Below, in pieces: positions 1-64,000 of a stretch of DNA of 64,000 bases (positions are counted from its first letter, which is position 1; each line of letters opens with the position of its first letter). This stretch comes from a virus. Where the stretch lies: the IMG/VR virus record IMGVR_UViG_3300013114_000583, positions 62,001 through 126,000 of that record. One strand, given 5' to 3'. The translations under genes were made by a program, and so were the position numbers. The notes below the pieces were generated by a model. That model did no database searches. It saw only the letters and a program-made list of their open reading frames with translations, and was not told where the DNA came from.

Positions 1-65
1 AGAGCCTGCTTTTTTAAAGAATCAACAACCAGCAAATCTCCCACTTTGATATTTTTTATTCGCAT
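1..65 (-). CDS. Partial SH3-like/KOW-like small protein, 3' end outside window
   Basis: An ATG at 65-63 overlaps the stop codon of the upstream gene (stop at 58-56) and opens a frame that runs off the window edge. The 21 visible residues begin MRIKNIKVGDLLVVDS, the pattern (basic start, then VGDLV/L strand) seen in many small phage proteins with an SH3-like barrel. The gene upstream has a similar IVGDLVFHLL start, so the two may be related neighbours. Only the N-terminus is visible, so the function is not assigned. Confidence 0.4.
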   Translation of the reverse strand, partial: MRIKNIKVGDLLVVDSLKKQA

Positions 66-331
66 TTCTTAATCATCGGATATACCCATTTCACTGATAC
101 ATAACCTAATGTATCACTTATCGCTGATTTTGTCAAATAGTTTTTTTTAAAATAACTTTCATATTTAGTGCCAGGGAGCATATGAATCAAAGCTAGGTGA
201 CAAGGAGAAGTAAGGCCTTTTTTTACTTCCTTCGAACCCAATAAGATTCCCCTCCAATCTTTGCCATAAAGAAGATGAAACACGAGATCACCGACGATCA
301 ATCCTTTGCTGTTCAATGTCTCGATCAACAT
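56..331 (-). CDS. Small conserved-type phage protein, SH3-like N-terminus
   Basis: A 91-aa protein with a purine-rich ribosome-binding site (AGGGG) about 11 bases before the ATG. Near residues 10-25 it carries GLIVGDLVFHLLYGKDW, which resembles the opening strands of the small SH3/KOW-like barrels common in T4-type phages. The rest is mixed, with a basic C-terminus. It overlaps the next gene (ATG at 65) by a few bases, so the two are probably translationally coupled. I do not recognise a specific family, and no catalytic motif is visible. Confidence 0.55.
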   Translation of the reverse strand: MLIETLNSKGLIVGDLVFHLLYGKDWRGILLGSKEVKKGLTSPCHLALIHMLPGTKYESYFKKNYLTKSAISDTLGYVSVKWVYPMIKKCE

Positions 332-383
332 ACTCGTTTACAACCCCTAAAATAATTAAGGACAATAACCACAGAATTATCAT
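288..383 (-). CDS. Possible 31-aa membrane peptide
   Basis: A short frame begins MIILWLLSLIILGVVNEYVD and ends with a charged tail (RDIEQQRIDRR). It has one strongly hydrophobic segment at residues 2-16. It fills most of the gap between two larger genes and overlaps the start of the downstream one. No clear ribosome-binding site is visible, so it may not be translated. It is listed because its composition looks like a real single-pass peptide rather than random sequence. Confidence 0.3.
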   Translation of the reverse strand: MIILWLLSLIILGVVNEYVDRDIEQQRIDRR

Positions 384-402
384 AAAATTTAAAGTTTTAT
401 CA

Positions 403-495
403 TTAAAAAACATCAGATCCCTTAGCTAACACCAAAAATACAGCAAATATTAAAGCAATTATCTTATAAGCTAAATTTTCAACACAAAAATTCAT
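403..495 (-). CDS. Possible 30-aa membrane peptide
   Basis: The frame starts at an ATG (495-493) inside the 3' end of the preceding gene and reads MNFCVENLAYKIIALIFAVF, then VLAKGSDVF. It has one predicted membrane segment at about residues 11-23. It sits directly before another possible small membrane peptide (288-383), so the two may be a pair. There is no strong Shine-Dalgarno sequence. The function is unknown. Confidence 0.3.
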   Translation of the reverse strand: MNFCVENLAYKIIALIFAVFLVLAKGSDVF

Positions 496-1051
496 AAGAA
501 ACCATCTTCGTAAGTTTTGACATTTTATAAGAACAAGAAGCAACAATATCAGCTCTATTCCTCAACTCTGCATCTAAAGCGCACTTCCTCAATAACAAAA
601 AACATTTTTCACAATTTATATAAAACTCAAAAACCTTCAATAGATTTTCATATGCCGAGCCAACAATGGAATCAGACACATCTGAGAATGAAATGTTATT
701 TTTGTTAACACAGAATTCCAACACCACATTGGAGGCCGCGGCGGTGCCCAGATGATCGTTAAATTTCATTGCAATAGAGAAATTTCTCAACTTTATTTGC
801 CTTAAGCTGCAAAATTCCTCTGAGTAGTGCCCAAGCAAACCTTCACAAATGGCGTCAACAAAACCATGACCAAAAGCGGAGACCTCCTTTAAAGTGTCGT
901 TCTCAAAAAACGTAAAAGTGGCACCTGTTGTTATTTCATCAGAGGATTCATATATAGATATGTTCTTTTTTTTTAAAATAATCTTCCCATCTTTTAAAAT
1001 CTCCGAGGTCAAGGCATCTATATTCTGTCTCATGACATCGTGAATTAACAT
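479..1051 (-). CDS. Stand-alone LeuA-type allosteric (dimerisation) domain protein
   Basis: A 190-aa protein that I match to the C-terminal regulatory domain of 2-isopropylmalate/citramalate synthases (LeuA_dimer family), without the TIM-barrel catalytic part. What is seen: GHGFVDA at 61-67 (family pattern GxGPVDA) and, at 102-146, a strand-helix unit with GTAAASNVVLEF followed by SDSIVGSAYENLLKVFEFYI (family: GxxAxAxVxV, then DIVxASAxAYxxAxN). In full-length enzymes this domain binds leucine or isoleucine for feedback control. Alone it could bind an amino acid, or pair with and deregulate the host enzyme; both are inference. A start with GGTGGA upstream is plausible. The Cys-rich C-terminus (147-156) is extra to the family. 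Confidence 0.55.
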   Translation of the reverse strand: MLIHDVMRQNIDALTSEILKDGKIILKKKNISIYESSDEITTGATFTFFENDTLKEVSAFGHGFVDAICEGLLGHYSEEFCSLRQIKLRNFSIAMKFNDHLGTAAASNVVLEFCVNKNNISFSDVSDSIVGSAYENLLKVFEFYINCEKCFLLLRKCALDAELRNRADIVASCSYKMSKLTKMVSYEFLC

Positions 1052-1056
1052 GGGCT

Positions 1057-1428
1057 CTATTCCACCCTTTCTAGACCTGGGCTTACTCTATAAATTCTAT
1101 TTACATTTTTTACTTTTCTTATGTTTCTGAGAATTTGCGTTTTTACTTCCTCCGGTATCGAAAATTCCCCAGGGACCGAGGAGACATATTTAAGAGACAT
1201 CCCTGCAACATAGTTTCGTTCCGATATATTCTCGTTCCCTTTGATCACTGATACAATCGTGACATTCGGTATAGACCGAATGTCAGTCGCTATATCATCC
1301 AAGCCTCTCTGTTGTTGGCCTGTGTCGATAGTGTAACCAATCATAAACAAAAATTTGTAAATCCCCCTTTGGCGGGAACGGCCTCGCTCTTCTTCGAGGT
1401 AATTGTTCCATTTTTTTTGAAAGTTCAC
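1057..1428 (-). CDS. Conserved phage protein, ferredoxin-like beta-alpha fold
   Basis: A 123-aa protein starting at GTG (1428-1426) behind a GGGGG ribosome-binding site. The order strand-helix-strand-strand-helix-strand can be followed: GLDDIATDIRSIPNVTIVSVI, then the segment around YVAGMSLKYV, then a helix and a closing VNRIYRVSPGL. This resembles a ferredoxin-like (ACT-like) module repeatedly seen in T4-like environmental phages. No active site is visible. It sits directly before the LeuA-domain gene with a 5-base gap, so the two are co-translated; whether they interact is unknown. Confidence 0.6.
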   Translation of the reverse strand: MNFQKKWNNYLEEERGRSRQRGIYKFLFMIGYTIDTGQQQRGLDDIATDIRSIPNVTIVSVIKGNENISERNYVAGMSLKYVSSVPGEFSIPEEVKTQILRNIRKVKNVNRIYRVSPGLERVE

Positions 1429-1441
1429 TAAATTGCCCCCT

Positions 1442-1449
1442 TATTTATA
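1442..1449 (-). promoter_or_regulatory. TATAAATA box (T4-late-like)
   Basis: On the minus strand the sequence reads TATAAATA immediately followed by AGGGGG and the GTG start of the 123-aa gene. TATAAATA is the consensus of T4 late promoters. The start codon lies only about 13 bases downstream, which would leave an almost leaderless transcript, so this may be chance in AT-rich DNA. Confidence 0.2.
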
Positions 1450-1454
1450 AATAG

Positions 1455-1793
1455 TTAATAATAAATTTGAATGAACAGAATCATCAAAGATAAGCCGACA
1501 CACGACATGGTTTTAAAAGTAAACATAGATTCACCTAACAAAAACCACGTCAACAGCGGAAAAACTATAAAACCAGTGCAAGACCCTATAAAGCGCGCAG
1601 TCCAAACTGACATAGTCTCTTCTGACACTAGCTTCCAAGCATACCAAAAAAGAATGCTAGTTGGGATGCCGAAGGTGAGAGCGGCAGTGATGGGCCTGTT
1701 CTCCCATCCAACATTTAATTTTTGGGTATTCAACTGGAACCACCCAAAAATTTGGCCGGCGAAAAATAATACTATACCGAAAGCGAGATTCAC
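1455..1793 (-). CDS. Four-helix membrane protein
   Basis: A 112-aa integral membrane protein with four hydrophobic segments (about 1-18, 33-52, 66-84 and 90-110) and a conserved-looking GQIFGWFQLN segment after the first helix. Similar four-helix proteins with a GQ..xWFQ motif occur in many marine T4-like phages; their function is not established. It starts at GTG (1793), two bases after the upstream stop, so it depends on coupling. It is not recognisable as a holin. Confidence 0.6.
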   Translation of the reverse strand: MNLAFGIVLFFAGQIFGWFQLNTQKLNVGWENRPITAALTFGIPTSILFWYAWKLVSEETMSVWTARFIGSCTGFIVFPLLTWFLLGESMFTFKTMSCVGLSLMILFIQIYY

Positions 1794-1794
1794 T

Positions 1795-2145
1795 TTAATG
1801 AGAGTCCATGCTTATGCTATAAGAAGATAACTCTCTTTTTAACATTCTAATACTTTGATAACATGATTTGAGAGACATAAGGCTAATTGGATCAGCTCGA
1901 TATATATTTTCTTCTACCTGGTTATTCTCTTCAAATATAATTCTTAGTGTTGTTTCTGCGAGCTTTAAAGAAGACACAAGCTCGCATGTGATATTAATTG
2001 CATCTTGGTTATTAGCAACCACCACTGTAGAATTCAGAAGATCATTTAAAATTTTATAGCTTTTTTGCATACCTAAGTCAAGATTGCCAAACACAGACAA
2101 AGTTTCAGCCTTCTTAATCAGGAATTCTTCCTTATCCTCCGACAC
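1795..2145 (-). CDS. Hypothetical helical protein
   Basis: A 116-aa protein, almost entirely predicted helical, starting at GTG (2145) behind AGGCGGAAAAG. Leu/Ser/Glu-rich heptad-like stretches (around 70-110) suggest a small helical bundle or coiled coil. I recognise no family. It lies between the glutaredoxin and the four-helix membrane protein in a tightly packed run of small genes. Confidence 0.5.
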   Translation of the reverse strand: MSEDKEEFLIKKAETLSVFGNLDLGMQKSYKILNDLLNSTVVVANNQDAINITCELVSSLKLAETTLRIIFEENNQVEENIYRADPISLMSLKSCYQSIRMLKRELSSYSISMDSH

Positions 2146-2157
2146 CTTTTCCGCCTT

Positions 2158-2409
2158 TTAATTCTCCAAGTGTTCTACTAGGTCGTTGTATCCGCCAAGA
2201 AAGATCGGATCCTTTTCTGGGGTAAACTTAAAAACCATCGGGACCGTGTTCCAATCATATTTGTTAACATACTCCATCAACAGGGCCCTGTTTTCTTCTA
2301 AATCTCGAAAATGAAATTCCAAAGATTTAGATTCAAGATACTCCTTTGCTTTCACACAATACGGGCAGCTGGTTCGACCCACAATATAAAAAATTTCCCG
2401 ATCAACCAT
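2158..2409 (-). CDS. grxC: Glutaredoxin
   Basis: An 83-aa dithiol glutaredoxin. It has the active-site motif CPYC at residues 15-18 after the first strand, the cis-proline motif TVPM at 56-58 and the GG..DL signature near 72-77, at the expected spacing and family length. Glutaredoxins pass electrons from glutathione to disulfides, in phages typically to ribonucleotide reductase. The phage encodes a class II reductase (18778-20640) whose C-terminus has the redox cysteine pair such a donor would reduce. Its start overlaps the end of the upstream gene. Confidence 0.9.
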   Translation of the reverse strand: MVDREIFYIVGRTSCPYCVKAKEYLESKSLEFHFRDLEENRALLMEYVNKYDWNTVPMVFKFTPEKDPIFLGGYNDLVEHLEN

Positions 2410-2692
2410 TTAACAACTCTTTGTCTTCTGTCTCTGCGGGTTCAGCATATTTTGTTTGCATATAAGACTTTAAAATACCACTCACATCCATCATGGAAAC
2501 GTCAATACTATATAGTTTTTTCCTAAAATCATCAATAACATCTATTGATTCAGACAAGTTATTGTCTTCAAATTCATGTTTTTCCAGATCTCTTATGAAT
2601 TCCTTTACGGCACCTACATTTGCAAGCGCAATTCTCCCAACTTCCTCCAATACTTCATCAAAATTTACAGTATAAGCTATTTTTACTTTCAT
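2402..2692 (-). CDS. Hypothetical helical protein
   Basis: A 96-aa protein starting MKVKIAYTVNFDEVLEEVGR. I place the start at the ATG at 2692 because it is preceded by GGAGG at ideal spacing and overlaps the upstream stop as ATGA; a longer frame upstream has no such signal. After one short strand the protein is mostly helical and acidic. Similar small proteins in T4-like phages open with a K-hydrophobic strand followed by long helices. Function unknown. Confidence 0.55.
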   Translation of the reverse strand: MKVKIAYTVNFDEVLEEVGRIALANVGAVKEFIRDLEKHEFEDNNLSESIDVIDDFRKKLYSIDVSMMDVSGILKSYMQTKYAEPAETEDKELLNG

Positions 2693-2967
2693 GGTCCTCC
2701 TACAGACTTTAATATTATTGCCCCAATAATCCCCACAGTTGTAGTGAAGAGGGTCCAAATCATTCTACTGCTCGTACCTTTCCAAGACTCTAGGGCTCTA
2801 ATTCGAGCATAAAGACCCTCGTCTGGATTGTACACTGCTTCTCTTATTTTGGATATGTCTTCCAAAATTTCTTCCTGCTTTTCCTTCACTGACTCCATAC
2901 CGTTACAGAGTCTATCAAGCTGAGTCTTCATTTCAATCAAGTGAACGATCCCCTTATCTTCTATCAT
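2689..2967 (-). CDS. Tail-anchored coiled-coil protein (XhlA-like)
   Basis: A 92-aa protein with an N-terminal coiled coil (residues 8-60, heptads such as LDRLCNGMESVKEKQEEILEDI) and one C-terminal membrane segment at about 68-87 ending in KSVGGP. This layout matches the haemolysin XhlA-like family of small phage proteins, some of which help holins, and many unrelated tail-anchored proteins. A clear GGAGG precedes the ATG. The lysis role is only a suggestion, because the better holin candidate lies far away at 62085-62312. Confidence 0.5.
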   Translation of the reverse strand: MIEDKGIVHLIEMKTQLDRLCNGMESVKEKQEEILEDISKIREAVYNPDEGLYARIRALESWKGTSSRMIWTLFTTTVGIIGAIILKSVGGP

Positions 2968-2993
2968 AACGTAACCTCCAAAGATAACCTATA

Positions 2994-4580
2994 CTAAGTA
3001 GGTTCATATTCTATAATAGACACTTGGGTTGTCAATAAAACCTTTGTAACAGACACGGCGTTCTTTAAGCTAACCCTTGTCACCTTAAATGGATCAATAA
3101 TTCCTGACTCGAACAAATTGCAATTTTCCAGCGTAAGAAAATTATATCCCTCCTCACTAGATAATATACTTTGTGTTTCCTCTTCAGATAAGCCAGAATT
3201 TTTAGCCATAATAACTATAGGATATTTCAAAGACTTCGACATAATACCAACAGCAACAGATTGTTCCTCAGTCAAGCCTAGTTCCGACGGGCCAAGCGAA
3301 TCAAGTACATTACTACAAAATTTAAAACAATTGCCGCCACCCTCTACAATGCCTTCTTCCTGGGCGGATTTAACAGCTTCTAGAGCATCTTCTATTCGAT
3401 GTTTTTTTTCCGTGACCTCAAGATCAGAATTTCCACCAACTTTTATGGTTGCGACACTACTCTGAAGCTGAACCAGCCTTTTTGTTAGATTTTCAGCCTC
3501 ATTTGTAGTGGGTGCTGCTTTAACCAGAGAAGTCAAGTGATCTATTTTCGATAGTATTTCTTCTGTCTTGCCTTCTCCACCTATAATTACTGTATTTTTG
3601 TTCGTGCACCTTATACTTTTCGCGGATCCAAAATTGGCGAGAGTCGCTTGATTTATTTTATCGCCATTGGCGCGTTGAAAGAACTTCGAACCAACAGAAG
3701 TCGCTAAATCTTCCAAAACATCACGACGGTCGTGACCATAACCAGGAGCTTTGATTGCGGAGACTTTCATGGTGCCCCTGACAGAGTTCATTATCAGAGC
3801 CGCCAGCGCTTGACCCTCGATGTCTTCACAAACAAGTATAAACGGGCGCCCTTCACGGGCGACGATTTCAAGACTAGGCAAGATCTGATCAATTGTTTCT
3901 ATCCGGGAATCAGTTACCAAAAACATTGGGTTTTCATAAAAAAGAGTTCTTTTTCTCTCATCCGTTATAAACGACGAAGAGACGTACCCAGCATCAAGGC
4001 GAAACCCCTCTAGCAAATCAAGCAATGTCTCAGATGTTCTACTTTCTTCTATCGTTACAGAGCCCTCATACCCAACCTTATCTACTGCAAGAGTTATTAA
4101 ATCACCAATAGATTCATCATTATTAGATGAAACAGTCGCAATCCTTCTTATATCCTCTAAATCAGTAATCTGTCTAGACTTTTCCTGCGCCAAGTTCAAC
4201 ACATGCGAAGTAACAACATCAAGTCCCCTGGCTAGCTGTATGGGAGAAAGATTAGGATTTTCAAGCATTGCTTCATAAGAATTTTTTAACAAAGCATAAG
4301 CAAGAACAGTTGAAGTAGTCGTGCCGTCGCCAGCCTCAATGTTAGTCCTCTTCGACACTTGTTTTACAATAGTAGAGGCAGCGTCTTCGGTCGGGTCTTC
4401 CAAAGAAAAATGAGATGCCACAGTAACACCGTCTTTAGTTATAAATGGTGGGTGTTGAGAGGTTCTTATAAGGACATTGCGGCCGCGCGGGCCAAGCGTG
4501 GTGCCCACCGCATTCGAGAGTTTTTCCACCCCCGACAAGAGCTTAGAAAATAATGGTGCACCCTGATCAACTTTTTTCAT
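2994..4580 (-). CDS. groL: Chaperonin GroEL (Hsp60)
   Basis: A 528-aa group I chaperonin that folds proteins in an ATP-driven double ring. It aligns over the full length: the LSNAVGTTLGPRGRNV start (21-36), KDGVTV (49-54), the ATP-binding GDGTTT (84-89), the apical domain, a catalytic aspartate in RIEDAL at 398 (the same number as E. coli Asp398), then EGGG and GIIDPFKVTR near the C-terminus. The flexible GGM tail is missing; it ends VSIIEYEPT. It has its own sigma70-like promoter and follows ClpP and a 657-aa unknown. A GroES-like partner is at 18144-18467. It probably folds phage structural proteins such as the capsid protein, as host GroEL does with gp31 in T4. Confidence 0.95.
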   Translation of the reverse strand: MKKVDQGAPLFSKLLSGVEKLSNAVGTTLGPRGRNVLIRTSQHPPFITKDGVTVASHFSLEDPTEDAASTIVKQVSKRTNIEAGDGTTTSTVLAYALLKNSYEAMLENPNLSPIQLARGLDVVTSHVLNLAQEKSRQITDLEDIRRIATVSSNNDESIGDLITLAVDKVGYEGSVTIEESRTSETLLDLLEGFRLDAGYVSSSFITDERKRTLFYENPMFLVTDSRIETIDQILPSLEIVAREGRPFILVCEDIEGQALAALIMNSVRGTMKVSAIKAPGYGHDRRDVLEDLATSVGSKFFQRANGDKINQATLANFGSAKSIRCTNKNTVIIGGEGKTEEILSKIDHLTSLVKAAPTTNEAENLTKRLVQLQSSVATIKVGGNSDLEVTEKKHRIEDALEAVKSAQEEGIVEGGGNCFKFCSNVLDSLGPSELGLTEEQSVAVGIMSKSLKYPIVIMAKNSGLSEEETQSILSSEEGYNFLTLENCNLFESGIIDPFKVTRVSLKNAVSVTKVLLTTQVSIIEYEPT

Positions 4581-4601
4581 ACTGTTTTTTACCTTTTCTC
4601 A

Positions 4602-4630
4602 AGTATAGCACTAATATATAAAAAATTCAA
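4602..4630 (-). promoter_or_regulatory. Sigma70-type promoter before groEL
   Basis: On the minus strand TTGAAT (4630-4625) is followed after exactly 17 bases by TATACT (4607-4602). This is 4/6 and 5/6 to the consensus, ending 21 bases before the groEL start. The -35 overlaps the stop codon of the upstream gene. A separate host-type promoter would let the chaperonin be expressed early, independent of the upstream operon. Confidence 0.55.
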
Positions 4631-6600
4631 GTATTTTCTTGCGATGAGCCTGATTGTAATTCTTCTGTTTTGGCAATGATTTCTTTAGATGAGGTTATTG
4701 CATCCTCGGCAAGAGCGTCATCCTGCATGCCGCCGGCGATATAAGAATAAGAATTATCCTGAACTGACTTAATGTTCACAAATATGTCAAATATGGCATC
4801 ATTAAGTATGGACGTTATACGATTTAACATATTCTGGGTATTATTCACCCCCACCAGTATCTCCCCAAAAAGCGGTTCGGATTGATTATCGGGCAGCACC
4901 TTCTTGTCGGTCTTGAGATGAATCTCAGCTACAGTATTCTGATTTAAGTTAAATTGTTCTGTTGTCAAAAACCCGTAAGTCTGCTTTAGAGCCCTCTTCT
5001 TCTCATCGGGACCAAGCTCATTGTAGTGAGCTACAGAATCTTCTATGGAAGCAAAAACGCCAGGTTCACTCAACTTCTTCGATCTTCGATCATTTAAAAC
5101 AGACTTTGAATAAGTGTTCATAACACTATTCTTTCCAGATGCGCCTCCGCCATTGTTAGCATTCGCTATGCGGCCGGTGATATTTTTAGCTAGTTTGATT
5201 ACCCTTTTATCTTTGGGGTCATATTTTGGCTCACGGTGGCTGACATTGCCGTCTGGTAGTGTGACGGTGTCTGGATCCGGACTCACAGACTCTATTGCTG
5301 AAATGGTCTGCAATACAGTATTGTACACATTCTGGTATTGCTCCTTCCCTGCCTGTTTGCTCATTTTTGAATTTCCACGAGACTTGTATATTGGCTGAAG
5401 CTCCCAAGCCTCAAGTTCCTCACAAGCCCTGTCGTTACCATTTTTACATTTTGCCTTTAATTTTTCCATAGGTACCTTATTTGGATCATAATGCAAAAAC
5501 AAGTCATCGTTAGTAGACCAATTTAAATTTTTGGTTATTAAATCTAGCGTCTCTTCATCAATCTGCAATTCTGGTGTATCAGCATATGTTGTTAGATTCA
5601 TATCATTTATCTCCATTTTCAAGGCCTTGACAAACACCTTCTCCATCACCTCTGGAGAAGGTAACATTGAACCTGGAAGAGTTGCTTCAAAATCCTCTAT
5701 TTCTCCTGATATGTAAGAAGATGGCAACCGGACACACTCTCTGGATTTTGAAGAAGACTTAGATATAATCTCGAATACGTTATCTAGCGTGAAATCAAAC
5801 CGATACCACCGCAAAACCCCGTTTACATCTAGCCCCTCCTTTTTCTTGTGATCAAATTTTTTGGTGACTGCTAAGTATCTCATAAATGGACTATTAGAAA
5901 ACTTTGGTTCAACCAGGTCAATAACCAAATCGGTAAAGCTGCCCCCTACATGAAGTTTTTTATCTTGATATAGCTTCAAACTAATTGGCACCTCACCTTG
6001 ACTATCCGCGTCGATACGACTCACAAAATCAGCAATAGTGCCAGTATTGGCTGGCACCTGATACCCATTTGCGAGAACAGCCAAAAATGCTTCAAAGTTA
6101 AAGCCGGCTGAAGCTGCATTAAAATTCGAAATGACCTTCGTAAGTGTTTTGAAGAAAACCAAATAAGAAAGGGCCGTTGCAATTTTTGCAGCAGAAGAAG
6201 CCTGAGGCTTATCTTCAAACATCTGGGCCATGGCGGCATCGGGATCATCATAAAATTGAGATAAAGACTCAATTTTCTCCAAAAAATCATTACCCTTAAT
6301 GTTCTTCAAAAACTGAATTAGCCTTTCCCTCTCTGGGCCAGGAACTTCTTCGACTCCTTCTCCTTCTATGTTTGTCCACCCGAGCTCTGACACTGCGATT
6401 TCTGGAATCGCTTGAAGTGTCAGTGTTGCGGACCCAGTTTCCTGAAACTCTCTGAGGAGCTTAACTCTCTCAACTTCGAGATTCATTTTTGCGGGATCAA
6501 GAGGTTCGTCTCTCAATACTTGCTCAACCACCCTTATTAAACTTTTAAGTGTAAAAATGTTGGATTTTTTTATAATGTTGTCTAGAATTGGTGTTTCCAT
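4627..6600 (-). CDS. Unknown 657-aa phage protein, possibly structural
   Basis: A large soluble-looking protein with no membrane segment or motif I recognise. The N-terminal half is helical with an acidic GEGVEEVPGPERERL stretch near 80. Residues about 200-260 look like a beta domain (SQGEVPISLKLYQDKKLHVG). A basic, Asn/Gly-rich linker (NNGGGASGKNS) lies near 500, before a helical C-terminus rich in Gln/Asn. Large proteins of this kind occur in T4-like environmental phages as virion or internal-head candidates; that is an inference from size and linkers. It has AAGAGG before its ATG and is followed directly by groEL. Confidence 0.5.
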   Translation of the reverse strand: METPILDNIIKKSNIFTLKSLIRVVEQVLRDEPLDPAKMNLEVERVKLLREFQETGSATLTLQAIPEIAVSELGWTNIEGEGVEEVPGPERERLIQFLKNIKGNDFLEKIESLSQFYDDPDAAMAQMFEDKPQASSAAKIATALSYLVFFKTLTKVISNFNAASAGFNFEAFLAVLANGYQVPANTGTIADFVSRIDADSQGEVPISLKLYQDKKLHVGGSFTDLVIDLVEPKFSNSPFMRYLAVTKKFDHKKKEGLDVNGVLRWYRFDFTLDNVFEIISKSSSKSRECVRLPSSYISGEIEDFEATLPGSMLPSPEVMEKVFVKALKMEINDMNLTTYADTPELQIDEETLDLITKNLNWSTNDDLFLHYDPNKVPMEKLKAKCKNGNDRACEELEAWELQPIYKSRGNSKMSKQAGKEQYQNVYNTVLQTISAIESVSPDPDTVTLPDGNVSHREPKYDPKDKRVIKLAKNITGRIANANNGGGASGKNSVMNTYSKSVLNDRRSKKLSEPGVFASIEDSVAHYNELGPDEKKRALKQTYGFLTTEQFNLNQNTVAEIHLKTDKKVLPDNQSEPLFGEILVGVNNTQNMLNRITSILNDAIFDIFVNIKSVQDNSYSYIAGGMQDDALAEDAITSSKEIIAKTEELQSGSSQENT

Positions 6601-6612
6601 TTATAATACCTC

Positions 6613-6623
6613 TTAATAATTAG
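6613..6623 (-). promoter_or_regulatory. CTAATTATTAA motif, copy 1
   Basis: The minus strand reads CTAATTATTAA between the clpP stop codon and the start of the 657-aa gene, 13 bases before its ATG. The same 11-mer occurs before the tape-measure and sheath genes. It may be a phage promoter element, but here it overlaps the stop codon and ribosome-binding site, so the evidence is thin. Confidence 0.2.
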
Positions 6624-7285
6624 ACTATTACGTCAGCTATTCCATACTCAATTGCTTGTTCTGCAGATATATATATATCAATGTGCTTATTTAGCATTTT
6701 TAAAATCTTTTTCCTGGTCAGTTCTGTTTGTGCCTCCAAGCACTCAATGTAGCGATCTTGAATCCATTTAACTTCTTTTATCTCATTTTCGACGCTAACC
6801 AAAGAACCATGATAACCAGCCATGACATTGTGAAGCATAATTCTGCAATTTTTACCAATCTTTCTATGTCCCTTGGTTCCATTGGCCAAAATCAAAACCC
6901 CTGCTGACATTACCTTCCCTAAACCAATGGTGCTGATTTCGCACTTTGTTTTAACAACTCTCATTAAATCATATATGGCAAACATATCAACAACAGAGCC
7001 CCCATATGTTGAAACATACATGTCGATAGGCCTTAATGGCTTGGTTTCTTTTGGGTCAATGGCTGGCGGGGAGCAACCGGATGCCAAATAAATTAAAGTA
7101 CCCAAAACCTCTTCTGACTTTTCTTCAGTTATGTCTCCGATGAGCCCAACTGACCGAGACGTCTGAGAATTTTCAGGAGTAGGCATGTTATTTATTATAA
7201 CAATTTGGTTTTCATTTACCTCGGAGACAGAAGCCTCCTCCGGGGATTCCGGTTCCAGGGTTGGTTCCTTCGGTTTTTTTGGCAT
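6620..7285 (-). CDS. clpP: ClpP-family serine protease
   Basis: A 221-aa ClpP-like peptidase. After an acidic, Pro-rich leader (1-40), the ClpP fold follows: PIDMYVSTYGGSV (86-98), the nucleophile Ser127 in GKVMSAG, His152 in IMLHNV, and Asp203 in HIDIYISAEQA followed by EYGIADVI. All three catalytic residues are at the expected places. ClpP forms a barrel that degrades unfolded proteins delivered by an AAA+ unfoldase such as ClpX; no phage unfoldase is visible, so host ClpX/ClpA may be used. The separate prohead protease (54193-54795) makes a head-maturation role less likely. GAGGAAAA precedes the ATG. Confidence 0.88.
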   Translation of the reverse strand: MPKKPKEPTLEPESPEEASVSEVNENQIVIINNMPTPENSQTSRSVGLIGDITEEKSEEVLGTLIYLASGCSPPAIDPKETKPLRPIDMYVSTYGGSVVDMFAIYDLMRVVKTKCEISTIGLGKVMSAGVLILANGTKGHRKIGKNCRIMLHNVMAGYHGSLVSVENEIKEVKWIQDRYIECLEAQTELTRKKILKMLNKHIDIYISAEQAIEYGIADVIV

Positions 7286-7333
7286 TTTTCCTCTTTTTTT
7301 TATATTTTAGCACAAAATTAGAAATTAATAAAG

Positions 7334-7358
7334 AAAACGCCGCGGTTGGCGGCGTTTT
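7334..7358 (-). terminator. Hairpin terminator after the acidic protein gene
   Basis: A perfect 10-bp stem (AAAACGCCGC at 7334-7343 with 7349-7358) and a 5-base loop, GC-rich in the core. The T-rich side after the stem (TTTTCTTTATT) lies on the minus strand, 34 bases after the stop at 7392. A T-run also follows on the plus strand, so it could act in both directions. Confidence 0.75.
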
Positions 7359-7391
7359 TTTGGAGTATTGCTTTAATAAAGAAATTTTTGT

Positions 7392-8012
7392 TTAACGTTG
7401 GATAGCTTGCTGTACCAAGCGCTTAGTCACTCTTTCTAAAACTTTTTTTGTCAGCTGTTCAACAGATTCTGCAACCATCTCATCCTCGGGGGCCTCACCT
7501 TCTTCTCCTCCAGGTGGCTCCATAGCGAACTCTTCACCTTCTTCACCTTCTTCACCTTCAGGTGGCTCCATAGCGAACTCTTCACCTTCAAGGTCTTCTT
7601 CACCCTCCTCTCCGCCAGAGGCGTCTATAATGCTTTGTAAAACCTCGACAGCAGTGCGAAGAGCGGCGACCTGTTCTTCGTCAACAGTGACATCCACATC
7701 TTCTTCCGCTTCTGCTTCGGCGGCTTCGGGATCGGCTTCGCCGGCTCCTTCATCATCCATGGCGACGGGCTCTTCGGCGGCAGGGTCTTCAGGCTCTGGT
7801 TCGGGGTCTACCTCGAAAAGACCTAAGTCCTCTTCTCCCATGGCGCCCAGGTCCTCCTCATATGGATCTAAACCCTCCTCTACTTCCTCGTTGGCGGGCC
7901 ACTCTGATTCTTCCACGGTTTCATTAATAAAGCGGTTAGAATGGCTTGAATTACCTGCTAATTCCATAAACCTTCTAATCCTTGATTCTCCTAATAAAGC
8001 TTTCTTTGACAT
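7392..8012 (-). CDS. Highly acidic protein, possibly prohead core/scaffold-like
   Basis: A 206-aa protein starting MSKKALLGESRIRRFMELAG; this ATG has AAAGGAG at good spacing, unlike the longer upstream frame. A basic N-terminal helix is followed by a low-complexity Glu/Asp/Ala/Pro stretch, with a short repeat (EEFAMEPP plus Gly/Glu spacer) twice near 145-175, and a basic helical end (QLTKKVLERVTKRLVQQ). An N-terminal SRIRRFMxLA helix with a long acidic middle is typical of prohead-core proteins in marine T4-like phages, but the true scaffold is at 51803-53005. The function remains open; a second core protein or a DNA mimic are alternatives. A terminator follows. Confidence 0.6.
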   Translation of the reverse strand: MSKKALLGESRIRRFMELAGNSSHSNRFINETVEESEWPANEEVEEGLDPYEEDLGAMGEEDLGLFEVDPEPEPEDPAAEEPVAMDDEGAGEADPEAAEAEAEEDVDVTVDEEQVAALRTAVEVLQSIIDASGGEEGEEDLEGEEFAMEPPEGEEGEEGEEFAMEPPGGEEGEAPEDEMVAESVEQLTKKVLERVTKRLVQQAIQR

Positions 8013-8065
8013 TTGTTTTACTCCTTTAACGCTAGACAAAATAATGGTCGTATAATAAGTAGTTT

Positions 8066-8329
8066 CTATTTTTCTAAAAGATTTAACAAATTTCCTCTAT
8101 TTTTCAACTTCTTTAGAGCTGCTTTTTCAATTTGCGAAATCCTAACAAAACTAAGATTAAGTCTTTTACCTATTTCTTGTAAAGACATCCTCCCATTAAC
8201 ATAAATAGAAATTAAAGAACAATTATTGTCATCTTTATAAGAAATCCAGTGTTTACAATCAGTGCAGGGGCATGAAACGTCCTCTTCCATGCACTTTTTG
8301 GCACAACTAATTAATGGCTTGTCTTTCAC
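8066..8329 (-). CDS. Zinc-ribbon plus sigma region 4-like DNA-binding protein
   Basis: An 87-aa regulator. Residues 9-37 hold a cluster of cysteines (C9, C13, C20, C22, C25, C37), likely a metal site. Residues 46-78 (GRMSLQEIGKRLNLSFVRIS, then QIEKAALKKLK) match the helix-turn-helix of sigma70 region 4.2, which contacts the -35 element. No region 2 is present, so it cannot melt a promoter alone; it may redirect host RNA polymerase, as T4 gp55/AsiA-type factors do by different means. It starts at GTG overlapping the previous stop, and is co-transcribed with an RHH-like protein. Confidence 0.7.
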   Translation of the reverse strand: MKDKPLISCAKKCMEEDVSCPCTDCKHWISYKDDNNCSLISIYVNGRMSLQEIGKRLNLSFVRISQIEKAALKKLKNRGNLLNLLEK

Positions 8330-8637
8330 AAATCACCATTCTCTTCCTCTAAAAGAGAGTAAAGTTGCTCTTTTTCCTCCTCGGACATGGAGTACTTCGC
8401 TACATTCTTGATCCCTTCAGAGTACGCATCCAAGCTAAGAGCGACACGACTTTTACTAAAACTACTGTCCAGTTCCATCACTTCTTTGAGGACGATTTCA
8501 AAAAAACTAGGATTATTAATATAAAATTCAACCAACCGACCAAGAAGCTTTTGTTGACTCAGGCCATCGTGGCGAAGTTTAATTTTAAAATCTACATATT
8601 CTTTCTCGCCAATATGAAAGGATATCGTTCTTTTCAT
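8326..8637 (-). CDS. Ribbon-helix-helix-like protein
   Basis: A 103-aa protein whose first 45 residues fit a ribbon-helix-helix DNA-binding domain: a polar strand ([13 protein letters not shown]) and two helices (VDFKIKLRHDGLSQQKLLGR and LVEFYIN). The second half is acidic and helical. It overlaps the upstream gene as ATGA and the downstream sigma-4-like gene as GTGA, so the two regulators are translated together. The RHH assignment rests on pattern and length only. Confidence 0.5.
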   Translation of the reverse strand: MKRTISFHIGEKEYVDFKIKLRHDGLSQQKLLGRLVEFYINNPSFFEIVLKEVMELDSSFSKSRVALSLDAYSEGIKNVAKYSMSEEEKEQLYSLLEEENGDL

Positions 8638-9707
8638 CGTGGCCCTAAAATATGGGTATGACTCTCAGATTGTCCAGCAGAAGTTTGTATAACGAACTCG
8701 CACTTCTGCCTTAGCTCAAAAATAGTTCTAGCCCCACTATAAGATAACCCTGATTTCAAGTTTGATTCCAAGTCCTTTAAAATATTGATAACACTGCCCT
8801 TATAAGGTATCGTGGTTGAGATCCCTTCCAGGGAAGTAGCAAACCCCCTCCATTCTTCCTGAGCTTCTACGGACGCCATCCCTCTATAAACTTTATATTT
8901 TTCTCCTGTCTTTTTTTGAAATATTGTACCAGGAGACTCAGTTGTGCCAGCCAACATAGACCCAAGCATTACAAAATCTGACCCACTGGCCAAGGCTTTA
9001 ACAGCATCTCCGGAAGATCTTATTCCCCCATCAGCAATAATAGCGGCAGGCTTAAAATCAACCCCTGTCTTTTCTTGTGTTCCTCTCGCTATGTGACATG
9101 CCATTATTGATTGTAATGTCGGAACACCATGGCCAGTTTGAGTCCTCGTTGAGCAAATAGACCCGCCACCTATGCCAACTCTCACCGCGTCCGCCCCCCA
9201 GTGAGACAAGTCTATATACCCTTCTGGCATTGCAACATTTCCTGCTATAATATAAACTTCGCTACCGAAAATATCCCTAAAAGATTTAATCGCCCTTTCC
9301 ATGAGGGAGTGGTGGCCGTGGGCGATATCTAAGCACATAACCCTTGCTCCCGCATCCCAGATAGCAGTAGCCCTATCAATGTAATCTCCTGTGACACCTA
9401 CCGCGGCGGCGGGGCGCTGGGATTCTTGCAAGACGTCTTGAACCATTTTTACTTGATCATCTATTGAACAATATCTGTGAATGATCCCTAAACCACCATG
9501 CTTGGACATAACAGCAGACATGGCCGGACCCGTGACCGTATCCATAGGACTGGACATGATTGGTAGCCTAAATTGGATATCTCTTAAATCCGAATATAGA
9601 TCAATCTCTTTCCTGCTCTCGATGTTGCTATACTTCGGAACCATCAATAAATCATCGAAACTTAAAGTATATTTAAAAATATTTGTTGTTGCCATCTTAG
9701 TTAACAC
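8634..9707 (-). CDS. guaB: IMP dehydrogenase/GMP reductase family enzyme without CBS domains
   Basis: A roughly 357-aa TIM-barrel purine enzyme. Visible: [13 protein letters not shown] near the N-terminus, [11 protein letters not shown], the catalytic-cysteine loop [47 protein letters not shown] and IPYKGS. The CBS (Bateman) pair of most IMPDHs is absent. The segment where IMPDH has its mobile flap and Arg-Tyr pair is short ([20 protein letters not shown]), closer to GMP reductase in length, so GMP-to-IMP reduction is a real alternative. [11 protein letters not shown] favours IMPDH. The GTG at 9707 overlaps the upstream stop and has GGGGAG at 8 bases; an ATG at 9695 is the other possible start. 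Confidence 0.85.
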
Positions 9708-9925
9708 TATTCTATCTCCCCGAAGCAAGACGGACACGTCAATTTGATTTTTCCATTATTATTTTCCATGTGCCAATCATCAATCTTTTCTCCCTCAATG
9801 GTATTCGGAATTCGAAAACAACCAGTACACATAACTGACTTTTCAAAATTCTTCATTGTTTTTTTAAAATTCTTAACAAACTCCTTCTGTTTAACCCTTC
9901 TGAGTTTTCGTTCTAAGGACGCCAC
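9707..9925 (-). CDS. Small zinc-ribbon protein
   Basis: A roughly 72-aa protein. The basic helical first half (LERKLRRVKQKEFVKNFKKT) is followed by CTGC at about 35-38 and CPSC near 66-69, a four-cysteine zinc ribbon. I prefer the GTG at 9925, which has GGGGG seven bases upstream, over a TTG at 9931. It sits between dUTPase and the Gua enzyme and overlaps both neighbours. Function unknown; a nucleic-acid-binding role is plausible. Confidence 0.6.
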   Translation of the reverse strand: MASLERKLRRVKQKEFVKNFKKTMKNFEKSVMCTGCFRIPNTIEGEKIDDWHMENNNGKIKLTCPSCFGEIE

Positions 9926-9927
9926 TA

Positions 9928-10374
9928 TCAAACCCCCGTCGAGCCAAAGCCGCCGTCGCCGCGGGAAGATGGAGAATCATAAATTGCATCTTCAGTGATT
10001 ATTTCCAACTCCGGGTAGGCGATCGGGATGCAGACGGCCTGGGCGATTTTAGACCCAGATTCAATAGTTTGTGGCTTATTCCCAACATTTTGTAAATTAA
10101 TAAAAATTTCACCATCATAACCATGGTCAATGACGCATGCGCCGGTGACGAGCTGTCGCTTGCTAGCAATACCCGACTTGTTCATTATTTGAATCATGTG
10201 ATTCTCGGGGACTTCCATCTTAATCCCTGTTTCAAGTACTATTGAAACCCCAGGAGGAATAGTGACTATCATCTCCTCCTCCGGACTAAAAAACATATCC
10301 ATGCCCGCGTCTGTCCCGTGGGCCCTTACTGGGATTTTTGCATTTTCTCTAACTTTATAAACCTTAACTTTCAT
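9928..10374 (-). CDS. dut: dUTP diphosphatase (trimeric dUTPase)
   Basis: A 148-aa dUTPase that hydrolyses dUTP to dUMP, keeping uracil out of DNA and feeding thymidylate synthesis. All five trimeric-family motifs are seen in order: GTDAGMD (20-26), NKSGIASK, VIDHGYDGEI with the catalytic Asp, IESGSKIAQAV, and the C-terminal SSRGDGGFGSTG with the stacking Phe. The length is typical. It follows dnaE by 10 bases with GGAGG before its ATG and works in one pathway with ThyX (17450-18154) and the ribonucleotide reductase. Confidence 0.95.
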   Translation of the reverse strand: MKVKVYKVRENAKIPVRAHGTDAGMDMFFSPEEEMIVTIPPGVSIVLETGIKMEVPENHMIQIMNKSGIASKRQLVTGACVIDHGYDGEIFINLQNVGNKPQTIESGSKIAQAVCIPIAYPELEIITEDAIYDSPSSRGDGGFGSTGV

Positions 10375-10384
10375 TTTTCCTCCC

Positions 10385-13300
10385 TTATGCTAACAGTTTA
10401 AACATTTTTCTAACGGACCTAGTGCTGAAGCCCCATTGCGGATCATAATTTAGGCGCGCCATGTATGGCCTGTTTACAAATATTAAATCCCTCTCCGGAT
10501 TCACGCCCCAGCATCTTATATTATTTGCCTCATTGTTGCTATCTATAACATTCACAACATAGAAGGCCTTTCCATTTTTAGTTTTCTTTTTTTTGACTGA
10601 TCTTGGTATAAACCAGCAAACTCCCAAATCTGAATCATACTCACTTATAGGTGGTATAAATTTTTCGGCCAACTTCTTTTGCATCTCTGAAGTAACAACC
10701 AAAGACATTGGAAACATCCCTGTCAATTCTACCAAATTAGATATTGTCTCTTCGTGTGAGAATTCGCCCTCTTCCTTATACATGTCGATATTCGCAATTA
10801 AATTCTTTTCTTTCCTTGGCCGGTCAACAGCCACAGAAAACCAAAAGTGTTTTCGCCCAAGAAATCTATCATCCATCAACGAGTCGAGGGCCCCTGAGCG
10901 CACCAATGCATCTATAGATTTCTTATTTAATTTGCTATAAGTTATGTTTTCATTAAATAAGAAATTTTCAATCGAAGAGAAGGGCCGGTTTGCCAATATC
11001 TGCTCTATTGCAGCTTCGCCTAAACCCTTAATCGAAGTTAGAGGTTGGACTAATCTCTTTTCATCGCTCCCTGTTACAGCCCAAGTTGCTCCCGAATTAT
11101 TTATATCAACCTTTTCAATAGCAAAGCCTTGTGACTTGGCTAGATTAATAGCGCGCTCTTTCCGTGTATCCGGCTCTTTGTCTAAGAACGCAGCAGTCCA
11201 CTGTGCAGGATAATAGTTCAGAAGCCACGCGCACTGAAAAGACAAAACACAATAAGAAACTGCGTGAGATTTATTAAACCCGTAGCCGGAAAAATATTCA
11301 AATTTCTCCCAGAGTTCGCGCGCTTGCCATTTAGGCATGCCCTTCTCAATACACCCTTCACGAAATTTAAGCCAAATTGAATCTTTTTGCTCCTGAACTT
11401 CACCGGTGCCCTTCTTTGTTAAAAGTTTTCTAAGTTTATTACCCTCATCAAGAGACAGATCTTTGCCCAACTTGTGAGCCAACATGGCAATCTGTTCTTG
11501 AAAGATTAAAAACCCATAAGTTTCCTCTGTGACTTCTTTAAAAATATTATTGGTATAGTTAATTTCAGAAGGATTTTGCTTAGCACCAATAAACATCTTG
11601 TCTACGCCGGCTGATAAAGGGCCTGGCCTATAAATTGAAGTAATGGCTGCTAAATCTGTTATATTGTCGGGCTTCACTTGCTTGCAAAAACTTTGAGCCC
11701 CAACTTCAGTAAACTGAAAAATGCCCGTCCACTTTCCTTTGTGAAAAACATTCTTCCAAACTTGTGAATCACCCAGGTCCAAAACCCCGGGGTTTAAGTG
11801 CTTATCATAAAAGTCCTTAACCTGCTCAAAAGACGGATTTTGAATTCCTTTTTCTTTTTCCAGAATAAGTTTAATACATACTTCCATCATACGCAAAGAC
11901 GCAAGGCCCAAAATATCAAACTTTATAAATCCCATAGGTTCCAAGTGCCTAACGTTTTGACCCTCGGACCAAGGTGTTTGTCGAACACCTCCGGAATTAA
12001 TCAGCGGCATCCATCTATCGAGATTCTCCCCCACAACAACACCACCAGCATGGCGTGAAGCGGAACGGACTTGACCGTATAACTTGCTGATGTGTGTCTT
12101 TATGTGCGGGTATTTTTTTAAGAATGCTTGCAAGGTCTCGGAGTACTCCATCAGTTCTTCGAAAGAAGGAACATAGACGCCAGCCGTTATCCCTTTCGCT
12201 TTCTTTGCTAAAGGGGTAGCCTCATAAACCATCTTGCTGGTAACATTATTAACTTCTAGAAACTCAATACCATAAAACTTAGATACATCCTTTATAAGAG
12301 ATCTGAGCTGTAAGGTGTTCCAGTTTGTAATTGGGACAACCGTATCGTCACCCCATTCCTCTATAAGCCTCTCTTTCAAAAGCATTGGTTCCGACACATC
12401 ATAGTCTATATCTGGATAACCAGAACCACCAGATGTCAAGAACCTCTCAAATTGCAAGTCGTATTTTATTGGATCAATTTGTGTGATATCCAAAACATAA
12501 GACACTAAAGCGCCGGCGGCGGAGCCGCGGCCAGGACCAACCAGCTGTGTAGACAGGGCACGGTCGGAGATAGATTTCATCGTTAAAAAGTATTTGCTAA
12601 AGCCTCGGGAGCCTATTACTGATAGTTCTCTTTTTATTCTCCTTACGTATTCCTTATTGTTGTGAAGGTTTTTGTCTCTAAGGCCGTGAGTACACAAAAC
12701 CGCTAAAGCTTGGTCGGGCGTTGATCCCTCCGGAACGACAAAATCTGGCAACCTCACCGTGTTATCCGGCAAAAAAGATTCTATACGCTCATGAGCAATT
12801 TCATAAGTTCTGGTAATTGAATTTTTCACCGTCTCATCATCATACTTAATCCCCAATTCCGAAGAATATTTGAGATAGGAATCCCACATTTGGTCTCCGT
12901 TCTTTGGGTATAACTCATAGCCAACCTCTTCAACAGTAATAGGCAGCTCCTCAGACATATAATCTGGCTTGCCTCGGCCGAGCCACCCAAGTCTTTTATA
13001 CAATTCTCGATCCTTCCACACAGTAGGGTCGTAATAGTGAGAATCTGCAGTTGATATGAGCTCAATGCCAAACTCCGTACTCATCTGAATAATATACTGG
13101 TTCAAGACGTGTTGCTCAGGTACGCTGTTCCACTGTAATTCTCCATACCACCTATCCCCGAAGATAGAGATCATCTTTTGCGTAGTTTCACGCATAGCAT
13201 GTAAAACGGCATCTTCTCCGTCCTCGCGGTGCTCCCAATAGTTGCCAGCATAGATGCCGCCCAAGCATGCTGAGGCTGCGATGACTCCCTTGTTGTGCTT

Positions 13301-13810
13301 TTTAAGCAAAGAATAATCCATCCTGGGATATCTATAAAAATTATCGCCGGAATAAGATTTCGAAATCATCTTAAAGATATTTTGTAGCCCCTCTTGATTC
13401 ATCGCCAGTAAAATTAAATGTCTTCGTCGGTTTAAAGAAGATTTTATTTTCTTTTTGGAAGCCTCATTCTCAATCGTCGTACCGGAGGACCGGTCCTCAT
13501 ACTCAGATTTTTTTTTGGCTGCGGCCTTGACTTCTTCGTACTCTTTTTTCCAGTTTGCAACTGAAGGCACGAAATAAGCCTCACAGCCAAAAATTGGTTT
13601 AAAATCTTTACCTTGAATTTTCATTTTTTTAGCATGCAAGACTTGATACGCCAAGCCATTAGCATTACCATGATCAGTCAAAGCAAGGGCATCCATGCCA
13701 TTACTATATGCGTAATCCATATGCTCTTGTGGGTACCCCAAAGCATCAAAAGGTGAGCCGGCCACTGAATGTGCGTGCAGGCCGACAAAGGGTATAGAAC
13801 TATCACTCAA
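10385..13810 (-). CDS. dnaE: DNA polymerase III alpha subunit (C family), PHP domain intact
   Basis: A 1141-aa bacterial-type replicative polymerase. The PHP domain (1-260) keeps all nine metal-ligand positions of active PHP exonucleases: H12, H14, D22, H47, E77, H131, C182, D256, H258; E. coli has lost several. Palm: GPGRGSAAG (425-433) and YPDIDYDV (465-472) with the catalytic aspartates, then HAGGVVV, KFDILGL, YRPGPL, and GYGFNKSHAVSY followed by the YPAQWTAAFL segment in the fingers. A helix-hairpin-helix (TSIKGLGEAAIEQI) follows; the C-terminal OB and tau-binding region is short, so length is slightly under E. coli (1160). No beta-clamp gene is visible. The start is a TTG overlapping the upstream stop (TTGA) with GTGGAG before it. 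A family A polymerase is encoded separately. Confidence 0.95.
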   Translation of the reverse strand: MSDSSIPFVGLHAHSVAGSPFDALGYPQEHMDYAYSNGMDALALTDHGNANGLAYQVLHAKKMKIQGKDFKPIFGCEAYFVPSVANWKKEYEEVKAAAKKKSEYEDRSSGTTIENEASKKKIKSSLNRRRHLILLAMNQEGLQNIFKMISKSYSGDNFYRYPRMDYSLLKKHNKGVIAASACLGGIYAGNYWEHREDGEDAVLHAMRETTQKMISIFGDRWYGELQWNSVPEQHVLNQYIIQMSTEFGIELISTADSHYYDPTVWKDRELYKRLGWLGRGKPDYMSEELPITVEEVGYELYPKNGDQMWDSYLKYSSELGIKYDDETVKNSITRTYEIAHERIESFLPDNTVRLPDFVVPEGSTPDQALAVLCTHGLRDKNLHNNKEYVRRIKRELSVIGSRGFSKYFLTMKSISDRALSTQLVGPGRGSAAGALVSYVLDITQIDPIKYDLQFERFLTSGGSGYPDIDYDVSEPMLLKERLIEEWGDDTVVPITNWNTLQLRSLIKDVSKFYGIEFLEVNNVTSKMVYEATPLAKKAKGITAGVYVPSFEELMEYSETLQAFLKKYPHIKTHISKLYGQVRSASRHAGGVVVGENLDRWMPLINSGGVRQTPWSEGQNVRHLEPMGFIKFDILGLASLRMMEVCIKLILEKEKGIQNPSFEQVKDFYDKHLNPGVLDLGDSQVWKNVFHKGKWTGIFQFTEVGAQSFCKQVKPDNITDLAAITSIYRPGPLSAGVDKMFIGAKQNPSEINYTNNIFKEVTEETYGFLIFQEQIAMLAHKLGKDLSLDEGNKLRKLLTKKGTGEVQEQKDSIWLKFREGCIEKGMPKWQARELWEKFEYFSGYGFNKSHAVSYCVLSFQCAWLLNYYPAQWTAAFLDKEPDTRKERAINLAKSQGFAIEKVDINNSGATWAVTGSDEKRLVQPLTSIKGLGEAAIEQILANRPFSSIENFLFNENITYSKLNKKSIDALVRSGALDSLMDDRFLGRKHFWFSVAVDRPRKEKNLIANIDMYKEEGEFSHEETISNLVELTGMFPMSLVVTSEMQKKLAEKFIPPISEYDSDLGVCWFIPRSVKKKKTKNGKAFYVVNVIDSNNEANNIRCWGVNPERDLIFVNRPYMARLNYDPQWGFSTRSVRKMFKLLA

Positions 13811-14601
13811 AATTTTACTCCACTACTTTTTAAATTAAAAAAAACATCTCTACTATAATTCAACTCAAGTCTCTCATTCTTTATATATTCTACATAATTT
13901 TCCCACGAATTGCAAGAAAAATAATCATTCACCTCTATTTTTTTATACTCGCGGGGACGCGGGATGTTCTTAAATTGTAGCCCAGGAGTTTTAAAATACT
14001 TATTATCTTTTTTTAAAGAAATAATTGTTTGTTTTATATAATCCGACTTAAGACAAGCACCTAAATACAAATTATCAAATATGTCACCTTCACGATAGGT
14101 AATAAGGTAATTATCATCCTCTAGCAAATTCAAGCGATGATATTTTATTGTTTCGATATCGTATAAACCATAGCAAAAAGAAATATAATATTTTTTAGGA
14201 ACAAGCCATCTAGATAACTTATTGGAAAAATGATACACAGCCAGGACGGTATTCATGAAATCCCACGCTACACCACTTCTTCTCAACTTATCTTTGGGGT
14301 GCACACAATAATAATATAAAGGTATCATGACCCTATTATCTCTTGGAAATTTTGTGTAATTAGATTTATTTAAATTCACGGGATCTCGAACAAAATCCCC
14401 CAACCTCTCTCTAACAAGAGGCTGCATCAATTCATCACAGCAAATCCAAATAGAGCTGCAGCCGGCGAATGCACACTCCAAGACAGAACCTTCAATAGAA
14501 GTTAAATTCTCGCTAATTCTTTGTAACGACGGATGCCACGGAAAATTATTTTCCAGATTATAGACCGAAGTAATAACAACACCAACAGGTTTACTCTTCA
14601 T
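13807..14601 (-). CDS. Possible nucleotidyltransferase-like protein
   Basis: A 264-aa protein. The first 80 residues (KPVGVVITSVYNLENNFPWH, then HPSLQRISENLTSIEGSVLECAFAGCSSIWI) follow the Rossmann-like opening of sugar-nucleotide transferases: a first strand, a Pro-anchored loop and a helix leading to a G-x-x-x-IWI strand. The usual GxGTRL/RM signature is absent, so activity is doubtful. Similar degenerate proteins occur in T4-like phages. I take the ATG at 14601 (GAGG upstream) rather than a TTG before it. It overlaps the stop of the preceding unknown and the start of dnaE. Confidence 0.45.
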   Translation of the reverse strand: MKSKPVGVVITSVYNLENNFPWHPSLQRISENLTSIEGSVLECAFAGCSSIWICCDELMQPLVRERLGDFVRDPVNLNKSNYTKFPRDNRVMIPLYYYCVHPKDKLRRSGVAWDFMNTVLAVYHFSNKLSRWLVPKKYYISFCYGLYDIETIKYHRLNLLEDDNYLITYREGDIFDNLYLGACLKSDYIKQTIISLKKDNKYFKTPGLQFKNIPRPREYKKIEVNDYFSCNSWENYVEYIKNERLELNYSRDVFFNLKSSGVKF

Positions 14602-15292
14602 CAAAGAACCTCACCTTTTCCGTATCCTCGTATAACGAAACCCCCCTTTTAAAGATATCTCTTCTATAACAATTCAAATCTAAATTTAAATGTATCTGAT
14701 TTCCTGAATTATCAAATCCATTCTTGCGTCCTAGGTGCCCCAAATCAACCAACCTATTTATGAGCTTAAATTTGGCATAAGTATCGGAATATTCTAAAGA
14801 ATTGAGCTGCTCTTGTGTCAAAAAAGATTTAGATATGCAAACCTTATTAAGTCCTGGTACGTCAAACCAGATCTTCTTCATAAAAGGTTCATCAGCATTC
14901 ATCTCCGCAGTTGGCAGAAAATCTATAGAATCTAGCGTAAACCAATCATAAACTAAAAAATTCTTTTTTTCACCAATATAAGAAGAACACTTAACCACCA
15001 GATTTTCTGTATCTGTCACCAAGCATTCTTCGAAGTGCACATCAAACACCTTGTTGTTTTTTAATAAAATTGCGGCATGGTCCTCGTTTAAAGTAATGCT
15101 CCTAACCTTATTAAAAAATAATGCTTTACCGCTAATGTTAAGGTCAAAAACCAATTTATTAAATTCCTCATGCTCTTTTTCCATAAAAAAAGGAGATGCC
15201 ACGACGGTAGATACAATAAAAGAATCATCTCTTTTATTGACCTCTCTCAGGGCTCTTATACTGAAGCCAATAAATAGTTGTTTTACAAACAA
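14591..15292 (-). CDS. Unknown 233-aa protein
   Basis: A soluble protein with mixed alpha/beta composition. The N-terminal segment (QLFIGFSIRALREVNKRDDS) and later strands (EECLVTDTENLVVKCSSYIG) give no family I recognise. The only in-frame start near the upstream gene is TTG (15292), which overlaps the stop of the lipoprotein gene; the next Met is at residue 37. It is paired by overlap with the nucleotidyltransferase-like gene, so they may act together. Confidence 0.45.
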   Translation of the reverse strand: MFVKQLFIGFSIRALREVNKRDDSFIVSTVVASPFFMEKEHEEFNKLVFDLNISGKALFFNKVRSITLNEDHAAILLKNNKVFDVHFEECLVTDTENLVVKCSSYIGEKKNFLVYDWFTLDSIDFLPTAEMNADEPFMKKIWFDVPGLNKVCISKSFLTQEQLNSLEYSDTYAKFKLINRLVDLGHLGRKNGFDNSGNQIHLNLDLNCYRRDIFKRGVSLYEDTEKVRFFDEE

Positions 15293-17460
15293 ATACCAAG
15301 ATTCCAGTCATATAGAATCTCGCGGCGTCGGACGAGGGCGTAACCGTGATAAGGCAATGAGGGAAAATGTATCATTGCGCCGGCATCATCCCCCTCTTCT
15401 TCTTCTTCTTCTTGGCGGTTGTTGATACAGGCAGCCTCTTCAATGGCTTCCGTAATTGTATCTGTGATCTGCTGAGCATGCTGAATGCCAAAACCAGCCA
15501 ATCCGTCAGAGTGCACCGCGCCGAAATCGATGAGTGGTTGATAGCTCCAGCTATTTTGAGGATTACCAATTATAAATACCATTCCATTCGCATGAGCCAT
15601 GGCGCTAGCTGCAGCATGATTGTTAAACTCGGCGCCTTGCGCTTGCTCATCCCCAATGACAATAACTATGCGATGAGTGTATTCGCGGAGATCGACCTCC
15701 CACGCATCTTCGATACCCTGAATTTGTGCCGCTGGGCGGTTAGTGCTCCATAGAATGTTATCGTCGATGCCATCGTGATCCCAGTCAATTCTATCATCGG
15801 TAAAGAATTTTCCAATTGCATCTAATGTGTTCTCGGTCGAGCCCCCCTGGTTGATTGTGCCTGCTCGCAGATTTAGTCTCAAAGTATTGACAGCATTAGC
15901 CATATCTTCAATGGGCACTACTGGTGGATCTTCTACGCCGGGGACGCAAGTGTCCCCAGGGTAGAACAAGTAAGGATCTGGCATCTCATCGTTGCCAACC
16001 ACGGCTAACATATAACACACATCCACTACACCATCATTGAATAACCTTTGTACTGAATTTCGGGTAGCATCGAATGCGATACCTAGCTCTCCCTGGTCCA
16101 TGGATCCAGAGACATCCACCACCATCATAACTGCTACGCTGCCCTGTAAGAAATCTTCGTCTGCTAGGCCATCACAATCATCATCTTCTTCATTGCATCT
16201 CTCTACACCGGGGCGAATTTCTTGCTGACAGTCAAAATACCCATACTGCATTACGCCTTGAGCATCGCGGCGGGATTCGCAAAATGCGGCACCAAGGCGG
16301 CATTCGCCAGCAACATATTGGGGGCCATCTTCGCGTTGTGCATATGTTAATACCTCGTTTGTAAGTAAATCTGTGGAGCATAACATTGACAACGGGCCGC
16401 CATCCGGGCCTTCATCAATGAAACCATCACAATCTTCATCCGCGCCGTTGCACCTCTCTGGCTGAGGGACGTAATCTGGATGATCACAAGCACAGACCTC
16501 GTCAGCGAAGTCTTCGTCTATATTTCCATCACAATCGTTGTCCATGAAATCACACAATTCACGCGGGAGGGCTCCGCATTCGCCACAAGCATTCAGTAGT
16601 CCCTCATCAATCTCGCCGTCGCAATTGTTATCAACCCCATCACACACTTCGATAGGATCTTCTCCGCATTCTCCACAAACATTCAACAACCCCTCGTCGA
16701 TGTTGCCGTCGCAGTCTTCGTCAAAATGACCGCCATCACAGACTTCGACCGGGTCCGGGCCGCACTCACTACAGACGTTTAAAACCCCTTCGTCAGTTTG
16801 GCCATCGCAGTCATTGTCCCGCCCATCACACTCCTCAGCTGAAGGCAATATTTGCTGCTCACACGAGCCGTATTCATAATAAGTTTCAAGCCCGGCGTCG
16901 GTGGTCACGGATACTTCTCGACATACTGATATCCCAGACATACAGGTTCCCTCTTTCGAAGACCCAGGAGGCCCGGTATAACAGCTCACAAATAATATGG
17001 GGTTTTGAGGCTCAGCGAAGTTATCTGCTAAATTTTGATGGGACTCATTTATTTGTCCGTCACAGTCGTTATCTAATTCATCGCAAACCTCGGTTCTAGG
17101 AAAGTTAACAGGGTTACACTGAGACCAACTCGTTACAAAGCAGGTTTTTTCTCCAACAGCACAGGGACCCAAAAGGCCAGGGAGTTGACACTCTTCTCTC
17201 AGACCCAATCGTTCACAAATTTGTGGTGGGGAGGCATCGAGCTGAGCATCGGGTGGGGATGCGTCCCATTGATACACCACTCTAGAATCTTGCGAAATTG
17301 TGCCGGCGGTGGAATCATCAACAATGGAATCGCGAGTGGTGATGAGGCGGGGTGGTGCATCCTGTTGCGCATCAACTAACAGGGGCGAAGAGGTGTTGTC
17401 AGAGCACGCCGTGGTGAGGGCCCAAACAGCGCATAAGGCTATTTTTATTTTATGTTTCAT
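15283..17460 (-). CDS. Secreted lipoprotein with seven MopE-type repeats and a VWA domain
   Basis: A 725-aa exported protein unlike phage proteins. MKHKIKIALCAVWALTTAC is a lipoprotein-type signal with the lipid Cys at 19. A Ser/Asp/Pro-rich linker follows, then seven Cys/Asp repeats of the form E.CD...DNDCDG.IDEG (MopE/putative metal-binding type, Ca or Cu suspected). After the last repeat comes a von Willebrand A domain with a MIDAS motif (VVDVSGSMD) and VIVIGDEQAQG. A poly-Glu run (six Glu) precedes a short basic end. Such architectures are common in Myxococcota-like bacteria. SD AAAGGAG lies inside the thyX end, so it is embedded in the operon. GC looks higher than in most neighbours. Role: perhaps host-surface modification, superinfection exclusion or adhesion. 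Confidence 0.85.
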   Translation of the reverse strand: MKHKIKIALCAVWALTTACSDNTSSPLLVDAQQDAPPRLITTRDSIVDDSTAGTISQDSRVVYQWDASPPDAQLDASPPQICERLGLREECQLPGLLGPCAVGEKTCFVTSWSQCNPVNFPRTEVCDELDNDCDGQINESHQNLADNFAEPQNPILFVSCYTGPPGSSKEGTCMSGISVCREVSVTTDAGLETYYEYGSCEQQILPSAEECDGRDNDCDGQTDEGVLNVCSECGPDPVEVCDGGHFDEDCDGNIDEGLLNVCGECGEDPIEVCDGVDNNCDGEIDEGLLNACGECGALPRELCDFMDNDCDGNIDEDFADEVCACDHPDYVPQPERCNGADEDCDGFIDEGPDGGPLSMLCSTDLLTNEVLTYAQREDGPQYVAGECRLGAAFCESRRDAQGVMQYGYFDCQQEIRPGVERCNEEDDDCDGLADEDFLQGSVAVMMVVDVSGSMDQGELGIAFDATRNSVQRLFNDGVVDVCYMLAVVGNDEMPDPYLFYPGDTCVPGVEDPPVVPIEDMANAVNTLRLNLRAGTINQGGSTENTLDAIGKFFTDDRIDWDHDGIDDNILWSTNRPAAQIQGIEDAWEVDLREYTHRIVIVIGDEQAQGAEFNNHAAASAMAHANGMVFIIGNPQNSWSYQPLIDFGAVHSDGLAGFGIQHAQQITDTITEAIEEAACINNRQEEEEEEGDDAGAMIHFPSLPYHGYALVRRREILYDWNLGICL

Positions 17461-18154
17461 TTAAAACTCCTTTAATTTCTTTGTAGGCGCCAACAGAGAC
17501 AGGAAAATATTCTTGTACAATGTCAAGGCACGCTTTAGCCACCTGTTGGATCTCCCATTGGGCACCGGGATGAAGTCTTAACATCACAAACTTCATAAGG
17601 TTATGAAGACTAACCGTGCCATAATACTGAGTGTACATGTTTTGCGGAAGTACGCCCCTGGCTTGTTCTCGGCAGACACCATGACGCAGCAAACTATTAT
17701 AAAGTGAGACACATTGTGTGTGATGTTGTTTGACGGCATCACAAGCTTTATCGTAACCATTAATTAGTCCTGATAAAGTCGGGTTAACCAACTCTGGATT
17801 GCTAGCTTGTCTGTTAGAGAGGTGTTGGGTCCTAAAAAACTTTGGTTCATAAAACTGCAGATTTAGACTTGTATATCTTCTACTTATCTCATTATAAGCC
17901 CAAGTTCGGTGACGATGATGCTGGGATCTTACATAAAGAGGTACCGTGAAGCGTAATGTAACAGAGCAGTGCTCAAAAGGACTTGTGTGATCGTTGGAAA
18001 TCAAATATTTTATTAACTTAATATCGCTTTCATCTAGTTCTGTCTTTTCTACAGCGAAAGAAACACGAGCAGCGTTAACAACAGAGAGGTCGTCTCCCAT
18101 GTGTGCAACATACTCAACTGCACCGATATTGTCTTCAAATAAATCAATCCTCAT
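17450..18154 (-). CDS. thyX: Flavin-dependent thymidylate synthase ThyX
   Basis: A 234-aa ThyX that methylates dUMP to dTMP using FAD and methylenetetrahydrofolate. The family signature RHRTWAYNEISRRY (pattern RHRxxSxNExSxRY) is present after the SPFEHCSVTLRFTVPLYVR segment, and the C-terminal GAQWEIQQVAKACLDIV helix fits. Length matches the family. I choose the ATG at 18154 (GGGGG upstream), which lies inside the end of the GroES-like gene; a longer frame is unsupported. It uses the product of Dut. Confidence 0.95.
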   Translation of the reverse strand: MRIDLFEDNIGAVEYVAHMGDDLSVVNAARVSFAVEKTELDESDIKLIKYLISNDHTSPFEHCSVTLRFTVPLYVRSQHHRHRTWAYNEISRRYTSLNLQFYEPKFFRTQHLSNRQASNPELVNPTLSGLINGYDKACDAVKQHHTQCVSLYNSLLRHGVCREQARGVLPQNMYTQYYGTVSLHNLMKFVMLRLHPGAQWEIQQVAKACLDIVQEYFPVSVGAYKEIKGVLNET

Positions 18155-18467
18155 CCAACCCCCGTAAAATGCCAAGAATATAGTTTTCTAAAATTGCATG
18201 ATATTTTTTATCACTTACTACAAATTCCTCAATCATGTTTTTATCAACTACAATCATACCTCCATCGATCTGATATCCCGTACGTAATTTTTTAAGATCC
18301 GAAGCGCAATCTGAGGCAACATTCAGAACTGTAGCCGTGATGTATCTTTCTTCTTGAGGTTTATAATCCTCGGGAAGCAAGACCGCAGTGTCTGTCTTTG
18401 ATGGATAATGGGGTATAATCGTCACATATCTGTTAACAGGTTTCAAATTTTTTGAAAATTTAAACAC
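18144..18467 (-). CDS. groS: GroES-like co-chaperonin (gp31-type)
   Basis: A 107-aa protein that fits the GroES/gp31 family: an opening LKPVNRYVTIIPHYP strand (GroES: IRPLHDRVIVKR), a mobile-loop-like segment (SKTDTAVLLPEDYKPQEE) with a hydrophobic VLL where GroES has IVL, a middle KKLRTGYQIDGGMIVVDKN region and the closing HAILENYILGIL (GroES: YLIMSESDILAI). GroES caps GroEL and drives the folding cycle. Sequence identity is low, which is normal for phage co-chaperonins. It is transcribed far from groL (2994-4580), in an operon with thyX and a GapR-like gene. Confidence 0.7.
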   Translation of the reverse strand: MFKFSKNLKPVNRYVTIIPHYPSKTDTAVLLPEDYKPQEERYITATVLNVASDCASDLKKLRTGYQIDGGMIVVDKNMIEEFVVSDKKYHAILENYILGILRGLDED

Positions 18468-18723
18468 CGGTCAAGCCCCCTTGCTTTTTTAAGTTGTTAA
18501 AGAAGTCAGTCAACTGATCCATATCAGTGTCCGACTTCAGCAGCCGATAGGCCTTAACAGCCAGCCTCATCTCTTCTTTTGAAAGCCACCCATTTTCATG
18601 ATAGCTTTCTCTCAAGTCTCTTTTCTGATCCTTGAAGGGCTCCATGGCTGTTTCAATCGCTGCGACAGACCTTATGTAGCCCCTAATTCTTTCCTCTGTG
18701 GTTATCTCTTTTTCTTCACTCAT
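18460..18723 (-). CDS. GapR/DUF2312-like small DNA-associated protein
   Basis: An 87-aa helical protein whose core (RIRGYIRSVAAIETAMEPFK, followed by an RDLRESYHENGWLSKEEMR segment) resembles the two helices of the DUF2312/GapR family (IERLEEEK..I..DIKEVYAEAK..GFD...LR). GapR binds overtwisted, AT-rich DNA in Alphaproteobacteria; phages carry many homologues. The similarity is weak, so a generic helical protein is the alternative. It is the first gene behind the strongest promoter in the window. Confidence 0.45.
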   Translation of the reverse strand: MSEEKEITTEERIRGYIRSVAAIETAMEPFKDQKRDLRESYHENGWLSKEEMRLAVKAYRLLKSDTDMDQLTDFFNNLKKQGGLTGV

Positions 18724-18743
18724 ATTGAGCTCCTTTCTATTTT

Positions 18744-18772
18744 AGAATAACAAAAATTCTTCCAATTGTCAA
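18744..18772 (-). promoter_or_regulatory. Sigma70-type promoter of the gapR-like/groS/thyX operon
   Basis: The minus strand has a perfect TTGACA (18772-18767), exactly 17 bases of spacer, and TATTCT (18749-18744; 4/6), followed by AGAAAGGAG and the ATG at 18723. It lies just after the ribonucleotide reductase stop and is the best host-type promoter I found. Confidence 0.65.
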
Positions 18773-18777
18773 ATACT

Positions 18778-20640
18778 TTATACATGTTTTATTTCACATA
18801 AGCCGCCGCTACAAGCAATTTCACCGGATAAATCCGTGTTATCTTCATTTTCAATGATCTTCGTGAGATCAATTTCCTTTAGCAACTGCACGCCAACATC
18901 ATAAGTTTCCTTTGAGCAAGTTTCAAACGGAGCTTGTGTATACGTTCCCCCGTCATAAGGAAGAACCGACAAGCCATTATAATAATTTCTATTATCCCAC
19001 ATCCACTCGCCGACGTCGGCCCACTCTGCATCCTTTATGGAAACAGTCGCAGACACATTGTGTGTATTTTGCCCCTTTTGAAACCCAGGCAGCACCCAGC
19101 CCTCAGTGACGGCCTTAACTCTCTTCAATAATTGCAAAGCAGACTCAGATCTCAAAGTAGCCCCAGAAGGAGCAGATTGAGGGACTGTGATAACTGATGT
19201 TGTGTGTGGACTAAAGTACTCATCCTCTATCAACTCTGGGTGTTTAGCGTTTAAAAATTGATAAATTGTTTCGTTTTTATTAACGCGGAGGCGCCTAACA
19301 TAATACTCATCATGCCAAGCATGAATCCCTGAAGACGTCCCCAGAACCAAAGAAGTGGTGCCGGCAGGCTTTACGCACGTTGTTCGAGCGGCAAAGCGAA
19401 TACCAATCTGGCTAGCAACTCTCCTATTTTCTTTTTTGACTTCCAAAGCTGCAGAAACGAGGTCGAGATCCAGAACCTTACCGGAAGCAATACCAGTCAT
19501 AGACACACCTATGAGGGCGTCTTTCTCTGTTGTAGTTTTCCAAATGTCTCTCAAATAGTGAAAGTCAGTATAACTAGCCTGTAAGGTTCCTATAAATGCG
19601 GCTGCGCGGCAACGGTCTTCAAGATCTTCCTGGCTTTCTATGTTTGATACATTAACCTCTGTAAGATTACAAAATTGATTTGGCCTTAAACCAATTTCAC
19701 AACATGGGTTTGTGCCCCAATCTTTATCATTCGAAAAATAAAACCCCGGTTCGCCAGCGCCGGAGGCGCGTACCCTATCCCACAGCGACATGAAATACTC
19801 TTTATCTATTTTATGCCTCAACAAAACTACAGAGTTGTTGGCTCGGCCTCGCTGAGGGTTGGTTTCCCACCAATTGCCGGTTTTGGCCGAAATCATTTCT
19901 TGATCATCCGCAGAGAACAAAGATATCAATGCCGCGCGGCGAATTCCGCCCGCTAGAACAGCATCCGCGACATGACACATCATATCATGAACCTCTATTG
20001 GCTGCAACTTATCTCCGTTTTCCTTTTCAGAAAGAATTCCTTCTAATTTTACCAAACATTCTCGCAACGGCTGAGGGCCGGGGGCCTTGCCGCCAGAAGT
20101 TACTAGGCGGGCGCCTTTTGGGCGAACATCAGAGTAATCAAATCGCAGCCTTGGTCCTCCGGTAAAGTAACTTCTAACTAAAGCTTTAACCGCGTCGGAC
20201 CAGCCTTCTATAGAGTCGCCAACCAAGAATCTGCGTGTTCTTTTAGAGCTTGGAGAGTGTATTTCTGGCAACTTGTTTGTGTGGTGGGCCTGGACGCTAT
20301 AACCCACCCCTGTTCCACCCAATAACAAAAACATTGCTTCACCAAAAGCACGCCAATCATCCACAGGCATATAGGCGCAATTAAAAATCCTGTTTGGCGC
20401 AACTTCTATAGGCTTTCCGCCGAATTGCATAGACCTCATGGAAGGCAAAACTTTCTTTTCGTAAACAAGCTTATAAGCCTTATGTATCTGTAACTCAAGT
20501 TGAGGAAATTTCTTAAGGTGCATATTAAGGTTCCTGGTTACAAGCTCCTGCCATGTTTCCCTTCTATTCTTCTCTTCTAAAAATCTAGCATACTTCATAT
20601 AAACTGTTATATCAGACAATATCTTGTTTTCTACATTCAT
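18778..20640 (-). CDS. nrdJ: Class II (B12-dependent) ribonucleotide reductase, monomeric type
   Basis: A 620-aa adenosylcobalamin-dependent ribonucleoside triphosphate reductase that makes deoxynucleotides. Seen: MRSMQFGGKP and FNCAYMPVDDW near 85-115, GGTGVGYSVQ, ARLVTSGGKAPGPQPL, GGIRRAALIS, NPCCEIGLRPNQFCNLTEVN with the active-site Glu between cysteines, TCVKPAGTTSLVLGTSSG, and the C-terminal redox pair C610/C615 in ACSGGLCEI. This layout is that of the Lactobacillus-type monomeric enzyme. It overlaps the helicase gene as ATGA. Glutaredoxin (2158-2409) is a possible reductant. It needs host cobalamin, so the host must make or import B12. Confidence 0.95.
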   Translation of the reverse strand: MNVENKILSDITVYMKYARFLEEKNRRETWQELVTRNLNMHLKKFPQLELQIHKAYKLVYEKKVLPSMRSMQFGGKPIEVAPNRIFNCAYMPVDDWRAFGEAMFLLLGGTGVGYSVQAHHTNKLPEIHSPSSKRTRRFLVGDSIEGWSDAVKALVRSYFTGGPRLRFDYSDVRPKGARLVTSGGKAPGPQPLRECLVKLEGILSEKENGDKLQPIEVHDMMCHVADAVLAGGIRRAALISLFSADDQEMISAKTGNWWETNPQRGRANNSVVLLRHKIDKEYFMSLWDRVRASGAGEPGFYFSNDKDWGTNPCCEIGLRPNQFCNLTEVNVSNIESQEDLEDRCRAAAFIGTLQASYTDFHYLRDIWKTTTEKDALIGVSMTGIASGKVLDLDLVSAALEVKKENRRVASQIGIRFAARTTCVKPAGTTSLVLGTSSGIHAWHDEYYVRRLRVNKNETIYQFLNAKHPELIEDEYFSPHTTSVITVPQSAPSGATLRSESALQLLKRVKAVTEGWVLPGFQKGQNTHNVSATVSIKDAEWADVGEWMWDNRNYYNGLSVLPYDGGTYTQAPFETCSKETYDVGVQLLKEIDLTKIIENEDNTDLSGEIACSGGLCEIKHV

Positions 20641-22013
20641 CCCTTTGATTCCTCCTTGTGTTCTTTGTAAAGGTCTTTTATTCTTTTTATCTTATCTCGT
20701 GCGCGCTGTCTTATATCCTGCTCTTGCTCCTCGCCCGTAAAAGGCTGGAGGACTTTTATTTTAACATTGCTGGTATCCATAAACACAGGATACACCAGTC
20801 CATCGGGCCCGTTTCGATTTTTTGCAATGAACAACCGGCCACCATTCGTACTTTTATCCTCTATTGTTCTAGACAAAGAAAATATGAAATCAGCAACAAA
20901 GCATTTGTTAAATGCTTCGGAGATGGATTCCATTGTAATGACTTCAGCATTCAAACCAGATCGGTTTGTTTGAGAGGCCGTCCAAACAGGACACTCATAA
21001 ATTTGGGATATCCCACGGAGCTCTTCATAAATAGTTTCTAACTGATGTCTCTTTTCTTCTTTTTTATAAGAAACAGGTTTTATTAGGTCCCCATAATCTA
21101 CTATTATGACACCTGGGGAAATGCCTCGATTTTTCAACTTCTCCAGGTGCGATTTTAATGTCTGTATTGTCGCTGATCTTGTGGGATACTCTTTAACTAT
21201 TAGGCGTCCCGGGATTTCTTTTATTTCTTCGTATATCTTCTCCTTTAGGGGTATTAAATCTTTAAGGTGAACGCCCGTGATGCAGCTATCATACCTAGAG
21301 GCAACAACGGTATCAGACAACTCTAAAGTATAATGCACAACAGTTTTTCCACTCAACAAAGCTTGAGCGCCTAGATGCGTTAAAACCATGGATTTGCCGG
21401 CGCCAGTTGGGGCAATGACAACACCTAATTCTCCTCTCCCTAGGCCCCCCTTAAGCAGAGGATCAATGCGCGCCCAACCCGTAGAAACGGGATTCCTTGA
21501 AACCAGCTGGAACCTGGCTTCAAAATCTGTTATATAATCGTACCCAAAATCATTTGACGTGCCTAAGTTAATGGCATCATTGATAACAGAAGCCACTTCG
21601 TCGAAAGAGGAGTTCTTTATCAGGTCCACTGATTTTATTAAAGCTTCTTTTAGTTTTTGTTTTTTACAGAAATCTAGTGATGTTCGCTTAATATAATCAG
21701 AATCATTTATTTCCCCGGAAGCAAGAACGCCAGCATAGTAATCTCTCAGTCTGATTTTAATGGACTCAGGCTCGGACTCTAGCTCTGTCCTCAAGACCGA
21801 CTTCATGATTGAAGTAGACGGGTGGACCGAATATCTTTCCCGATAGTTCAAGATCCTTCTTATAAATACCTGTAAATATCTTAATTCAAGAAAGTTTATA
21901 TCCAGAACCTCAAAAATCTGATCGGCAAATGATCGATCGACTAATATTAGGTGACACAAATTTTCTTGAAAAGACTTCCCAAATTTAGAAAAATCAATAT
22001 GACCTTCTGACAT
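20637..22013 (-). CDS. dnaB: Replicative DnaB/gp41-type helicase
   Basis: A 458-aa hexameric helicase of the RecA fold. An N-terminal helical part (1-160) leads to Walker A APTGAGKS (201-208), ALLSGKTVVHYTLELSD with the catalytic Glu, Walker B GVIIVDYGDL, the sensor-like WTASQTNRSG and an arginine-finger-like AKNRNGPDG near the end. It unwinds the fork for the phage polymerase. No DnaG-type primase is seen in the window. It follows the exonuclease gene by zero bases (TAA then ATG) and overlaps nrdJ. Confidence 0.9.
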   Translation of the reverse strand: MSEGHIDFSKFGKSFQENLCHLILVDRSFADQIFEVLDINFLELRYLQVFIRRILNYRERYSVHPSTSIMKSVLRTELESEPESIKIRLRDYYAGVLASGEINDSDYIKRTSLDFCKKQKLKEALIKSVDLIKNSSFDEVASVINDAINLGTSNDFGYDYITDFEARFQLVSRNPVSTGWARIDPLLKGGLGRGELGVVIAPTGAGKSMVLTHLGAQALLSGKTVVHYTLELSDTVVASRYDSCITGVHLKDLIPLKEKIYEEIKEIPGRLIVKEYPTRSATIQTLKSHLEKLKNRGISPGVIIVDYGDLIKPVSYKKEEKRHQLETIYEELRGISQIYECPVWTASQTNRSGLNAEVITMESISEAFNKCFVADFIFSLSRTIEDKSTNGGRLFIAKNRNGPDGLVYPVFMDTSNVKIKVLQPFTGEEQEQDIRQRARDKIKRIKDLYKEHKEESKG

Positions 22014-22991
22014 TTATGCTGTTTCTTTCTTTCTGCTCAGAGAAATAATATTATTACAACAAATAAACAAATCGTTTAAGCCAACCTCCCCAAACCCTTC
22101 TTCTATCATCAATTTTCTCAACTCAGTTTTGTTGAAGTGGGGGCGCCAATTCTCTACTGTCTCTTTTATTTCCTCTCTAACAATAGCAGAAATCAAAGGA
22201 TTTATCAATTGCATAATTTTAAAATTCAATTGAATTTTGTCCTTCGAGTCTAAAATCTTTTGATATGTGCTAGAGCTGCTAGAGTTTTCTTGACAGTGAG
22301 TTATCACATCCTCCAAAAGCAGGCCGCGGTCTTCTGCGAGGTGAGGAAACCTTTTGCTCACAGTGGTCAAACCAACCCCCCTAACTCCTTCTAGATTATC
22401 GCTTTTGTCCCCAACAATTGATCGCGCGATGCAAAAATTACTCGGATGAATCCCGTATTTTTCCACAACTCTTTTAACATTCAAAACTTCAGATTGGGTC
22501 GGCCGAAATAAGACGGTCTTTTCATCAAGGACTTGAATAAAATCTTTGTCACTAGAGACTATAACTTTTTGCCATTCCTCAAAATAAGACAGAGACTTAA
22601 CATAAGAAATGATGTCATCAGCTTCAATAGCCTCTTTCATAAATTGGAAGACAGGCACCTGATTGAGCATCTCTATTAGTTTAGTTTGTTGCCAAATCCT
22701 ATTTTCAAGCTCTTGTGCGGGACTCAGCTTTTCAGAAGTCCTGTTTAACCTTCTTGGGGGTTTTCTACCCGCCTTGTAATTCTTGTTGTAAGATTTTCTT
22801 TTTTGCGACCCGCCGACACCATCCCAAACAATGCAAACAGCATCCGGTTTGATCTCCCTTGTTAATTTATTAAGGATCTTTAGAAAACCTTTGCAGCCAC
22901 CAATGTGATGACCATTAGAAGATAAACTTGGATCAACAATGTACGACCTTATAAATTGATTTTGTGCATCAATTATCATTAACCTCTTCAT
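22014..22991 (-). CDS. 5'-3' exonuclease / RNase H-type flap nuclease
   Basis: A 325-aa PIN/FEN-family nuclease that removes RNA primers or flaps, like T4 RNase H. Motifs: LMIIDAQNQFIRSY with the first Asp, WDGVGGSQKRKSYNKNYKAG with basic arch residues, EADDIISY, VIVSSDKDFIQVL, and the helix-hairpin-helix with its Asp pair GDKSDNLEGVRGVGLTTVSK. Length matches the T4/T5 enzymes. It overlaps the UvsX gene by 23 bases; an internal ATG four codons in has the better AAGAGG ribosome-binding site. As a separate gene it supplies what DNA polymerase I would carry as its 5' nuclease domain. Confidence 0.9.
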   Translation of the reverse strand: MKRLMIIDAQNQFIRSYIVDPSLSSNGHHIGGCKGFLKILNKLTREIKPDAVCIVWDGVGGSQKRKSYNKNYKAGRKPPRRLNRTSEKLSPAQELENRIWQQTKLIEMLNQVPVFQFMKEAIEADDIISYVKSLSYFEEWQKVIVSSDKDFIQVLDEKTVLFRPTQSEVLNVKRVVEKYGIHPSNFCIARSIVGDKSDNLEGVRGVGLTTVSKRFPHLAEDRGLLLEDVITHCQENSSSSSTYQKILDSKDKIQLNFKIMQLINPLISAIVREEIKETVENWRPHFNKTELRKLMIEEGFGEVGLNDLFICCNNIISLSRKKETA

Positions 22992-24081
22992 AATAGTTTG
23001 AAGCCTTTCCCTCTCTGTTGCTGAATTTTTTAATTACGTCTTCATCCATTATTTCCAATACACGGGCCTCAAAAGTCGGATCCTCCAAATTCTCCAGCCA
23101 ATTTTTTCTTTGAAATTTCTTTTCTGTTTTATCATTAAAAACCAAAGTAAACCACGCGCCAGATTGCTTAAGACTGCTTGACATCTGTATGGCATCAAAC
23201 CAACTTTCCCGGTCTTGAATGCCGATTTCGTCATCACCCCACAAAATCTTAAAATTACAAGCTCTCCCTTGAGTTCCAAATCTAGACTTTTCAAGTTTAA
23301 CTTTTACCTCAGACCCAACCCTGAACCCATTCTTGTCAACAACATAAGAAGCCTTTGCTTTTCGGCCGGTGAGCCATATTCTCAAGGAATAAGCATAGTG
23401 CATAGCTTTGCCACCCGGTGTTATCCAAGGTGTCACCATGGCTTCGGAGGGCATTCTTGTTATATTTGTTTTCAGCTGGTTCAAAACCAAAAAAGTTGCT
23501 TGTTTTAAAGCTATGGGCTGAGTTATTTTACTCATGCCTTTGGATAATATTCGTGGTTTCATGGCCATTGACGACTGGGGGTTGAAATCTCCCTCTAAAT
23601 CAGAAATAGATGGCGTTAGCGCCAGAGAGTCCCAAATGAATAACCACTTATTGTCTGTTGCTAATAAGTTCTCTATAGTTTCTAAAACAAATTCTACATT
23701 TTGGGCTGGTATATATATCAACCTGTCTAAGTCGCACCCAGCTCTCTCCATAAATCCCGGGTCCATTGCAGATTCAGAGTCAAAATATACAACATCAATG
23801 CCCATCTTCTGGGCATTCGCTGCAATCTGTGTGGCCATGTATGACTTGCCAGTAGACTCAAGGCCTGCAATTTCTGTAATTTTACCAACAGGGATTCCCG
23901 CAAGGGATCCTTTGCAGATAATAGAATCCAACCAATGAGACCCAGTTGGGATCCACTCTTTCACCTCTGTCGGGTTTTCCTCTTTAAGGCTGTGGGCTAT
24001 TGTACGGCCCGCCCCCTTATTGAGGGCGGCGCGCACTTGATTTAAGTCTAGAGTACCCTCTGATAAGGATTTTCTAGACAT
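22969..24081 (-). CDS. uvsX: UvsX/RecA-type recombinase
   Basis: A 370-aa RecA-fold strand-exchange protein. Walker A is GLESTGKS (73-80), VVYFDSESAMDP follows, Walker B is WLFIWDSLAL, and the L1/L2 region includes FLVLNQLKTNITRMPSEAMV and TPGGKAMHYAYSLRIWL. The C-terminal part is longer than in RecA, and the N-terminal protomer-contact helix is present. It coats ssDNA for recombination-dependent replication, with the SSB gene immediately upstream and the gp46-like subunit at the window edge. The gap to the SSB gene is one base. Confidence 0.92.
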   Translation of the reverse strand: MSRKSLSEGTLDLNQVRAALNKGAGRTIAHSLKEENPTEVKEWIPTGSHWLDSIICKGSLAGIPVGKITEIAGLESTGKSYMATQIAANAQKMGIDVVYFDSESAMDPGFMERAGCDLDRLIYIPAQNVEFVLETIENLLATDNKWLFIWDSLALTPSISDLEGDFNPQSSMAMKPRILSKGMSKITQPIALKQATFLVLNQLKTNITRMPSEAMVTPWITPGGKAMHYAYSLRIWLTGRKAKASYVVDKNGFRVGSEVKVKLEKSRFGTQGRACNFKILWGDDEIGIQDRESWFDAIQMSSSLKQSGAWFTLVFNDKTEKKFQRKNWLENLEDPTFEARVLEIMDEDVIKKFSNREGKASNYYEEVNDN

Positions 24082-24082
24082 G

Positions 24083-24829
24083 TCAGCTTCCTAAAAGTTC
24101 GTCGAAGGCAGCTTCAACAGAATTCTCTGTTGTCGGAGCATTATTGTACTTGTCCGTCTCTATCTTTCCTTCTCCTTCGTTTAAGAAAGTTTCTAAAATT
24201 GAAGAAACTTCTTCCGTAGTTTTTCGTTCAAACAATTGTTCAAAATCGGGAACACTCTCCAGCAATTCGGCACATTTATCATCACCGCCAATGGCGTCAT
24301 CACAAAGAACAGATTTGCGAGGACGGGGACGAATATCTGTCGTAGGGTAAGATGCACCAGAGTTCTTCTCATATAGTACCTTAAGGTCGTTTCCCTCATC
24401 AGCGTCAGTGATATCCCCGTAATCCGGATCCAAAACAATATTTAAGAGTTTTTGATATGCCATTTTTCCATATCCCCAGACTTTAACACCCTCCGCTTCA
24501 TTCCCTCTAACCAAAATCGGAGAGAAAAATCTCTGCTTCGCAAACAAAGACTTGGCCATGCGCCGACTATCTTCCGACGAGTCGGACCATAGCTTATTTG
24601 CGAAATCGCAAACGGGACATGAGTCTCCAAAATTCCTCTTTGGGCACAAAAACCCAGATGTCCCCACGTTATAGTGAAAAAACTTTTCTTTAAAAGGATC
24701 CCCATCTGAGGTTGGAATTATTCTTACGTTGTTTTCCCCTTCTTCAGGTCTCCAAAAGTCCTTGTTCTTTCTGTCAGCACCGTTTAACCGATCCAACTTT
24801 TGTTTCATTTTATCTAAATTTAAAGCCAT
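24083..24829 (-). CDS. Single-stranded DNA-binding protein, T4 gp32-like
   Basis: A 248-aa gp32-type SSB. The N-terminal basic segment (MALNLDKMKQKLDRLNGADR) is the LAST-like self-association region, NNVRIIPTSDG opens the OB core, and a zinc site is seen in LCPKRNFGDSCPVCDFANKL. The protein ends in an acidic tail (SVEAAFDELLGS) as SSBs do for partner contacts. It coats replication-fork ssDNA and sits in operon with uvsX, exonuclease and helicase. GGAGG precedes the ATG; an upstream stem-loop may regulate it. Confidence 0.9.
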   Translation of the reverse strand: MALNLDKMKQKLDRLNGADRKNKDFWRPEEGENNVRIIPTSDGDPFKEKFFHYNVGTSGFLCPKRNFGDSCPVCDFANKLWSDSSEDSRRMAKSLFAKQRFFSPILVRGNEAEGVKVWGYGKMAYQKLLNIVLDPDYGDITDADEGNDLKVLYEKNSGASYPTTDIRPRPRKSVLCDDAIGGDDKCAELLESVPDFEQLFERKTTEEVSSILETFLNEGEGKIETDKYNNAPTTENSVEAAFDELLGS

Positions 24830-24869
24830 TTTATTACCTCCTAGTATGTGTTTGTTGCTTTAACTACCA

Positions 24870-24895
24870 AATCGCAAATTTTCAATTTGGCGATT
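24870..24895 (-). promoter_or_regulatory. Stem-loop in the SSB-gene leader
   Basis: An 11-12 bp near-perfect inverted repeat (AATCGCAAATT / AATTTGGCGATT, one bulged base, 3-base loop) lies 41 bases before the SSB start and overlaps the end of the previous gene. No T-run follows on the minus strand, so it is not a normal terminator. T4 gp32 represses its own mRNA through a leader structure; an equivalent operator is a plausible but untested reading. Confidence 0.4.
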
Positions 24896-25733
24896 CAAAT
24901 TCCAACTCCTGTATGAGAGTTGAACTCTTTAATACAATACCAAAATTTGTGTCGCCTGTCAACTCATAAATTGCACATTCAACACTTTCGGCATCGATTG
25001 ATCTTATATGTTTCTTGACTGAGCCAAATAAATCGTGGTCCTCATCAAGTACTTTTTTTACTACACCATAATAGTACATTATTTTTCGCGGCATGTCAAG
25101 ATCAAAAAACATTTTTTCTTTTTTTGTAGCCACATCAAAAATTCCAAAGGCACTGATTTTGGCAGTAGGGGCAATTTTAGAAATATTCGTATAAACTGGT
25201 GTTGTATTCTGGTAATAGTTCAACATATGGAAGGTGTAGGATATGGTATCATATATGTGTTCGTAATACTTAGTCATCGGAGCTGGGTCTGTGACTTTCT
25301 CTAAATCAACAATTGAAGTTAGATATATCCTTTCAATTTTGTTGCTTCTAGCATATTGCTGTAAAACGCCACGAACCATTCTTTCATGTATCCTTGCTTT
25401 GTAACTAAGCATAGAAGAATCAGGCTTTATATACAGAATGCTTATTTGGGTTTTTTCTTCAAGCTCTTGTAATAATCTCAATATACAAGACGTTATCATA
25501 TCTTGCCCAGATAAAACCAAAATAGTATCTTCCTCTAGTTTAGAAAAATACCTCTTTAAACTTCTATAGTTCTCCTCGTATCCCTCGGGATTTTCCTGTG
25601 TTTCCACTTTCCTTGTTTTGTACTTTCCGAATTTTTCAACATCTATTAAAAATAATTTATAAACATCAGAGTTTCTTTCATAGATGTTGGCAGAAATAAC
25701 ACACCCCGTATACCCAAGTCCAATTATATTCAT
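24882..25733 (-). CDS. Candidate tubulin/FtsZ-like protein
   Basis: A 283-aa protein that follows the order of an FtsZ/TubZ GTPase domain: N-terminal strand-turn NIIGLGYTGCVISANIYE (FtsZ: IGVGGAGNNAVNRM), an LFLID strand (NTD), a central DTILVLSGQDMITSCILRLL (where FtsZ has the GGGTGTG loop and helix), then ISILYIKPDSSMLSYKARI and a helix leading to RIYLTSIVDLEKV (FtsZ: ...TVAVVTKPF.FEG.., LI.IPND.LL). The signature loop is degenerate (SGQDMITS), so GTP binding is doubtful. Alternatives: another Rossmann-like fold. Its position before the SSB gene and after the polymerase is notable. ATGA overlap with the polymerase gene. Confidence 0.35.
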   Translation of the reverse strand: MNIIGLGYTGCVISANIYERNSDVYKLFLIDVEKFGKYKTRKVETQENPEGYEENYRSLKRYFSKLEEDTILVLSGQDMITSCILRLLQELEEKTQISILYIKPDSSMLSYKARIHERMVRGVLQQYARSNKIERIYLTSIVDLEKVTDPAPMTKYYEHIYDTISYTFHMLNYYQNTTPVYTNISKIAPTAKISAFGIFDVATKKEKMFFDLDMPRKIMYYYGVVKKVLDEDHDLFGSVKKHIRSIDAESVECAIYELTGDTNFGIVLKSSTLIQELEFESPN

Positions 25734-26917
25734 GATACATCCTTTAAATTTAATAGATTTTTGCCCAAATGAAAACTACACAGAAATTTACCATACCTAG
25801 TCTCTTCCAGAGCTGTTTTGAATTCTTCCAGCAAACAAGCATCCTCTTTTTTACAGTCCAAAACTATAGAGTCGTGAATTGTAAATGCTAATCGGCCTTT
25901 TAGTTGTGGAATTTTACCCAAAGCATTAACGAGAGATTCTACTATCAAGTCATTTGTGGTCGACTGAATTAAGTGGTTCAAAGCCTTAAAGCCAGTTGAT
26001 GGGATATGTCGGCCAAAGTCAGTAACCACCTCGGTGCCATTCCAATACTTTTCTATTATCTTTTCCCTATCAAAAATCATATCTAATTTTTTGTCTACTT
26101 TGGAATTATCATATAACCAGGAAAAAAATCTAATTTTAGATTCGTCGCGGCTGACGCGATTTTCAAATATATGTCTTTTGTTCCATTCGTGCAAATCTTG
26201 ATCCGGCTGTTCTAATCCAGATAACGATAAAAATGTTCTCATCTCAGCTGCGTTGAAATCATAAACAACAAACAAGTCATTATTTGGAAAGATGCCCCTT
26301 CTGAGAGTTTTATCAAGAGTCAAGATAGGAAAAGACCCCGACTTTGTTGTGAAGCGCCCCGTCTTGGTGCCAAAAATGTCGTATTTTATCGTTTCATAGT
26401 CAGTAAGACGCTTAAACCTCCTAACCTTTGAAGAATGCAAATTTTTGCCAACCCATGTTGTGTCAAAATTTAAATTATAGTCTTCTATCATAAGAGAAAG
26501 AAGATGAGCCCCTTTATAAGTCTCGTACAATTTTGGACATATGTTGTAATTTTCCCAAACATAGCTTGTTATTTGATTTAAAACATCTAAGTAATCACTT
26601 AATAAAAATTCCGGAAGCAAATCATAAAAACTTACCTCATTTAAGTCCATATTTACTTTTTTACAAGACAATACGTGCGCTTTATATAAATTGTACGTTT
26701 CTTCCCACTTCTGGTTCTGTGTCTCCTTTATCAAAGATTCTATACTCCTTCCGGACGCCCGTAGCCAAGAAAACTCTACATAAGAAGATGGTTGAAAATC
26801 CTTCCAAGTTATATATCTTTGATTTGGTTCGTAGGTTACAAAGCCCTTCTTAGAAAAAAGGTTTTTTTCTCCCCCCATTAAGTCTTGGACTCTCTGGGCA
26901 ACAATTGGTTCTTTCAT
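25730..26917 (-). CDS. Family A DNA polymerase domain without exonuclease
   Basis: A 395-aa protein containing only the polymerase half of a Pol I-type enzyme. Numbered from the ATG at 26917 (AAAGGAAG upstream): GTKTGRF at 183-189 (family TATGR), motif A VVYDFNAAEMRTF with D220 and E225, motif B RDESKIRFFSWLY with R257, K261, F265 and Y269 at exactly the family spacing, HLIQSTTNDLI (family IQGTAAD), and motif C FTIHDSIVLD with H348 and D349. The motif B glycine after Tyr is Asp. No 3'-5' or 5' nuclease domain is present; a separate 5' nuclease is encoded nearby. It may do gap filling while DnaE replicates, or the reverse. ATGA overlap with the next gene. Confidence 0.85.
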   Translation of the reverse strand: MKEPIVAQRVQDLMGGEKNLFSKKGFVTYEPNQRYITWKDFQPSSYVEFSWLRASGRSIESLIKETQNQKWEETYNLYKAHVLSCKKVNMDLNEVSFYDLLPEFLLSDYLDVLNQITSYVWENYNICPKLYETYKGAHLLSLMIEDYNLNFDTTWVGKNLHSSKVRRFKRLTDYETIKYDIFGTKTGRFTTKSGSFPILTLDKTLRRGIFPNNDLFVVYDFNAAEMRTFLSLSGLEQPDQDLHEWNKRHIFENRVSRDESKIRFFSWLYDNSKVDKKLDMIFDREKIIEKYWNGTEVVTDFGRHIPSTGFKALNHLIQSTTNDLIVESLVNALGKIPQLKGRLAFTIHDSIVLDCKKEDACLLEEFKTALEETRYGKFLCSFHLGKNLLNLKDVS

Positions 26918-26925
26918 CACTTCCT

Positions 26926-28356
26926 TTATATTATAACGTCATGAATATGCGGAGGGGCCCCAGCGTAACCGTAAATAGTTTCACAATGAGGGTAACACGA
27001 GCTTTGGGCTTCTTGAACCACAAAATTAACAATTTTGTGCCTATGCTTTATCTTTGCGTGATCCGGGTGTGATACCATTAATGCCCAGCCGTTACCATAT
27101 TTATCCACCTCATATATATGATCATGGGTGCTATTAACTGTAGTGGAGCCTCGATGTGCAGGGACCGGCTTAATTTTCTTAAAAAATCTAGGATCGTGGT
27201 TCTTGGCATCGTCATTGATAAATTTTAATACAGCGAAAGGAGATCGGTTGGCCAACAAATAGCGTCCTTTCCTTGCATTGTCCTCAACCTTCATATGTAG
27301 TTTTACCTTTTGCTCTTCACTTATATTAAGTTCTGATATTCTTGTCATGTGAACATACTTTAGCCACTCTTCGCTGGATATTCCACTGCTGGCCCGAGTG
27401 ACCAACGACTCTCTAGCTTGGGTTACGGTCCTCATTCTACCATTAGGCAATTCAATCGAATGCACAATCCGCGGATGGAGCCTCCAAAATAAGTTATAAG
27501 AGTTCATAATAAATCTCAAGACAGAATTCAAATCCTCTTTGTATGCTTCATAATAATATCTATTCAAAATGTTGAAACCTGACCCAATGGTGGCGGCGTC
27601 CCCGGAAACTTCTATTTCATTCATCTTAGCAGATTTTACATCAACAATCAAGCGCCATGGGTTATTTTTATCGATAAAAAAACCCTTTTGGGCCGCAATG
27701 GTCTGCAATGCTTGAAAATCGCAATCCTCGAAAAAAGCCTCTTTTTTAAAATCTTCAGAGTTTTTAGAGTACTCAAGATTCACGATTAAGCCACTTACTT
27801 GTGGGGTCACATTAGGAAGTAATATAAAATTTGTTTTAGTGATCGGAAATTTCGTACCAAAATAATTTACAAACTTTTTATAATATTTAATCACATCTTT
27901 CAAATTCTTGATACACTTAGAATATTGCTTTAAATAAACATTCACAAAATAATTGGTTAAATTTGCAAGATGATCTTCGTACAGCTCGTCAGAAGAAACA
28001 TAGCTGCTGACAACTTGAAACTCTTCATACCCGGGCAATGGATTTATGGAACCACCCGAGTTGGCCAAAAGAAACCCATAATCTTGTTTTAATTCTTGCA
28101 AAGGCCTAGTAATGTAATACATGCATGGGACCACATTTTTATTATCTGGGATTGTCCGTAGTGTGCGAGACTGATTAACCATCGGATATATGGTGTCTAA
28201 ATTGTCATTCACCTTGCCATATAGAGAGTCCTCGTACCAAAAGTCTAACATTCTTAAAGAGTCTTCAGGCACCGCATACCTCTTGTATGAATTACGACAA
28301 TGGAACAGGTACTTCGAGGAAAGGTTATTTGTGGCTAAAAATTTAAATTCATGCAT
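26926..28356 (-). CDS. Unknown structural-type protein with His-rich C-terminus
   Basis: A 476-aa protein at the end of the tail cluster, so a baseplate or tail role is likely. Residues about 150-250 contain a run seen in other marine T4-like phages (TKTNFILLPNVTPQVSGLIV, then a CDFQALQTIA segment). The C-terminus has repeated His motifs (STHDHIYEVDKYGNGWA, KIKHRHKIVN, PPHIHDVII) like the YmaF-type region in some phage proteins; such clusters may bind metal. No membrane segment. The polymerase gene starts 9 bases after it, so the structural and replication blocks are contiguous. Confidence 0.5.
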   Translation of the reverse strand: MHEFKFLATNNLSSKYLFHCRNSYKRYAVPEDSLRMLDFWYEDSLYGKVNDNLDTIYPMVNQSRTLRTIPDNKNVVPCMYYITRPLQELKQDYGFLLANSGGSINPLPGYEEFQVVSSYVSSDELYEDHLANLTNYFVNVYLKQYSKCIKNLKDVIKYYKKFVNYFGTKFPITKTNFILLPNVTPQVSGLIVNLEYSKNSEDFKKEAFFEDCDFQALQTIAAQKGFFIDKNNPWRLIVDVKSAKMNEIEVSGDAATIGSGFNILNRYYYEAYKEDLNSVLRFIMNSYNLFWRLHPRIVHSIELPNGRMRTVTQARESLVTRASSGISSEEWLKYVHMTRISELNISEEQKVKLHMKVEDNARKGRYLLANRSPFAVLKFINDDAKNHDPRFFKKIKPVPAHRGSTTVNSTHDHIYEVDKYGNGWALMVSHPDHAKIKHRHKIVNFVVQEAQSSCYPHCETIYGYAGAPPHIHDVII

Positions 28357-28362
28357 AATTCT

Positions 28363-31300
28363 CTATCCTCGGCGGCCAATGCTTTCCGTTCCTTCGAAAA
28401 ACTTAAAAACCACCCACCGGCCGGTGGGTGACTTAACGCACTCGTAAACATAACTAGTTGGCCTTGAGGTTGAGCCGCGGCCAGTTTGATTCTCAGTTCT
28501 AGTTTCCCCCTCAATCCAGGTATCATGTCGTATATCCTCCGAACTATAAACTAAATTAAAATAAATGCGTGCGCGGCATTGAATCTGTTCGCTCTTTGGC
28601 AAAACATGTGGTTCATCATAATATTTCAAAGCAACCCGTGGATTTATTTCTTCATCCAAATAAGAAGAAGCTTTACCATTGAAAGACCTCCTAGAGCCTT
28701 CTATAAGTGAATTGTAGTCTCTTATAATTACCGGACCATAATCAGGTTCTTCATTCAAATGTCTCAAGATCTCATTCGCAAATGCTGCGGCACCGTTGGG
28801 GGAACCCCTCCCATCATCCAAGTGAGAAGGATAATCAGACACATCACCGTCGGCTAAATCTTCCATAAATTCATCGGAAGGAGTGCTCGGACCAAAAGCG
28901 ATTTCATTCGTCGTACTAGTAGTTACTGAGGGGGATCCGCTAAACATACCACTGCTTTCACCTAGGATAGAGTCCGCAATGGTTAAAGCCTCGTTTACCA
29001 TGTGGCCTTCGCCACCTTCGCCACCAAGCGGTTTTTCATAATATCCCTTCTCGCCTTCGCCTTTCTCATCCGGATTGTCTCCTGGTTTTGGTTTGTCTTC
29101 ATTCTTCTTAGACCCGTCTGGGTTTTCTGACGTTGGTGTTACCTTGGATACTGGCGGGTCGGCTGGATAAGTGATAGGGTTGTAGTCAGCAAAAACAGTC
29201 GTTGAAAATTCATTATTTTCTGTTATATTGTGAGTAACTCTTTGTACATAATAATAACCAGTAAGACCCAATTTTTGTCCATATGAACCCTTTGAGCGCG
29301 AATCACCAAGGGAAGCTATGCTGGGATTTATGTGAATATCTTGACCTGCTGACATGAACGGAAACCCATGAAGAGACATTTGCACACTATATCTGGCCTG
29401 CATGTAAGAGGCTACGGCTCCACCATCCCTCATCATATTGGCCGTTTGGACCTCTTTTAACTGAATTTTGCTAAATTGCATCTGTTTCACCAGCCCCCTA
29501 TCCTTGCCCAAAGAAAACCAAAATGTTCCGTTCTGCTCGTCCTGTTCTTTATCACCCGACTTGTTGTCAACTGGCAAATAACTGGCATATATTACCGGAT
29601 AAGTGAATAACTTGTCGTGGCCTTTTTTTCCCATACGAGGGGCTGTCATGCGCCTTGTGGAAAATTTTCCTTGCATTTGTTTGATGTTTATTACATTAGG
29701 GCCCTTTGCGACGGAAGCAAATTTATCTTGGCCGGTACTATCATTATGTGTAATCATGGTCATATTCACAGACTTGTTTAGTTCCCCAAGAGCATCACCA
29801 ATAATATCAGCGGCGCCTAAGCACTCTCCCCCAAGCGCAATGGGGATTAAATGATTCACCAAGCCTTGTTCCGAGTGTACTAGAAAATCCTTTAAAGTAA
29901 CTCTAGACTTGTTTGCTTTAATAATCATCTCATTTAAAAATCTATAAAATTGCGATAAAGCAACCGGGATTTGACCTAAATTTAATGACACTTTCTGGCC
30001 CGACAACCTATCAATAAAAATCACTGGACCAATTAAAAACCGATATTTAAATATACTTGGTGGCAACTTTGATGGATCCGACTGAACAAGACTAACAGCA
30101 GCGGCAATAATGTCTCCCAAAAACAAAAACGGTATCTCCTTAGCAGTCGAAGGCATGGATGGTTTCTTCGGGACTTTTTTGTCGGAATCGCCGGCTTTGG
30201 ACTCAGATTTGGCGCGCTCATTCGCATACCCAGCTACAGTCGTAGATCCCTCGTCTACTACTTGGTGACCTATTGCATCAAGAACCTGTTCAGTACCCAA
30301 ACCGCCAGTGTTGCCTCCTTTCTTCCACTGTTTCCAAAGATTCACATTTTTAAGTGTCAGGAAGTGCAATTTTGGTTCGAGAAGCGAGTAGAGAGCGACA
30401 ATGTCTGAGCGCGCTACATTTCTTGCAGCCTCTGTAGCGTCACTGGATCTGGAGCCTCCTTTCTTCTCTTCAGTAGGAGAGTCTGATGGGGCGGGCGGTT
30501 TTGCTTTTTGTGAATTTGCAGAAACCACTCCCGGTATTGCACCGGGAGAAGAAACAACCTCTGATGGAACTGGCCGAAATAAGTCGGCCATAAAAGAGTC
30601 CATCATTCTTTCAAGAGATACATTATATTCAATATCTAATTCTATTGTACCATCTTGCTTAAAAGACATTGTGTGATCCGTGAGTCCCATCTTGTAAACC
30701 ATCTCACAATGTTTAAGAGCCTCCATGATTGGTTTTCGAATTAACTTTACTTTATCTTTCGGAACAGACCATCCAAAAACACCTTGTAATTCAAAATATG
30801 TCGGATCGTCTATTTGAGATGTGTGATCAGATTGACCAGACGAAGGTTTTTCTACTTTTGTTTTCTTTGGGTTTATCGCGAGGTCGGCCGCGATGGCGGC
30901 ATACTCGTCATAAGCAAGAAGTGTATAATACGGCGCCGAATCTTCAGGGTGGCCATTCAAGAACGCGTCAATACTGTCTGCAAAAATTTTCATCCTTATT
31001 TGATATAAGTTAAGGGTATCTTTCGTATTTCCTATCTGAGTTATGTTGACCGACCTAATGCCGACTTCTCCAAGTCTTCCCTGGCCTGCGGCAAAAATAC
31101 GACTTAAGTCCTCTTTATGTATATGGTCTTTAAAAAGGATAGGCTTCACTTCTGGTGCCTGAGATGCCTTCTTTTTATTGTATTCGTATTTCATTCTATA
31201 TAACTGAATCCGCGGGACCAACAATGATAATTCGGCGGGAGATATGTCCATCAATTCCTTGATCATAGGGCCGTTTTCGCCCCACATCGAAGATACAACG

Positions 31301-31434
31301 CTATGAGTCGTACCGTTAACGTAAGTTACTGTGGCTCCTTTTATTTGATTTTTAAAATCAAACAACGGAGCAAGACGAGTTATAAGAGAAGACAATATAC
31401 ACTGGTCTTCATTATCTTTAGAAGTTATACTCAT
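28363..31434 (-). CDS. Large baseplate/tail hub-like protein
   Basis: A 1023-aa protein between the gp53-like wedge gene and the 476-aa gene, so a baseplate role is likely from position. It has beta-rich N-terminal and central parts (KMKIFADSID..., FYRFLNEMIIKANKSRVTLK, SLHGFPFMSAGQDIHINPS), separated by Pro/Ser/Lys-rich linkers near 300-340 and 415-440, and a long Gly/Pro/Glu-rich linker at about 760-840 before a C-terminal domain. HINPS plus YYYVQRVTHNITENNEFSTT resembles the hub-type tail proteins that carry a phage-T4-gp27/gpD-like fold. No lysozyme or peptidase motif is visible. The stop of the gp53-like gene precedes its ATG by 3 bases with GAGGTAATAA. Confidence 0.5.
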   Translation of the reverse strand: MSITSKDNEDQCILSSLITRLAPLFDFKNQIKGATVTYVNGTTHSVVSSMWGENGPMIKELMDISPAELSLLVPRIQLYRMKYEYNKKKASQAPEVKPILFKDHIHKEDLSRIFAAGQGRLGEVGIRSVNITQIGNTKDTLNLYQIRMKIFADSIDAFLNGHPEDSAPYYTLLAYDEYAAIAADLAINPKKTKVEKPSSGQSDHTSQIDDPTYFELQGVFGWSVPKDKVKLIRKPIMEALKHCEMVYKMGLTDHTMSFKQDGTIELDIEYNVSLERMMDSFMADLFRPVPSEVVSSPGAIPGVVSANSQKAKPPAPSDSPTEEKKGGSRSSDATEAARNVARSDIVALYSLLEPKLHFLTLKNVNLWKQWKKGGNTGGLGTEQVLDAIGHQVVDEGSTTVAGYANERAKSESKAGDSDKKVPKKPSMPSTAKEIPFLFLGDIIAAAVSLVQSDPSKLPPSIFKYRFLIGPVIFIDRLSGQKVSLNLGQIPVALSQFYRFLNEMIIKANKSRVTLKDFLVHSEQGLVNHLIPIALGGECLGAADIIGDALGELNKSVNMTMITHNDSTGQDKFASVAKGPNVINIKQMQGKFSTRRMTAPRMGKKGHDKLFTYPVIYASYLPVDNKSGDKEQDEQNGTFWFSLGKDRGLVKQMQFSKIQLKEVQTANMMRDGGAVASYMQARYSVQMSLHGFPFMSAGQDIHINPSIASLGDSRSKGSYGQKLGLTGYYYVQRVTHNITENNEFSTTVFADYNPITYPADPPVSKVTPTSENPDGSKKNEDKPKPGDNPDEKGEGEKGYYEKPLGGEGGEGHMVNEALTIADSILGESSGMFSGSPSVTTSTTNEIAFGPSTPSDEFMEDLADGDVSDYPSHLDDGRGSPNGAAAFANEILRHLNEEPDYGPVIIRDYNSLIEGSRRSFNGKASSYLDEEINPRVALKYYDEPHVLPKSEQIQCRARIYFNLVYSSEDIRHDTWIEGETRTENQTGRGSTSRPTSYVYECVKSPTGRWVVFKFFEGTESIGRRG

Positions 31435-31437
31435 TTA

Positions 31438-31782
31438 TTACCTCGTGTTATAATAGTAAAGCGCATCTTCGAGAGGAATAGGTATAAATACCGGGTCGCC
31501 AAGCTCAAGATGCGCATCAGTTGGTTTTTGGTTAAACCAGGCAATGAGCCACCACAAAGTATTATCATTGTAGTATGTATGGGCAAGCTTGTGAAGTCTA
31601 TCTCCCAACTTCCAAATATGAGAAAGAGTCTTTATTTTTGTATAGTCCTCTTGAGATAAATTTTTAATTTGCGGCGTTTGGTAATGGAATATAGCTTTCC
31701 TGTTTTTAGACCTTAATACATATTTATACTTTTCTTCTTCGTTGGAAAAAATCTTTGTGCCATCATATCTAGAAATTGACAT
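31438..31782 (-). CDS. Baseplate wedge protein, gp53/LysM-like
   Basis: A 114-aa protein starting MSISRYDGTKIFSNEEEKYK; the ATG at 31782 has a long AGGAGGAGGAGG ribosome-binding site, whereas the longer frame overlaps the neighbour. Its second half is LysM-like (LSHIWKLGDRLHKLAHTYYN, NTLWWLIAWFNQKP, ELGDPVFIPIP), the arrangement of T4 gp53 relatives that join baseplate wedges. Length and place fit: after the tube-cap-like gene and before the large hub-like gene. Confidence 0.75.
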   Translation of the reverse strand: MSISRYDGTKIFSNEEEKYKYVLRSKNRKAIFHYQTPQIKNLSQEDYTKIKTLSHIWKLGDRLHKLAHTYYNDNTLWWLIAWFNQKPTDAHLELGDPVFIPIPLEDALYYYNTR

Positions 31783-31783
31783 A

Positions 31784-32710
31784 TTATTCCTCCTCCTCCT
31801 CTCCCTCGTCCTTCCAGCCTCTATTAACCGCGGACGAATACCTATTAGTGTCGCCAATGTTTATATCTTCCACCTGGCCAGTGATGGCGGCGATACGGGC
31901 CTGTCGAATACCAGCAACAATTTTCGAATTTTGCAAATTTGGAACACCGGGGATTCGCTGTGCCAAGCCTCCGACACCATATGGCCATCGACCTGGACCT
32001 CTCCACTCGGACTTGCCACCTTCGGAACCAAATTGTATGGTGATTTCATTAGTCATTTCAGAATCCTGCCACCCCAGCGGCTTTGTGTGCAAGACTGTAA
32101 AATTGCACTTCATAGGGACATATCTCGGAAAAATCGTGCCATGGCCCATGAACACTCCGTTTTTCAGATCTGGCTTATAAGAAAATCCGTCGACTGCGGC
32201 GAGAAGGCCGGTGGCTCCGATAAGCTTATTCAACACAGGGCGAACTACTTCCTTCTCCACTTCCTTGCCATCCACAAATGATTTTTCTTTCTGCCCCATA
32301 AAAAAACCATTTCCCGCTTCATCCTCGTCGTCTGTAAAATCAACATCAACGGCCATATTGGCAAACCTTACCTTAATTAAAGGGGAGGCCTCGATGGTTG
32401 GTGCCAACTCTGAACTATAATGAGGATAAAGCATGGACATGAGAACTTCTATTTTTGCAAGATTAGCTATTGATTCCCCAAGGTCATTTGCTAAAATCCC
32501 CCAAGCCAAAGACATCTTCCTCTCTGTGTTCTTGTACGTCATGATCGGGTCAGATCGACCATAAACAGTTGTTGATGTCCAGTTTGCTTTATAATCATCC
32601 GAAAAATCTTCCAAGTAACCATCAAAAAGAACAAACTTTCCGCTGGGCACATGCGTGAATTCTATAGCAAAGTTTCGCTGTATTGTTAATCCATGATCGA
32701 CTTTCTTCAT
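31784..32710 (-). CDS. Putative tail-tube cap/baseplate protein
   Basis: A 308-aa protein directly after the tape-measure gene. Residues 15-70 (EFTHVPSGKFVLFDGYLEDF, followed by the KANWTSTTVYGRSDP and NTERKMSLAW strands) look like the beta-rich tail-tube-like fold found in tube-initiator or gp48/gp54-type proteins. The C-terminus (from about 240) is basic, then ends in a run of Glu. Tandem placement with gp53-like and hub-like genes supports a baseplate function. ATG overlaps the tape-measure stop. Confidence 0.5.
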   Translation of the reverse strand: MKKVDHGLTIQRNFAIEFTHVPSGKFVLFDGYLEDFSDDYKANWTSTTVYGRSDPIMTYKNTERKMSLAWGILANDLGESIANLAKIEVLMSMLYPHYSSELAPTIEASPLIKVRFANMAVDVDFTDDEDEAGNGFFMGQKEKSFVDGKEVEKEVVRPVLNKLIGATGLLAAVDGFSYKPDLKNGVFMGHGTIFPRYVPMKCNFTVLHTKPLGWQDSEMTNEITIQFGSEGGKSEWRGPGRWPYGVGGLAQRIPGVPNLQNSKIVAGIRQARIAAITGQVEDINIGDTNRYSSAVNRGWKDEGEEEEE

Positions 32711-34875
32711 CTTTTATTTACTCCGGTCGGAATGTCGCCGGACCAAACCCCGGCAACAGCGTCGGCGATTTGAACACCGTCTAGGTTAACTACAATAGGT
32801 CTGGCTTTTTTTATGGCTTCAACTAAATTATCAATTTTTTTGGAGGCGCTCGACCATGTGGTTTTAGCGGCAGACCAAGCTGTTTCGCCGGCTGAAACCG
32901 CGCTTTTGCCAATGCGCTTACCCTGTTCAGTTGCGGTTTCGCGGCCTGTTTTCTCAACAGCGTCATTTCTTGCCTCCAGCTTGGCTTTGCTTGCCTTCAA
33001 GCCTTTAATCGTCGCCGCAGAAGGAGATAGGGATTTTTCGCTTTTCAATTTTTCTGCTGATTTAATATATGCCTTAAGATCCAGGATCTGGCCAGCGATC
33101 TCTGTGCTCCTTGCTTTTAGCTTTACTATATCCGACTGTTTCAAGTCTTTGGCTTTTAGTTTTTCAGCTATCTCTCTCTGTTCCTTGACTAGCCCGGAGG
33201 TCTCATCACCCAATTTTTCGCGGGCCTTTTTGGCCAAACCTTCTCCAAAATCACCTGCGCCTCCAGAAAGGGCTTCCACGGCACCCATTACAGTACCGAC
33301 TTTACCACCTATGATTGCCTGCGCTCGTTGAAATCTAATTACCGCTGTTTTAAAAACCCCTGTTAATTCTTTTCCTGCCCCAAACTCAGTAGAGATAGAC
33401 CTCTTAAACTCTGCCACGAGCATCCTAGTTGCAGTTGCCTCCCTTTCTACCCTTTGAACTCCATATTCAAACAATCTTTTTTCAAAATCTTCTTTTGTTT
33501 CTGCGGCTGAGACGCCCTTTCCTTTGCCACGGGCAAGCCCCGCATCGAGGGCCGCTCGCTGTACTTGCGCCTTATAAGCAATTTCTGTCTCCGTTAGTTC
33601 CTGTTGTTTTAATATGTCAAGCTGAGTTTTGCCATCTCTCAACAATTTAGCAGTAGCCGCCTTGCCGTCCATTTCTTCGCGCGCTATTGCTCTTGTTGCT
33701 TTCGTGGCGGCGGTCACGCCTTTTGCAACCTCTTTACTTTGATTTGCTATAGAGGCAAGAAATTTACGTGCTGCTACCTCACTACCCAGCAGGCCGGCGA
33801 CTTGTCGTTGCAACAGTCGATTGTTTAAATCAACACCTGACTTCTTTAAAGAATTGGTTATGTATCTCTGTCTTTGTTCCGCAGTCATGCGAGTCATTGC
33901 TGCAGGGTTAAGCCGCAATCTGAAAGTGGCATTCAAAGTTGCAATTTTCGGAACCAAGTCAGTAAAAGCATCCATATTTTTACCAAATGATTCACCCAGG
34001 TGATCAATGGTAAGGCCTGTCTCCATAGATCTCACAGACAATTCAGCAAGATTGTTTATAGCCTGTTTGTGAGTGTACCCCTGCTTCATTCTCAGATTAT
34101 CATAATACTCCATCAATTTACTTACTGGTTGATTAGTTGCATTTGCAATTCTCTGAACTTGATCAAAATGTGCAGCAAATTTATCAGGACCATCACCAAG
34201 AATATTTAGATTTTGCATGTAGCGCGCACTATCTCTTGCTTTAATTTGATATCTTTCCAAAGCAGCACCAAGCTTAACATATTGCGCCTCTGTTTCTGGG
34301 CCCAGTAATTTTATCCTTTGAAAGTTTTCCTGGGTAGCATTATAAAAATCCATTAGATACTTTTTCATCTCGCTGGGATGCATTGTTTTTATCAAATCTT
34401 GAGCGACACGAGAGTGCATCGAAGCTATATCCTCCGACGCGGTTAAAGACATGCCCTTAAAGTCGTTAAACGTTTTAAAGGCTTTGTCCCCCGTCTTGGA
34501 CATCATTATGTTTAATTGCGGTATTGCGTTTACAGTTTGATTAAGATTGTATTTTAATAAATTACTATAACTCCCGAATATGTTCCCGAGAGTCTCTACC
34601 GTCATATTTCCAGCATCAGAAATGGCTTTAGTGACTGATTGGTAGGTGGTTCTTATGTTAACATTAACGTCTTTAACACGACCATGAACATCTGGGTCAT
34701 GATCTTTTTTTCTATCTGTTTGGCCTGCCGAACGAATTTTCTCTGCATCGGATTCTACCTGAGAAAACATCTTCTCCAGATCAGATGCGGCGCCTTGAGT
34801 ATCGCCACCTGCCTGGATCCTATCCAGTATTTCTTTTATCTTTAGTTCTCTGGTTAAATTTGGGCCGGCCATCAC
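32707..34875 (-). CDS. Tail tape-measure protein
   Basis: A 722-aa, overwhelmingly helical protein that sets tail length and threads the tube. It has long coiled-coil stretches (RNYQVKLG-type helices at 150-260 and AKLRDGKTQLDILKQQ around 400), Ala/Lys-rich repeats near 560-700, and a short hydrophobic patch around 540 (KVGTVMGAVEALSGGAGDFG). No catalytic domain. At about 1.5 Angstrom per residue it would give a tail near 110 nm; that rule is general knowledge. It lies right after the tail-chaperone pair, as expected. AGGGG and a GTG/ATG pair precede the reading frame. Confidence 0.8.
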   Translation of the reverse strand: MMAGPNLTRELKIKEILDRIQAGGDTQGAASDLEKMFSQVESDAEKIRSAGQTDRKKDHDPDVHGRVKDVNVNIRTTYQSVTKAISDAGNMTVETLGNIFGSYSNLLKYNLNQTVNAIPQLNIMMSKTGDKAFKTFNDFKGMSLTASEDIASMHSRVAQDLIKTMHPSEMKKYLMDFYNATQENFQRIKLLGPETEAQYVKLGAALERYQIKARDSARYMQNLNILGDGPDKFAAHFDQVQRIANATNQPVSKLMEYYDNLRMKQGYTHKQAINNLAELSVRSMETGLTIDHLGESFGKNMDAFTDLVPKIATLNATFRLRLNPAAMTRMTAEQRQRYITNSLKKSGVDLNNRLLQRQVAGLLGSEVAARKFLASIANQSKEVAKGVTAATKATRAIAREEMDGKAATAKLLRDGKTQLDILKQQELTETEIAYKAQVQRAALDAGLARGKGKGVSAAETKEDFEKRLFEYGVQRVEREATATRMLVAEFKRSISTEFGAGKELTGVFKTAVIRFQRAQAIIGGKVGTVMGAVEALSGGAGDFGEGLAKKAREKLGDETSGLVKEQREIAEKLKAKDLKQSDIVKLKARSTEIAGQILDLKAYIKSAEKLKSEKSLSPSAATIKGLKASKAKLEARNDAVEKTGRETATEQGKRIGKSAVSAGETAWSAAKTTWSSASKKIDNLVEAIKKARPIVVNLDGVQIADAVAGVWSGDIPTGVNKR

Positions 34876-34889
34876 AAATACCCCTATAT

Positions 34890-34900
34890 TTAATAATTAG
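34890..34900 (-). promoter_or_regulatory. CTAATTATTAA motif, copy 2
   Basis: The minus strand has CTAATTATTAA followed by ATATAGGGG, 15 bases before the tape-measure start, in the gap after the small tail-chaperone gene. It is identical to copies before the 657-aa and sheath genes. A late promoter role is suggested by recurrence only. Confidence 0.3.
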
Positions 34901-34914
34901 TATTATAAGATCTT

Positions 34915-35136
34915 TTAATTTGATTTAGTATTTTGAGCTTCTTCGATCATATCATCGATGATTCTGTTGACGAACCATCTTCTCACAGCGATTGGTAGGT
35001 GGTAGGCTTCTTGGAAAGACCAATTATTGTGTTTTTTCAAGAAAAATATAGTATCATATACATCCTCTATGTAGCTAGAGGTCAGGCCAAAAAAAGCCCG
35101 CAGTAAAGGGCACCTCCAATCTGGACACTTCTTCAC
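34915..35136 (-). CDS. Tail-assembly chaperone partner (gp51-like), possibly made by frameshift
   Basis: A 73-residue open frame whose own start would be a GTG (35136) without a good ribosome-binding site, inside the 3' end of the gp26-like gene. From residue 17 (GLTSSYIEDVYDTIFFLKKH, then NWSFQEAYHLPIAVRRWFV) it has the helical make-up of small chaperones before tape-measure genes. It is in the +1 frame relative to the gp26-like gene, and a run of seven T bridges the frames 12 bases before that gene's stop. A fused product of about 335 aa is possible. Independent translation from the GTG is the alternative. Confidence 0.6.
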   Translation of the reverse strand: MKKCPDWRCPLLRAFFGLTSSYIEDVYDTIFFLKKHNNWSFQEAYHLPIAVRRWFVNRIIDDMIEEAQNTKSN

Positions 35137-35923
35137 ATTTCTTACAAGTTAGATCCACCTCTGTATCTATCCTCGGTGAAACTAGTCTATGGATTTTCTT
35201 AATGTGCCGAGCATCCAGAGCCGGCATTAAATCCACCACATGGCTAATAACTGTTTTATCAGTGGTGCCATGTATGTTAACAATAATAGCTTTTAAAAAG
35301 TCAGTAGTAGGCGCCTCGGGAAGGCCTAGTTCAACTTTATTTTGTGTTGTTTTATCTATCTTCGCTTGGTCTCCATAAGTTGCTATCCGAATAGAAACAT
35401 CAACATCAAGCTTTTCAATATGAAAGGTGCAAATACCATCAACTATTGTAATACCATTTTCATCCAATTCCTGCTTAGTCACGCTTTCGTTTGAAAATTC
35501 AGTCAAATTAACACCAACTTCATTGCGAGAACCGCATTGTTCACAATGAAACAAGGTTTCATAATTTTCCCCATATCCCGTAATTCTAGAGGCTATTAAC
35601 AAAGCATTCCTGTCACAAGCCAAAAGATCCTTGTGGTTAATGTTTTTATCAACAATGACATTTTCCAAAAGCCTATCCAAAGCGATGCCCTCCGTCAAGA
35701 AGGAAGGGGAAGCCAAAACGTCCTCTTCTTTGGCTGTCATAAATCTTATTTCAATATATTCTTTATCACGCAAAGGGTGATCCGATGGATAAAACTTACC
35801 CTTTGAAGGTATTGGAACTATTTCTGTAGGTATGGAAAAGCCCATCGGACCCCCTTGAGGGGGGGTCTCTGGGCCAGTGTTTTGCGAAACAGGTGTTTTC
35901 AACCTGTTCTTATTTCTAGACAT
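35075..35923 (-). CDS. T4 gp26-type baseplate/tail chaperone protein
   Basis: A 282-aa protein of the T4 gp26 (T4_baseplate) family: after a Pro-rich lead, IPTEIVPIPSKGKFYPSDHP and IEIRFMTAKEEDVLASPSFL with LDRLLENVI are the family core. A four-Cys metal-like set follows (FHCEQCG and LTCKKCEE). In T4 it is needed for hub assembly; in many myophages the equivalent gene behaves as a tail-assembly chaperone before the tape measure. It ends at 35075 just after a T7 run (see the frameshift site). It follows the tube gene by 54 bases. Confidence 0.75.
   Translation of the reverse strand: MSRNKNRLKTPVSQNTGPETPPQGGPMGFSIPTEIVPIPSKGKFYPSDHPLRDKEYIEIRFMTAKEEDVLASPSFLTEGIALDRLLENVIVDKNINHKDLLACDRNALLIASRITGYGENYETLFHCEQCGSRNEVGVNLTEFSNESVTKQELDENGITIVDGICTFHIEKLDVDVSIRIATYGDQAKIDKTTQNKVELGLPEAPTTDFLKAIIVNIHGTTDKTVISHVVDLMPALDARHIKKIHRLVSPRIDTEVDLTCKKCEEVSRLEVPFTAGFFWPDL
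35089..35098 (-). promoter_or_regulatory. Candidate programmed-frameshift slippery site
   Basis: On the minus strand GGC TTT TTT TGG ends the gp26-like frame four codons before its TAG (35077-35075). A shift of +1 (or -2) on the T7 run continues in the gp51-like frame for 57 codons. Tail chaperone pairs before tape measures are often joined by -1, +1 or -2 shifts. No downstream pseudoknot was checked. Confidence 0.45.
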
Positions 35924-35977
35924 GCGACCTCTTTTTTATATAATATCATCAAAATACTAAAGTTTTAACTTTTTTTT

Positions 35978-36568
35978 TTATGTCTCTAACTCAGATGGTC
36001 TAACAAAAGTACTAGACGGCTCACCAGCGCCAGAAACAAGGTTATAAGAGGCATCAGTCGGGTTGAGGGTTGCCCAATCATAAGTCAAAGTCACTGTTAT
36101 TTCCACAATTTCCTCTGATTTATAATCAAGTTTACCAAACTTAACATCTTTTATCCATGCATTCTCCAGGCGCCAAACCTCTATAAATCCCTTTGTTCCA
36201 TCAGCGTCAAGCTGCTTGATTAAAACCGATCCTAAAGCATCCACTGCCTTCTTTTTGGAGATTGTCAGCGGAGCTTGTTGTGCTTGGCCTGGCTCCCCAG
36301 GGTTCACATAGCCGCTTTCTTCCAAAATGGCCATCATTGTACCTGTAGCATCAGGCTGAACAGGATCCACAAGCGCAAGGGTAATATCATTCCACTTTAC
36401 TCGACCTGGAAATTTAAAATCATAGTTCAAGTACGCGTGTTCGGACACCCCCAGCGTGTAACTCGGTTTATCAATCGATTTAACAAGCCAAGCATCAATC
36501 CCGTTAAGGGACATCAACCATCTATAAGCTCGCTTTGGCTCTGTAACTCTATTTGCCCAAAAAGCCAT
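35978..36568 (-). CDS. Tail tube protein (T4 gp19-like)
   Basis: A 196-aa tube protein. The start MAFWANRVTEPKRAYRWLMS and the body (LNYDFKFPGRVKWNDITLAL, IEVWRLENAWIKDVKFGKLD, EIVEITVTLTYDWATL) match gp19-type tubes, which build the inner tail tube as hexameric rings. Length is close to T4 gp19 (163 aa) with a small extension. It follows the sheath gene, as in T4, with GGAGG before its ATG. Confidence 0.9.
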   Translation of the reverse strand: MAFWANRVTEPKRAYRWLMSLNGIDAWLVKSIDKPSYTLGVSEHAYLNYDFKFPGRVKWNDITLALVDPVQPDATGTMMAILEESGYVNPGEPGQAQQAPLTISKKKAVDALGSVLIKQLDADGTKGFIEVWRLENAWIKDVKFGKLDYKSEEIVEITVTLTYDWATLNPTDASYNLVSGAGEPSSTFVRPSELET

Positions 36569-36623
36569 GTATCATTCCTCCATTATTAGTTTGACCTAAT
36601 ATAATTAGAATCAATTAATTTTT

Positions 36624-39600
36624 TTAATCCTCAAATGCAGCACCAGTATTGGTAATGATGAAATCTATCGCGATAAATTCTATAGAGCGCGCTGGCTTGA
36701 GAAATATCTTGGCATACATTATGTTTCTATCAACCAAATCAGGTGTCGTCGTAGTCTTATCTAGTATTACCTTAAAATCGGTAAGACCGTATCCTTGTTT
36801 CACTCGATCCAAGAACGGAGTAACTTGAGCTAAGAACCTATCCCAAGTTGACTGAACATTCTGATCAAACAAGATTCTATTTGCAATTCTAGACACCTCT
36901 TTCTTGACATAAATTAAAAGGCGCCTGACGTTTATCCTGTCTAAAGCAGATCTCGTTGTCTGAAGTGTCTTTTGACCAAAAACCACAATCCCTTCCGATG
37001 GGAAAGTCGCAATGGGATTTATATTAGCCTCATAAAGATCATCTCTCTGTTTCGATGAGAGTCTTTCCGTTACGCTAATAACGGGGAGACCTGCGGAGCC
37101 CTCTGTGAGGCCGCCGCGATTGAATCCCGCAGGAGCGAACCAGAGAGCTGCTCTTCTTTCTGTATTAGCGAAAACCCCAAGAGCTATAACAGAGGGGGGC
37201 ACCCATACTAGAGAGTCCGTAATCTCATCATAAATCTTAAGCCACGGATAGTAAGTACACCCATAACTAGAGTTTATACCTCTTTGCGTAAATGTCTCCG
37301 CAACGCTCTTAACTCCCGAACCAATGCGATCCTTAAAATCGGCATGTTTGTGTTCCTGAGGTGGATCGAAAACATCAGGCAAGTCAATCACTGCTAAAGA
37401 ATCAGCTCTTGCTTCACAATTCCTGATCAAACTAGTTGTTAAAGTCTCATCAGTCAAGCCTGGAATGGCCATCAAATTAGCTTCAACCACTTCTGCATCA
37501 GCCACTGAATCAATAGCGCGCTTTACCGAAGCATACTCGTAGCTTGCCCGGGCATCTCCGGCTGCAGCCTCAATTTCACGATTATTAAACGGCTCCGACT
37601 CGGTTATGTCAACCCCGTCATAGCCTCCATAAAGAGGAGATGTGAATTTATTTATCCCGAATTCATTTAGAAGTTTAATCTCTCCTTCTAACGCTGTGGC
37701 GGAGTTTCCAGCTTTATAGGACCCAGATTCATAATAAGCTACATTCCCGTTTGAACCAGATGTAACAATATCATCCATTGTGAAAACCCAAGACCATTCA
37801 GTTCCGCCGCTATAGTCTGCGTCCCATTTATCCTTGCCAAAGTCAGCAGCGCGAGAGCGAACGAGATCCACATAACCATCATCATAACGCGTTGAAGAGG
37901 AGCCTCGAACAGTTTGGAGGCCAAAATAAGCCTTTGTGGGATCAATAATACCACCATCTGAAGCAGAGTGTCGAAGCATTGTATGCAGAACACCAACTTT
38001 CATCTTGGCTGCTGTGTTCTTTCGCCTAGTTGCACCGATGCCGGATTCCTCATCTGCGGCGAAAGTCGGATTAGAAGCTGAGAGCCAATAATCGCCGTGT
38101 GCAGCATTTATATCTATATCACCAAGCCAGGCCGCACCTGGGTCTGGGTCTGCGGCGACGCCAAATGTGACATCTGCTCCTTCGAAGGTTTGCGACATCG
38201 TCTCCAACACTGGGGGGCCAAAAACCCCGAATGGTATGAGAGAGGCAGGATGAAAATTTTGATCAACAGTCGAGTTCATTTCAATCCTGATATATCTAGA
38301 CATATTAGGGTAATTACCATAATGCTTATATCTATTTTCAGACAAGCTCCATTCCTGTTTTATATCCCCAATCTTTCTGGCCACATAATCACCAGAATAC
38401 GGATTCAAATTACAATTTGAAAATCGCTCGACTATCTGAACAGCGTTATCAGAATCTTTGGCTCTTCGAAGTACAACACTGAAAGAACCATAAGGATTTG
38501 TACCCCCCTTTGGTGGTGGCCTAATATCTGTAATAGAAACTTTAAAGTCCCTATTGTTTGACTCACCTTCGTTAAGAGATGCAAACCTAAACAACTTTTG
38601 TGCCAAGTTAGGATCAAATGAGCCAGTAGAGTCAGTCCATTGCGAAAAGAACCACCCAGTTTTTGCACCCTGTACAGGATATCTCCAGTCTCCCAGCGTC
38701 TTTGAACCATTTGACAAAGGAGCTACGAAGGCAAAAGCCTCATCGCCGGTGGTCGCGGCGCCAAAAACATCCCTTGTAAGGGCGTGTTCATAGGTTTCCC
38801 CAAGCCAGTAAACATCGCCATCCTCTGTAATACTCGTATTTGTCAGAACTGGATTTGTATTCAAAACTTTTCTAATAAACTTCTTGGATGTTGTGTCGAA
38901 AGAAATAGGCACCACTTTATTGTCTCCGTGAGACTGGTTGATAACCAACTCAAACTCAGGATTTTTCAAAGAGCCGGCGGCTGATATTGCAAGATTGGCA
39001 GAAGATGTCAACACTGTGCCAGCGCCAACAGTTTCACCAAGGACAGTCCCTTGAAGTGTGAAGTCAACTGCGTTATCGGTACCTTCAGGATTTGTGTAAA
39101 GGGCTGCGGCCAGCGATGCGTTAAAATCAGGACCCGTACCACCTGAGAACTTAGTAGTTGCAGTGGTGGACCCAGAAGCGTACACTCGAACTGTTGGATG
39201 CACTGTCGTGCCATTCGAGGCGAAACACTCTACTGTCAAATCGTTACCTGCGTACCCACCAAGTGAAGAACTAAGCACAAAGCGCGAGCCGGCGGCTGCG
39301 GCGCCGTCTTTCTCTAGAGCCGAGGCGCCGAATCCAAGTGCAAGGCCGTTCTCGGCGTCGGCGGTGCCAGTATAGTTAAGCGCTTGCTCTACTCGCTCCA
39401 TAATAGCTTCCTGATCGGCTGCGCCGTTAAGACCAATGATGTAAGGGTCCTGATTCGTTCCGGCTCCACACGCGCCGTCGGGGTTGCCGTTAACATTGAG
39501 CCCGCCGCGGCAATCGGCCTTCGGGGCGCCGACGTCAAATCGAAATTCAACCTTTGTTGAAGATTTTCCGCCCTCTATTCTTATCCACTCATCAGCAGCG

Positions 39601-40103
39601 AATCCACCAGCGGCTTCTTTATCTATAACAACGCTTGGCCGAACACTACCAGTGGGAGTTCTGTAGCCTACAAACAATCCCCAAGCTGTTTCTAGCGTGG
39701 TGCCGCCGGGGCCGTTATTTGAAGCAGCCCAGCCTGCGGCACCGCCAGGGCCCTCTGCGGACGAGGCCAAAGCATCATCATCCTCAACACCCAAAAGTCT
39801 AACAAAATTAACAGGAGAACTATTTCGCAAATACGCCTGTACAGCATAGCCAGCATACGTCGGGGCAAGGTATCCATTTCCTTCGCGCCAGGTATCATCT
39901 CCTAAGCCACCTGCTAGTGGGGCTCCAAAAATCTCAATAAATTCTGAAAAAGACTCGACCCTAACTGGTTTTAAAGCCGGGCCTCGCTCTGATCTTCCTA
40001 TTATTACTGGACCTACGTCATCTGACTGCTTTGGTAATTGTGAGTTATCTATTTCGTTTAAGAAAACTCCTGGTGAAACAAATTTAAACTTCTTTTCCGA
40101 CAT
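36624..40103 (-). CDS. Contractile tail sheath protein (T4 gp18-like)
   Basis: A 1159-aa sheath protein. The N-terminus (FKFVSPGVFLNEIDNSQLPK, GPVIIGRSERGPALKPV) and C-terminus (LQTTRSALDRINVRRLLIYV, ANRILFDQNVQSTWDRFLAQ, VDRNIMYAKIFLKPARSIEF) match gp18 and hold the parts that link subunits. It is much longer than T4 gp18 (659 aa); the middle (about 100-750) carries large Gly/Ala/Thr-rich insertions likely exposed on the outer surface. Contraction drives the tube into the host. AGAGGAGAA precedes the ATG. Confidence 0.92.
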   Translation of the reverse strand: MSEKKFKFVSPGVFLNEIDNSQLPKQSDDVGPVIIGRSERGPALKPVRVESFSEFIEIFGAPLAGGLGDDTWREGNGYLAPTYAGYAVQAYLRNSSPVNFVRLLGVEDDDALASSAEGPGGAAGWAASNNGPGGTTLETAWGLFVGYRTPTGSVRPSVVIDKEAAGGFAADEWIRIEGGKSSTKVEFRFDVGAPKADCRGGLNVNGNPDGACGAGTNQDPYIIGLNGAADQEAIMERVEQALNYTGTADAENGLALGFGASALEKDGAAAAGSRFVLSSSLGGYAGNDLTVECFASNGTTVHPTVRVYASGSTTATTKFSGGTGPDFNASLAAALYTNPEGTDNAVDFTLQGTVLGETVGAGTVLTSSANLAISAAGSLKNPEFELVINQSHGDNKVVPISFDTTSKKFIRKVLNTNPVLTNTSITEDGDVYWLGETYEHALTRDVFGAATTGDEAFAFVAPLSNGSKTLGDWRYPVQGAKTGWFFSQWTDSTGSFDPNLAQKLFRFASLNEGESNNRDFKVSITDIRPPPKGGTNPYGSFSVVLRRAKDSDNAVQIVERFSNCNLNPYSGDYVARKIGDIKQEWSLSENRYKHYGNYPNMSRYIRIEMNSTVDQNFHPASLIPFGVFGPPVLETMSQTFEGADVTFGVAADPDPGAAWLGDIDINAAHGDYWLSASNPTFAADEESGIGATRRKNTAAKMKVGVLHTMLRHSASDGGIIDPTKAYFGLQTVRGSSSTRYDDGYVDLVRSRAADFGKDKWDADYSGGTEWSWVFTMDDIVTSGSNGNVAYYESGSYKAGNSATALEGEIKLLNEFGINKFTSPLYGGYDGVDITESEPFNNREIEAAAGDARASYEYASVKRAIDSVADAEVVEANLMAIPGLTDETLTTSLIRNCEARADSLAVIDLPDVFDPPQEHKHADFKDRIGSGVKSVAETFTQRGINSSYGCTYYPWLKIYDEITDSLVWVPPSVIALGVFANTERRAALWFAPAGFNRGGLTEGSAGLPVISVTERLSSKQRDDLYEANINPIATFPSEGIVVFGQKTLQTTRSALDRINVRRLLIYVKKEVSRIANRILFDQNVQSTWDRFLAQVTPFLDRVKQGYGLTDFKVILDKTTTTPDLVDRNIMYAKIFLKPARSIEFIAIDFIITNTGAAFED

Positions 40104-40148
40104 TGTTATGGTTCTCCTCTTTAAATTAAAAATCTCTCGCGATTTAAA

Positions 40149-40154
40149 ATTATA
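40149..40154 (-). promoter_or_regulatory. -10-like TATAAT before the sheath gene
   Basis: A perfect TATAAT lies on the minus strand 45 bases before the sheath start, 10 bases after the CTAATTATTAA motif (40165-40175). No good -35 is seen at normal spacing. The gene follows a terminator, so some promoter is expected in this 167-base gap. Confidence 0.35.
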
Positions 40155-40164
40155 ATTTAAGCTC

Positions 40165-40175
40165 TTAATAATTAG
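40165..40175 (-). promoter_or_regulatory. CTAATTATTAA motif, copy 3
   Basis: An identical 11-mer to the copies at 6613 and 34890, here between the terminator at 40216-40237 and the sheath start. It is the only one where a promoter is clearly required, because the upstream transcript should end. Confidence 0.35.
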
Positions 40176-40215
40176 TTGAAGTTATGTCGAAAAGTAAAAA
40201 GAATAATAAAGAAAA

Positions 40216-40237
40216 GCCCGGGCAGAAGTGCCCGGGC
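40216..40237 (-). terminator. Hairpin terminator after the fibre gene
   Basis: A perfect 9-bp GC stem (GCCCGGGCA with TGCCCGGGC) and a GAAG/CTTC loop. TTTTCTTTATT follows on the minus strand. It lies 34 bases after the stop of the 1698-aa fibre gene and separates it from the sheath operon. Confidence 0.85.
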
Positions 40238-40270
40238 CATAAGGTGAGTGTATATTAAGCTACATTTTGA

Positions 40271-43200
40271 TTAATTAGCTTTCATATATTTAATCATCAA
40301 GTAGTCATCGGAATCGACACCCTCTTCCAAAACAACTGTCGCAGCACCAGCACTTGCGCTATGAGTATAGGTATAATCATAATCACTACTGTTGCTCTCA
40401 GTCGCTTCAATGAGCAGCTGACCATTCAAGAAAACCATGACAGATCCGGCGCCGGATACGGCACCTGCAATAGTCGCAGTTTTGGAAGAGTTGGTTAGAG
40501 CTGCAGCATTTCCTGCGCTGGAGGCCATGAAGACCTCTTGCGTTTCCTGGGTGCCAATAAAAGTTACCAACTGAGCAAGCGTCATTGTTTTGGCTGCACT
40601 ACCATCACCACCATCCTGAACCAGTATGGTATCAGTGGCGATGGTGGCGGCAGCGGCGGTCAATGCGGCACCAGCGGTGGTTGTAAGCGCACCGCATGCA
40701 ACAGTACCAAGGCCCGAAACGTTACCGCTGTCGTCAAAGGTATAGTTACCATCGGAAAAGGTGCCACTAATCGTCAAATTGCGGCCGCCGGTGATGTCAC
40801 CATTGCTGTCCAAGACCATTGCCTTGCTAACTGCAGCAGTACCCGGAGTAACACCGTCAAGAACACCAATTTCTGCAGTAGTGATCGTGGTCGAATCAAG
40901 CGTCAAGCTAGTATCGCCTGTGATAGTGCCTGTCACAGCCAAGTTACCTGACGAGGTGATAGCACCACAGCCAATTGTTCCGATTGTAGCAATATTCTTA
41001 CTAGCGTCGAGAACGACAGCCTTGCTAGCTGCAGCAGTACCCGGAGTAACACTGTCAAGAACGCCGATCTCAGCAGTAGTGATCGTCGTTGTATCAAGCG
41101 TCAAGCTAGTATCGCCTGTGATAGTGCCTGTCACAGCCAAGTTACCTGACGAGGTGATAGCACCGCAACCGACAGTGCCAAGGCCCGAAACGTTACCGCT
41201 GTCGTCAAAGGTATAGTTACCATCAGACAAAGTACCAGAAATTGTCACGTTTCTCAAGCCAGAGGCGATGTCAGCGTTGCCGTCCAAGACGAGGGCCTTG
41301 TTGGCAGCACCAGCACCATTAGTAATGCCATCCAATTTCTCAAGATCAGATTCGCTCATAGAAGCAGAGCCGATAATGAAAGAACCAACAGCAGTTATAG
41401 AACCAGCAGTGTTCAAGTCACCATCTGAATTCAAGCGCATTTTCTCTGTGGCTGCTTCAGATTTGCCGGTTGCAAAAACCAGATCAGTATCATTGGAAGA
41501 GGAGGAAAAAGCGCCATCTGCTTCTGCATAAATTGATGCAGCAACCAAAATAGCGTCAGTGCCCGCGGAATCCAACGGAGCTTGGAAATCAATCTGACCA
41601 AGCTTGTTCCCATCGACAACTGTTGTTTCAGCAGTTGATAGAAGAAGCTTTCCTGGTGTGGCTGCACCACCTCTGAGTTCTAACTCATCAGCGGACTGAT
41701 CCCATTCAAGGTAAGCTCCTGATGTATCACCGAACATTTTCACGTCAACACCTGTGTCGTTGGCACCGAAAGTTGCAGCTGCCGTAAATGTCTTCGCTCC
41801 CGTAAATGTCTGAGTCTCGCTCAAGTGAGCAGTATCAGCATCCAAATAAGCCGAAGCAACCGCAGTGCCGTTCCAAACACCAGAGGCAATCGTACCAACG
41901 CTAGTCAGACTAGAACCGACAACACTGGAGCCAAGTGTAGTTGCACTAAGAACAGAAGCATTGTTGATCTTGTAGACCTTGGTGCTGGCAAGACTCATGT
42001 TCTCTGAAGAAGTCCAGTTGTCCCCAGTATTTGCCCATTGAAAAGTTTTATCACTGTCTGAAGATTTGAGGGTAATACCGCCACCATCAACAGAAGCATC
42101 ATCGCCTTCAGAACCACTGGGAGAATGTGCAAGATCGATGTTCTTGTCATCCAGCTGGATGGTGGTCGAGTTAACTGTTGTGGTTGTTCCACTAATTGTT
42201 AAATCACCTCCTATAGTAACTCCGCCGGCAAAAGTTGCCAACTTATCACTATCCAGCCTCAATACTTCAGATTGTGAAGCATTGCCGTCTGTTGTATACA
42301 TAACTAATGCTGCACCGTTCTCGGTGCCCGACCAGGTGGCATCAGCGATAGCTTCAATTCTTGCACCTACTGTCATGGTACTCGAAGTGTCCTCTGCGGC
42401 AGCGAACTCAATTACACCTAGCCGATGATCGTCGGCTAAAGGCTGTCCATCATTAGATGCCAACCGTATGTATCCACCCTCTGTGGCACTACTTGAGGTT
42501 GAATCTGTGACTGTAATACCAGGGGTATCGATTGTCACTGCAGTCGAAGCATTGATATCAACAGTTGGAGCTGTCATATCAAGAGTGGTGCCTGAATTAA
42601 TTTCCAAGTGACCGTTAGAGGAGGCAACAATGTTTTCTTCGCCTCCACCGTCGTGAAATGATAGCTTAGAAGTAAGACCAAGAATCAGCTCATCAGCGGA
42701 CTCATCCCACATCATGAATTCACCGGTAGTATTACCGAAGAATTTGACATCATACCCATCTGTGTCAGCGCCGACAGTAAGCGTTCCGTCCAAGTCTACG
42801 GCGCCATCAATATCAACAGCGTCAAGATTAGTTGTGCCATCAACATCAATATCGCCAGAGATATCCAGATTCGCAAAGACAGAAGTTCCGGTTGAGGTGA
42901 TAGCACCACAGCCAATTGTTCCGATTGTAGCAATATTCTTGCTTCCGTCGAGAACGACAGCCTTGCTAGCTGCAGCAGCACCTGCAGTAACAGAATCAAG
43001 AACGCCGATTTCAGCAGTAGTGATCGTCGTTGTATCAAGCGTCAAGCTAGTATCGCCTGTGATAGTGCCTGTCACAGCCAAGTTACCTGACGAGGTGATT
43101 GCACCACAACCAACAGTGCCGATAGACGCAATATTACCACTACCGTCCAAGACAAGAGCCTTACTCGCAGCAGCGGTACCATTTGTGATGCCATCAAGCT

Positions 43201-45367
43201 TTTCCAAGTCAGCCTCGCTCATGGCAGCAGAGCCTATAGTAAGGCTGGTTGCACAAGTCACGGTACCGCTGACGGTTAAGTTGCCGCCAGAAGAAAGCGA
43301 CATCGTTTCTGCTGCAGCCGCGCTAGAAGCAGTCTTAAAAGAAAGTTTCGTCGCGTTGCTGGACGATGAGAAGTCACCCTCTGAAACAGCCTCAATACCA
43401 GCTGCAACCAAGATTGCGTCCGTGCCGGCCTCTTCGGCTGGTGCCTGGAAGTTGATGACACCCAATTTATCATTGGCCGCAATATCGTCGTCTCCGGTCT
43501 GTAGGGTCATTGTGAAGTATTTGTCATCAGATGTCGAGTCGTGCAGGAAAGTAAGACCGCTATCTTCGACGTGAGTCACTTTAATCTCATTGTGGTCACC
43601 AAAACTCATGACCGCTCCGTCGGCCAGGAATAAATCGCTAAATTGTAGCGAATTGGTTCCCAGAGCAGCCCCATCCTGGGCGTCAGGCACAAAAGCAGTG
43701 GTGGCTGTAATGGATGTGCCCTGAATTGTGCCTGCACTAACCATCGCCTCCACGCTAAGCGAGTTACCACTATATGTAAACCCGGAATCCGAGGTCAATC
43801 CAGAGGAACCATCATTAATTTGCACGTAACCAGTGCTTCCGTGTACAGAAAGACCTGCACCAACTAACTCCGAAACTGTAACTGTTCTCATTCTTGCATC
43901 AGTACCGCTGATGGCAACATCATATATTGCAACTAAATCAGCGGTTGCCGGGCCGCCACTCAGGGCATCAAATTTACTAATATCAACTGTAAGTTCTCCT
44001 GTAGAGCCAGTCACATTCAAGCCGCCCGCTGAGCCGGTGGCCAATTGTCTAGCACTAAATTTTGTTCTCGCCATTTCTTCATCCTCCTCTTCTAGGGTTG
44101 TACCAACTAAACTCCAACTGTACGTACTTGTTGCCGCAGTAGTAATAGCAGCACTAACTGGATCTGCCGTTGAGGGCCGATCATTTCCACCAGTAAATGG
44201 CGTAGCTCCACTAGCAGTTATTAACACTGGCTTAGTGGAAGTTTGATAATCACTTGCGGCGCCGGTCTCGACACCGCTCGCCAGAGTGACAACTATCGTA
44301 CCATCTGTACTAATAGACCCCGCTCCGGATTTTGTAACACTAGTAAACTCACCTGTATCGTTGATAGCATCATAAATCTCATTAAAGACATCTCTCCAAT
44401 CTGTTATGGAAAAACCGGTTAAATCAATTGTTGTGGTATCTTCGGTCCAAGTGTAACCAGAAGTAGGCGCAGAATAACCTGTCCCAGAAAGAACAAATCT
44501 TCTACCCCCACCAGCAGTTGGAAGCTGAATACCCCTGTACCCACTCGAAGAGTTAGTGTTACCAGCTGATGGCTGATAGTTACTCCACTCACTTGCATTG
44601 TATTCACTACTCCCTGCTGCAGTTGTCTTTACACTACCTGAACTAAACGTTAACGTAATTACACCATTTGAAGCCGGCGCTGTATAATCAACCGTACCAG
44701 TGCCTGTTGCAGCCATCGAACCACTTGTAACAGTAGGGTGCTTTGCTAATTGATCACCATTATAAGTGTAGCTATAAACACCAGGATCTTTATTGCCGTT
44801 ATATATCTTAAAATAATTAAGATACAATGTTTCAGCGCTTACAGTTTTAGTGGCAGCTAATGTTACAGAAGTGTTAGACCCAGCAGTAGCTGAATATTCA
44901 GTTGTACTAGTGCTTGTTCCAGAACCAGTTGGGTGCAAAGAATATTGAGCATAAATCTTAGCTGTTTCACTATTTGCAGCATCCGTAACTAGCGTAAAAG
45001 TAAATGCCGGTGATACTGTCGTTGTATCGCCACCCCCAGAAGGGTTGCCCGCATCCAAGTGAATGCCCCTATAGCCAACATCATAAACATAATTGCCGTT
45101 AGCTTCGAAAACATCACTAGGCTTCATGCCACTTGTAGAGGCATTTGACCTATCTGGGGCCCAGACACTAATAATAGCGCCACTTATCACAAAGTAAACA
45201 TAATGATCTTCATCCATCGTAACGGATTGAAAAGTTGATGAAAGATCATTGCCGCTAAGCAGCGCTGTTAAATCACTAAAAGATGCATATGCCGATGTAT
45301 ACTTATAGGCTTTTACTGCAGCTGATTGGCCTGACTTCAAACCTAAATAAAAAGTTCTATTTGCCAT
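40271..45367 (-). CDS. Large repeat-rich fibre/adhesin-like virion protein
   Basis: A 1698-aa protein with a Ser/Thr/Gly/Ala-rich, beta-prone composition and almost no cysteine. N-terminal residues 1-110 (MANRTFYLGLKSGQSAAVKA) look like a virion-attachment part. The body contains repeated units such as GAITSSGNLAVTGTITGDTS and LDTTTITTAEIGVLDSVT, with VVLDGSKNIATIGTIG between them, and DNA repeats to match. The C-terminus (SVMVFLNGQLLIEATESNS and VVLEEGVDSDDYLMIKY) resembles an FNGQ-type end domain seen in phage fibres. Likely a long side or tail fibre that recognises the host surface; no chaperone domain is visible. Strong AAAGGAGG before the ATG, inside a hairpin. Confidence 0.75.
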   Translation of the reverse strand: MANRTFYLGLKSGQSAAVKAYKYTSAYASFSDLTALLSGNDLSSTFQSVTMDEDHYVYFVISGAIISVWAPDRSNASTSGMKPSDVFEANGNYVYDVGYRGIHLDAGNPSGGGDTTTVSPAFTFTLVTDAANSETAKIYAQYSLHPTGSGTSTSTTEYSATAGSNTSVTLAATKTVSAETLYLNYFKIYNGNKDPGVYSYTYNGDQLAKHPTVTSGSMAATGTGTVDYTAPASNGVITLTFSSGSVKTTAAGSSEYNASEWSNYQPSAGNTNSSSGYRGIQLPTAGGGRRFVLSGTGYSAPTSGYTWTEDTTTIDLTGFSITDWRDVFNEIYDAINDTGEFTSVTKSGAGSISTDGTIVVTLASGVETGAASDYQTSTKPVLITASGATPFTGGNDRPSTADPVSAAITTAATSTYSWSLVGTTLEEEDEEMARTKFSARQLATGSAGGLNVTGSTGELTVDISKFDALSGGPATADLVAIYDVAISGTDARMRTVTVSELVGAGLSVHGSTGYVQINDGSSGLTSDSGFTYSGNSLSVEAMVSAGTIQGTSITATTAFVPDAQDGAALGTNSLQFSDLFLADGAVMSFGDHNEIKVTHVEDSGLTFLHDSTSDDKYFTMTLQTGDDDIAANDKLGVINFQAPAEEAGTDAILVAAGIEAVSEGDFSSSSNATKLSFKTASSAAAAETMSLSSGGNLTVSGTVTCATSLTIGSAAMSEADLEKLDGITNGTAAASKALVLDGSGNIASIGTVGCGAITSSGNLAVTGTITGDTSLTLDTTTITTAEIGVLDSVTAGAAAASKAVVLDGSKNIATIGTIGCGAITSTGTSVFANLDISGDIDVDGTTNLDAVDIDGAVDLDGTLTVGADTDGYDVKFFGNTTGEFMMWDESADELILGLTSKLSFHDGGGEENIVASSNGHLEINSGTTLDMTAPTVDINASTAVTIDTPGITVTDSTSSSATEGGYIRLASNDGQPLADDHRLGVIEFAAAEDTSSTMTVGARIEAIADATWSGTENGAALVMYTTDGNASQSEVLRLDSDKLATFAGGVTIGGDLTISGTTTTVNSTTIQLDDKNIDLAHSPSGSEGDDASVDGGGITLKSSDSDKTFQWANTGDNWTSSENMSLASTKVYKINNASVLSATTLGSSVVGSSLTSVGTIASGVWNGTAVASAYLDADTAHLSETQTFTGAKTFTAAATFGANDTGVDVKMFGDTSGAYLEWDQSADELELRGGAATPGKLLLSTAETTVVDGNKLGQIDFQAPLDSAGTDAILVAASIYAEADGAFSSSSNDTDLVFATGKSEAATEKMRLNSDGDLNTAGSITAVGSFIIGSASMSESDLEKLDGITNGAGAANKALVLDGNADIASGLRNVTISGTLSDGNYTFDDSGNVSGLGTVGCGAITSSGNLAVTGTITGDTSLTLDTTTITTAEIGVLDSVTPGTAAASKAVVLDASKNIATIGTIGCGAITSSGNLAVTGTITGDTSLTLDSTTITTAEIGVLDGVTPGTAAVSKAMVLDSNGDITGGRNLTISGTFSDGNYTFDDSGNVSGLGTVACGALTTTAGAALTAAAATIATDTILVQDGGDGSAAKTMTLAQLVTFIGTQETQEVFMASSAGNAAALTNSSKTATIAGAVSGAGSVMVFLNGQLLIEATESNSSDYDYTYTHSASAGAATVVLEEGVDSDDYLMIKYMKAN
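40708..41224. repeat. 46-bp direct repeat within the fibre gene (two copies)
   Basis: Positions 40708-40753 and 41179-41224 are identical by eye. They encode part of a NYTFDDSGNVSGLGTV repeat of the fibre. Spacing is 471 bases, in frame. Confidence 0.8.
40895..43099. repeat. 66-bp direct repeat within the fibre gene (three copies)
   Basis: Near-identical 66-base blocks lie at 40895-40960, 41093-41158 and 43034-43099, encoding the SSGNLAVTGTITGDTSLTLD unit. A further shared block follows copy 1 (about 40960-41000) and is found again at about 42900-42938. Spacings are multiples of three, so recombination between copies would shorten or lengthen the fibre in frame. Confidence 0.85.
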
Positions 45368-45378
45368 GTGTTTTATCC

Positions 45379-45398
45379 TCCTTTAAAATCTTAAAGGA
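45379..45398 (-). promoter_or_regulatory. Ribosome-binding-site hairpin before the fibre gene
   Basis: An 8-bp perfect stem (TCCTTTAA / TTAAAGGA, 4-base loop) contains the AAAGGA part of the fibre gene's Shine-Dalgarno sequence. Folding would hide the ribosome-binding site, so it may slow or time fibre translation. The stem is AT-rich and weak. Confidence 0.4.
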
Positions 45399-45418
45399 CT
45401 AATAGTAACAAAATAAAA

Positions 45419-45532
45419 TGAATTAAAGAGGAATAAATGAATTAAAGAGGAATAAATGAATTAAAGAGGAATAAATGAATTAAAGAGGAATAAATGAACT
45501 AAAGAGGAATAAATGAATTAAAGAGGAATAAA
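45419..45532. repeat. Six 19-bp tandem repeats in an intergenic gap
   Basis: Six contiguous copies of TGAATTAAAGAGGAATAAA (one base changed in copy 5), plus a partial seventh, between the 144-aa gene and the fibre gene. On the plus strand each copy holds AAAGAGG, then ATG AAT TAA at the junction: a ribosome-binding site with a two-codon frame. The genes lie on the other strand. Iteron-like arrays can bind initiators or regulators; no function can be read from sequence alone. Confidence 0.95.
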
Positions 45533-45548
45533 TGAATTAAAATAAAAA

Positions 45549-45983
45549 CTATTCTTTAACAAAAACAATTTTTTCTCCCGGAAGTTCGGGAATCTTAATA
45601 ATGTACCCAGACTCGGGTACGCCTTTTTCTATTCTTACAGAGTCTAACAAGCCAAAAAGCCTTTTTCTGTTTTCTTCAGATATTCTAATTAGAGCAGACT
45701 TTTGTGTTTCTGCCACAATAATAAAATCAGCCAATTGTAATTTGGCGTTAAGGAAAGCCTCTCTTGCTGCTATGATGGCCACAGTTTCTTCATCCGTGCA
45801 CTCAACATGCGAAGGAAAAATATCAGATCGAGCCTCTGCTTCTTCAACTTCTTCAGTTTCCTCAACTTCTTCAGTCTCTTCAACTTCAGACTCAGAAAGA
45901 AGTTTTTTTATAACTTCAGCATCAGGCTCTTCTCCTTCACCCATGTCATTTACTAAATTTTTTAATTTGTCTAATAAACTCAT
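45549..45983 (-). CDS. Hypothetical acidic protein with EEVEET repeats
   Basis: A 144-aa protein. A short basic helix (SLLDKLKNLVNDMG) leads to a Glu/Val/Thr repeat (EVEETEEVEETEEVEEAEA) at about 33-52, then a helical part and a closing beta-like VPESGYIIKIPELPGEKIVF. Repeats within the acidic stretch are imperfect GAA/GTT codon repeats. I recognise no family. It lies between the DUF5659-like gene and the tandem-repeat region; virion or assembly roles are possible. Confidence 0.55.
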   Translation of the reverse strand: MSLLDKLKNLVNDMGEGEEPDAEVIKKLLSESEVEETEEVEETEEVEEAEARSDIFPSHVECTDEETVAIIAAREAFLNAKLQLADFIIVAETQKSALIRISEENRKRLFGLLDSVRIEKGVPESGYIIKIPELPGEKIVFVKE

Positions 45984-45993
45984 TTTTTCTCTC

Positions 45994-46221
45994 CTATGAA
46001 AATAAAATCTTTTTTAAATTTCTAACATTATTGTCAAATTTGCAAAAATCGGAATCCAAAAATTCCAATGCTTCTGACTGGGCTGAGGACTCCGGATCTT
46101 TGAACTCAAAATAAAACTTTCCTGTCGGACCTCGATTGCAAACCATTAATTTGTAACCCTTTAATTGTAAATAGGCAGCTATCCCTATATCACTTGTTGT
46201 AAACGTGGCGGGGGCCATCAA
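45994..46221 (-). CDS. DUF5659-like small protein
   Basis: A 75-aa protein. FTTSDIGIAAYLQLKGYKLM followed by the PTGKFYFEFKD strand and ALEFLDSDFCKFDNNVRNLK matches the DUF5659 pattern (ttDlxlAayLxxxGxxl... FxF) widespread in phages and plasmids. Its role is unknown; the fold looks like a small alpha/beta nucleic-acid- or protein-binding module. An ATG-pair start with AGGAGAGAG precedes it, in a 76-base gap after the gp15-like gene. Confidence 0.65.
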   Translation of the reverse strand: MMAPATFTTSDIGIAAYLQLKGYKLMVCNRGPTGKFYFEFKDPESSAQSEALEFLDSDFCKFDNNVRNLKKILFS

Positions 46222-46297
46222 ACTCTCTCCTTGTTCCTAAGTATAATAACTAGTTTAAATGTTTTGTTTTCAACGAACAGTAAGATATTTATCACCT

Positions 46298-47500
46298 TTA
46301 CCCTACTATATACCGTATATATATTATGTCTCCAAGATCCAGACCGGGATCCTCAAAAGAAATAGTCCTGCTATTAACAACGGTGTAATCGTTGTCAACA
46401 CCAGAAGTTTGTAGTTGACCATTAACAAATATTAGTTCACTATTCTCGAACATAGGTTTAGAAGTAGTAAAAATCTTTTGGCCCTGCTCAGCTGCTTGGG
46501 CTGTTAAATTTTCAAAGGCTAAAGCATTATCAAGATCTTTAGATAAGGTGTCTGTAGTTACAGTGGTTGCCCCACTAGAAACGGCAAGGCCAGGGCCCGC
46601 AGCTGGAACATTAGTAAAAAAAGGAAACATGGGATCTTGACCAGGGTCTTGCACAGTCGGGAGGCCTTCGAGGCCATAAAACGCACCGAATTCATGCTCT
46701 GGTATTTCAGACAGCATAACTCTTTCTCTTGGTATTTTCACCTCCACAACATTTTCTCGGATAGCGTAAAAAGGCTTTTCTTGGTTTTTTCCATCGCCAA
46801 TCAAATACCCTAGCACTTTAAACGTAACATCCGTTTCATATCTTTTTTCATCCTGAGAATAATCAGAAGAGTTGTTCCTTTGACTAAACCCCTGTTGCAC
46901 AAAAGCTTCATACCTGTGGTTCTCATGTTTTAGCAATAAATAATTAATACCGCCAGGTCTTGTGATAAAAGGAGTTACCAAGTCATTCATCTGCTCCTGA
47001 TATTCCGTTCTTATGGTTATTTTATAAGATACCTCTATATAAACGGGAATCGGAATAGAGTAAGTCTGAAAAACCACCTTTTTATTTCTTTTTGGATAGT
47101 TTATTTGAGAAAACTTTCTTTTCGCGTCGGCTGCGGCAAAATTATTTGATTTTACCTGATTAATAATGCGAGCAACCGGTATAGCCCCTCCTTTTTCATC
47201 CCTCTCTGGAGGAATATTAGCCCAAATTGTTCCCTTTTTGTTTGGATCTTTGGTAATTGCTACCCTCTCTACGCTTATAATGGGAAAGATGAGAGCCCCT
47301 TGCGTATCTCGTATCTCTGGGCCCATTTTACTTTGAAATGCCCTCTCGGGAGATGCCCAGACAACAGGCACCCTCTTGAATCCCTCGTTTGTCGACGTAA
47401 AAAGGTTTTGTTCTTTAATATAATTCATTACGGCGCCGTCTATAGTTTCTATAGTTGACGGCGCGAAAGGTATTTTTACTTCTCTGTTTCTATCTACCAT
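46298..47500 (-). CDS. Tail completion/sheath stabiliser-like protein (gp15-type)
   Basis: A 400-aa protein. The core (YIEVSYKITIRTEYQEQMND, then LVTPFITRPGGINYLLLKHE with RYEAFVQQGF) matches the T4 gp15-type terminator family as found in environmental T4-like phages; gp15 caps the tail for head joining. A C-terminal extension (from about 290, with IFTTSKPMFENSELIFVNGQ) is extra and resembles an end domain of phage fibres. The ATG at 47500 (AGAAGAGG upstream) is preferred. It overlaps the previous gene by 11 bases. Confidence 0.65.
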   Translation of the reverse strand: MVDRNREVKIPFAPSTIETIDGAVMNYIKEQNLFTSTNEGFKRVPVVWASPERAFQSKMGPEIRDTQGALIFPIISVERVAITKDPNKKGTIWANIPPERDEKGGAIPVARIINQVKSNNFAAADAKRKFSQINYPKRNKKVVFQTYSIPIPVYIEVSYKITIRTEYQEQMNDLVTPFITRPGGINYLLLKHENHRYEAFVQQGFSQRNNSSDYSQDEKRYETDVTFKVLGYLIGDGKNQEKPFYAIRENVVEVKIPRERVMLSEIPEHEFGAFYGLEGLPTVQDPGQDPMFPFFTNVPAAGPGLAVSSGATTVTTDTLSKDLDNALAFENLTAQAAEQGQKIFTTSKPMFENSELIFVNGQLQTSGVDNDYTVVNSRTISFEDPGLDLGDIIYIRYIVG

Positions 47501-47978
47501 CGAATAAACCTCTTCTCGCACGGATGCACTTGGCTAAAATTTCGAAACTAGCTTCAACTTGGCCATAAAGCCATTTTGGCTCTTCCAGGGTCATTATCTC
47601 ATAATGGTTTTTGCCATATAATATAAAGTCGCCCTCTCTAACAAAAAGATCTTGATCTTCAGTGAGGCGCCTTTTATGAAATAAAACGGATATTCTTTCA
47701 ATTCTGTCAACGCCTAAATTTGTAGTTTTGGTCTGTTGCGACTCAAATTTAACTAACGCGTGTACCCTTATTGGGTTTTGAAACGTTTTTTGTATCGCTT
47801 CGCCATATATTGGATTGAAGTCTGTATCATCTATGCTTATAGGGTAATAAACTATAGTTTGTCCTATGACCCTCTCGATTACTTCATCATTTATTTGCTT
47901 TACTAAATTTTTCTCTTTTTGGCCAGTAAAAAGAGGCGGTGGAGGGTTACCAGGTTGTTCCCACTTATTGTCTGACAT
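47490..47978 (-). CDS. Neck/head-tail connector protein
   Basis: A 162-aa protein with a Pro-rich start (MSDNKWEQPGNPPPPLFTGQ), then NLVKQINDEVIERVIGQTIV, YYPISIDDTDFNPIYGEAIQ and a C-terminal beta part ending in EPKWLYGQVEASFEILA. Proteins with this motif order sit between gp13-type and gp15-type genes in marine T4-like phages and are assigned to the neck (gp14-like); I follow that. Strong AAAGGAGG before the ATG. Confidence 0.6.
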   Translation of the reverse strand: MSDNKWEQPGNPPPPLFTGQKEKNLVKQINDEVIERVIGQTIVYYPISIDDTDFNPIYGEAIQKTFQNPIRVHALVKFESQQTKTTNLGVDRIERISVLFHKRRLTEDQDLFVREGDFILYGKNHYEIMTLEEPKWLYGQVEASFEILAKCIRARRGLFDGR

Positions 47979-47993
47979 TAAAAGTTACCTCCT

Positions 47994-49631
47994 TTAACCA
48001 ACGTAGATAGAACCCATGTTAGGGATCTTTTGCAAAGCTTTGTCTGTATTCTCTGCCAGAGTGGCATCTTGCTCAGCCAATTTTCCATACGTCAACTCTT
48101 TGAGGGTATTTTGTAATTCTTCCTTTAACGATTTTATTTCGGCCTGGGCCTGTGTTATCAACTCAGTGCCATTTAGTTTTAAGTCTGACCCTGGAATGGG
48201 GACGGAACCAAATTTTGATCTCACCTGGCCCAAGGTCTCCTTGCACAATGCCAAGGCATATCTTCTTATCCACTGTTTTCCAATAGAATTTATATTCGCG
48301 AACGGAATGTTGCCAAAGGGCAATGTGTTCATATTATTCACGCCCTCAGTAATAGGGTCAGAATCAGAATCATCGTCCACTATAGAAAACCTAACCCACA
48401 TTTTAGATGGCGAAAAGTTTTGAGGAATAGGAAATATCCTTATTTGACTATTATTCTTTATTTCATAAGAAAAATGAGACATTCTTGTATAAATCGCATC
48501 CTCAAAAGCCATGGCCTGGGCCTTATTCTCCCAAACCGGAACCAGCTGAAATGTTGCATCATCTGTGAATTGACCATAATTATGCAGGTTGCCCACAACA
48601 TTCAAACCTCCGTAATATCCATAAAATCTCCACATTGCGTGTGGAGTTTTATAGAAAACTTGTTTAACAATAATCTTTTTACCATCTAACTTTCCAGCAT
48701 ACGGAAAGGTATCCTCGCCACCGGTAAAGTTAGTTATTGTTAGGTGATCTGAGCTTTGAGCAATCTCTTGGTTTCCTGCAGTCCCACCAGAATCTTGTGT
48801 TAATGCTACGGTACTTTCTGTGGCGCCGGCAGTCACACCTAGTGTTGTCACGTTGTTGATAGCTGTTTCCATGCGCGCAGCAACTGCCTGAACTGTTGCA
48901 TCATTTTCAATTCCAACTTCTCCATTGGTTGTAACGTTCCCAACTGTTTTAAAGGTAAAAATTTGTGATTTTCCAGATGCATCAGTTAAGGTGAAAGTGC
49001 TATCATTGGCTGGAATCGTTGCAACTGTTAATTTTCCCTCTCCTGATGGGTTTGTGGAGGCCTCGAAAATTTCTTGTAAATCGTAATCCTGACGGCCGAT
49101 AGCAACATCAAAAGACCCAGAATACTCAATAGACCCCATCGTGCCGACTTCTGCAGAAACGCCCATCGCGATGCGACGAGTAAGATCATAAGAAAACTTT
49201 GGATATTTCAATGTTGTGCCGCGAGAAGCAGCAGTTTTATCTGAATCCGACCCCAATGAAGAAGATAAGGCAGTATCTATCATATTGCCCTTGCTGTCAA
49301 AGGAACCAGTTGGATTTCCCAAAGATCTAGCTAGCGTATTCGTTGCTTGATGTAAGTTTATTGTGTAAGAATATTCAAGGGTTGACTCTTCATACGCCGA
49401 GTATACACTTCCGGTTGTTAGTTCAATGTCCAGGATGTCGCCGCCCAGCTTCTTATAAACATATGAAACTTGCTCGGAGGCGCCAGTAAGAAAGTTAACA
49501 TCATACAAATCTGATTCAGGGTTCGAATATATTTTATATGGTACCTCTGCGTTAACAGAGGCAGAGTCTCCAGCAGATGGGAGCACAGCTGAACTTAAAA
49601 CACTTTTTGGTGTCAAAATCGGAACAGACAT
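47994..49631 (-). CDS. Neck protein (gp13-like) with insert domain
   Basis: A 545-aa protein. The C-terminal third (IGKQWIRRYALALCKETLGQ, VRSKFGSVPIPGSDLKLNGT, helical ELQNTLKELTYG) matches T4 gp13-like neck proteins that cap the head portal. Residues about 195-300 (STFTLTDASGKSQIFTFKTV and a GVTAGATESTVALTQDSGGT region) look like an inserted beta domain common in phage virion proteins. A terminator sits just upstream, separating it from the capsid gene. AGGAGGG precedes the ATG and may pair with an upstream CTCCT. Confidence 0.65.
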   Translation of the reverse strand: MSVPILTPKSVLSSAVLPSAGDSASVNAEVPYKIYSNPESDLYDVNFLTGASEQVSYVYKKLGGDILDIELTTGSVYSAYEESTLEYSYTINLHQATNTLARSLGNPTGSFDSKGNMIDTALSSSLGSDSDKTAASRGTTLKYPKFSYDLTRRIAMGVSAEVGTMGSIEYSGSFDVAIGRQDYDLQEIFEASTNPSGEGKLTVATIPANDSTFTLTDASGKSQIFTFKTVGNVTTNGEVGIENDATVQAVAARMETAINNVTTLGVTAGATESTVALTQDSGGTAGNQEIAQSSDHLTITNFTGGEDTFPYAGKLDGKKIIVKQVFYKTPHAMWRFYGYYGGLNVVGNLHNYGQFTDDATFQLVPVWENKAQAMAFEDAIYTRMSHFSYEIKNNSQIRIFPIPQNFSPSKMWVRFSIVDDDSDSDPITEGVNNMNTLPFGNIPFANINSIGKQWIRRYALALCKETLGQVRSKFGSVPIPGSDLKLNGTELITQAQAEIKSLKEELQNTLKELTYGKLAEQDATLAENTDKALQKIPNMGSIYVG

Positions 49632-49673
49632 TAAAAACCCTCCTGATAGTAATTAGGAGTTGGAAAAAGAAAA

Positions 49674-49696
49674 CCCCGCCTGACATGCAGGCGGGG
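49674..49696 (-). terminator. Hairpin terminator after the major capsid gene
   Basis: A perfect 9-bp stem (CCCCGCCTG with CAGGCGGGG), 5-base loop, followed on the minus strand by TTTTCTTTTTCC. It lies 28 bases after the capsid stop, so part of the very abundant capsid mRNA should end here. Confidence 0.85.
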
Positions 49697-49723
49697 CTTA
49701 AAACTATGGGTTATTTATCAATA

Positions 49724-51787
49724 TTAACCCAAGAGGTCCTGAACAACGACAATGCCGTACAAATCAGGACGAACCATCTTCTTCGCATAACGGGTCATGA
49801 CACCTTTACGCGGCACGAAGTCTTCCGTGCCGAAGATAGTGGGAGTGGTCTGTAGTGGTACATATGGGGCGTACACAAAACCGCTCTCAAGGAAGGAACT
49901 TCCCTTGCGACCAATCAAAATCACATTACGCAAGAAGTAAGGATCGACGTAAACGTCAAATTTCTTGCTGAGCGATCCGACATTAACTGCACCGATCTGG
50001 CCCTTCTCCTGATCATGGGTTGCACGAGCGCGAAATCCGCTTGTGAACTCAAGAATGTTTGCAATCTCGGGAGAGCAAACAACGAAGTTAGCGCCGCCTC
50101 GGAGTGTCTTTCTGTGGATCTGAGCACTCACGTCGTTGATCGTTTCAATGAGTGTCTCATACCACTCAGAAACGGTACCCGTGAAGTCAGGTCCAGCCGT
50201 CCCATTAACAGTAAGGTCTGTGCCCGCTACGCGGTCAAGGAACTTACCAGGGTGACGACTCCAATGCATCGTCTGGGCCGTCGCGCCTCTAACAAGGTCA
50301 CCAAGGATCTCCTGGTCGATTTCGAGAGCAATCTGCTCCGAAAGGATTCCGGTGAGCTCAACCTCAGCATCCAAGTTGTGATAAGCATTGAGATCCTGAG
50401 CGAGCTCTGGAGTCCACTTAGCCTTCAGCTTCTTGGTCTGTGCGGTCACTGCGACACTGTCGACCTTAATGTCGATCTCGGGGATGACATTCTTGCCGGC
50501 CTCTCCTTGGCCACTTCCGCGCTTGCCGGTACCAGGTGATGGCTCTTCAAGGCCCCACTGGTCAACACCAACGAGAGAACCAAGTCCGACACCGTCCTTA
50601 AGGCTATCCTTAATGGGCGCAGCAAGCTCAAGAGAAACCTGCGAATCGTCCCTAAAGATGGCTTCCAGAAGAGCTTTCTTTTCTGCGGCAGTCATATCCC
50701 CCATAATCGGAGTACCAGCCTTCTCCAAGGCTTCGACTTCGCCCATGGTATCGGTCTTGAGGGTGGTCAGCGTCTTATCACCGGTGTTATTAACCGACTG
50801 TAAGGCAAAGACAAGTTGCGAAATACCGTTAACCTGTCTAAGGCCATTATCAGTTGTCAAGTCAAATCGAGTATGCCTTCTCACCAATCGCACGCGGACG
50901 ACGAGATCGTCGTCGTTGTCGGACTGGTGGGCATGCGCTGCAGCGGCGATGTCGTTTCCGCCGTTAAGGACAAGGACAAGATCTCCGTTTTTTGGATCAT
51001 GATGTGTTCCCCAAGTGGAGGTGTCTTCGACACCCACGTTACCCGGGAATGCGCCATCGCCGTTGGCTTTGGCAATCTCGACAGCCTGGGGCATGCCTGC
51101 ATCAATTTGGGAGACGATCGTTGCGATCTCGTCGGTACCAGCAGCTGTGCGTGCGGCAATGTTATCTGTTCCTGCAACGGTCACGACAAGGCAACCAACG
51201 CCCTTTAAATCCGCATCAAAGTCAAGAACTGCAGCTGCGCCGCCATCTCCGTAACCAGCGATAGAAACGCCGTCGGATCCGACGTCACAATTTTGGATGA
51301 TGGAAGCTGTTGCTGCGGTATAACCAGTGGATAAGTTATAAAACCCACCCTGATCATCACGACCAGAGAGGCTAATACCACCAGTCAATTCGCTAGCAAC
51401 GCGTCCACCGCCATACAGCGATTCGCCTGCGGCTCCTTGACGACCTCCATCGGCTTTTGTAAAGTCGAGGAAGAAAATGAGTCCCGATGGGAGGCTCATT
51501 GGTTGAACTGAAACAAGTTCATTTGCGATCAATCCGCCGAATACACGACGAACTATCGGGAAAGCAACTGCAGCGAAGCCTTCGACATCACCTGCAGCCA
51601 TCGAGGAAGCTTCACGAAGAAGTTCCTTGGCCTGATTCTCTAAGAGAACGGCCATATTCTGTCGGGTTCGATCATCGCCAATACCTTCAAGAAGTCCGGT
51701 CTTTTCCCACTTGGTAAGAATAGCCTGGCCTTCTCGGCCGACATCGCGATGAACGATACCTTCAGTAAGTTTTTCTAAAACTGACAT
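49724..51787 (-). CDS. Major capsid protein (T4 gp23-like)
   Basis: A 687-aa HK97-fold capsid protein. N-terminal SVLEKLTEGIVHRDVGREGQ and AVLLENQAKELLREASS form the delta-like part probably cut off by the prohead protease; FPIVRRVFGGLIANELVSVQ and PMSLPSGLIFFLDF are the gp23 signature, with ILSEQIALEIDQEILGDLVR, GGANFVVCSPEIANILEFTS and YVDPYFLRNVILIGRKGSSF near the end. T4 gp23 is 521 aa; the extra lies mainly in a Gly/Ala/Asp-rich insertion at about 130-320. It likely needs GroEL for folding, as in T4. Confidence 0.95.
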   Translation of the reverse strand: MSVLEKLTEGIVHRDVGREGQAILTKWEKTGLLEGIGDDRTRQNMAVLLENQAKELLREASSMAAGDVEGFAAVAFPIVRRVFGGLIANELVSVQPMSLPSGLIFFLDFTKADGGRQGAAGESLYGGGRVASELTGGISLSGRDDQGGFYNLSTGYTAATASIIQNCDVGSDGVSIAGYGDGGAAAVLDFDADLKGVGCLVVTVAGTDNIAARTAAGTDEIATIVSQIDAGMPQAVEIAKANGDGAFPGNVGVEDTSTWGTHHDPKNGDLVLVLNGGNDIAAAAHAHQSDNDDDLVVRVRLVRRHTRFDLTTDNGLRQVNGISQLVFALQSVNNTGDKTLTTLKTDTMGEVEALEKAGTPIMGDMTAAEKKALLEAIFRDDSQVSLELAAPIKDSLKDGVGLGSLVGVDQWGLEEPSPGTGKRGSGQGEAGKNVIPEIDIKVDSVAVTAQTKKLKAKWTPELAQDLNAYHNLDAEVELTGILSEQIALEIDQEILGDLVRGATAQTMHWSRHPGKFLDRVAGTDLTVNGTAGPDFTGTVSEWYETLIETINDVSAQIHRKTLRGGANFVVCSPEIANILEFTSGFRARATHDQEKGQIGAVNVGSLSKKFDVYVDPYFLRNVILIGRKGSSFLESGFVYAPYVPLQTTPTIFGTEDFVPRKGVMTRYAKKMVRPDLYGIVVVQDLLG

Positions 51788-51802
51788 AATTTTGTATCTC
51801 CT

Positions 51803-53005
51803 TTAATTGTTAGTTTTTAATCCTGCTAATTTTTGCATTCTTTCGAAAAATGGACTTTGAGTCTCAATTTTTCTATTGTTTTGCCTTGCGGCTAGTAATA
51901 AGGAAGATCGATGTGTAACAGATTCACTCAATGATTCCGGCATGCGTTCTTTTCGAATGCTTCCCACCGAGTTTCGAAGTGTTTCAAATATAACCTTCGC
52001 TTCTTTAACAGAATCAGCTCTTATAATCGCTTCGACAATTTGTTTCTTTTGTCGCTCATTCAAGGAGACACTTTCTAGAGTCTGATTAATATACAGTAAT
52101 TTCGCATTTGATATATTCACCTCTTCAAGCTTTTCATGAAGGGTATTTGCAATATCGCGTAATTTTCTATTCTCTTCTAAAACCTCTTTTGCATTGTCTT
52201 TCAACAATTTGTTTTCTTTTTGTAATTTCTTTTTTAATTTGGCAATTTTTTCAAGATCTTCTGCAATTTCAGTATCGTGCAAAAGAGCCAGCGCCATATC
52301 TTCGTAATCTTCTAACTGTGATTGTGGCGTATCTTCCCAGCCTGATTTAACTGGCCGGGCGTTTATCTTCACTGATTCAGCCATGCCGCCTTGTTCCATG
52401 CCAGCCAATTTCATTAATATTTGTGCCACTTCCTCATCAGAAGTATCATCGAGCGGCTTTTTTTCCGGCGGAATGTCAGTGTCCTGAATTCCTGTGCCAC
52501 CAATATCTTTCGTGGTGGTGGGTGAAATATCAGCGGGGGCATCTACCGAATCTGTTTGCTGAGCCGGTGCTGATGCGGTCGGGACTGGGAGTTCTTCGGA
52601 ATCCGCAGCCGGCACCACAACGTCTTCTTCCTCAGCAAATAAAGAGCTTATTTCTCTCATCAAATCTTCTTCTGTGTATTGAGCAGAAACATCAATATCC
52701 CCAGTTATTATTTTTTTATCTTCATGTAAAGAAAGAGCTTCGTTAATATGCGAATCTAATTCATCTAAGTCTATGATTATTGAATCATCTTCTGTGGATG
52801 AAAAAGCATCAGGAAGCCTCTTTGCCACTTTATGCAGCTCTTCCTCTTCCTCTTCGAGTGCAGGGTCTTCCTGTTCCAAAAGGGTACTCATGGTTGACTT
52901 GACTTCCTGGGAATATTTTTCTATTATTAAATTTTCGGCGTTTTTCAACGCAGCTTCTTTGAGCGCGGTGGCGTCAACAATAGCTTCTTCTAAAAGAGAT
53001 GACAT
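51803..53005 (-). CDS. Prohead core scaffold protein (gp22-like)
   Basis: A 400-aa acidic, helical protein directly before the capsid gene, the place of T4 gp22. A helical N-terminus (LKEAALKNAENLIIEKYSQE), acidic and Pro-rich middle (about 50-200), a long coiled coil (EDLEKIAKLKKKLQKENKLL, followed by KEVLEENRKLRDIANTL) and a conserved-type YINQTLESVSLNERQKKQIV segment with a basic C-terminus. Scaffolds guide capsid assembly and are degraded by the prohead protease. Repetitive GAA/GAG codons around 52800-52900. Confidence 0.8.
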   Translation of the reverse strand: MSSLLEEAIVDATALKEAALKNAENLIIEKYSQEVKSTMSTLLEQEDPALEEEEEELHKVAKRLPDAFSSTEDDSIIIDLDELDSHINEALSLHEDKKIITGDIDVSAQYTEEDLMREISSLFAEEEDVVVPAADSEELPVPTASAPAQQTDSVDAPADISPTTTKDIGGTGIQDTDIPPEKKPLDDTSDEEVAQILMKLAGMEQGGMAESVKINARPVKSGWEDTPQSQLEDYEDMALALLHDTEIAEDLEKIAKLKKKLQKENKLLKDNAKEVLEENRKLRDIANTLHEKLEEVNISNAKLLYINQTLESVSLNERQKKQIVEAIIRADSVKEAKVIFETLRNSVGSIRKERMPESLSESVTHRSSLLLAARQNNRKIETQSPFFERMQKLAGLKTNN

Positions 53006-53091
53006 TTAGATGCTCCTATACATACACATAAAGGTTCACTAATAAATAGTTACATTTTTCTAAAAAAGATTGGTTTTTAGTTTTACACATA

Positions 53092-53544
53092 CTAGGGAAC
53101 CGGTGTTAGAGTCCCGTCACCCTTTAGTCGAGGATATTTATCATAGGCTGGACCCTTAATACCCGTCAATGTGGCGATGATATTGCAAACAAGGCCGGCT
53201 TCGACCTGGACACGGATTCCTTTTGCTCTTACCGGCAAGGTCATTGTCATTCCAGGATAAACGTGAAAAGGATTTGTTTGTGCATCAGAATCAAAGCTAA
53301 AGATGCACTTATTTACTTCCGTACCGTCAGGGTCGGCCGCGGCGGTGCGCGCCCCATCAACATGATGAACTGCTATTGTTATGTCCCTACTCAATGAATC
53401 GAATGTTTTAAAAGCATCCGCCGCGGCACCAACGATATTATAAACCTGGGGTATGCCTGATATAATATACATCCCTGTAGAATTGACACCAGGCGTATGT
53501 TGCCTCATGAAAGTCGTGCTACCTGTTAAAAATTGTCCTGCCAT
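53092..53544 (-). CDS. Unknown head-region protein
   Basis: A 150-aa, beta-rich protein without membrane parts: FMRQHTPGVNSTGMYIISGI at the start and an NPFHVYPGMTMTLPVRAKGI segment later. Found between the scaffold and bS21 genes, so a capsid decoration or internal head role is plausible from position and beta content only. The ATG overlaps the bS21 stop as TGATG, with AAGAGG before it. Confidence 0.5.
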   Translation of the reverse strand: MAGQFLTGSTTFMRQHTPGVNSTGMYIISGIPQVYNIVGAAADAFKTFDSLSRDITIAVHHVDGARTAAADPDGTEVNKCIFSFDSDAQTNPFHVYPGMTMTLPVRAKGIRVQVEAGLVCNIIATLTGIKGPAYDKYPRLKGDGTLTPVP

Positions 53545-53777
53545 CAGTTATACCTCTTTACTTTTTCTTTTAATTTGTTTGTGTGCTCGCGAGCTTTTCT
53601 CAGTTTTTCTTTCTTTTTCATGCGTTTCTTTACGCTCTTTTTAGTGAAGCGCTGTCTCTCTCTAACTAGTTCTAAAATGCCAGATTTCTTCACTTTCTTC
53701 TTGAATTTTCGAATCATGACCTCAGGTGGGCCATCTCTCTGTGTCACTTCTACATTCACTGGTGTTCTTCTGCCCAT
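53544..53777 (-). CDS. rpsU: Ribosomal protein bS21 homologue
   Basis: A 77-aa basic protein of the bS21 family: residues 6-60 (PVNVEVTQRDGPPEVMIRKF, KKKVKKSGILELVRERQRFT, KKSVKKRMKKKEKLRKA) match the small-subunit protein S21 (ALRRFKRKVEKAGIL...RREFYEKP...KR..K). bS21 sits near the anti-Shine-Dalgarno end of 16S rRNA and helps initiation. Phage-encoded bS21 is known from several environmental phages. Here the gene lies between prohead-core genes and may swap into host ribosomes late in infection. The C-terminal tail is longer and Lys-rich. Confidence 0.85.
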   Translation of the reverse strand: MGRRTPVNVEVTQRDGPPEVMIRKFKKKVKKSGILELVRERQRFTKKSVKKRMKKKEKLRKAREHTNKLKEKVKRYN

Positions 53778-53786
53778 AATTCTCCT

Positions 53787-54203
53787 TTACATCAACCTCT
53801 TCCACACTTTGTCCACACCTGGAATCAATTTAGTTATGTCCACGCCTGAATCAGATGGGTCAACGCCTGCCAACGGAGAAGAAGGCACCTCAGGCGATCC
53901 CGGGGTGCCTGCAGACTTCAGTGGACGAGTACCTTCAAACAAATCCATCCCCCCATAGGCGTCCGACCCCACAGCATCAAGCATTCGACGTTTTGTTTCT
54001 TTTAACTTCCTGTTTTCAGCTGCGACCAGCTCTTCCGGATCCCGGGGCGGCCTAGAAGGGCCTGCGATAACCTGCTTGTCAGACAGGCCACCTACCACTT
54101 CTTTTATGATTTTTTTCAAGGCGCCTTCTTCGAAAATAACCTCTTTGACACACTCTTTAACAAGCGGCTTCAAGGCAGCCAGTAACTCTTTTTTATTCAT
54201 CAT
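53787..54203 (-). CDS. Conserved head-region protein, possibly prohead core
   Basis: A 138-aa protein with an N-terminal amphipathic helix (KKELLAALKPLVKECVKEVI), a Pro-rich middle (PSRPPRDPEELVAAENRKLK) and a Pro/Ser-rich C-terminus (GTPGSPEVPSSPLAGVD). It overlaps the prohead protease gene by 11 bases; its position suggests a protease substrate or core component. No specific family recognised. Confidence 0.5.
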   Translation of the reverse strand: MMNKKELLAALKPLVKECVKEVIFEEGALKKIIKEVVGGLSDKQVIAGPSRPPRDPEELVAAENRKLKETKRRMLDAVGSDAYGGMDLFEGTRPLKSAGTPGSPEVPSSPLAGVDPSDSGVDITKLIPGVDKVWKRLM

Positions 54204-54795
54204 TTTCTCTTATTACTTCGTTTAAAGCTCGGTTTATTCGGTCTCTTCGACCGAGGGGATCGCGATCTTTAGCTTCAGACACCATAAAAGCATTTGGAGT
54301 TGAGGGCTCAGAAACCATGTCAAAACATATTAACTGATAATCATCTTGGACATACTTTTTCCCAGCTTTTTCTTTCAAAGAGCCTAAACCACGAGAAGAA
54401 ATTCCTAATTTAACGCCCGCTGAGATCAAATCTTTCAATATTCGGCCCGAGGGCGTGTCAAGTACCTCAATTTTGCCATATACCTTTTGTCCATCATTCC
54501 ATATATCCACAACCAGGTGGGACGCGTTTTTCAAATTAATAACCGAATCATCCGGGTGATCTAACTCACCCAGGGCACGTCGTTCCGTGACTGCTTTTTT
54601 GTAATTTTCAATCTCTTTCATCAAAACTTCAGGTGGGTAAACCCTCTGATTGCCATTTTCAACATTTGCCTCTTGCATAAGTCCAGAAAGATACACTGCC
54701 CCTTCTTCGCGGACCTTCCGCTTTTCCTCTTCAGTCAAGAGGTCTTGGCAAATGCCACCTTCACATAACTCATAAAATTCTCTCAATAATTTCAT
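54193..54795 (-). CDS. Prohead protease (T4 gp21-like)
   Basis: A 200-aa assemblin-fold serine protease that matures the prohead. NGNQRVYPPEVLMKEIENYK (48-67) is the family start, H80 in GELDHPDDS and Ser133/134 in GISSRGLGSL (131-140) are the active-site positions, and VLDTPSGRILKDLISAGVKL joins them. Length is close to T4 gp21 (212 aa). A stem-loop precedes its ribosome-binding site. Confidence 0.9.
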   Translation of the reverse strand: MKLLREFYELCEGGICQDLLTEEEKRKVREEGAVYLSGLMQEANVENGNQRVYPPEVLMKEIENYKKAVTERRALGELDHPDDSVINLKNASHLVVDIWNDGQKVYGKIEVLDTPSGRILKDLISAGVKLGISSRGLGSLKEKAGKKYVQDDYQLICFDMVSEPSTPNAFMVSEAKDRDPLGRRDRINRALNEVIRENDE

Positions 54796-54809
54796 TTTTA
54801 TACCTCAAA

Positions 54810-54828
54810 GTGCGGCCGCTAGCCGCAC
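54810..54828 (-). other. GC-rich stem-loop before the prohead protease gene
   Basis: A perfect 7-bp stem (GTGCGGC / GCCGCAC) with a 5-base loop in the gap before the protease. Only CTTTGAGG follows on the minus strand, so it is a poor terminator; a weak attenuator or processing site is possible. Confidence 0.45.
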
Positions 54829-54844
54829 GATACTGCAGCCTGAT

Positions 54845-55186
54845 TTACAACGTCTCACAGGTCTGAGAAATCTTTTGCGCTTCATCGTTATTACTCCTTT
54901 CTACCCTGATGCCATTATCATCTATTATTACACTAAAAACATAACTTATTCCAGATGCAGCCGAACCTAAAAACAGGCCTGTAAATAAAGAATAATCATA
55001 ATTAAATAGTGTTGTCCAGGTGTTTGCCAACCACAAAAGTATGCCCACCCAAAATCCAGTACACATGCTACAGGAGAACAAAGTACCAAACCAACCAGTT
55101 TTTGGTCTTATGTGATCAAAAATTTTACCATAAACTATTATCTGTGTCATGCCGCAAGATACAAGCATAAAATACAATAATTCCAT
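54845..55186 (-). CDS. Membrane protein, DUF1360-like
   Basis: A 113-aa integral membrane protein with about three hydrophobic segments (1-20, 43-60, 65-88). LFSCSMCTGFWVG (36-48) matches the DUF1360 pattern of a Cys-x-x-Cys followed by GFWVG. Its function is unknown. A membrane gene inside a head operon is unusual; similar ones occur at this place in related phages. Confidence 0.6.
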   Translation of the reverse strand: MELLYFMLVSCGMTQIIVYGKIFDHIRPKTGWFGTLFSCSMCTGFWVGILLWLANTWTTLFNYDYSLFTGLFLGSAASGISYVFSVIIDDNGIRVERSNNDEAQKISQTCETL

Positions 55187-55188
55187 AA

Positions 55189-55842
55189 TTATCCGTCTTT
55201 TTCTTCTCTTATTATTGAATAATTGTATTGATATCCAAAAGGGCGCACGCGAGTGTCAATTGAGCCTTTATTGTCGGAATGCGGAACATCACCGAGATCT
55301 GTCGAGAAATCATCAGACGGATTCAGCAGGTGGTCTTCGCGATCATCATGATATTGACCAGACAAGTCATAATATGGTTTTTCTTTTTCCAGATATCTAT
55401 ACAAAGAATATATACAAGCCTGAACATTATCGATCCCAGGAACCTTGGATTCTAACATTACATACTCCATAGATCCATATACGTTCCCGCTTCGGATTGT
55501 ATTCGGATCTATCACACCTTTCTTTACCAAAAACTTTCCTAAACGATCTTGAGCACCATAAACATCTTCATGTATTATATCTTTTGGGAAAGCCAAAAAT
55601 TTGTTTTTTGATGGCATCAGAACAATATCGATGGAGTGATGGTCCATTATTAATATATTTCCATCAAGCGTGCGCCTAGCAACAAGTTCAATTTGTATTG
55701 GTGGGCGTTTGTTTATTCCCACAGAAACATCGCCGGGCCGCTGTACATCGATTCCAATATTTTGACCAGGAGCTATGGCTACCCTGACATTGCCATCTAT
55801 TTGGGCTGCAACTTCTGGTTCAATTGAAATCTTAACTGGCAT
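55189..55842 (-). CDS. Conserved phage head-region protein
   Basis: A 217-aa protein seen in many marine T4-like phages between portal and protease. The motif MDHHSIDIVLMPSKNKFLAF, then PKDIIHEDVYGAQDRLGKFL and VKKGVIDPNTIRSGNVYGSM, is typical. The C-terminal part is acidic and flexible. Its function is not established; constant position suggests a role in head assembly or packaging. It overlaps the next gene by 11 bases. Confidence 0.6.
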   Translation of the reverse strand: MPVKISIEPEVAAQIDGNVRVAIAPGQNIGIDVQRPGDVSVGINKRPPIQIELVARRTLDGNILIMDHHSIDIVLMPSKNKFLAFPKDIIHEDVYGAQDRLGKFLVKKGVIDPNTIRSGNVYGSMEYVMLESKVPGIDNVQACIYSLYRYLEKEKPYYDLSGQYHDDREDHLLNPSDDFSTDLGDVPHSDNKGSIDTRVRPFGYQYNYSIIREEKDG

Positions 55843-56662
55843 TTTCTGTCATCTCTTCTACTAAGTTTTGTATTTTCAAGACCTTTCTAACAGAAGATTC
55901 TGAAACTTGCTCTTCCTTAAAGGAAGAAATTATATCTTCAACTTTTTTCAGCTTTGTCTTAAAATCTTCGTCTTCTTTGATAATATCACTATTATAACTA
56001 TTTTTAATATCTTTTTTAAGCTTATCTAATTCTTCATTTATAAAAATTTTCAGCTCCAAGCCATTGTCGTTAAACGAAGAAATATACTTATTCAAAAGCA
56101 TTCTTTGGCTTTCTGTTATTTTAGTCGCATATTTGTTATTAAATTTAGCAACAAAAGAATTATAAACAATATCATCAATATGATCCAAATTCATGTCTTT
56201 TAGGTCTTCTTCCGAAATCAAGCTGTTTTCAATTTTTTCCTCTAAAATTACTTTATCTTTCGGAGATAAGTCTAAATTAAAAATAGAATGTACAGAAGCA
56301 ATGCTTTTATAATTTGGAACAAAAGATTTGAACACTGACGCGCCAAGTGTTTTGTTAATAATTTTTATAAGAGCAGTCTGTTCATCAAATATTTTTCTTT
56401 TATCCAGCCTCTCATGAGCAATCTTTGACTCATAAATCAACTTACGAGCGTGTTCACGAGTTATAGAGCCGGATTCATATAACGGTTTATAAATACTAAG
56501 CTCTCTAAACAAAAAAGTATTTTTACTAAAGTGTTCTCTTATTATAGAGCCGACTTGTTTTATTTTAAATTTATTCTGTTTTATCAATGACTTTGTTAAT
56601 TCTCGAACCAAAGCTTCATATAAAAATGCTGTATTTCTTTTTTTATTGTGTCTAAGTCTCAT
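55832..56662 (-). CDS. Conserved helical phage protein after the portal gene
   Basis: A 276-aa protein beginning MRLRHNKKRNTAFLYEALVR; the ATG at 56662 fits GAGGGG better than a GTG two codons before. It is almost wholly helical and Lys/Glu/Asn-rich (KLKKVEDIISSFKEEQVSES), with no motif I know. Homologues with the KKRNTAFLYEALV start are found next to portal in many marine T4-like phages. Overlap with the portal stop implies coupling. Confidence 0.6.
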   Translation of the reverse strand: MRLRHNKKRNTAFLYEALVRELTKSLIKQNKFKIKQVGSIIREHFSKNTFLFRELSIYKPLYESGSITREHARKLIYESKIAHERLDKRKIFDEQTALIKIINKTLGASVFKSFVPNYKSIASVHSIFNLDLSPKDKVILEEKIENSLISEEDLKDMNLDHIDDIVYNSFVAKFNNKYATKITESQRMLLNKYISSFNDNGLELKIFINEELDKLKKDIKNSYNSDIIKEDEDFKTKLKKVEDIISSFKEEQVSESSVRKVLKIQNLVEEMTENAS

Positions 56663-58682
56663 CGTCACCCCTCAAGTTTAAACTAGCTATTATTTGTTCT
56701 ATCTCCTTTGACATACCAAGTATCTTTTTTTCTTCATTAAGAAAAGATTGTTCTTCCTCTACAACACCCCTTCCAAGTGATATGAGAGGACCTGCGCCTT
56801 TAAAGATGTTAGAAATATTCGATTTTGTTGTGGCTGAAGCGTAAGAGCCTTTTTTATTTTTGAGGCGGGGACCTGCGCCTTTTCTTTTATCATGTAAAAC
56901 TGGTTCATACCACCCATGAGATTTACTAGTCGTCGTTTGTTTTTTACTCTTATGTCGGCGACTTGCTTTCCCCAGATCGTCTCTTTTACCAGGTTCAGCT
57001 AATAGATCACCCTCAGGAGGCGCTTCAGCTTCAGGCGCATCGACTTCTGTTTCAGGACCAGGTTCTCCAGCGGCATCTTCAGTTCCCGGAACAGTTTCTG
57101 CTCCGGTTGCACCCTCTGGGGATCCTTCTAGGTCGAAACCTGCGGCGCCTTCATCTGGCATGCCTAGATCGCCACCCATGTCGCCGCCCAAATCGCCGCC
57201 GGCGGCTGCTTGTTCTGATTCGGCGGCCTGTTCGAGCAGTGCATCGAATTTACGATCATAAAACATCTCTCTTTGATTTCTAACAATCTCTTCGTCCGTA
57301 AGCCCAAACATTCTCTTAGCAATCCACCTTTTGCTAAAGTATCCTTCGGTGGCGCCTCCGGCGACTTCAAATTTGCTTTTCCAGTGCTCAAGCTCTTGTA
57401 GTTCAGCCAATTTACTCGGATTATTAAGTGCCACCTTAAAATTAACCAAGTCTTCATCACGAAAACCAAGAACATATAAATGCACAATCCCGACCTTTTC
57501 TAACTCTGTAATTACAGATCTTTGTAACCGCTGGATGGTTCTTGCGAATCTAATATCCTTCTGTGCCAGTGTGGTTTTATCTTCACTCCCTTCTTCGGCT
57601 TGAGAGAGATAAGATTGCGGAACCTTAAGCGCAGAAAAAAGTTTATCTCTAAGATATTTAACGTCGTCGATATCGCCCGTATACTGGCCTCCGGCCAAAG
57701 TTTCTATTTTGGTATTGTTGGCGCCGCGGATTGGAACAAAATAGTCTTCATCGATCGACATAGGGTTATACCTAAGATCAACACGACCAGTGTCCGGATC
57801 TACAACTTGGTGTCTTTTCATTTGAGTCATGACCTTTTGCATATACTGCTCAATGTCTTGAGGTGGAATATTCCCAACATCAATATAAAAAACCCTTCTT
57901 TCAGGGGAACGAACAATCCTATATGCCATCATGGCATCTTCTAAAAGAGTTAATTGACGCCAAATTCTTCGGGCTGGTTCCAATATCGAGGTCCCATATG
58001 GGTGATATTTGTCATTCCCCAGGATCCTAAAGTGACCAACCTGCCAATTTTCGAAAGTCATGCCTGCCGAATTCCACTGAAATTGTACATAGTTTGGATT
58101 TGTTTTGTCTTCTCCCTCCAGCCTCTCAAGCTCAGATGATGGCAAGCCAATTGCACTTTGGATGCCACGGGCCTCATCTATATCTAAATAAAGAAAAAAG
58201 TCTCCGTACTTACACATGGATCTGCACCAACCGAACAAGTTATATTCAATATTCAATACGCTAAAATATAAGTTTTGTAAAATAGTCTTTATTTCTTCGT
58301 TCGAACATTCGACACTTAACAGGGGCTGCAGTCGAGAATGTGTGGTCATCTCGTCGGCGTAAATATCAAGAGAGGATGCAATTTCAGGAGTGTACTCCAT
58401 TTGATCAAAATCGACGTATCTCTCCAAGCGCTGTTGGGACGCCATAACATTGGCTTGTAAATTAGAAAAAGGGTCATAAGCAGTTTTTTTAAACTGTTGG
58501 CCAGAGGCCGAAGTAAATCGGCTTGCAAATTTATCTAAATCAACTCTTCTTATTCGTCGACCAGTTTGAGTCTTGTAATTTAACAGAGGCCCTGATAAAA
58601 GCCTAGTTAGCCTTTTAAATAAAAGGTTTTCTTGATTTTTTGTATTATTGCCGCTATCGCTACTATTGTTTTGTTCTGCCAT
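56652..58682 (-). CDS. Portal protein (T4 gp20-like)
   Basis: A 676-aa portal. RRIRRVDLDKFASRFTSASG, MEYTPEIASSLDIYADEMTT, QVGHFRILGNDKYHPYGTSI, LEDAMMAYRIVRSPERRVFY and FVPIRGANNTKIETLAGGQY are the gp20 body. The protein is longer than T4 gp20 (524 aa) because of an acidic Gly/Ala/Pro tail from about 500 to 570, followed by a basic stretch (RRHKSKKQ) and a helical end. It forms the 12-mer channel for DNA entry; the added tail is unexplained. Confidence 0.92.
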   Translation of the reverse strand: MAEQNNSSDSGNNTKNQENLLFKRLTRLLSGPLLNYKTQTGRRIRRVDLDKFASRFTSASGQQFKKTAYDPFSNLQANVMASQQRLERYVDFDQMEYTPEIASSLDIYADEMTTHSRLQPLLSVECSNEEIKTILQNLYFSVLNIEYNLFGWCRSMCKYGDFFLYLDIDEARGIQSAIGLPSSELERLEGEDKTNPNYVQFQWNSAGMTFENWQVGHFRILGNDKYHPYGTSILEPARRIWRQLTLLEDAMMAYRIVRSPERRVFYIDVGNIPPQDIEQYMQKVMTQMKRHQVVDPDTGRVDLRYNPMSIDEDYFVPIRGANNTKIETLAGGQYTGDIDDVKYLRDKLFSALKVPQSYLSQAEEGSEDKTTLAQKDIRFARTIQRLQRSVITELEKVGIVHLYVLGFRDEDLVNFKVALNNPSKLAELQELEHWKSKFEVAGGATEGYFSKRWIAKRMFGLTDEEIVRNQREMFYDRKFDALLEQAAESEQAAAGGDLGGDMGGDLGMPDEGAAGFDLEGSPEGATGAETVPGTEDAAGEPGPETEVDAPEAEAPPEGDLLAEPGKRDDLGKASRRHKSKKQTTTSKSHGWYEPVLHDKRKGAGPRLKNKKGSYASATTKSNISNIFKGAGPLISLGRGVVEEEQSFLNEEKKILGMSKEIEQIIASLNLRGDDET

Positions 58683-58684
58683 TT

Positions 58685-60274
58685 CTAACCCTTAAATAAC
58701 CAAGGAAACTGTTCTATGTTCCTCTTGTGAGCCTTCGCCGCGTCCGTGATTGAATCAGTGGTTTTATATCCCGACATTCCTTTTATAGAAGTGTTTAAAA
58801 CGCTGGAGCTTTTTGTTATGCTTTCCAAGAAGGCTTTTCTATATTCTACACTCTTTTTGTTTTCTGTTAAAGCAGTATCTCTAACCCAACAACCAATCGC
58901 CAAAGCCATTATTAAATCATCATTGTATGATCTCATCGCTTCTGGTCTTCCATGATTCCATATAAAAGTCTTCATCTCGGAATAAATTCTCCTAGAATAC
59001 AACGTAATTAGTTTATTGCGAACGAATTCTTCTAACTTCGATATTATTATTGGTCTCGTTTTTTGCGACATAGTAAAACCAGCAACCGCATTACTCTGCT
59101 GTTCACCAAGGTATTGCTCAACGTATTCATGTGTTGATTTTATTGAATAATATAAATTAGGGTATTCAAACTCCACCAATTTATCTAAAACTGCAAAACC
59201 GACAGAATTGTTCTCAACCACAAGCAGAGCTTCGTTATATTCTAAAGCAACATCATATAAAATTCTAGAAAAAATATCAGGTGTAATTTTTCCCCTATAT
59301 TCCGACACCACTTCCATGGTAGATAATTTAAAAACTAAAAATACCGAATAATCTTTTCCGTCGCCGCGGGCCACGTCTGCAGATATCAAATAATCTTCAC
59401 CGGATATTGAAGGTTCCCATATCCAGTTATTTCTATCAAAACCCGTTCTATACTTTGGATCTTTTAAGGTTTCATGTATGCTCTCTAAATCATCTGGGTG
59501 AAAGACTGTTTCTCCCGACATATTAAAGTTACACTCAAGCTCTTGCGCGATCTCGCGGCGTGACATGTTTTTGGTTTCTTTCGCATACCACTCGTTATCG
59601 CGGTCGGGGTGTACGTCCCAAGTCAACCTCATGGGTCGAAAATCATTAGAGCCTTCGACAGACTCAACATAGTTTCTGTGAAACCAATTCCCAACACCAT
59701 TAGGTGTGCTAAGAGCAATACATCGCCCACCCGTAGATAAAGTGGGATATAAGCCAACCCACAACTCATCCAAGCCTTCGACGTGTGCGGCCTCGTCTAT
59801 AACTAACAAAGAAAGAGCTTCTGAACGACCAGCGTCACCAGAGGTTGATGAAGCCTTTATTTGAGACCCGTTCGAAAGTTCAAACGAAGCTCTGTTATCT
59901 ATCTCCACTTTTGTTATATTTATCCATTCTGGTAGGTTTTTAATTATTGCCTTAACCTTTTTTACTAAATTTGCCGCGGTGGAAAATTTAGTTGCAATAA
60001 CTAAAACATTTTTTTCCCTATGAAAGATCATAAGCCACGCTATGTAGGCCGCAGTTATAGTTGAAATACCAAGTTGGCGGGCCTTCAGAATTATATTAAA
60101 CCTATTAGATTGAAAATAGTTTATCGCTTCTTCTTGAAAGTCATAAAGCTTAAAAGGTATGAGGCCGCGCTGGGGATGGGTTATTTTAGCGTAAGTGTTT
60201 ATAAAATATGCCGGGTCCTTGCCGCATCGAAGCAGCTCCTTCATGACCTGCTTCCTGTCTAAGAGGGGATCCAT
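58685..60274 (-). CDS. Terminase large subunit (T4 gp17-like)
   Basis: A 529-aa packaging motor: ATPase with KARQLGIST (64-72; a Walker A variant), Walker B LLVIDEAAH with D160/E161, and the RNase H-type nuclease with D300 in LISADVARGDGKDYSVF, E354 in LVVENNSVGF and a late YNDDLIMALA. Length close to T4 gp17 (610 aa). It pairs with the portal gene 3 bases downstream. No small subunit is firmly identified. GGAA before the ATG. Confidence 0.95.
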   Translation of the reverse strand: MDPLLDRKQVMKELLRCGKDPAYFINTYAKITHPQRGLIPFKLYDFQEEAINYFQSNRFNIILKARQLGISTITAAYIAWLMIFHREKNVLVIATKFSTAANLVKKVKAIIKNLPEWINITKVEIDNRASFELSNGSQIKASSTSGDAGRSEALSLLVIDEAAHVEGLDELWVGLYPTLSTGGRCIALSTPNGVGNWFHRNYVESVEGSNDFRPMRLTWDVHPDRDNEWYAKETKNMSRREIAQELECNFNMSGETVFHPDDLESIHETLKDPKYRTGFDRNNWIWEPSISGEDYLISADVARGDGKDYSVFLVFKLSTMEVVSEYRGKITPDIFSRILYDVALEYNEALLVVENNSVGFAVLDKLVEFEYPNLYYSIKSTHEYVEQYLGEQQSNAVAGFTMSQKTRPIIISKLEEFVRNKLITLYSRRIYSEMKTFIWNHGRPEAMRSYNDDLIMALAIGCWVRDTALTENKKSVEYRKAFLESITKSSSVLNTSIKGMSGYKTTDSITDAAKAHKRNIEQFPWLFKG

Positions 60275-60867
60275 TATTTCCTTATGCCAAAACTCATCTT
60301 GTTGGGATTAAAGGGGTCAGACTTAACAGTGGGCGCGTCATCATTTTTCGCTTTTTTATCCGTCGCCAAAGAAAGAAAATCCTCCGTGGCTTTTATCAGA
60401 GGGTCTTTGCCGCGGCCAGTGTCAGGATCTTCCACTTCCGATAAGGACCCCACAGTATAATGTTGTTTTGCCAAAATCTGAACTCGTATTCTAGAAATGG
60501 GATTAACCTCCACTAAGACCTCTCCCTGTTTTTTTAAAGAAAGAGACTTGCCCGTGTTCTTCCTAAACTGCTTTTCTATAAATGATTTAACTTCTGAGAT
60601 TGTTTGTTCTATATCTGATTCAAAATTTTTATTATGAACCGACTTCATAGACTGTTCTTCAATATGATAAGAAAGGCAGACTCTGTCTCCACCGTACATT
60701 TTTACATTAAATCCGTCTATTACTCTCGAATCTAAAATGTTGTGACCCTCTTCTCTTCTTAGGCCAATTTTGACTGGCTTTCCTTCTCGATCATAAGCCC
60801 CATCATAACACAACTCTCCCAACACTTGAGACAACCCGTTTAGCACATTTAAAGTTTCTAATGACAT
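60274..60867 (-). CDS. Conserved protein next to terminase
   Basis: A 197-aa protein whose stop overlaps the terminase start. DGAYDREGKPVKIGLRREEG, then RVCLSYHIEEQSM and VLVEVNPISRIRVQILAKQH are beta-like and resemble unnamed phage proteins at this site. C-terminus is Lys/Asp-rich (SDPFNPNKMSFG). A small terminase role would fit the place, but no helix-turn-helix is seen; not assigned. Confidence 0.5.
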   Translation of the reverse strand: MSLETLNVLNGLSQVLGELCYDGAYDREGKPVKIGLRREEGHNILDSRVIDGFNVKMYGGDRVCLSYHIEEQSMKSVHNKNFESDIEQTISEVKSFIEKQFRKNTGKSLSLKKQGEVLVEVNPISRIRVQILAKQHYTVGSLSEVEDPDTGRGKDPLIKATEDFLSLATDKKAKNDDAPTVKSDPFNPNKMSFGIRK

Positions 60868-60869
60868 TT

Positions 60870-61244
60870 TTATTCCCCTTTTGGTCGCCAGCCATCTTGC
60901 CAGCGCTTTTCTCTAAATTCTACGAACTTTACGAAACATGTCTTGCAGCAATCAAATTTTATAAAATACATTTTATTAAAAATCTTCGGTTTGTAGAAAC
61001 CACATACATTACAATATTTTTTTTTGTTCAAATTAATTAGTTTTTCTGAAACTAAAAAACCATTATGTTCTTTTCTTCTTCTTTCTTTGCTGACGGCCGA
61101 AGTGGAAAGAGCTTTCAAATCTTGCAAATATTTCTTTTCTTTTTCTGGGCACCACAGACCTTTAGGATTAACTATTGTTTTTTCACCATACTTTTCGGCT
61201 ATTGCCCTCTCCAACTTAAAAGCGTAATCAGGATCTTCATTCAT
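60870..61244 (-). CDS. Conserved zinc-finger phage protein
   Basis: A 124-aa protein. The start EDPDYAFKLERAIAEKYGEK, then NPKGLWCPEKEKKYLQDLK, and a C-terminal CNVCGFYKP with DCCKTCFVKF (two Cys pairs) mark a family seen before terminase in marine T4-like phages. The four cysteines (98-119) should bind zinc. DNA binding or a packaging accessory is a guess. It overlaps the previous gene by 8 bases. Confidence 0.6.
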   Translation of the reverse strand: MNEDPDYAFKLERAIAEKYGEKTIVNPKGLWCPEKEKKYLQDLKALSTSAVSKERRRKEHNGFLVSEKLINLNKKKYCNVCGFYKPKIFNKMYFIKFDCCKTCFVKFVEFREKRWQDGWRPKGE

Positions 61245-61752
61245 GATTTATTGCCAACACTATTCCAGTAGTGAGCAAGACACCAGCAACAAAGCCTCCT
61301 GAAGCCCACCAAATCGTATAATCGTTTGGTCTCTTGAGGGCCGCGGCCGTGAGCTTTTTTATTTCTTCGTCTTTTATCAAAATAATTTTATTATATTGGG
61401 TTGTAAGTGTCTCAACTCTCAATTTTAAATTAGAAATTTGAAACTCACTCTTTATTTTTTGGCGCTCTGCTTCATATTTTAATTTAAGTTTACAAATGGC
61501 GCGTTGTCTTGCAGGAGCAGTAATTAAAACGGCATTAGCCTCGGAGTCATAGCACCAAGCTCCGCCATGGATGCTGCGGTCTGGGATGCCTTCTTCAATA
61601 TACGTAAAAGATCCAGGGTCTATTAAATAAGTCTCTGCGGGAAGTAACTGCGCATATGCAAAAAGTGGTATGATGCACAAAAAAGCACAAAGAAAAATCC
61701 TATTCCACAAATTTAATACCAAATTCCTTTTCAATTCTTTTCTTGATTTCAT
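61237..61752 (-). CDS. Exported protein with C-terminal membrane anchor, possible spanin component
   Basis: A 171-aa protein starting at the ATG at 61752 (AAAGGA upstream). A basic N-terminus and a hydrophobic segment (NRIFLCAFLCIIPLFAYAQ) form a signal peptide or anchor; a coiled-coil-rich middle (KLKLKYEAERQKIKSEFQ) leads to a second membrane segment (WASGGFVAGVLLTTGIVLAI). It starts inside the preceding TM/coiled-coil gene in another frame. This looks like the paired layout of spanins, though it is not typical of an outer-membrane lipoprotein (no lipobox). No endolysin was found in the window. Confidence 0.45.
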   Translation of the reverse strand: MKSRKELKRNLVLNLWNRIFLCAFLCIIPLFAYAQLLPAETYLIDPGSFTYIEEGIPDRSIHGGAWCYDSEANAVLITAPARQRAICKLKLKYEAERQKIKSEFQISNLKLRVETLTTQYNKIILIKDEEIKKLTAAALKRPNDYTIWWASGGFVAGVLLTTGIVLAINHE

Positions 61753-62104
61753 CCGGGTTTCCTTTCGAGGCTCGAACAACCTCCTTTATCTCATTCTTTT
61801 GCGATTCTGTAAGATTCTTTTTTTCTATTGCTAACTTTTCTTCCACATTTTCTAATGTATCTTCATATTTCTTAACCAAATTGTCTCTCATCAGGAGCTC
61901 ATCACTATGCGTACTTGTCAGGACCTCTAACTGCTCTTTATGAGACTGTCTTTTCGCCTCAATAACCTCAACTAATGCATCTGTGTTTCGACGAGTCAAA
62001 ACCCAGATCAACACAGACCAGGCTACTAAAAACGGAATTTGCCAGTGTTCCCTCAACCAAAGCCAAGCGCGAGAACACCAATTCCTAAATAATATCCAAC
62101 TCAT
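61700..62104 (-). CDS. Single-TM coiled-coil protein, Rz-like
   Basis: A 134-aa protein starting MSWILFRNWCSRAWLWLREH (ATG at 62104, AAAGGA upstream). One membrane segment (IPFLVAWSVLIWVLTRR), then a long coiled coil (VEVIEAKRQSHKEQLEVLTS, EDTLENVEEKLAIEKKN) to the end. This is the layout of Rz-type inner-membrane spanins. It overlaps both neighbours (holin-like before, exported protein after). Function assigned by architecture only. Confidence 0.5.
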   Translation of the reverse strand: MSWILFRNWCSRAWLWLREHWQIPFLVAWSVLIWVLTRRNTDALVEVIEAKRQSHKEQLEVLTSTHSDELLMRDNLVKKYEDTLENVEEKLAIEKKNLTESQKNEIKEVVRASKGNPDEIKKRIEKEFGIKFVE

Positions 62105-62312
62105 CTTTTTCCTTTGTGGGCCCATGCTTCCACTTAACTGCCATATCTACCAAGGCTTGAGTCCCAATATAAGCCAAAGTAATAGCAGTCCAGTTATCGC
62201 TGGTAACTGTCCCATAAGCGCAGAGAAATGTTGCCGTGAGCCAAGCTAAAAATTTTCTTGATATAAATTTCTCTGTATGTTTGTCGGCAAATGCCTTTAT
62301 TCTTGCCACCAT
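62085..62312 (-). CDS. Holin-like two-helix membrane protein
   Basis: A 75-aa protein with a basic N-terminus (MVARIKAFADKHTEKFISRK), two membrane segments (about 21-35 and 42-58) and a charged C-terminus. This fits a family of small holin-like phage proteins. AGGAGA lies before the ATG, 9 bases after the gp46-like stop. With the next two genes it forms a plausible lysis cassette, but no lysin is adjacent. Confidence 0.55.
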   Translation of the reverse strand: MVARIKAFADKHTEKFISRKFLAWLTATFLCAYGTVTSDNWTAITLAYIGTQALVDMAVKWKHGPTKEKDELDII

Positions 62313-62321
62313 GTATATCTC

Positions 62322-64000
62322 CTACATATTTACGTGCGCGAAGCCATCTTTTCTTTCAATATTTATCTGCATATCAACACAATCTTTTAAACTATCTAGA
62401 TGTGAAATCAATAAAACTGTTTTAAAATAGCCCTTCACCATATCTAAAATACGCACAAACCCCTCCATATTTTCCTCGTCCAAGGATGTCCCGGGTTCGT
62501 CTAATATAAACAAGTCCGATTTAGGCAAAGAAGAGACAGTCAAAAATGCCAAACGAATGGCCATCGAAGCTATGGTCTTTTCGGCTCCAGAGCCCATTTC
62601 CAAAGGACGAGGACCATATTGAGGGTGTTTTATAAAAATATCCAGCTTATCTTCGTTGTTTGTTATAAAAACCTCGAATTCCACAATATTAGTAAGAATT
62701 TTTGCAATCTCCTCGTTTATAAGCGGCAGCCTTTCCTTGATTATTTCATACGAGACGCCGCTAGGATGACAACACGTCATCAGCAAGTGATATGCAGCAA
62801 AATCATCTTTAAGCCTCTCGTATTCTCTGTGTTGCTCTAAGATATGACTAAGCTTCTGCTCCAAAGATCCATGCTCTTTGTGGAGCAGCATTATTTTGTT
62901 TTCACAAGCTTCCAACTCTAGCCTCTTTGCAGATGCTTCTTTTGCCAAATTGTCCCTCTTCGATAATAACCCTTTGAGATTTTCAATAGATTCCTTTTTG
63001 GTTTCATACTCTTTGCTCTTGCTTTGCAGGGTTTCCAGCTCAATCTGTTTTTTAAACAACAAACTATCAGACCTCTCGATATTAAGCTGGTTTGAAGCAA
63101 TAGAGTTGGCTAAGATACTCTTTCTTTCAACAAGATGAGTATATTTTTCTATATGAGTTTCCACTTTTTCAGGCTCTAGATCGTATATTAGACTTCCCAG
63201 CTCATTAGTTCTTTCTGTAATCCCGTACAACTTCTTTTCCGTAACTTGTATCAGATCAACAGCATTGTGTGCATCCTTAATAAACTTACAAGTAGGGAAC
63301 TGAGAACCGCATGGCACCTCTGACAACAAATCTTGCTTTTTTCTGTTTTCTACAATAATGTCGCTACATCTCTTCGATTCCTGAAAAGCTTTTTGCAATT
63401 CTTCCCTGTGAGAATCTATTAATTCTTTTTTTTCTTTGTACGTTGCTACCTCAAAAGTTGATAAAAAATCTTCAATCTTTTTATATTTTTCCTCACTATC
63501 CTTCAATCTTTGCAAAGATTCTGTTTTTTGCGAAGTCAGAGATAGAATGGAGGCCTGTTTTTGTGCAATTTCTCGCAAGGTTAAGATAGGATCAATAATC
63601 TCAGCAGGGACAGAGTTTATCTTTTCTTGTGTAGTTGATGAAGAATTTAAAATTTTTGAAATTTCACCCTTCAGGGAAGAGCAGATGGCCTTTTTGTTCT
63701 CTATCGAAATTTCACTCTTAACTATTTCCTTCTTTATGTTCGCGATTTCTGCTTCAAAATCAATGTCTTCCAGCCGTTTTAAAGACATTTTGGTCAAAGT
63801 AGAATCATCTTTGGCCATTTTAAACTTTTTATCAAAAATCTCTAAATCTAAAAATTTAGCCAAAAACTCTTTTCTCTTTGTGGAGCCCTCATTAATAAAA
63901 GAAAGAGAGTCCAGTTGAGAAGACATAGATGTCATTAAGAAATCCGAGTGAGTTCCAAAATACTTTCTAATGTTTTTATCAGTGTCCTGCCTGGAAGTGC
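62322..64000 (-). CDS. SbcC/Rad50-type recombination nuclease subunit (T4 gp46-like), 5' end missing
   Basis: At least 559 residues; the frame is open through the right window edge (…IRKYFGTHSDFLMTSMSSQL), so the ATP-binding N-terminus lies outside. Two coiled-coil arms flank a zinc-hook region (PCGSQFPTC). The C-terminal ABC part shows the signature GSGAEKTIASMAIRLAF and Walker B LFILDEPGTSLDEEN, then LLISHLDSL. With its gp47 partner (not in the window) it resects DNA ends for recombination-driven replication. It ends 9 bases before the holin-like gene. Confidence 0.92.
   Translation of the reverse strand, partial: TSRQDTDKNIRKYFGTHSDFLMTSMSSQLDSLSFINEGSTKRKEFLAKFLDLEIFDKKFKMAKDDSTLTKMSLKRLEDIDFEAEIANIKKEIVKSEISIENKKAICSSLKGEISKILNSSSTTQEKINSVPAEIIDPILTLREIAQKQASILSLTSQKTESLQRLKDSEEKYKKIEDFLSTFEVATYKEKKELIDSHREELQKAFQESKRCSDIIVENRKKQDLLSEVPCGSQFPTCKFIKDAHNAVDLIQVTEKKLYGITERTNELGSLIYDLEPEKVETHIEKYTHLVERKSILANSIASNQLNIERSDSLLFKKQIELETLQSKSKEYETKKESIENLKGLLSKRDNLAKEASAKRLELEACENKIMLLHKEHGSLEQKLSHILEQHREYERLKDDFAAYHLLMTCCHPSGVSYEIIKERLPLINEEIAKILTNIVEFEVFITNNEDKLDIFIKHPQYGPRPLEMGSGAEKTIASMAIRLAFLTVSSLPKSDLFILDEPGTSLDEENMEGFVRILDMVKGYFKTVLLISHLDSLKDCVDMQINIERKDGFAHVNM

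Follow-up and report, generated by a model that had tools for sequence, protein, structure and literature searches.

Introduction

Several described systems make use of RNA that is poor in G or free of structure. Standby sites consist of single-stranded RNA, some 100 nt ahead of the start site, to which S1 and the 30S ribosomal subunit bind (PMC7708055), and it is A/U-rich RNA that S1 uses (PMC3858243). Rho utilization (rut) sites consist of G-poor, unstructured RNA and are recognizable as C>G bubbles with YC steps (PMC9160355). In phage T4, the gp32 protein represses its own mRNA via an unstructured stretch carrying UUAAA/UAAA repeats (PMC535899). We analyzed a window of 64,000 nucleotides (positions 62,001 to 126,000 of the IMG/VR virus record IMGVR_UViG_3300013114_000583) in which an array of 19-bp repeats precedes a giant fibre gene; a literature search found no paper combining tandem repeats, a tail fibre gene and a late promoter. 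The RNA ahead of this fibre gene resembles most the standby/S1 leaders of the E. coli genes tisB, lpp and thrS: it would be single-stranded, G-poor and U/A-rich some 50-180 nt upstream of the start codon, and it also has a possible hairpin over the Shine-Dalgarno sequence. It differs from them in being made of tandem repeats, in its position in a presumed late operon, in that the sequestering hairpin is unconserved in the group, and in being known here from sequence.

The phage and its structural module

The genes neighboring the array form a T4-type structural module encoding the portal protein gp20, a prohead protease, terminase, the major capsid protein and the sheath; a baseplate protein is also part of it, and a match to the tail-tube protein falls slightly under Pfam's cut-off. 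The nearest named relatives of the capsid protein (Flavobacterium phage immuto, Microcystis phage Mel-JY01, Rhodothermus phage RM378 and uncultured large phages) are about 40-50% identical to it. Judged by these capsid relatives, the phage would fall into Far-T4, as a region of T4 diversity has been named (PMC4360716); it is probably a distant, uncultivated relative of T4, and probably a marine one. Hundreds of IMG/VR contigs carry relatives of its structural genes. When the 144-aa protein encoded next to the array and the capsid protein were each searched alone, no relatives were found; alignments were needed to find them.

Our attempt to name a host was unsuccessful, since two genome scans led to three MAG contigs belonging to three different phyla. 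A relative of the 162-aa structural protein of the phage is encoded in a 2.85-Mb MAG that carries the label of a WOR-3 chromosome (CP070664.1, 2777161-2787640; locus L182); this match reflects either a provirus of such kind or an assembly or binning error.

Layout of the fibre locus

On the minus strand, the 407-aa gene is followed by the 75-aa DUF5659 gene, the 144-aa gene, the array and finally the fibre gene. The features of the locus are:

46242-46256, minus strand: late-promoter-like element AAACTAGTTATTATA, directly before the 75-aa gene (weight-matrix score 14.9)
46163-46177, minus strand: weaker late-promoter-like site inside the 75-aa gene (score 9.1)
45994-46221, minus strand: 75-aa DUF5659 gene, the locus marker in relatives
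45549-45983, minus strand: 144-aa gene upstream of the array; relatives at the same place are 23-29% identical
45368-45548, minus strand: untranslated spacer of 181 nt from the 144-aa gene to the fibre gene (G 4%, C 17%, T 55%)
45416-45541, minus strand: tandem array, 6.6 copies of 19 bp; gene-strand unit TTTATTCCTCTTTAATTCA, no G; variant base at 45499
45380-45397, minus strand: possible hairpin CCTTTAAGATTTTAAAGG over the Shine-Dalgarno sequence, predicted
45377-45384, minus strand: Shine-Dalgarno sequence AAAGGAGG of the fibre gene, as read from the sequence
40271-45367, minus strand: giant fibre-like structural gene of 1698 aa (matches phrog_30158 and the tail fibre of Roseobacter phage CRP-345)

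The weight matrix for late-promoter-like elements was built from 300 intergenic regions of relatives and of this phage and has the consensus AAACTATTTATTATA. Its 141 sites lie a median of 44 nt upstream of a start codon, and in the window 16 sites scoring above 8 bits are found on the gene strand and a single one on the other. By analogy with T4-type late promoter biology (reviewed in PMC2988020), these sites would act as promoters, and the element at 46242-46256 is the probable start of the transcript carrying the array. In the spacer upstream of the fibre gene, no late-promoter-like site scores above 0. With a best score of -0.7 in the spacer, compared to 14.9 at 46242-46256, the idea that the repeats themselves are a promoter or an array of late promoters was rejected. 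With promoter-like sites before and within the 75-aa gene but not in the spacer, the simplest view of the array is as an untranslated spacer within a late transcript, and the locus would be transcribed as a single late operon.

Anatomy of the tandem array

TRF reports the array at 45416-45541 with a period of 19, 6.6 copies, 98% matches and a score of 245, the top score of any tandem array in the window. The units are arranged head-to-tail; six of them span 45416-45529, a partial unit continues to 45541, and the sole substitution is a T to C change at 45499 in the fifth unit. With up to 3 mismatches allowed, seven matches to the unit (plus-strand form AAATGAATTAAAGAGGAAT) were observed, compared to 0.10 in dinucleotide shuffles, and at up to 2 mismatches the unit is absent from the remainder of the 139,834-base record. 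The array is thereby confirmed as real, as the original prediction had it; the copy number could be mis-set by assembly. Its distance to the fibre gene, previously given as 50 bases, is 48 nt when measured from the edge of the array to the start codon. The near-identity of the copies and their absence elsewhere also support the earlier proposal of a recent expansion. A check of copy number in relatives found no close relatives with other copy numbers, and the array is private to this phage.

Each unit had been described as an antisense mini-cistron consisting of an SD-like sequence followed by ATG AAT TAA, on the strand opposite to all genes. The main genes are indeed all on the minus strand, and six AAGAGG-N5-ATG-AAT-TAA strings are present on the plus strand, one of which reads AAC TAA. 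On the plus strand of the window such strings occur in the array only, and one similar string is found on the minus strand. They represent one string that was duplicated and not six coincidences; a G-free, pyrimidine-rich RNA yields the mini-cistron when reverse-complemented.

This RNA stands out on its own strand. The 126 nt of the array contain a single G, fewer than any other part of the gene strand of the window, and its mean predicted unpaired probability of 0.76 is the window maximum (0.42 +/- 0.06 over 425 sampled stretches, the next best reaching 0.62).

Fibre leaders of related phages are usually depleted in G

With the 75-aa protein as a marker we fetched 80 loci, which provided 58 distinct fibre leaders including that of the window. 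Two arrangements were found. In the first, the 75-aa gene is followed by a late-promoter-like element and the fibre gene, which makes the leader a 5' untranslated region, mostly 115-190 nt in length. In the second, to which the window belongs, a 144-aa-like gene separates the 75-aa gene from the fibre gene, and most spacers measure 61-134 nt; that of the window, with 181 nt, is among the longest in this arrangement, exceeded only by a few that are mis-set. Which of the two genes, 75-aa DUF5659 or 144-aa-like, comes first differs between subgroups (window 45549-46221; L020, L023, L025, L030), and in most loci a late-promoter-like site precedes the fibre gene only if the 75-aa gene is the second of the pair.

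A G-poor stretch ahead of the Shine-Dalgarno sequence is present in both arrangements. The median G content was 5.7% in the 33 fibre leaders over 100 nt, compared to 19.1% in 139 control intergenic regions from the same phages, which were delimited by a mechanical gene call and may include some coding sequence. The C content is unchanged (16.1% compared to 17.8%) and T is raised. Start codons are likewise less frequent, at 2.1 per 100 nt in leaders and 4.7 per 100 nt in controls. Ten short leaders in one subgroup, whose fibre protein begins with MAKTKIGTK, are an exception and are not depleted in G. An out-of-sample check of the G content yielded just two further usable leaders with a length of at least 80 nt, a number insufficient for the purpose.

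Tandem repeats of unrelated sequence recur at the leader

Among leaders of 100 nt or more, 8 of 33 contain TRF arrays with a score of 40 or more, compared to 2 of 141 control intergenic regions. Dinucleotide shuffles of each leader, by which the effect of composition is removed, gave a repeat excess at p<=0.05 in 14 and at p<=0.01 in 6 of 56 leaders; 7.7% of the controls reach p<=0.05. Since the leaders, here and in the comparison of G content, share descent, the tests overstate their independence, and the figures are to be read as a trend; the controls of the repeat counts likewise come from the mechanical gene call. The leader of L139 holds 5.9 copies of a 10-bp unit in an array with 39% C and 0% G, those of L141, L120 and L127 hold 2.7 copies of 15 bp, 3.1 copies of 10 bp and 3 copies of 8 bp, respectively, and further leader repeats are present in L115, L121 and L122. 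None of these repeat units is related to the one in the window. Matches to the 19-mer in L017 and L018 are single copies, which we estimate to be at about the level of chance, given the size of the collection. L099, with 39% identity over 400 residues, is the only other contig that has the window's type of fibre N-terminus; a derivation of the array from its spacer was considered and rejected, since the likeness disappears once the Shine-Dalgarno end is omitted.

A proposed single-stranded leader as an aid to fibre translation

From the computed anatomy of the array, the depletion of G in relatives, the recurrence of unrelated repeats and the low predicted structure, we infer that ribosomes probably load on the leader and that the leader is probably under selection. 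In the reading that we prefer, and to which we give a probability of roughly one half, a G-free, single-stranded leader would aid initiation at the fibre gene in the manner of a standby or S1-type site, and the array would be a recent expansion by slippage. Slippage would have enlarged part of the untranslated RNA before the fibre gene. Because the gene-strand unit lacks G, it can form neither G-C nor G-U pairs, and it contains neither a start codon nor a Shine-Dalgarno-like sequence; the RNA of the array would accordingly remain single-stranded and offer ribosomes a place to load. The copy number may be a mere length variant of the leader. Of the earlier proposal that the repeats are a regulator site for the fibre gene, the link to this gene stands, as the leader is G-poor and prone to repeats in relatives too; the feature would be one of the mRNA and not a DNA operator.

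A Shine-Dalgarno-occluding hairpin would be the expected partner of a standby site. The Shine-Dalgarno sequence of the window lies in a predicted hairpin, yet among the relatives such pairing does not exceed that of shuffled leaders (p<=0.1 in 13% of leaders compared to 10% of controls), and a group-wide hairpin was thus rejected. Since this pairing is not a property of the group, we do not claim a full standby system. One subgroup (L100, L110, L116, L119, L136, L142 and L154) shows a recurrent CCTGT...ACAGGAGG hairpin that covers the Shine-Dalgarno sequence of the fibre gene.

Should the preferred reading hold, the giant fibre gene in a large group of uncultivated T4-like phages is fed through a leader conserved mainly in its lack of G, an element that escapes searches by sequence similarity or covariance. 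Tandem arrays would give such phages a quick way to alter the length of the leader, and the group would offer a natural test of single-stranded leaders as drivers of translation. A single array is of modest interest; it is the recurrence in relatives that is interesting.

Alternative explanations

The most serious competitor of the ribosome-loading leader is neutral slippage, in which repeats in an AT-rich, low-complexity spacer grow and shrink during replication, and both the array and its length are functionless. We consider this possible, if on the doubtful side. The near-identical copies confined to this phage, the unrelated units of the relatives' arrays, and an array free of any recognizable protein site all agree with it; taken alone, however, it leaves unexplained both the strand-specific loss of G at normal C content in many leaders and the excess of repeats over composition-preserving shuffles. 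Neutral slippage can hold for the copy number while the composition of the leader is selected. The number of copies is perhaps neutral, and the data as a whole agree equally well with a neutral array inside a leader under constraint. At the opposite end stands the proposal that the fibre leaders are a class defined by the lack of G in which arrays arise repeatedly, and in which the copy number is a dial for ribosome loading and the amount of fibre; this we regard as unlikely.

A Rho utilization site, at which G-poor, unstructured RNA would load Rho and limit read-through into or within the fibre operon, appears improbable. The untranslated leader shares with rut sites the paucity of G, the lack of structure and YC steps, of which there are four per unit, and the array of L139, with its abundance of C and complete lack of G, would suit this function. 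However, the leaders are enriched in T and not in C, the window leader itself being U-rich with 17% C and the group falling slightly below its controls, and a terminator between promoter and fibre gene would silence the latter.

Still less probable is repression of the fibre gene by a cooperative single-strand-binding protein (gp32, for example) that would use the site as an operator and coat the leader. The phage does encode a relative of gp32, and the autorepression of T4 gp32 through unstructured repeats provides a precedent (PMC535899): here, too, short, repeated, A/U-rich and unstructured elements precede a start site in a T4-type phage. The array differs from the T4 operator in its position before a fibre gene, in its different, G-free but C-containing unit, and in that the leader of the phage's own gp32-like gene is devoid of such repeats. 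A search for RegA did not find it, which also counts against this reading. In T4, the fibre gene is not known to be a target of gp32.

Replication iterons and an antisense ribosome or tRNA decoy, both put forward in the original prediction, which is partly supported overall, can be set aside as highly implausible: the AT-rich, head-to-tail direct repeats of about 19 bp do fall within the 17-22 bp typical of iterons, and the antisense SD-ATG-AAT-TAA string is exact, but the array sits in the structural module with no initiator gene nearby, helicase, RecA and polymerases lie at 10-27 kb of the window, the cumulative GC skew falls steadily through it without the turn expected of an origin, its unit is not conserved in relatives, and the plus strand has no late-promoter-like site here and just one sigma-70-like site reading into the array, at a frequency equal to the chance rate.

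Further sequence features of the leaders and the phage

The hexamer CTCACC occurs in 7 leaders (0.3 expected) and TCACCT in 8 (0.8 expected), in leaders that are otherwise unrelated (e.g., L105, L115, L122, L128, L142, L148 and L161). Mimicry of the 16S 3' tail (CCTCTTT, TCACCTC) was rejected as a candidate, since these strings are not enriched in leaders; it does not account for the excess of CTCACC and TCACCT. The motif ACGT[TC]CGTT, often in the form GCAGACGTTCGTT, directly follows the late-promoter-like site in 18 of the 58 fibre leaders and in 0 of 300 other intergenic regions. It lies within the first 40 nt of the leader in its carriers (L101, L104, L118, L121, L129, L143 and others) and is absent from that of the window.

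The phage also encodes a chaperonin of the Cpn60 type, a protease resembling ClpP, an IMP dehydrogenase and the alpha subunit of a bacterial-type DNA polymerase III, a set unusual for a T4-type phage:

2994-4580, 6620-7285, 8634-9737 and 10385-13810, all minus strand: chaperonin, protease, IMP dehydrogenase and DNA polymerase III alpha genes

A 725-aa protein encoded at 15283-17460 of the window (minus strand) carries four metal-binding motifs of the MopE type.
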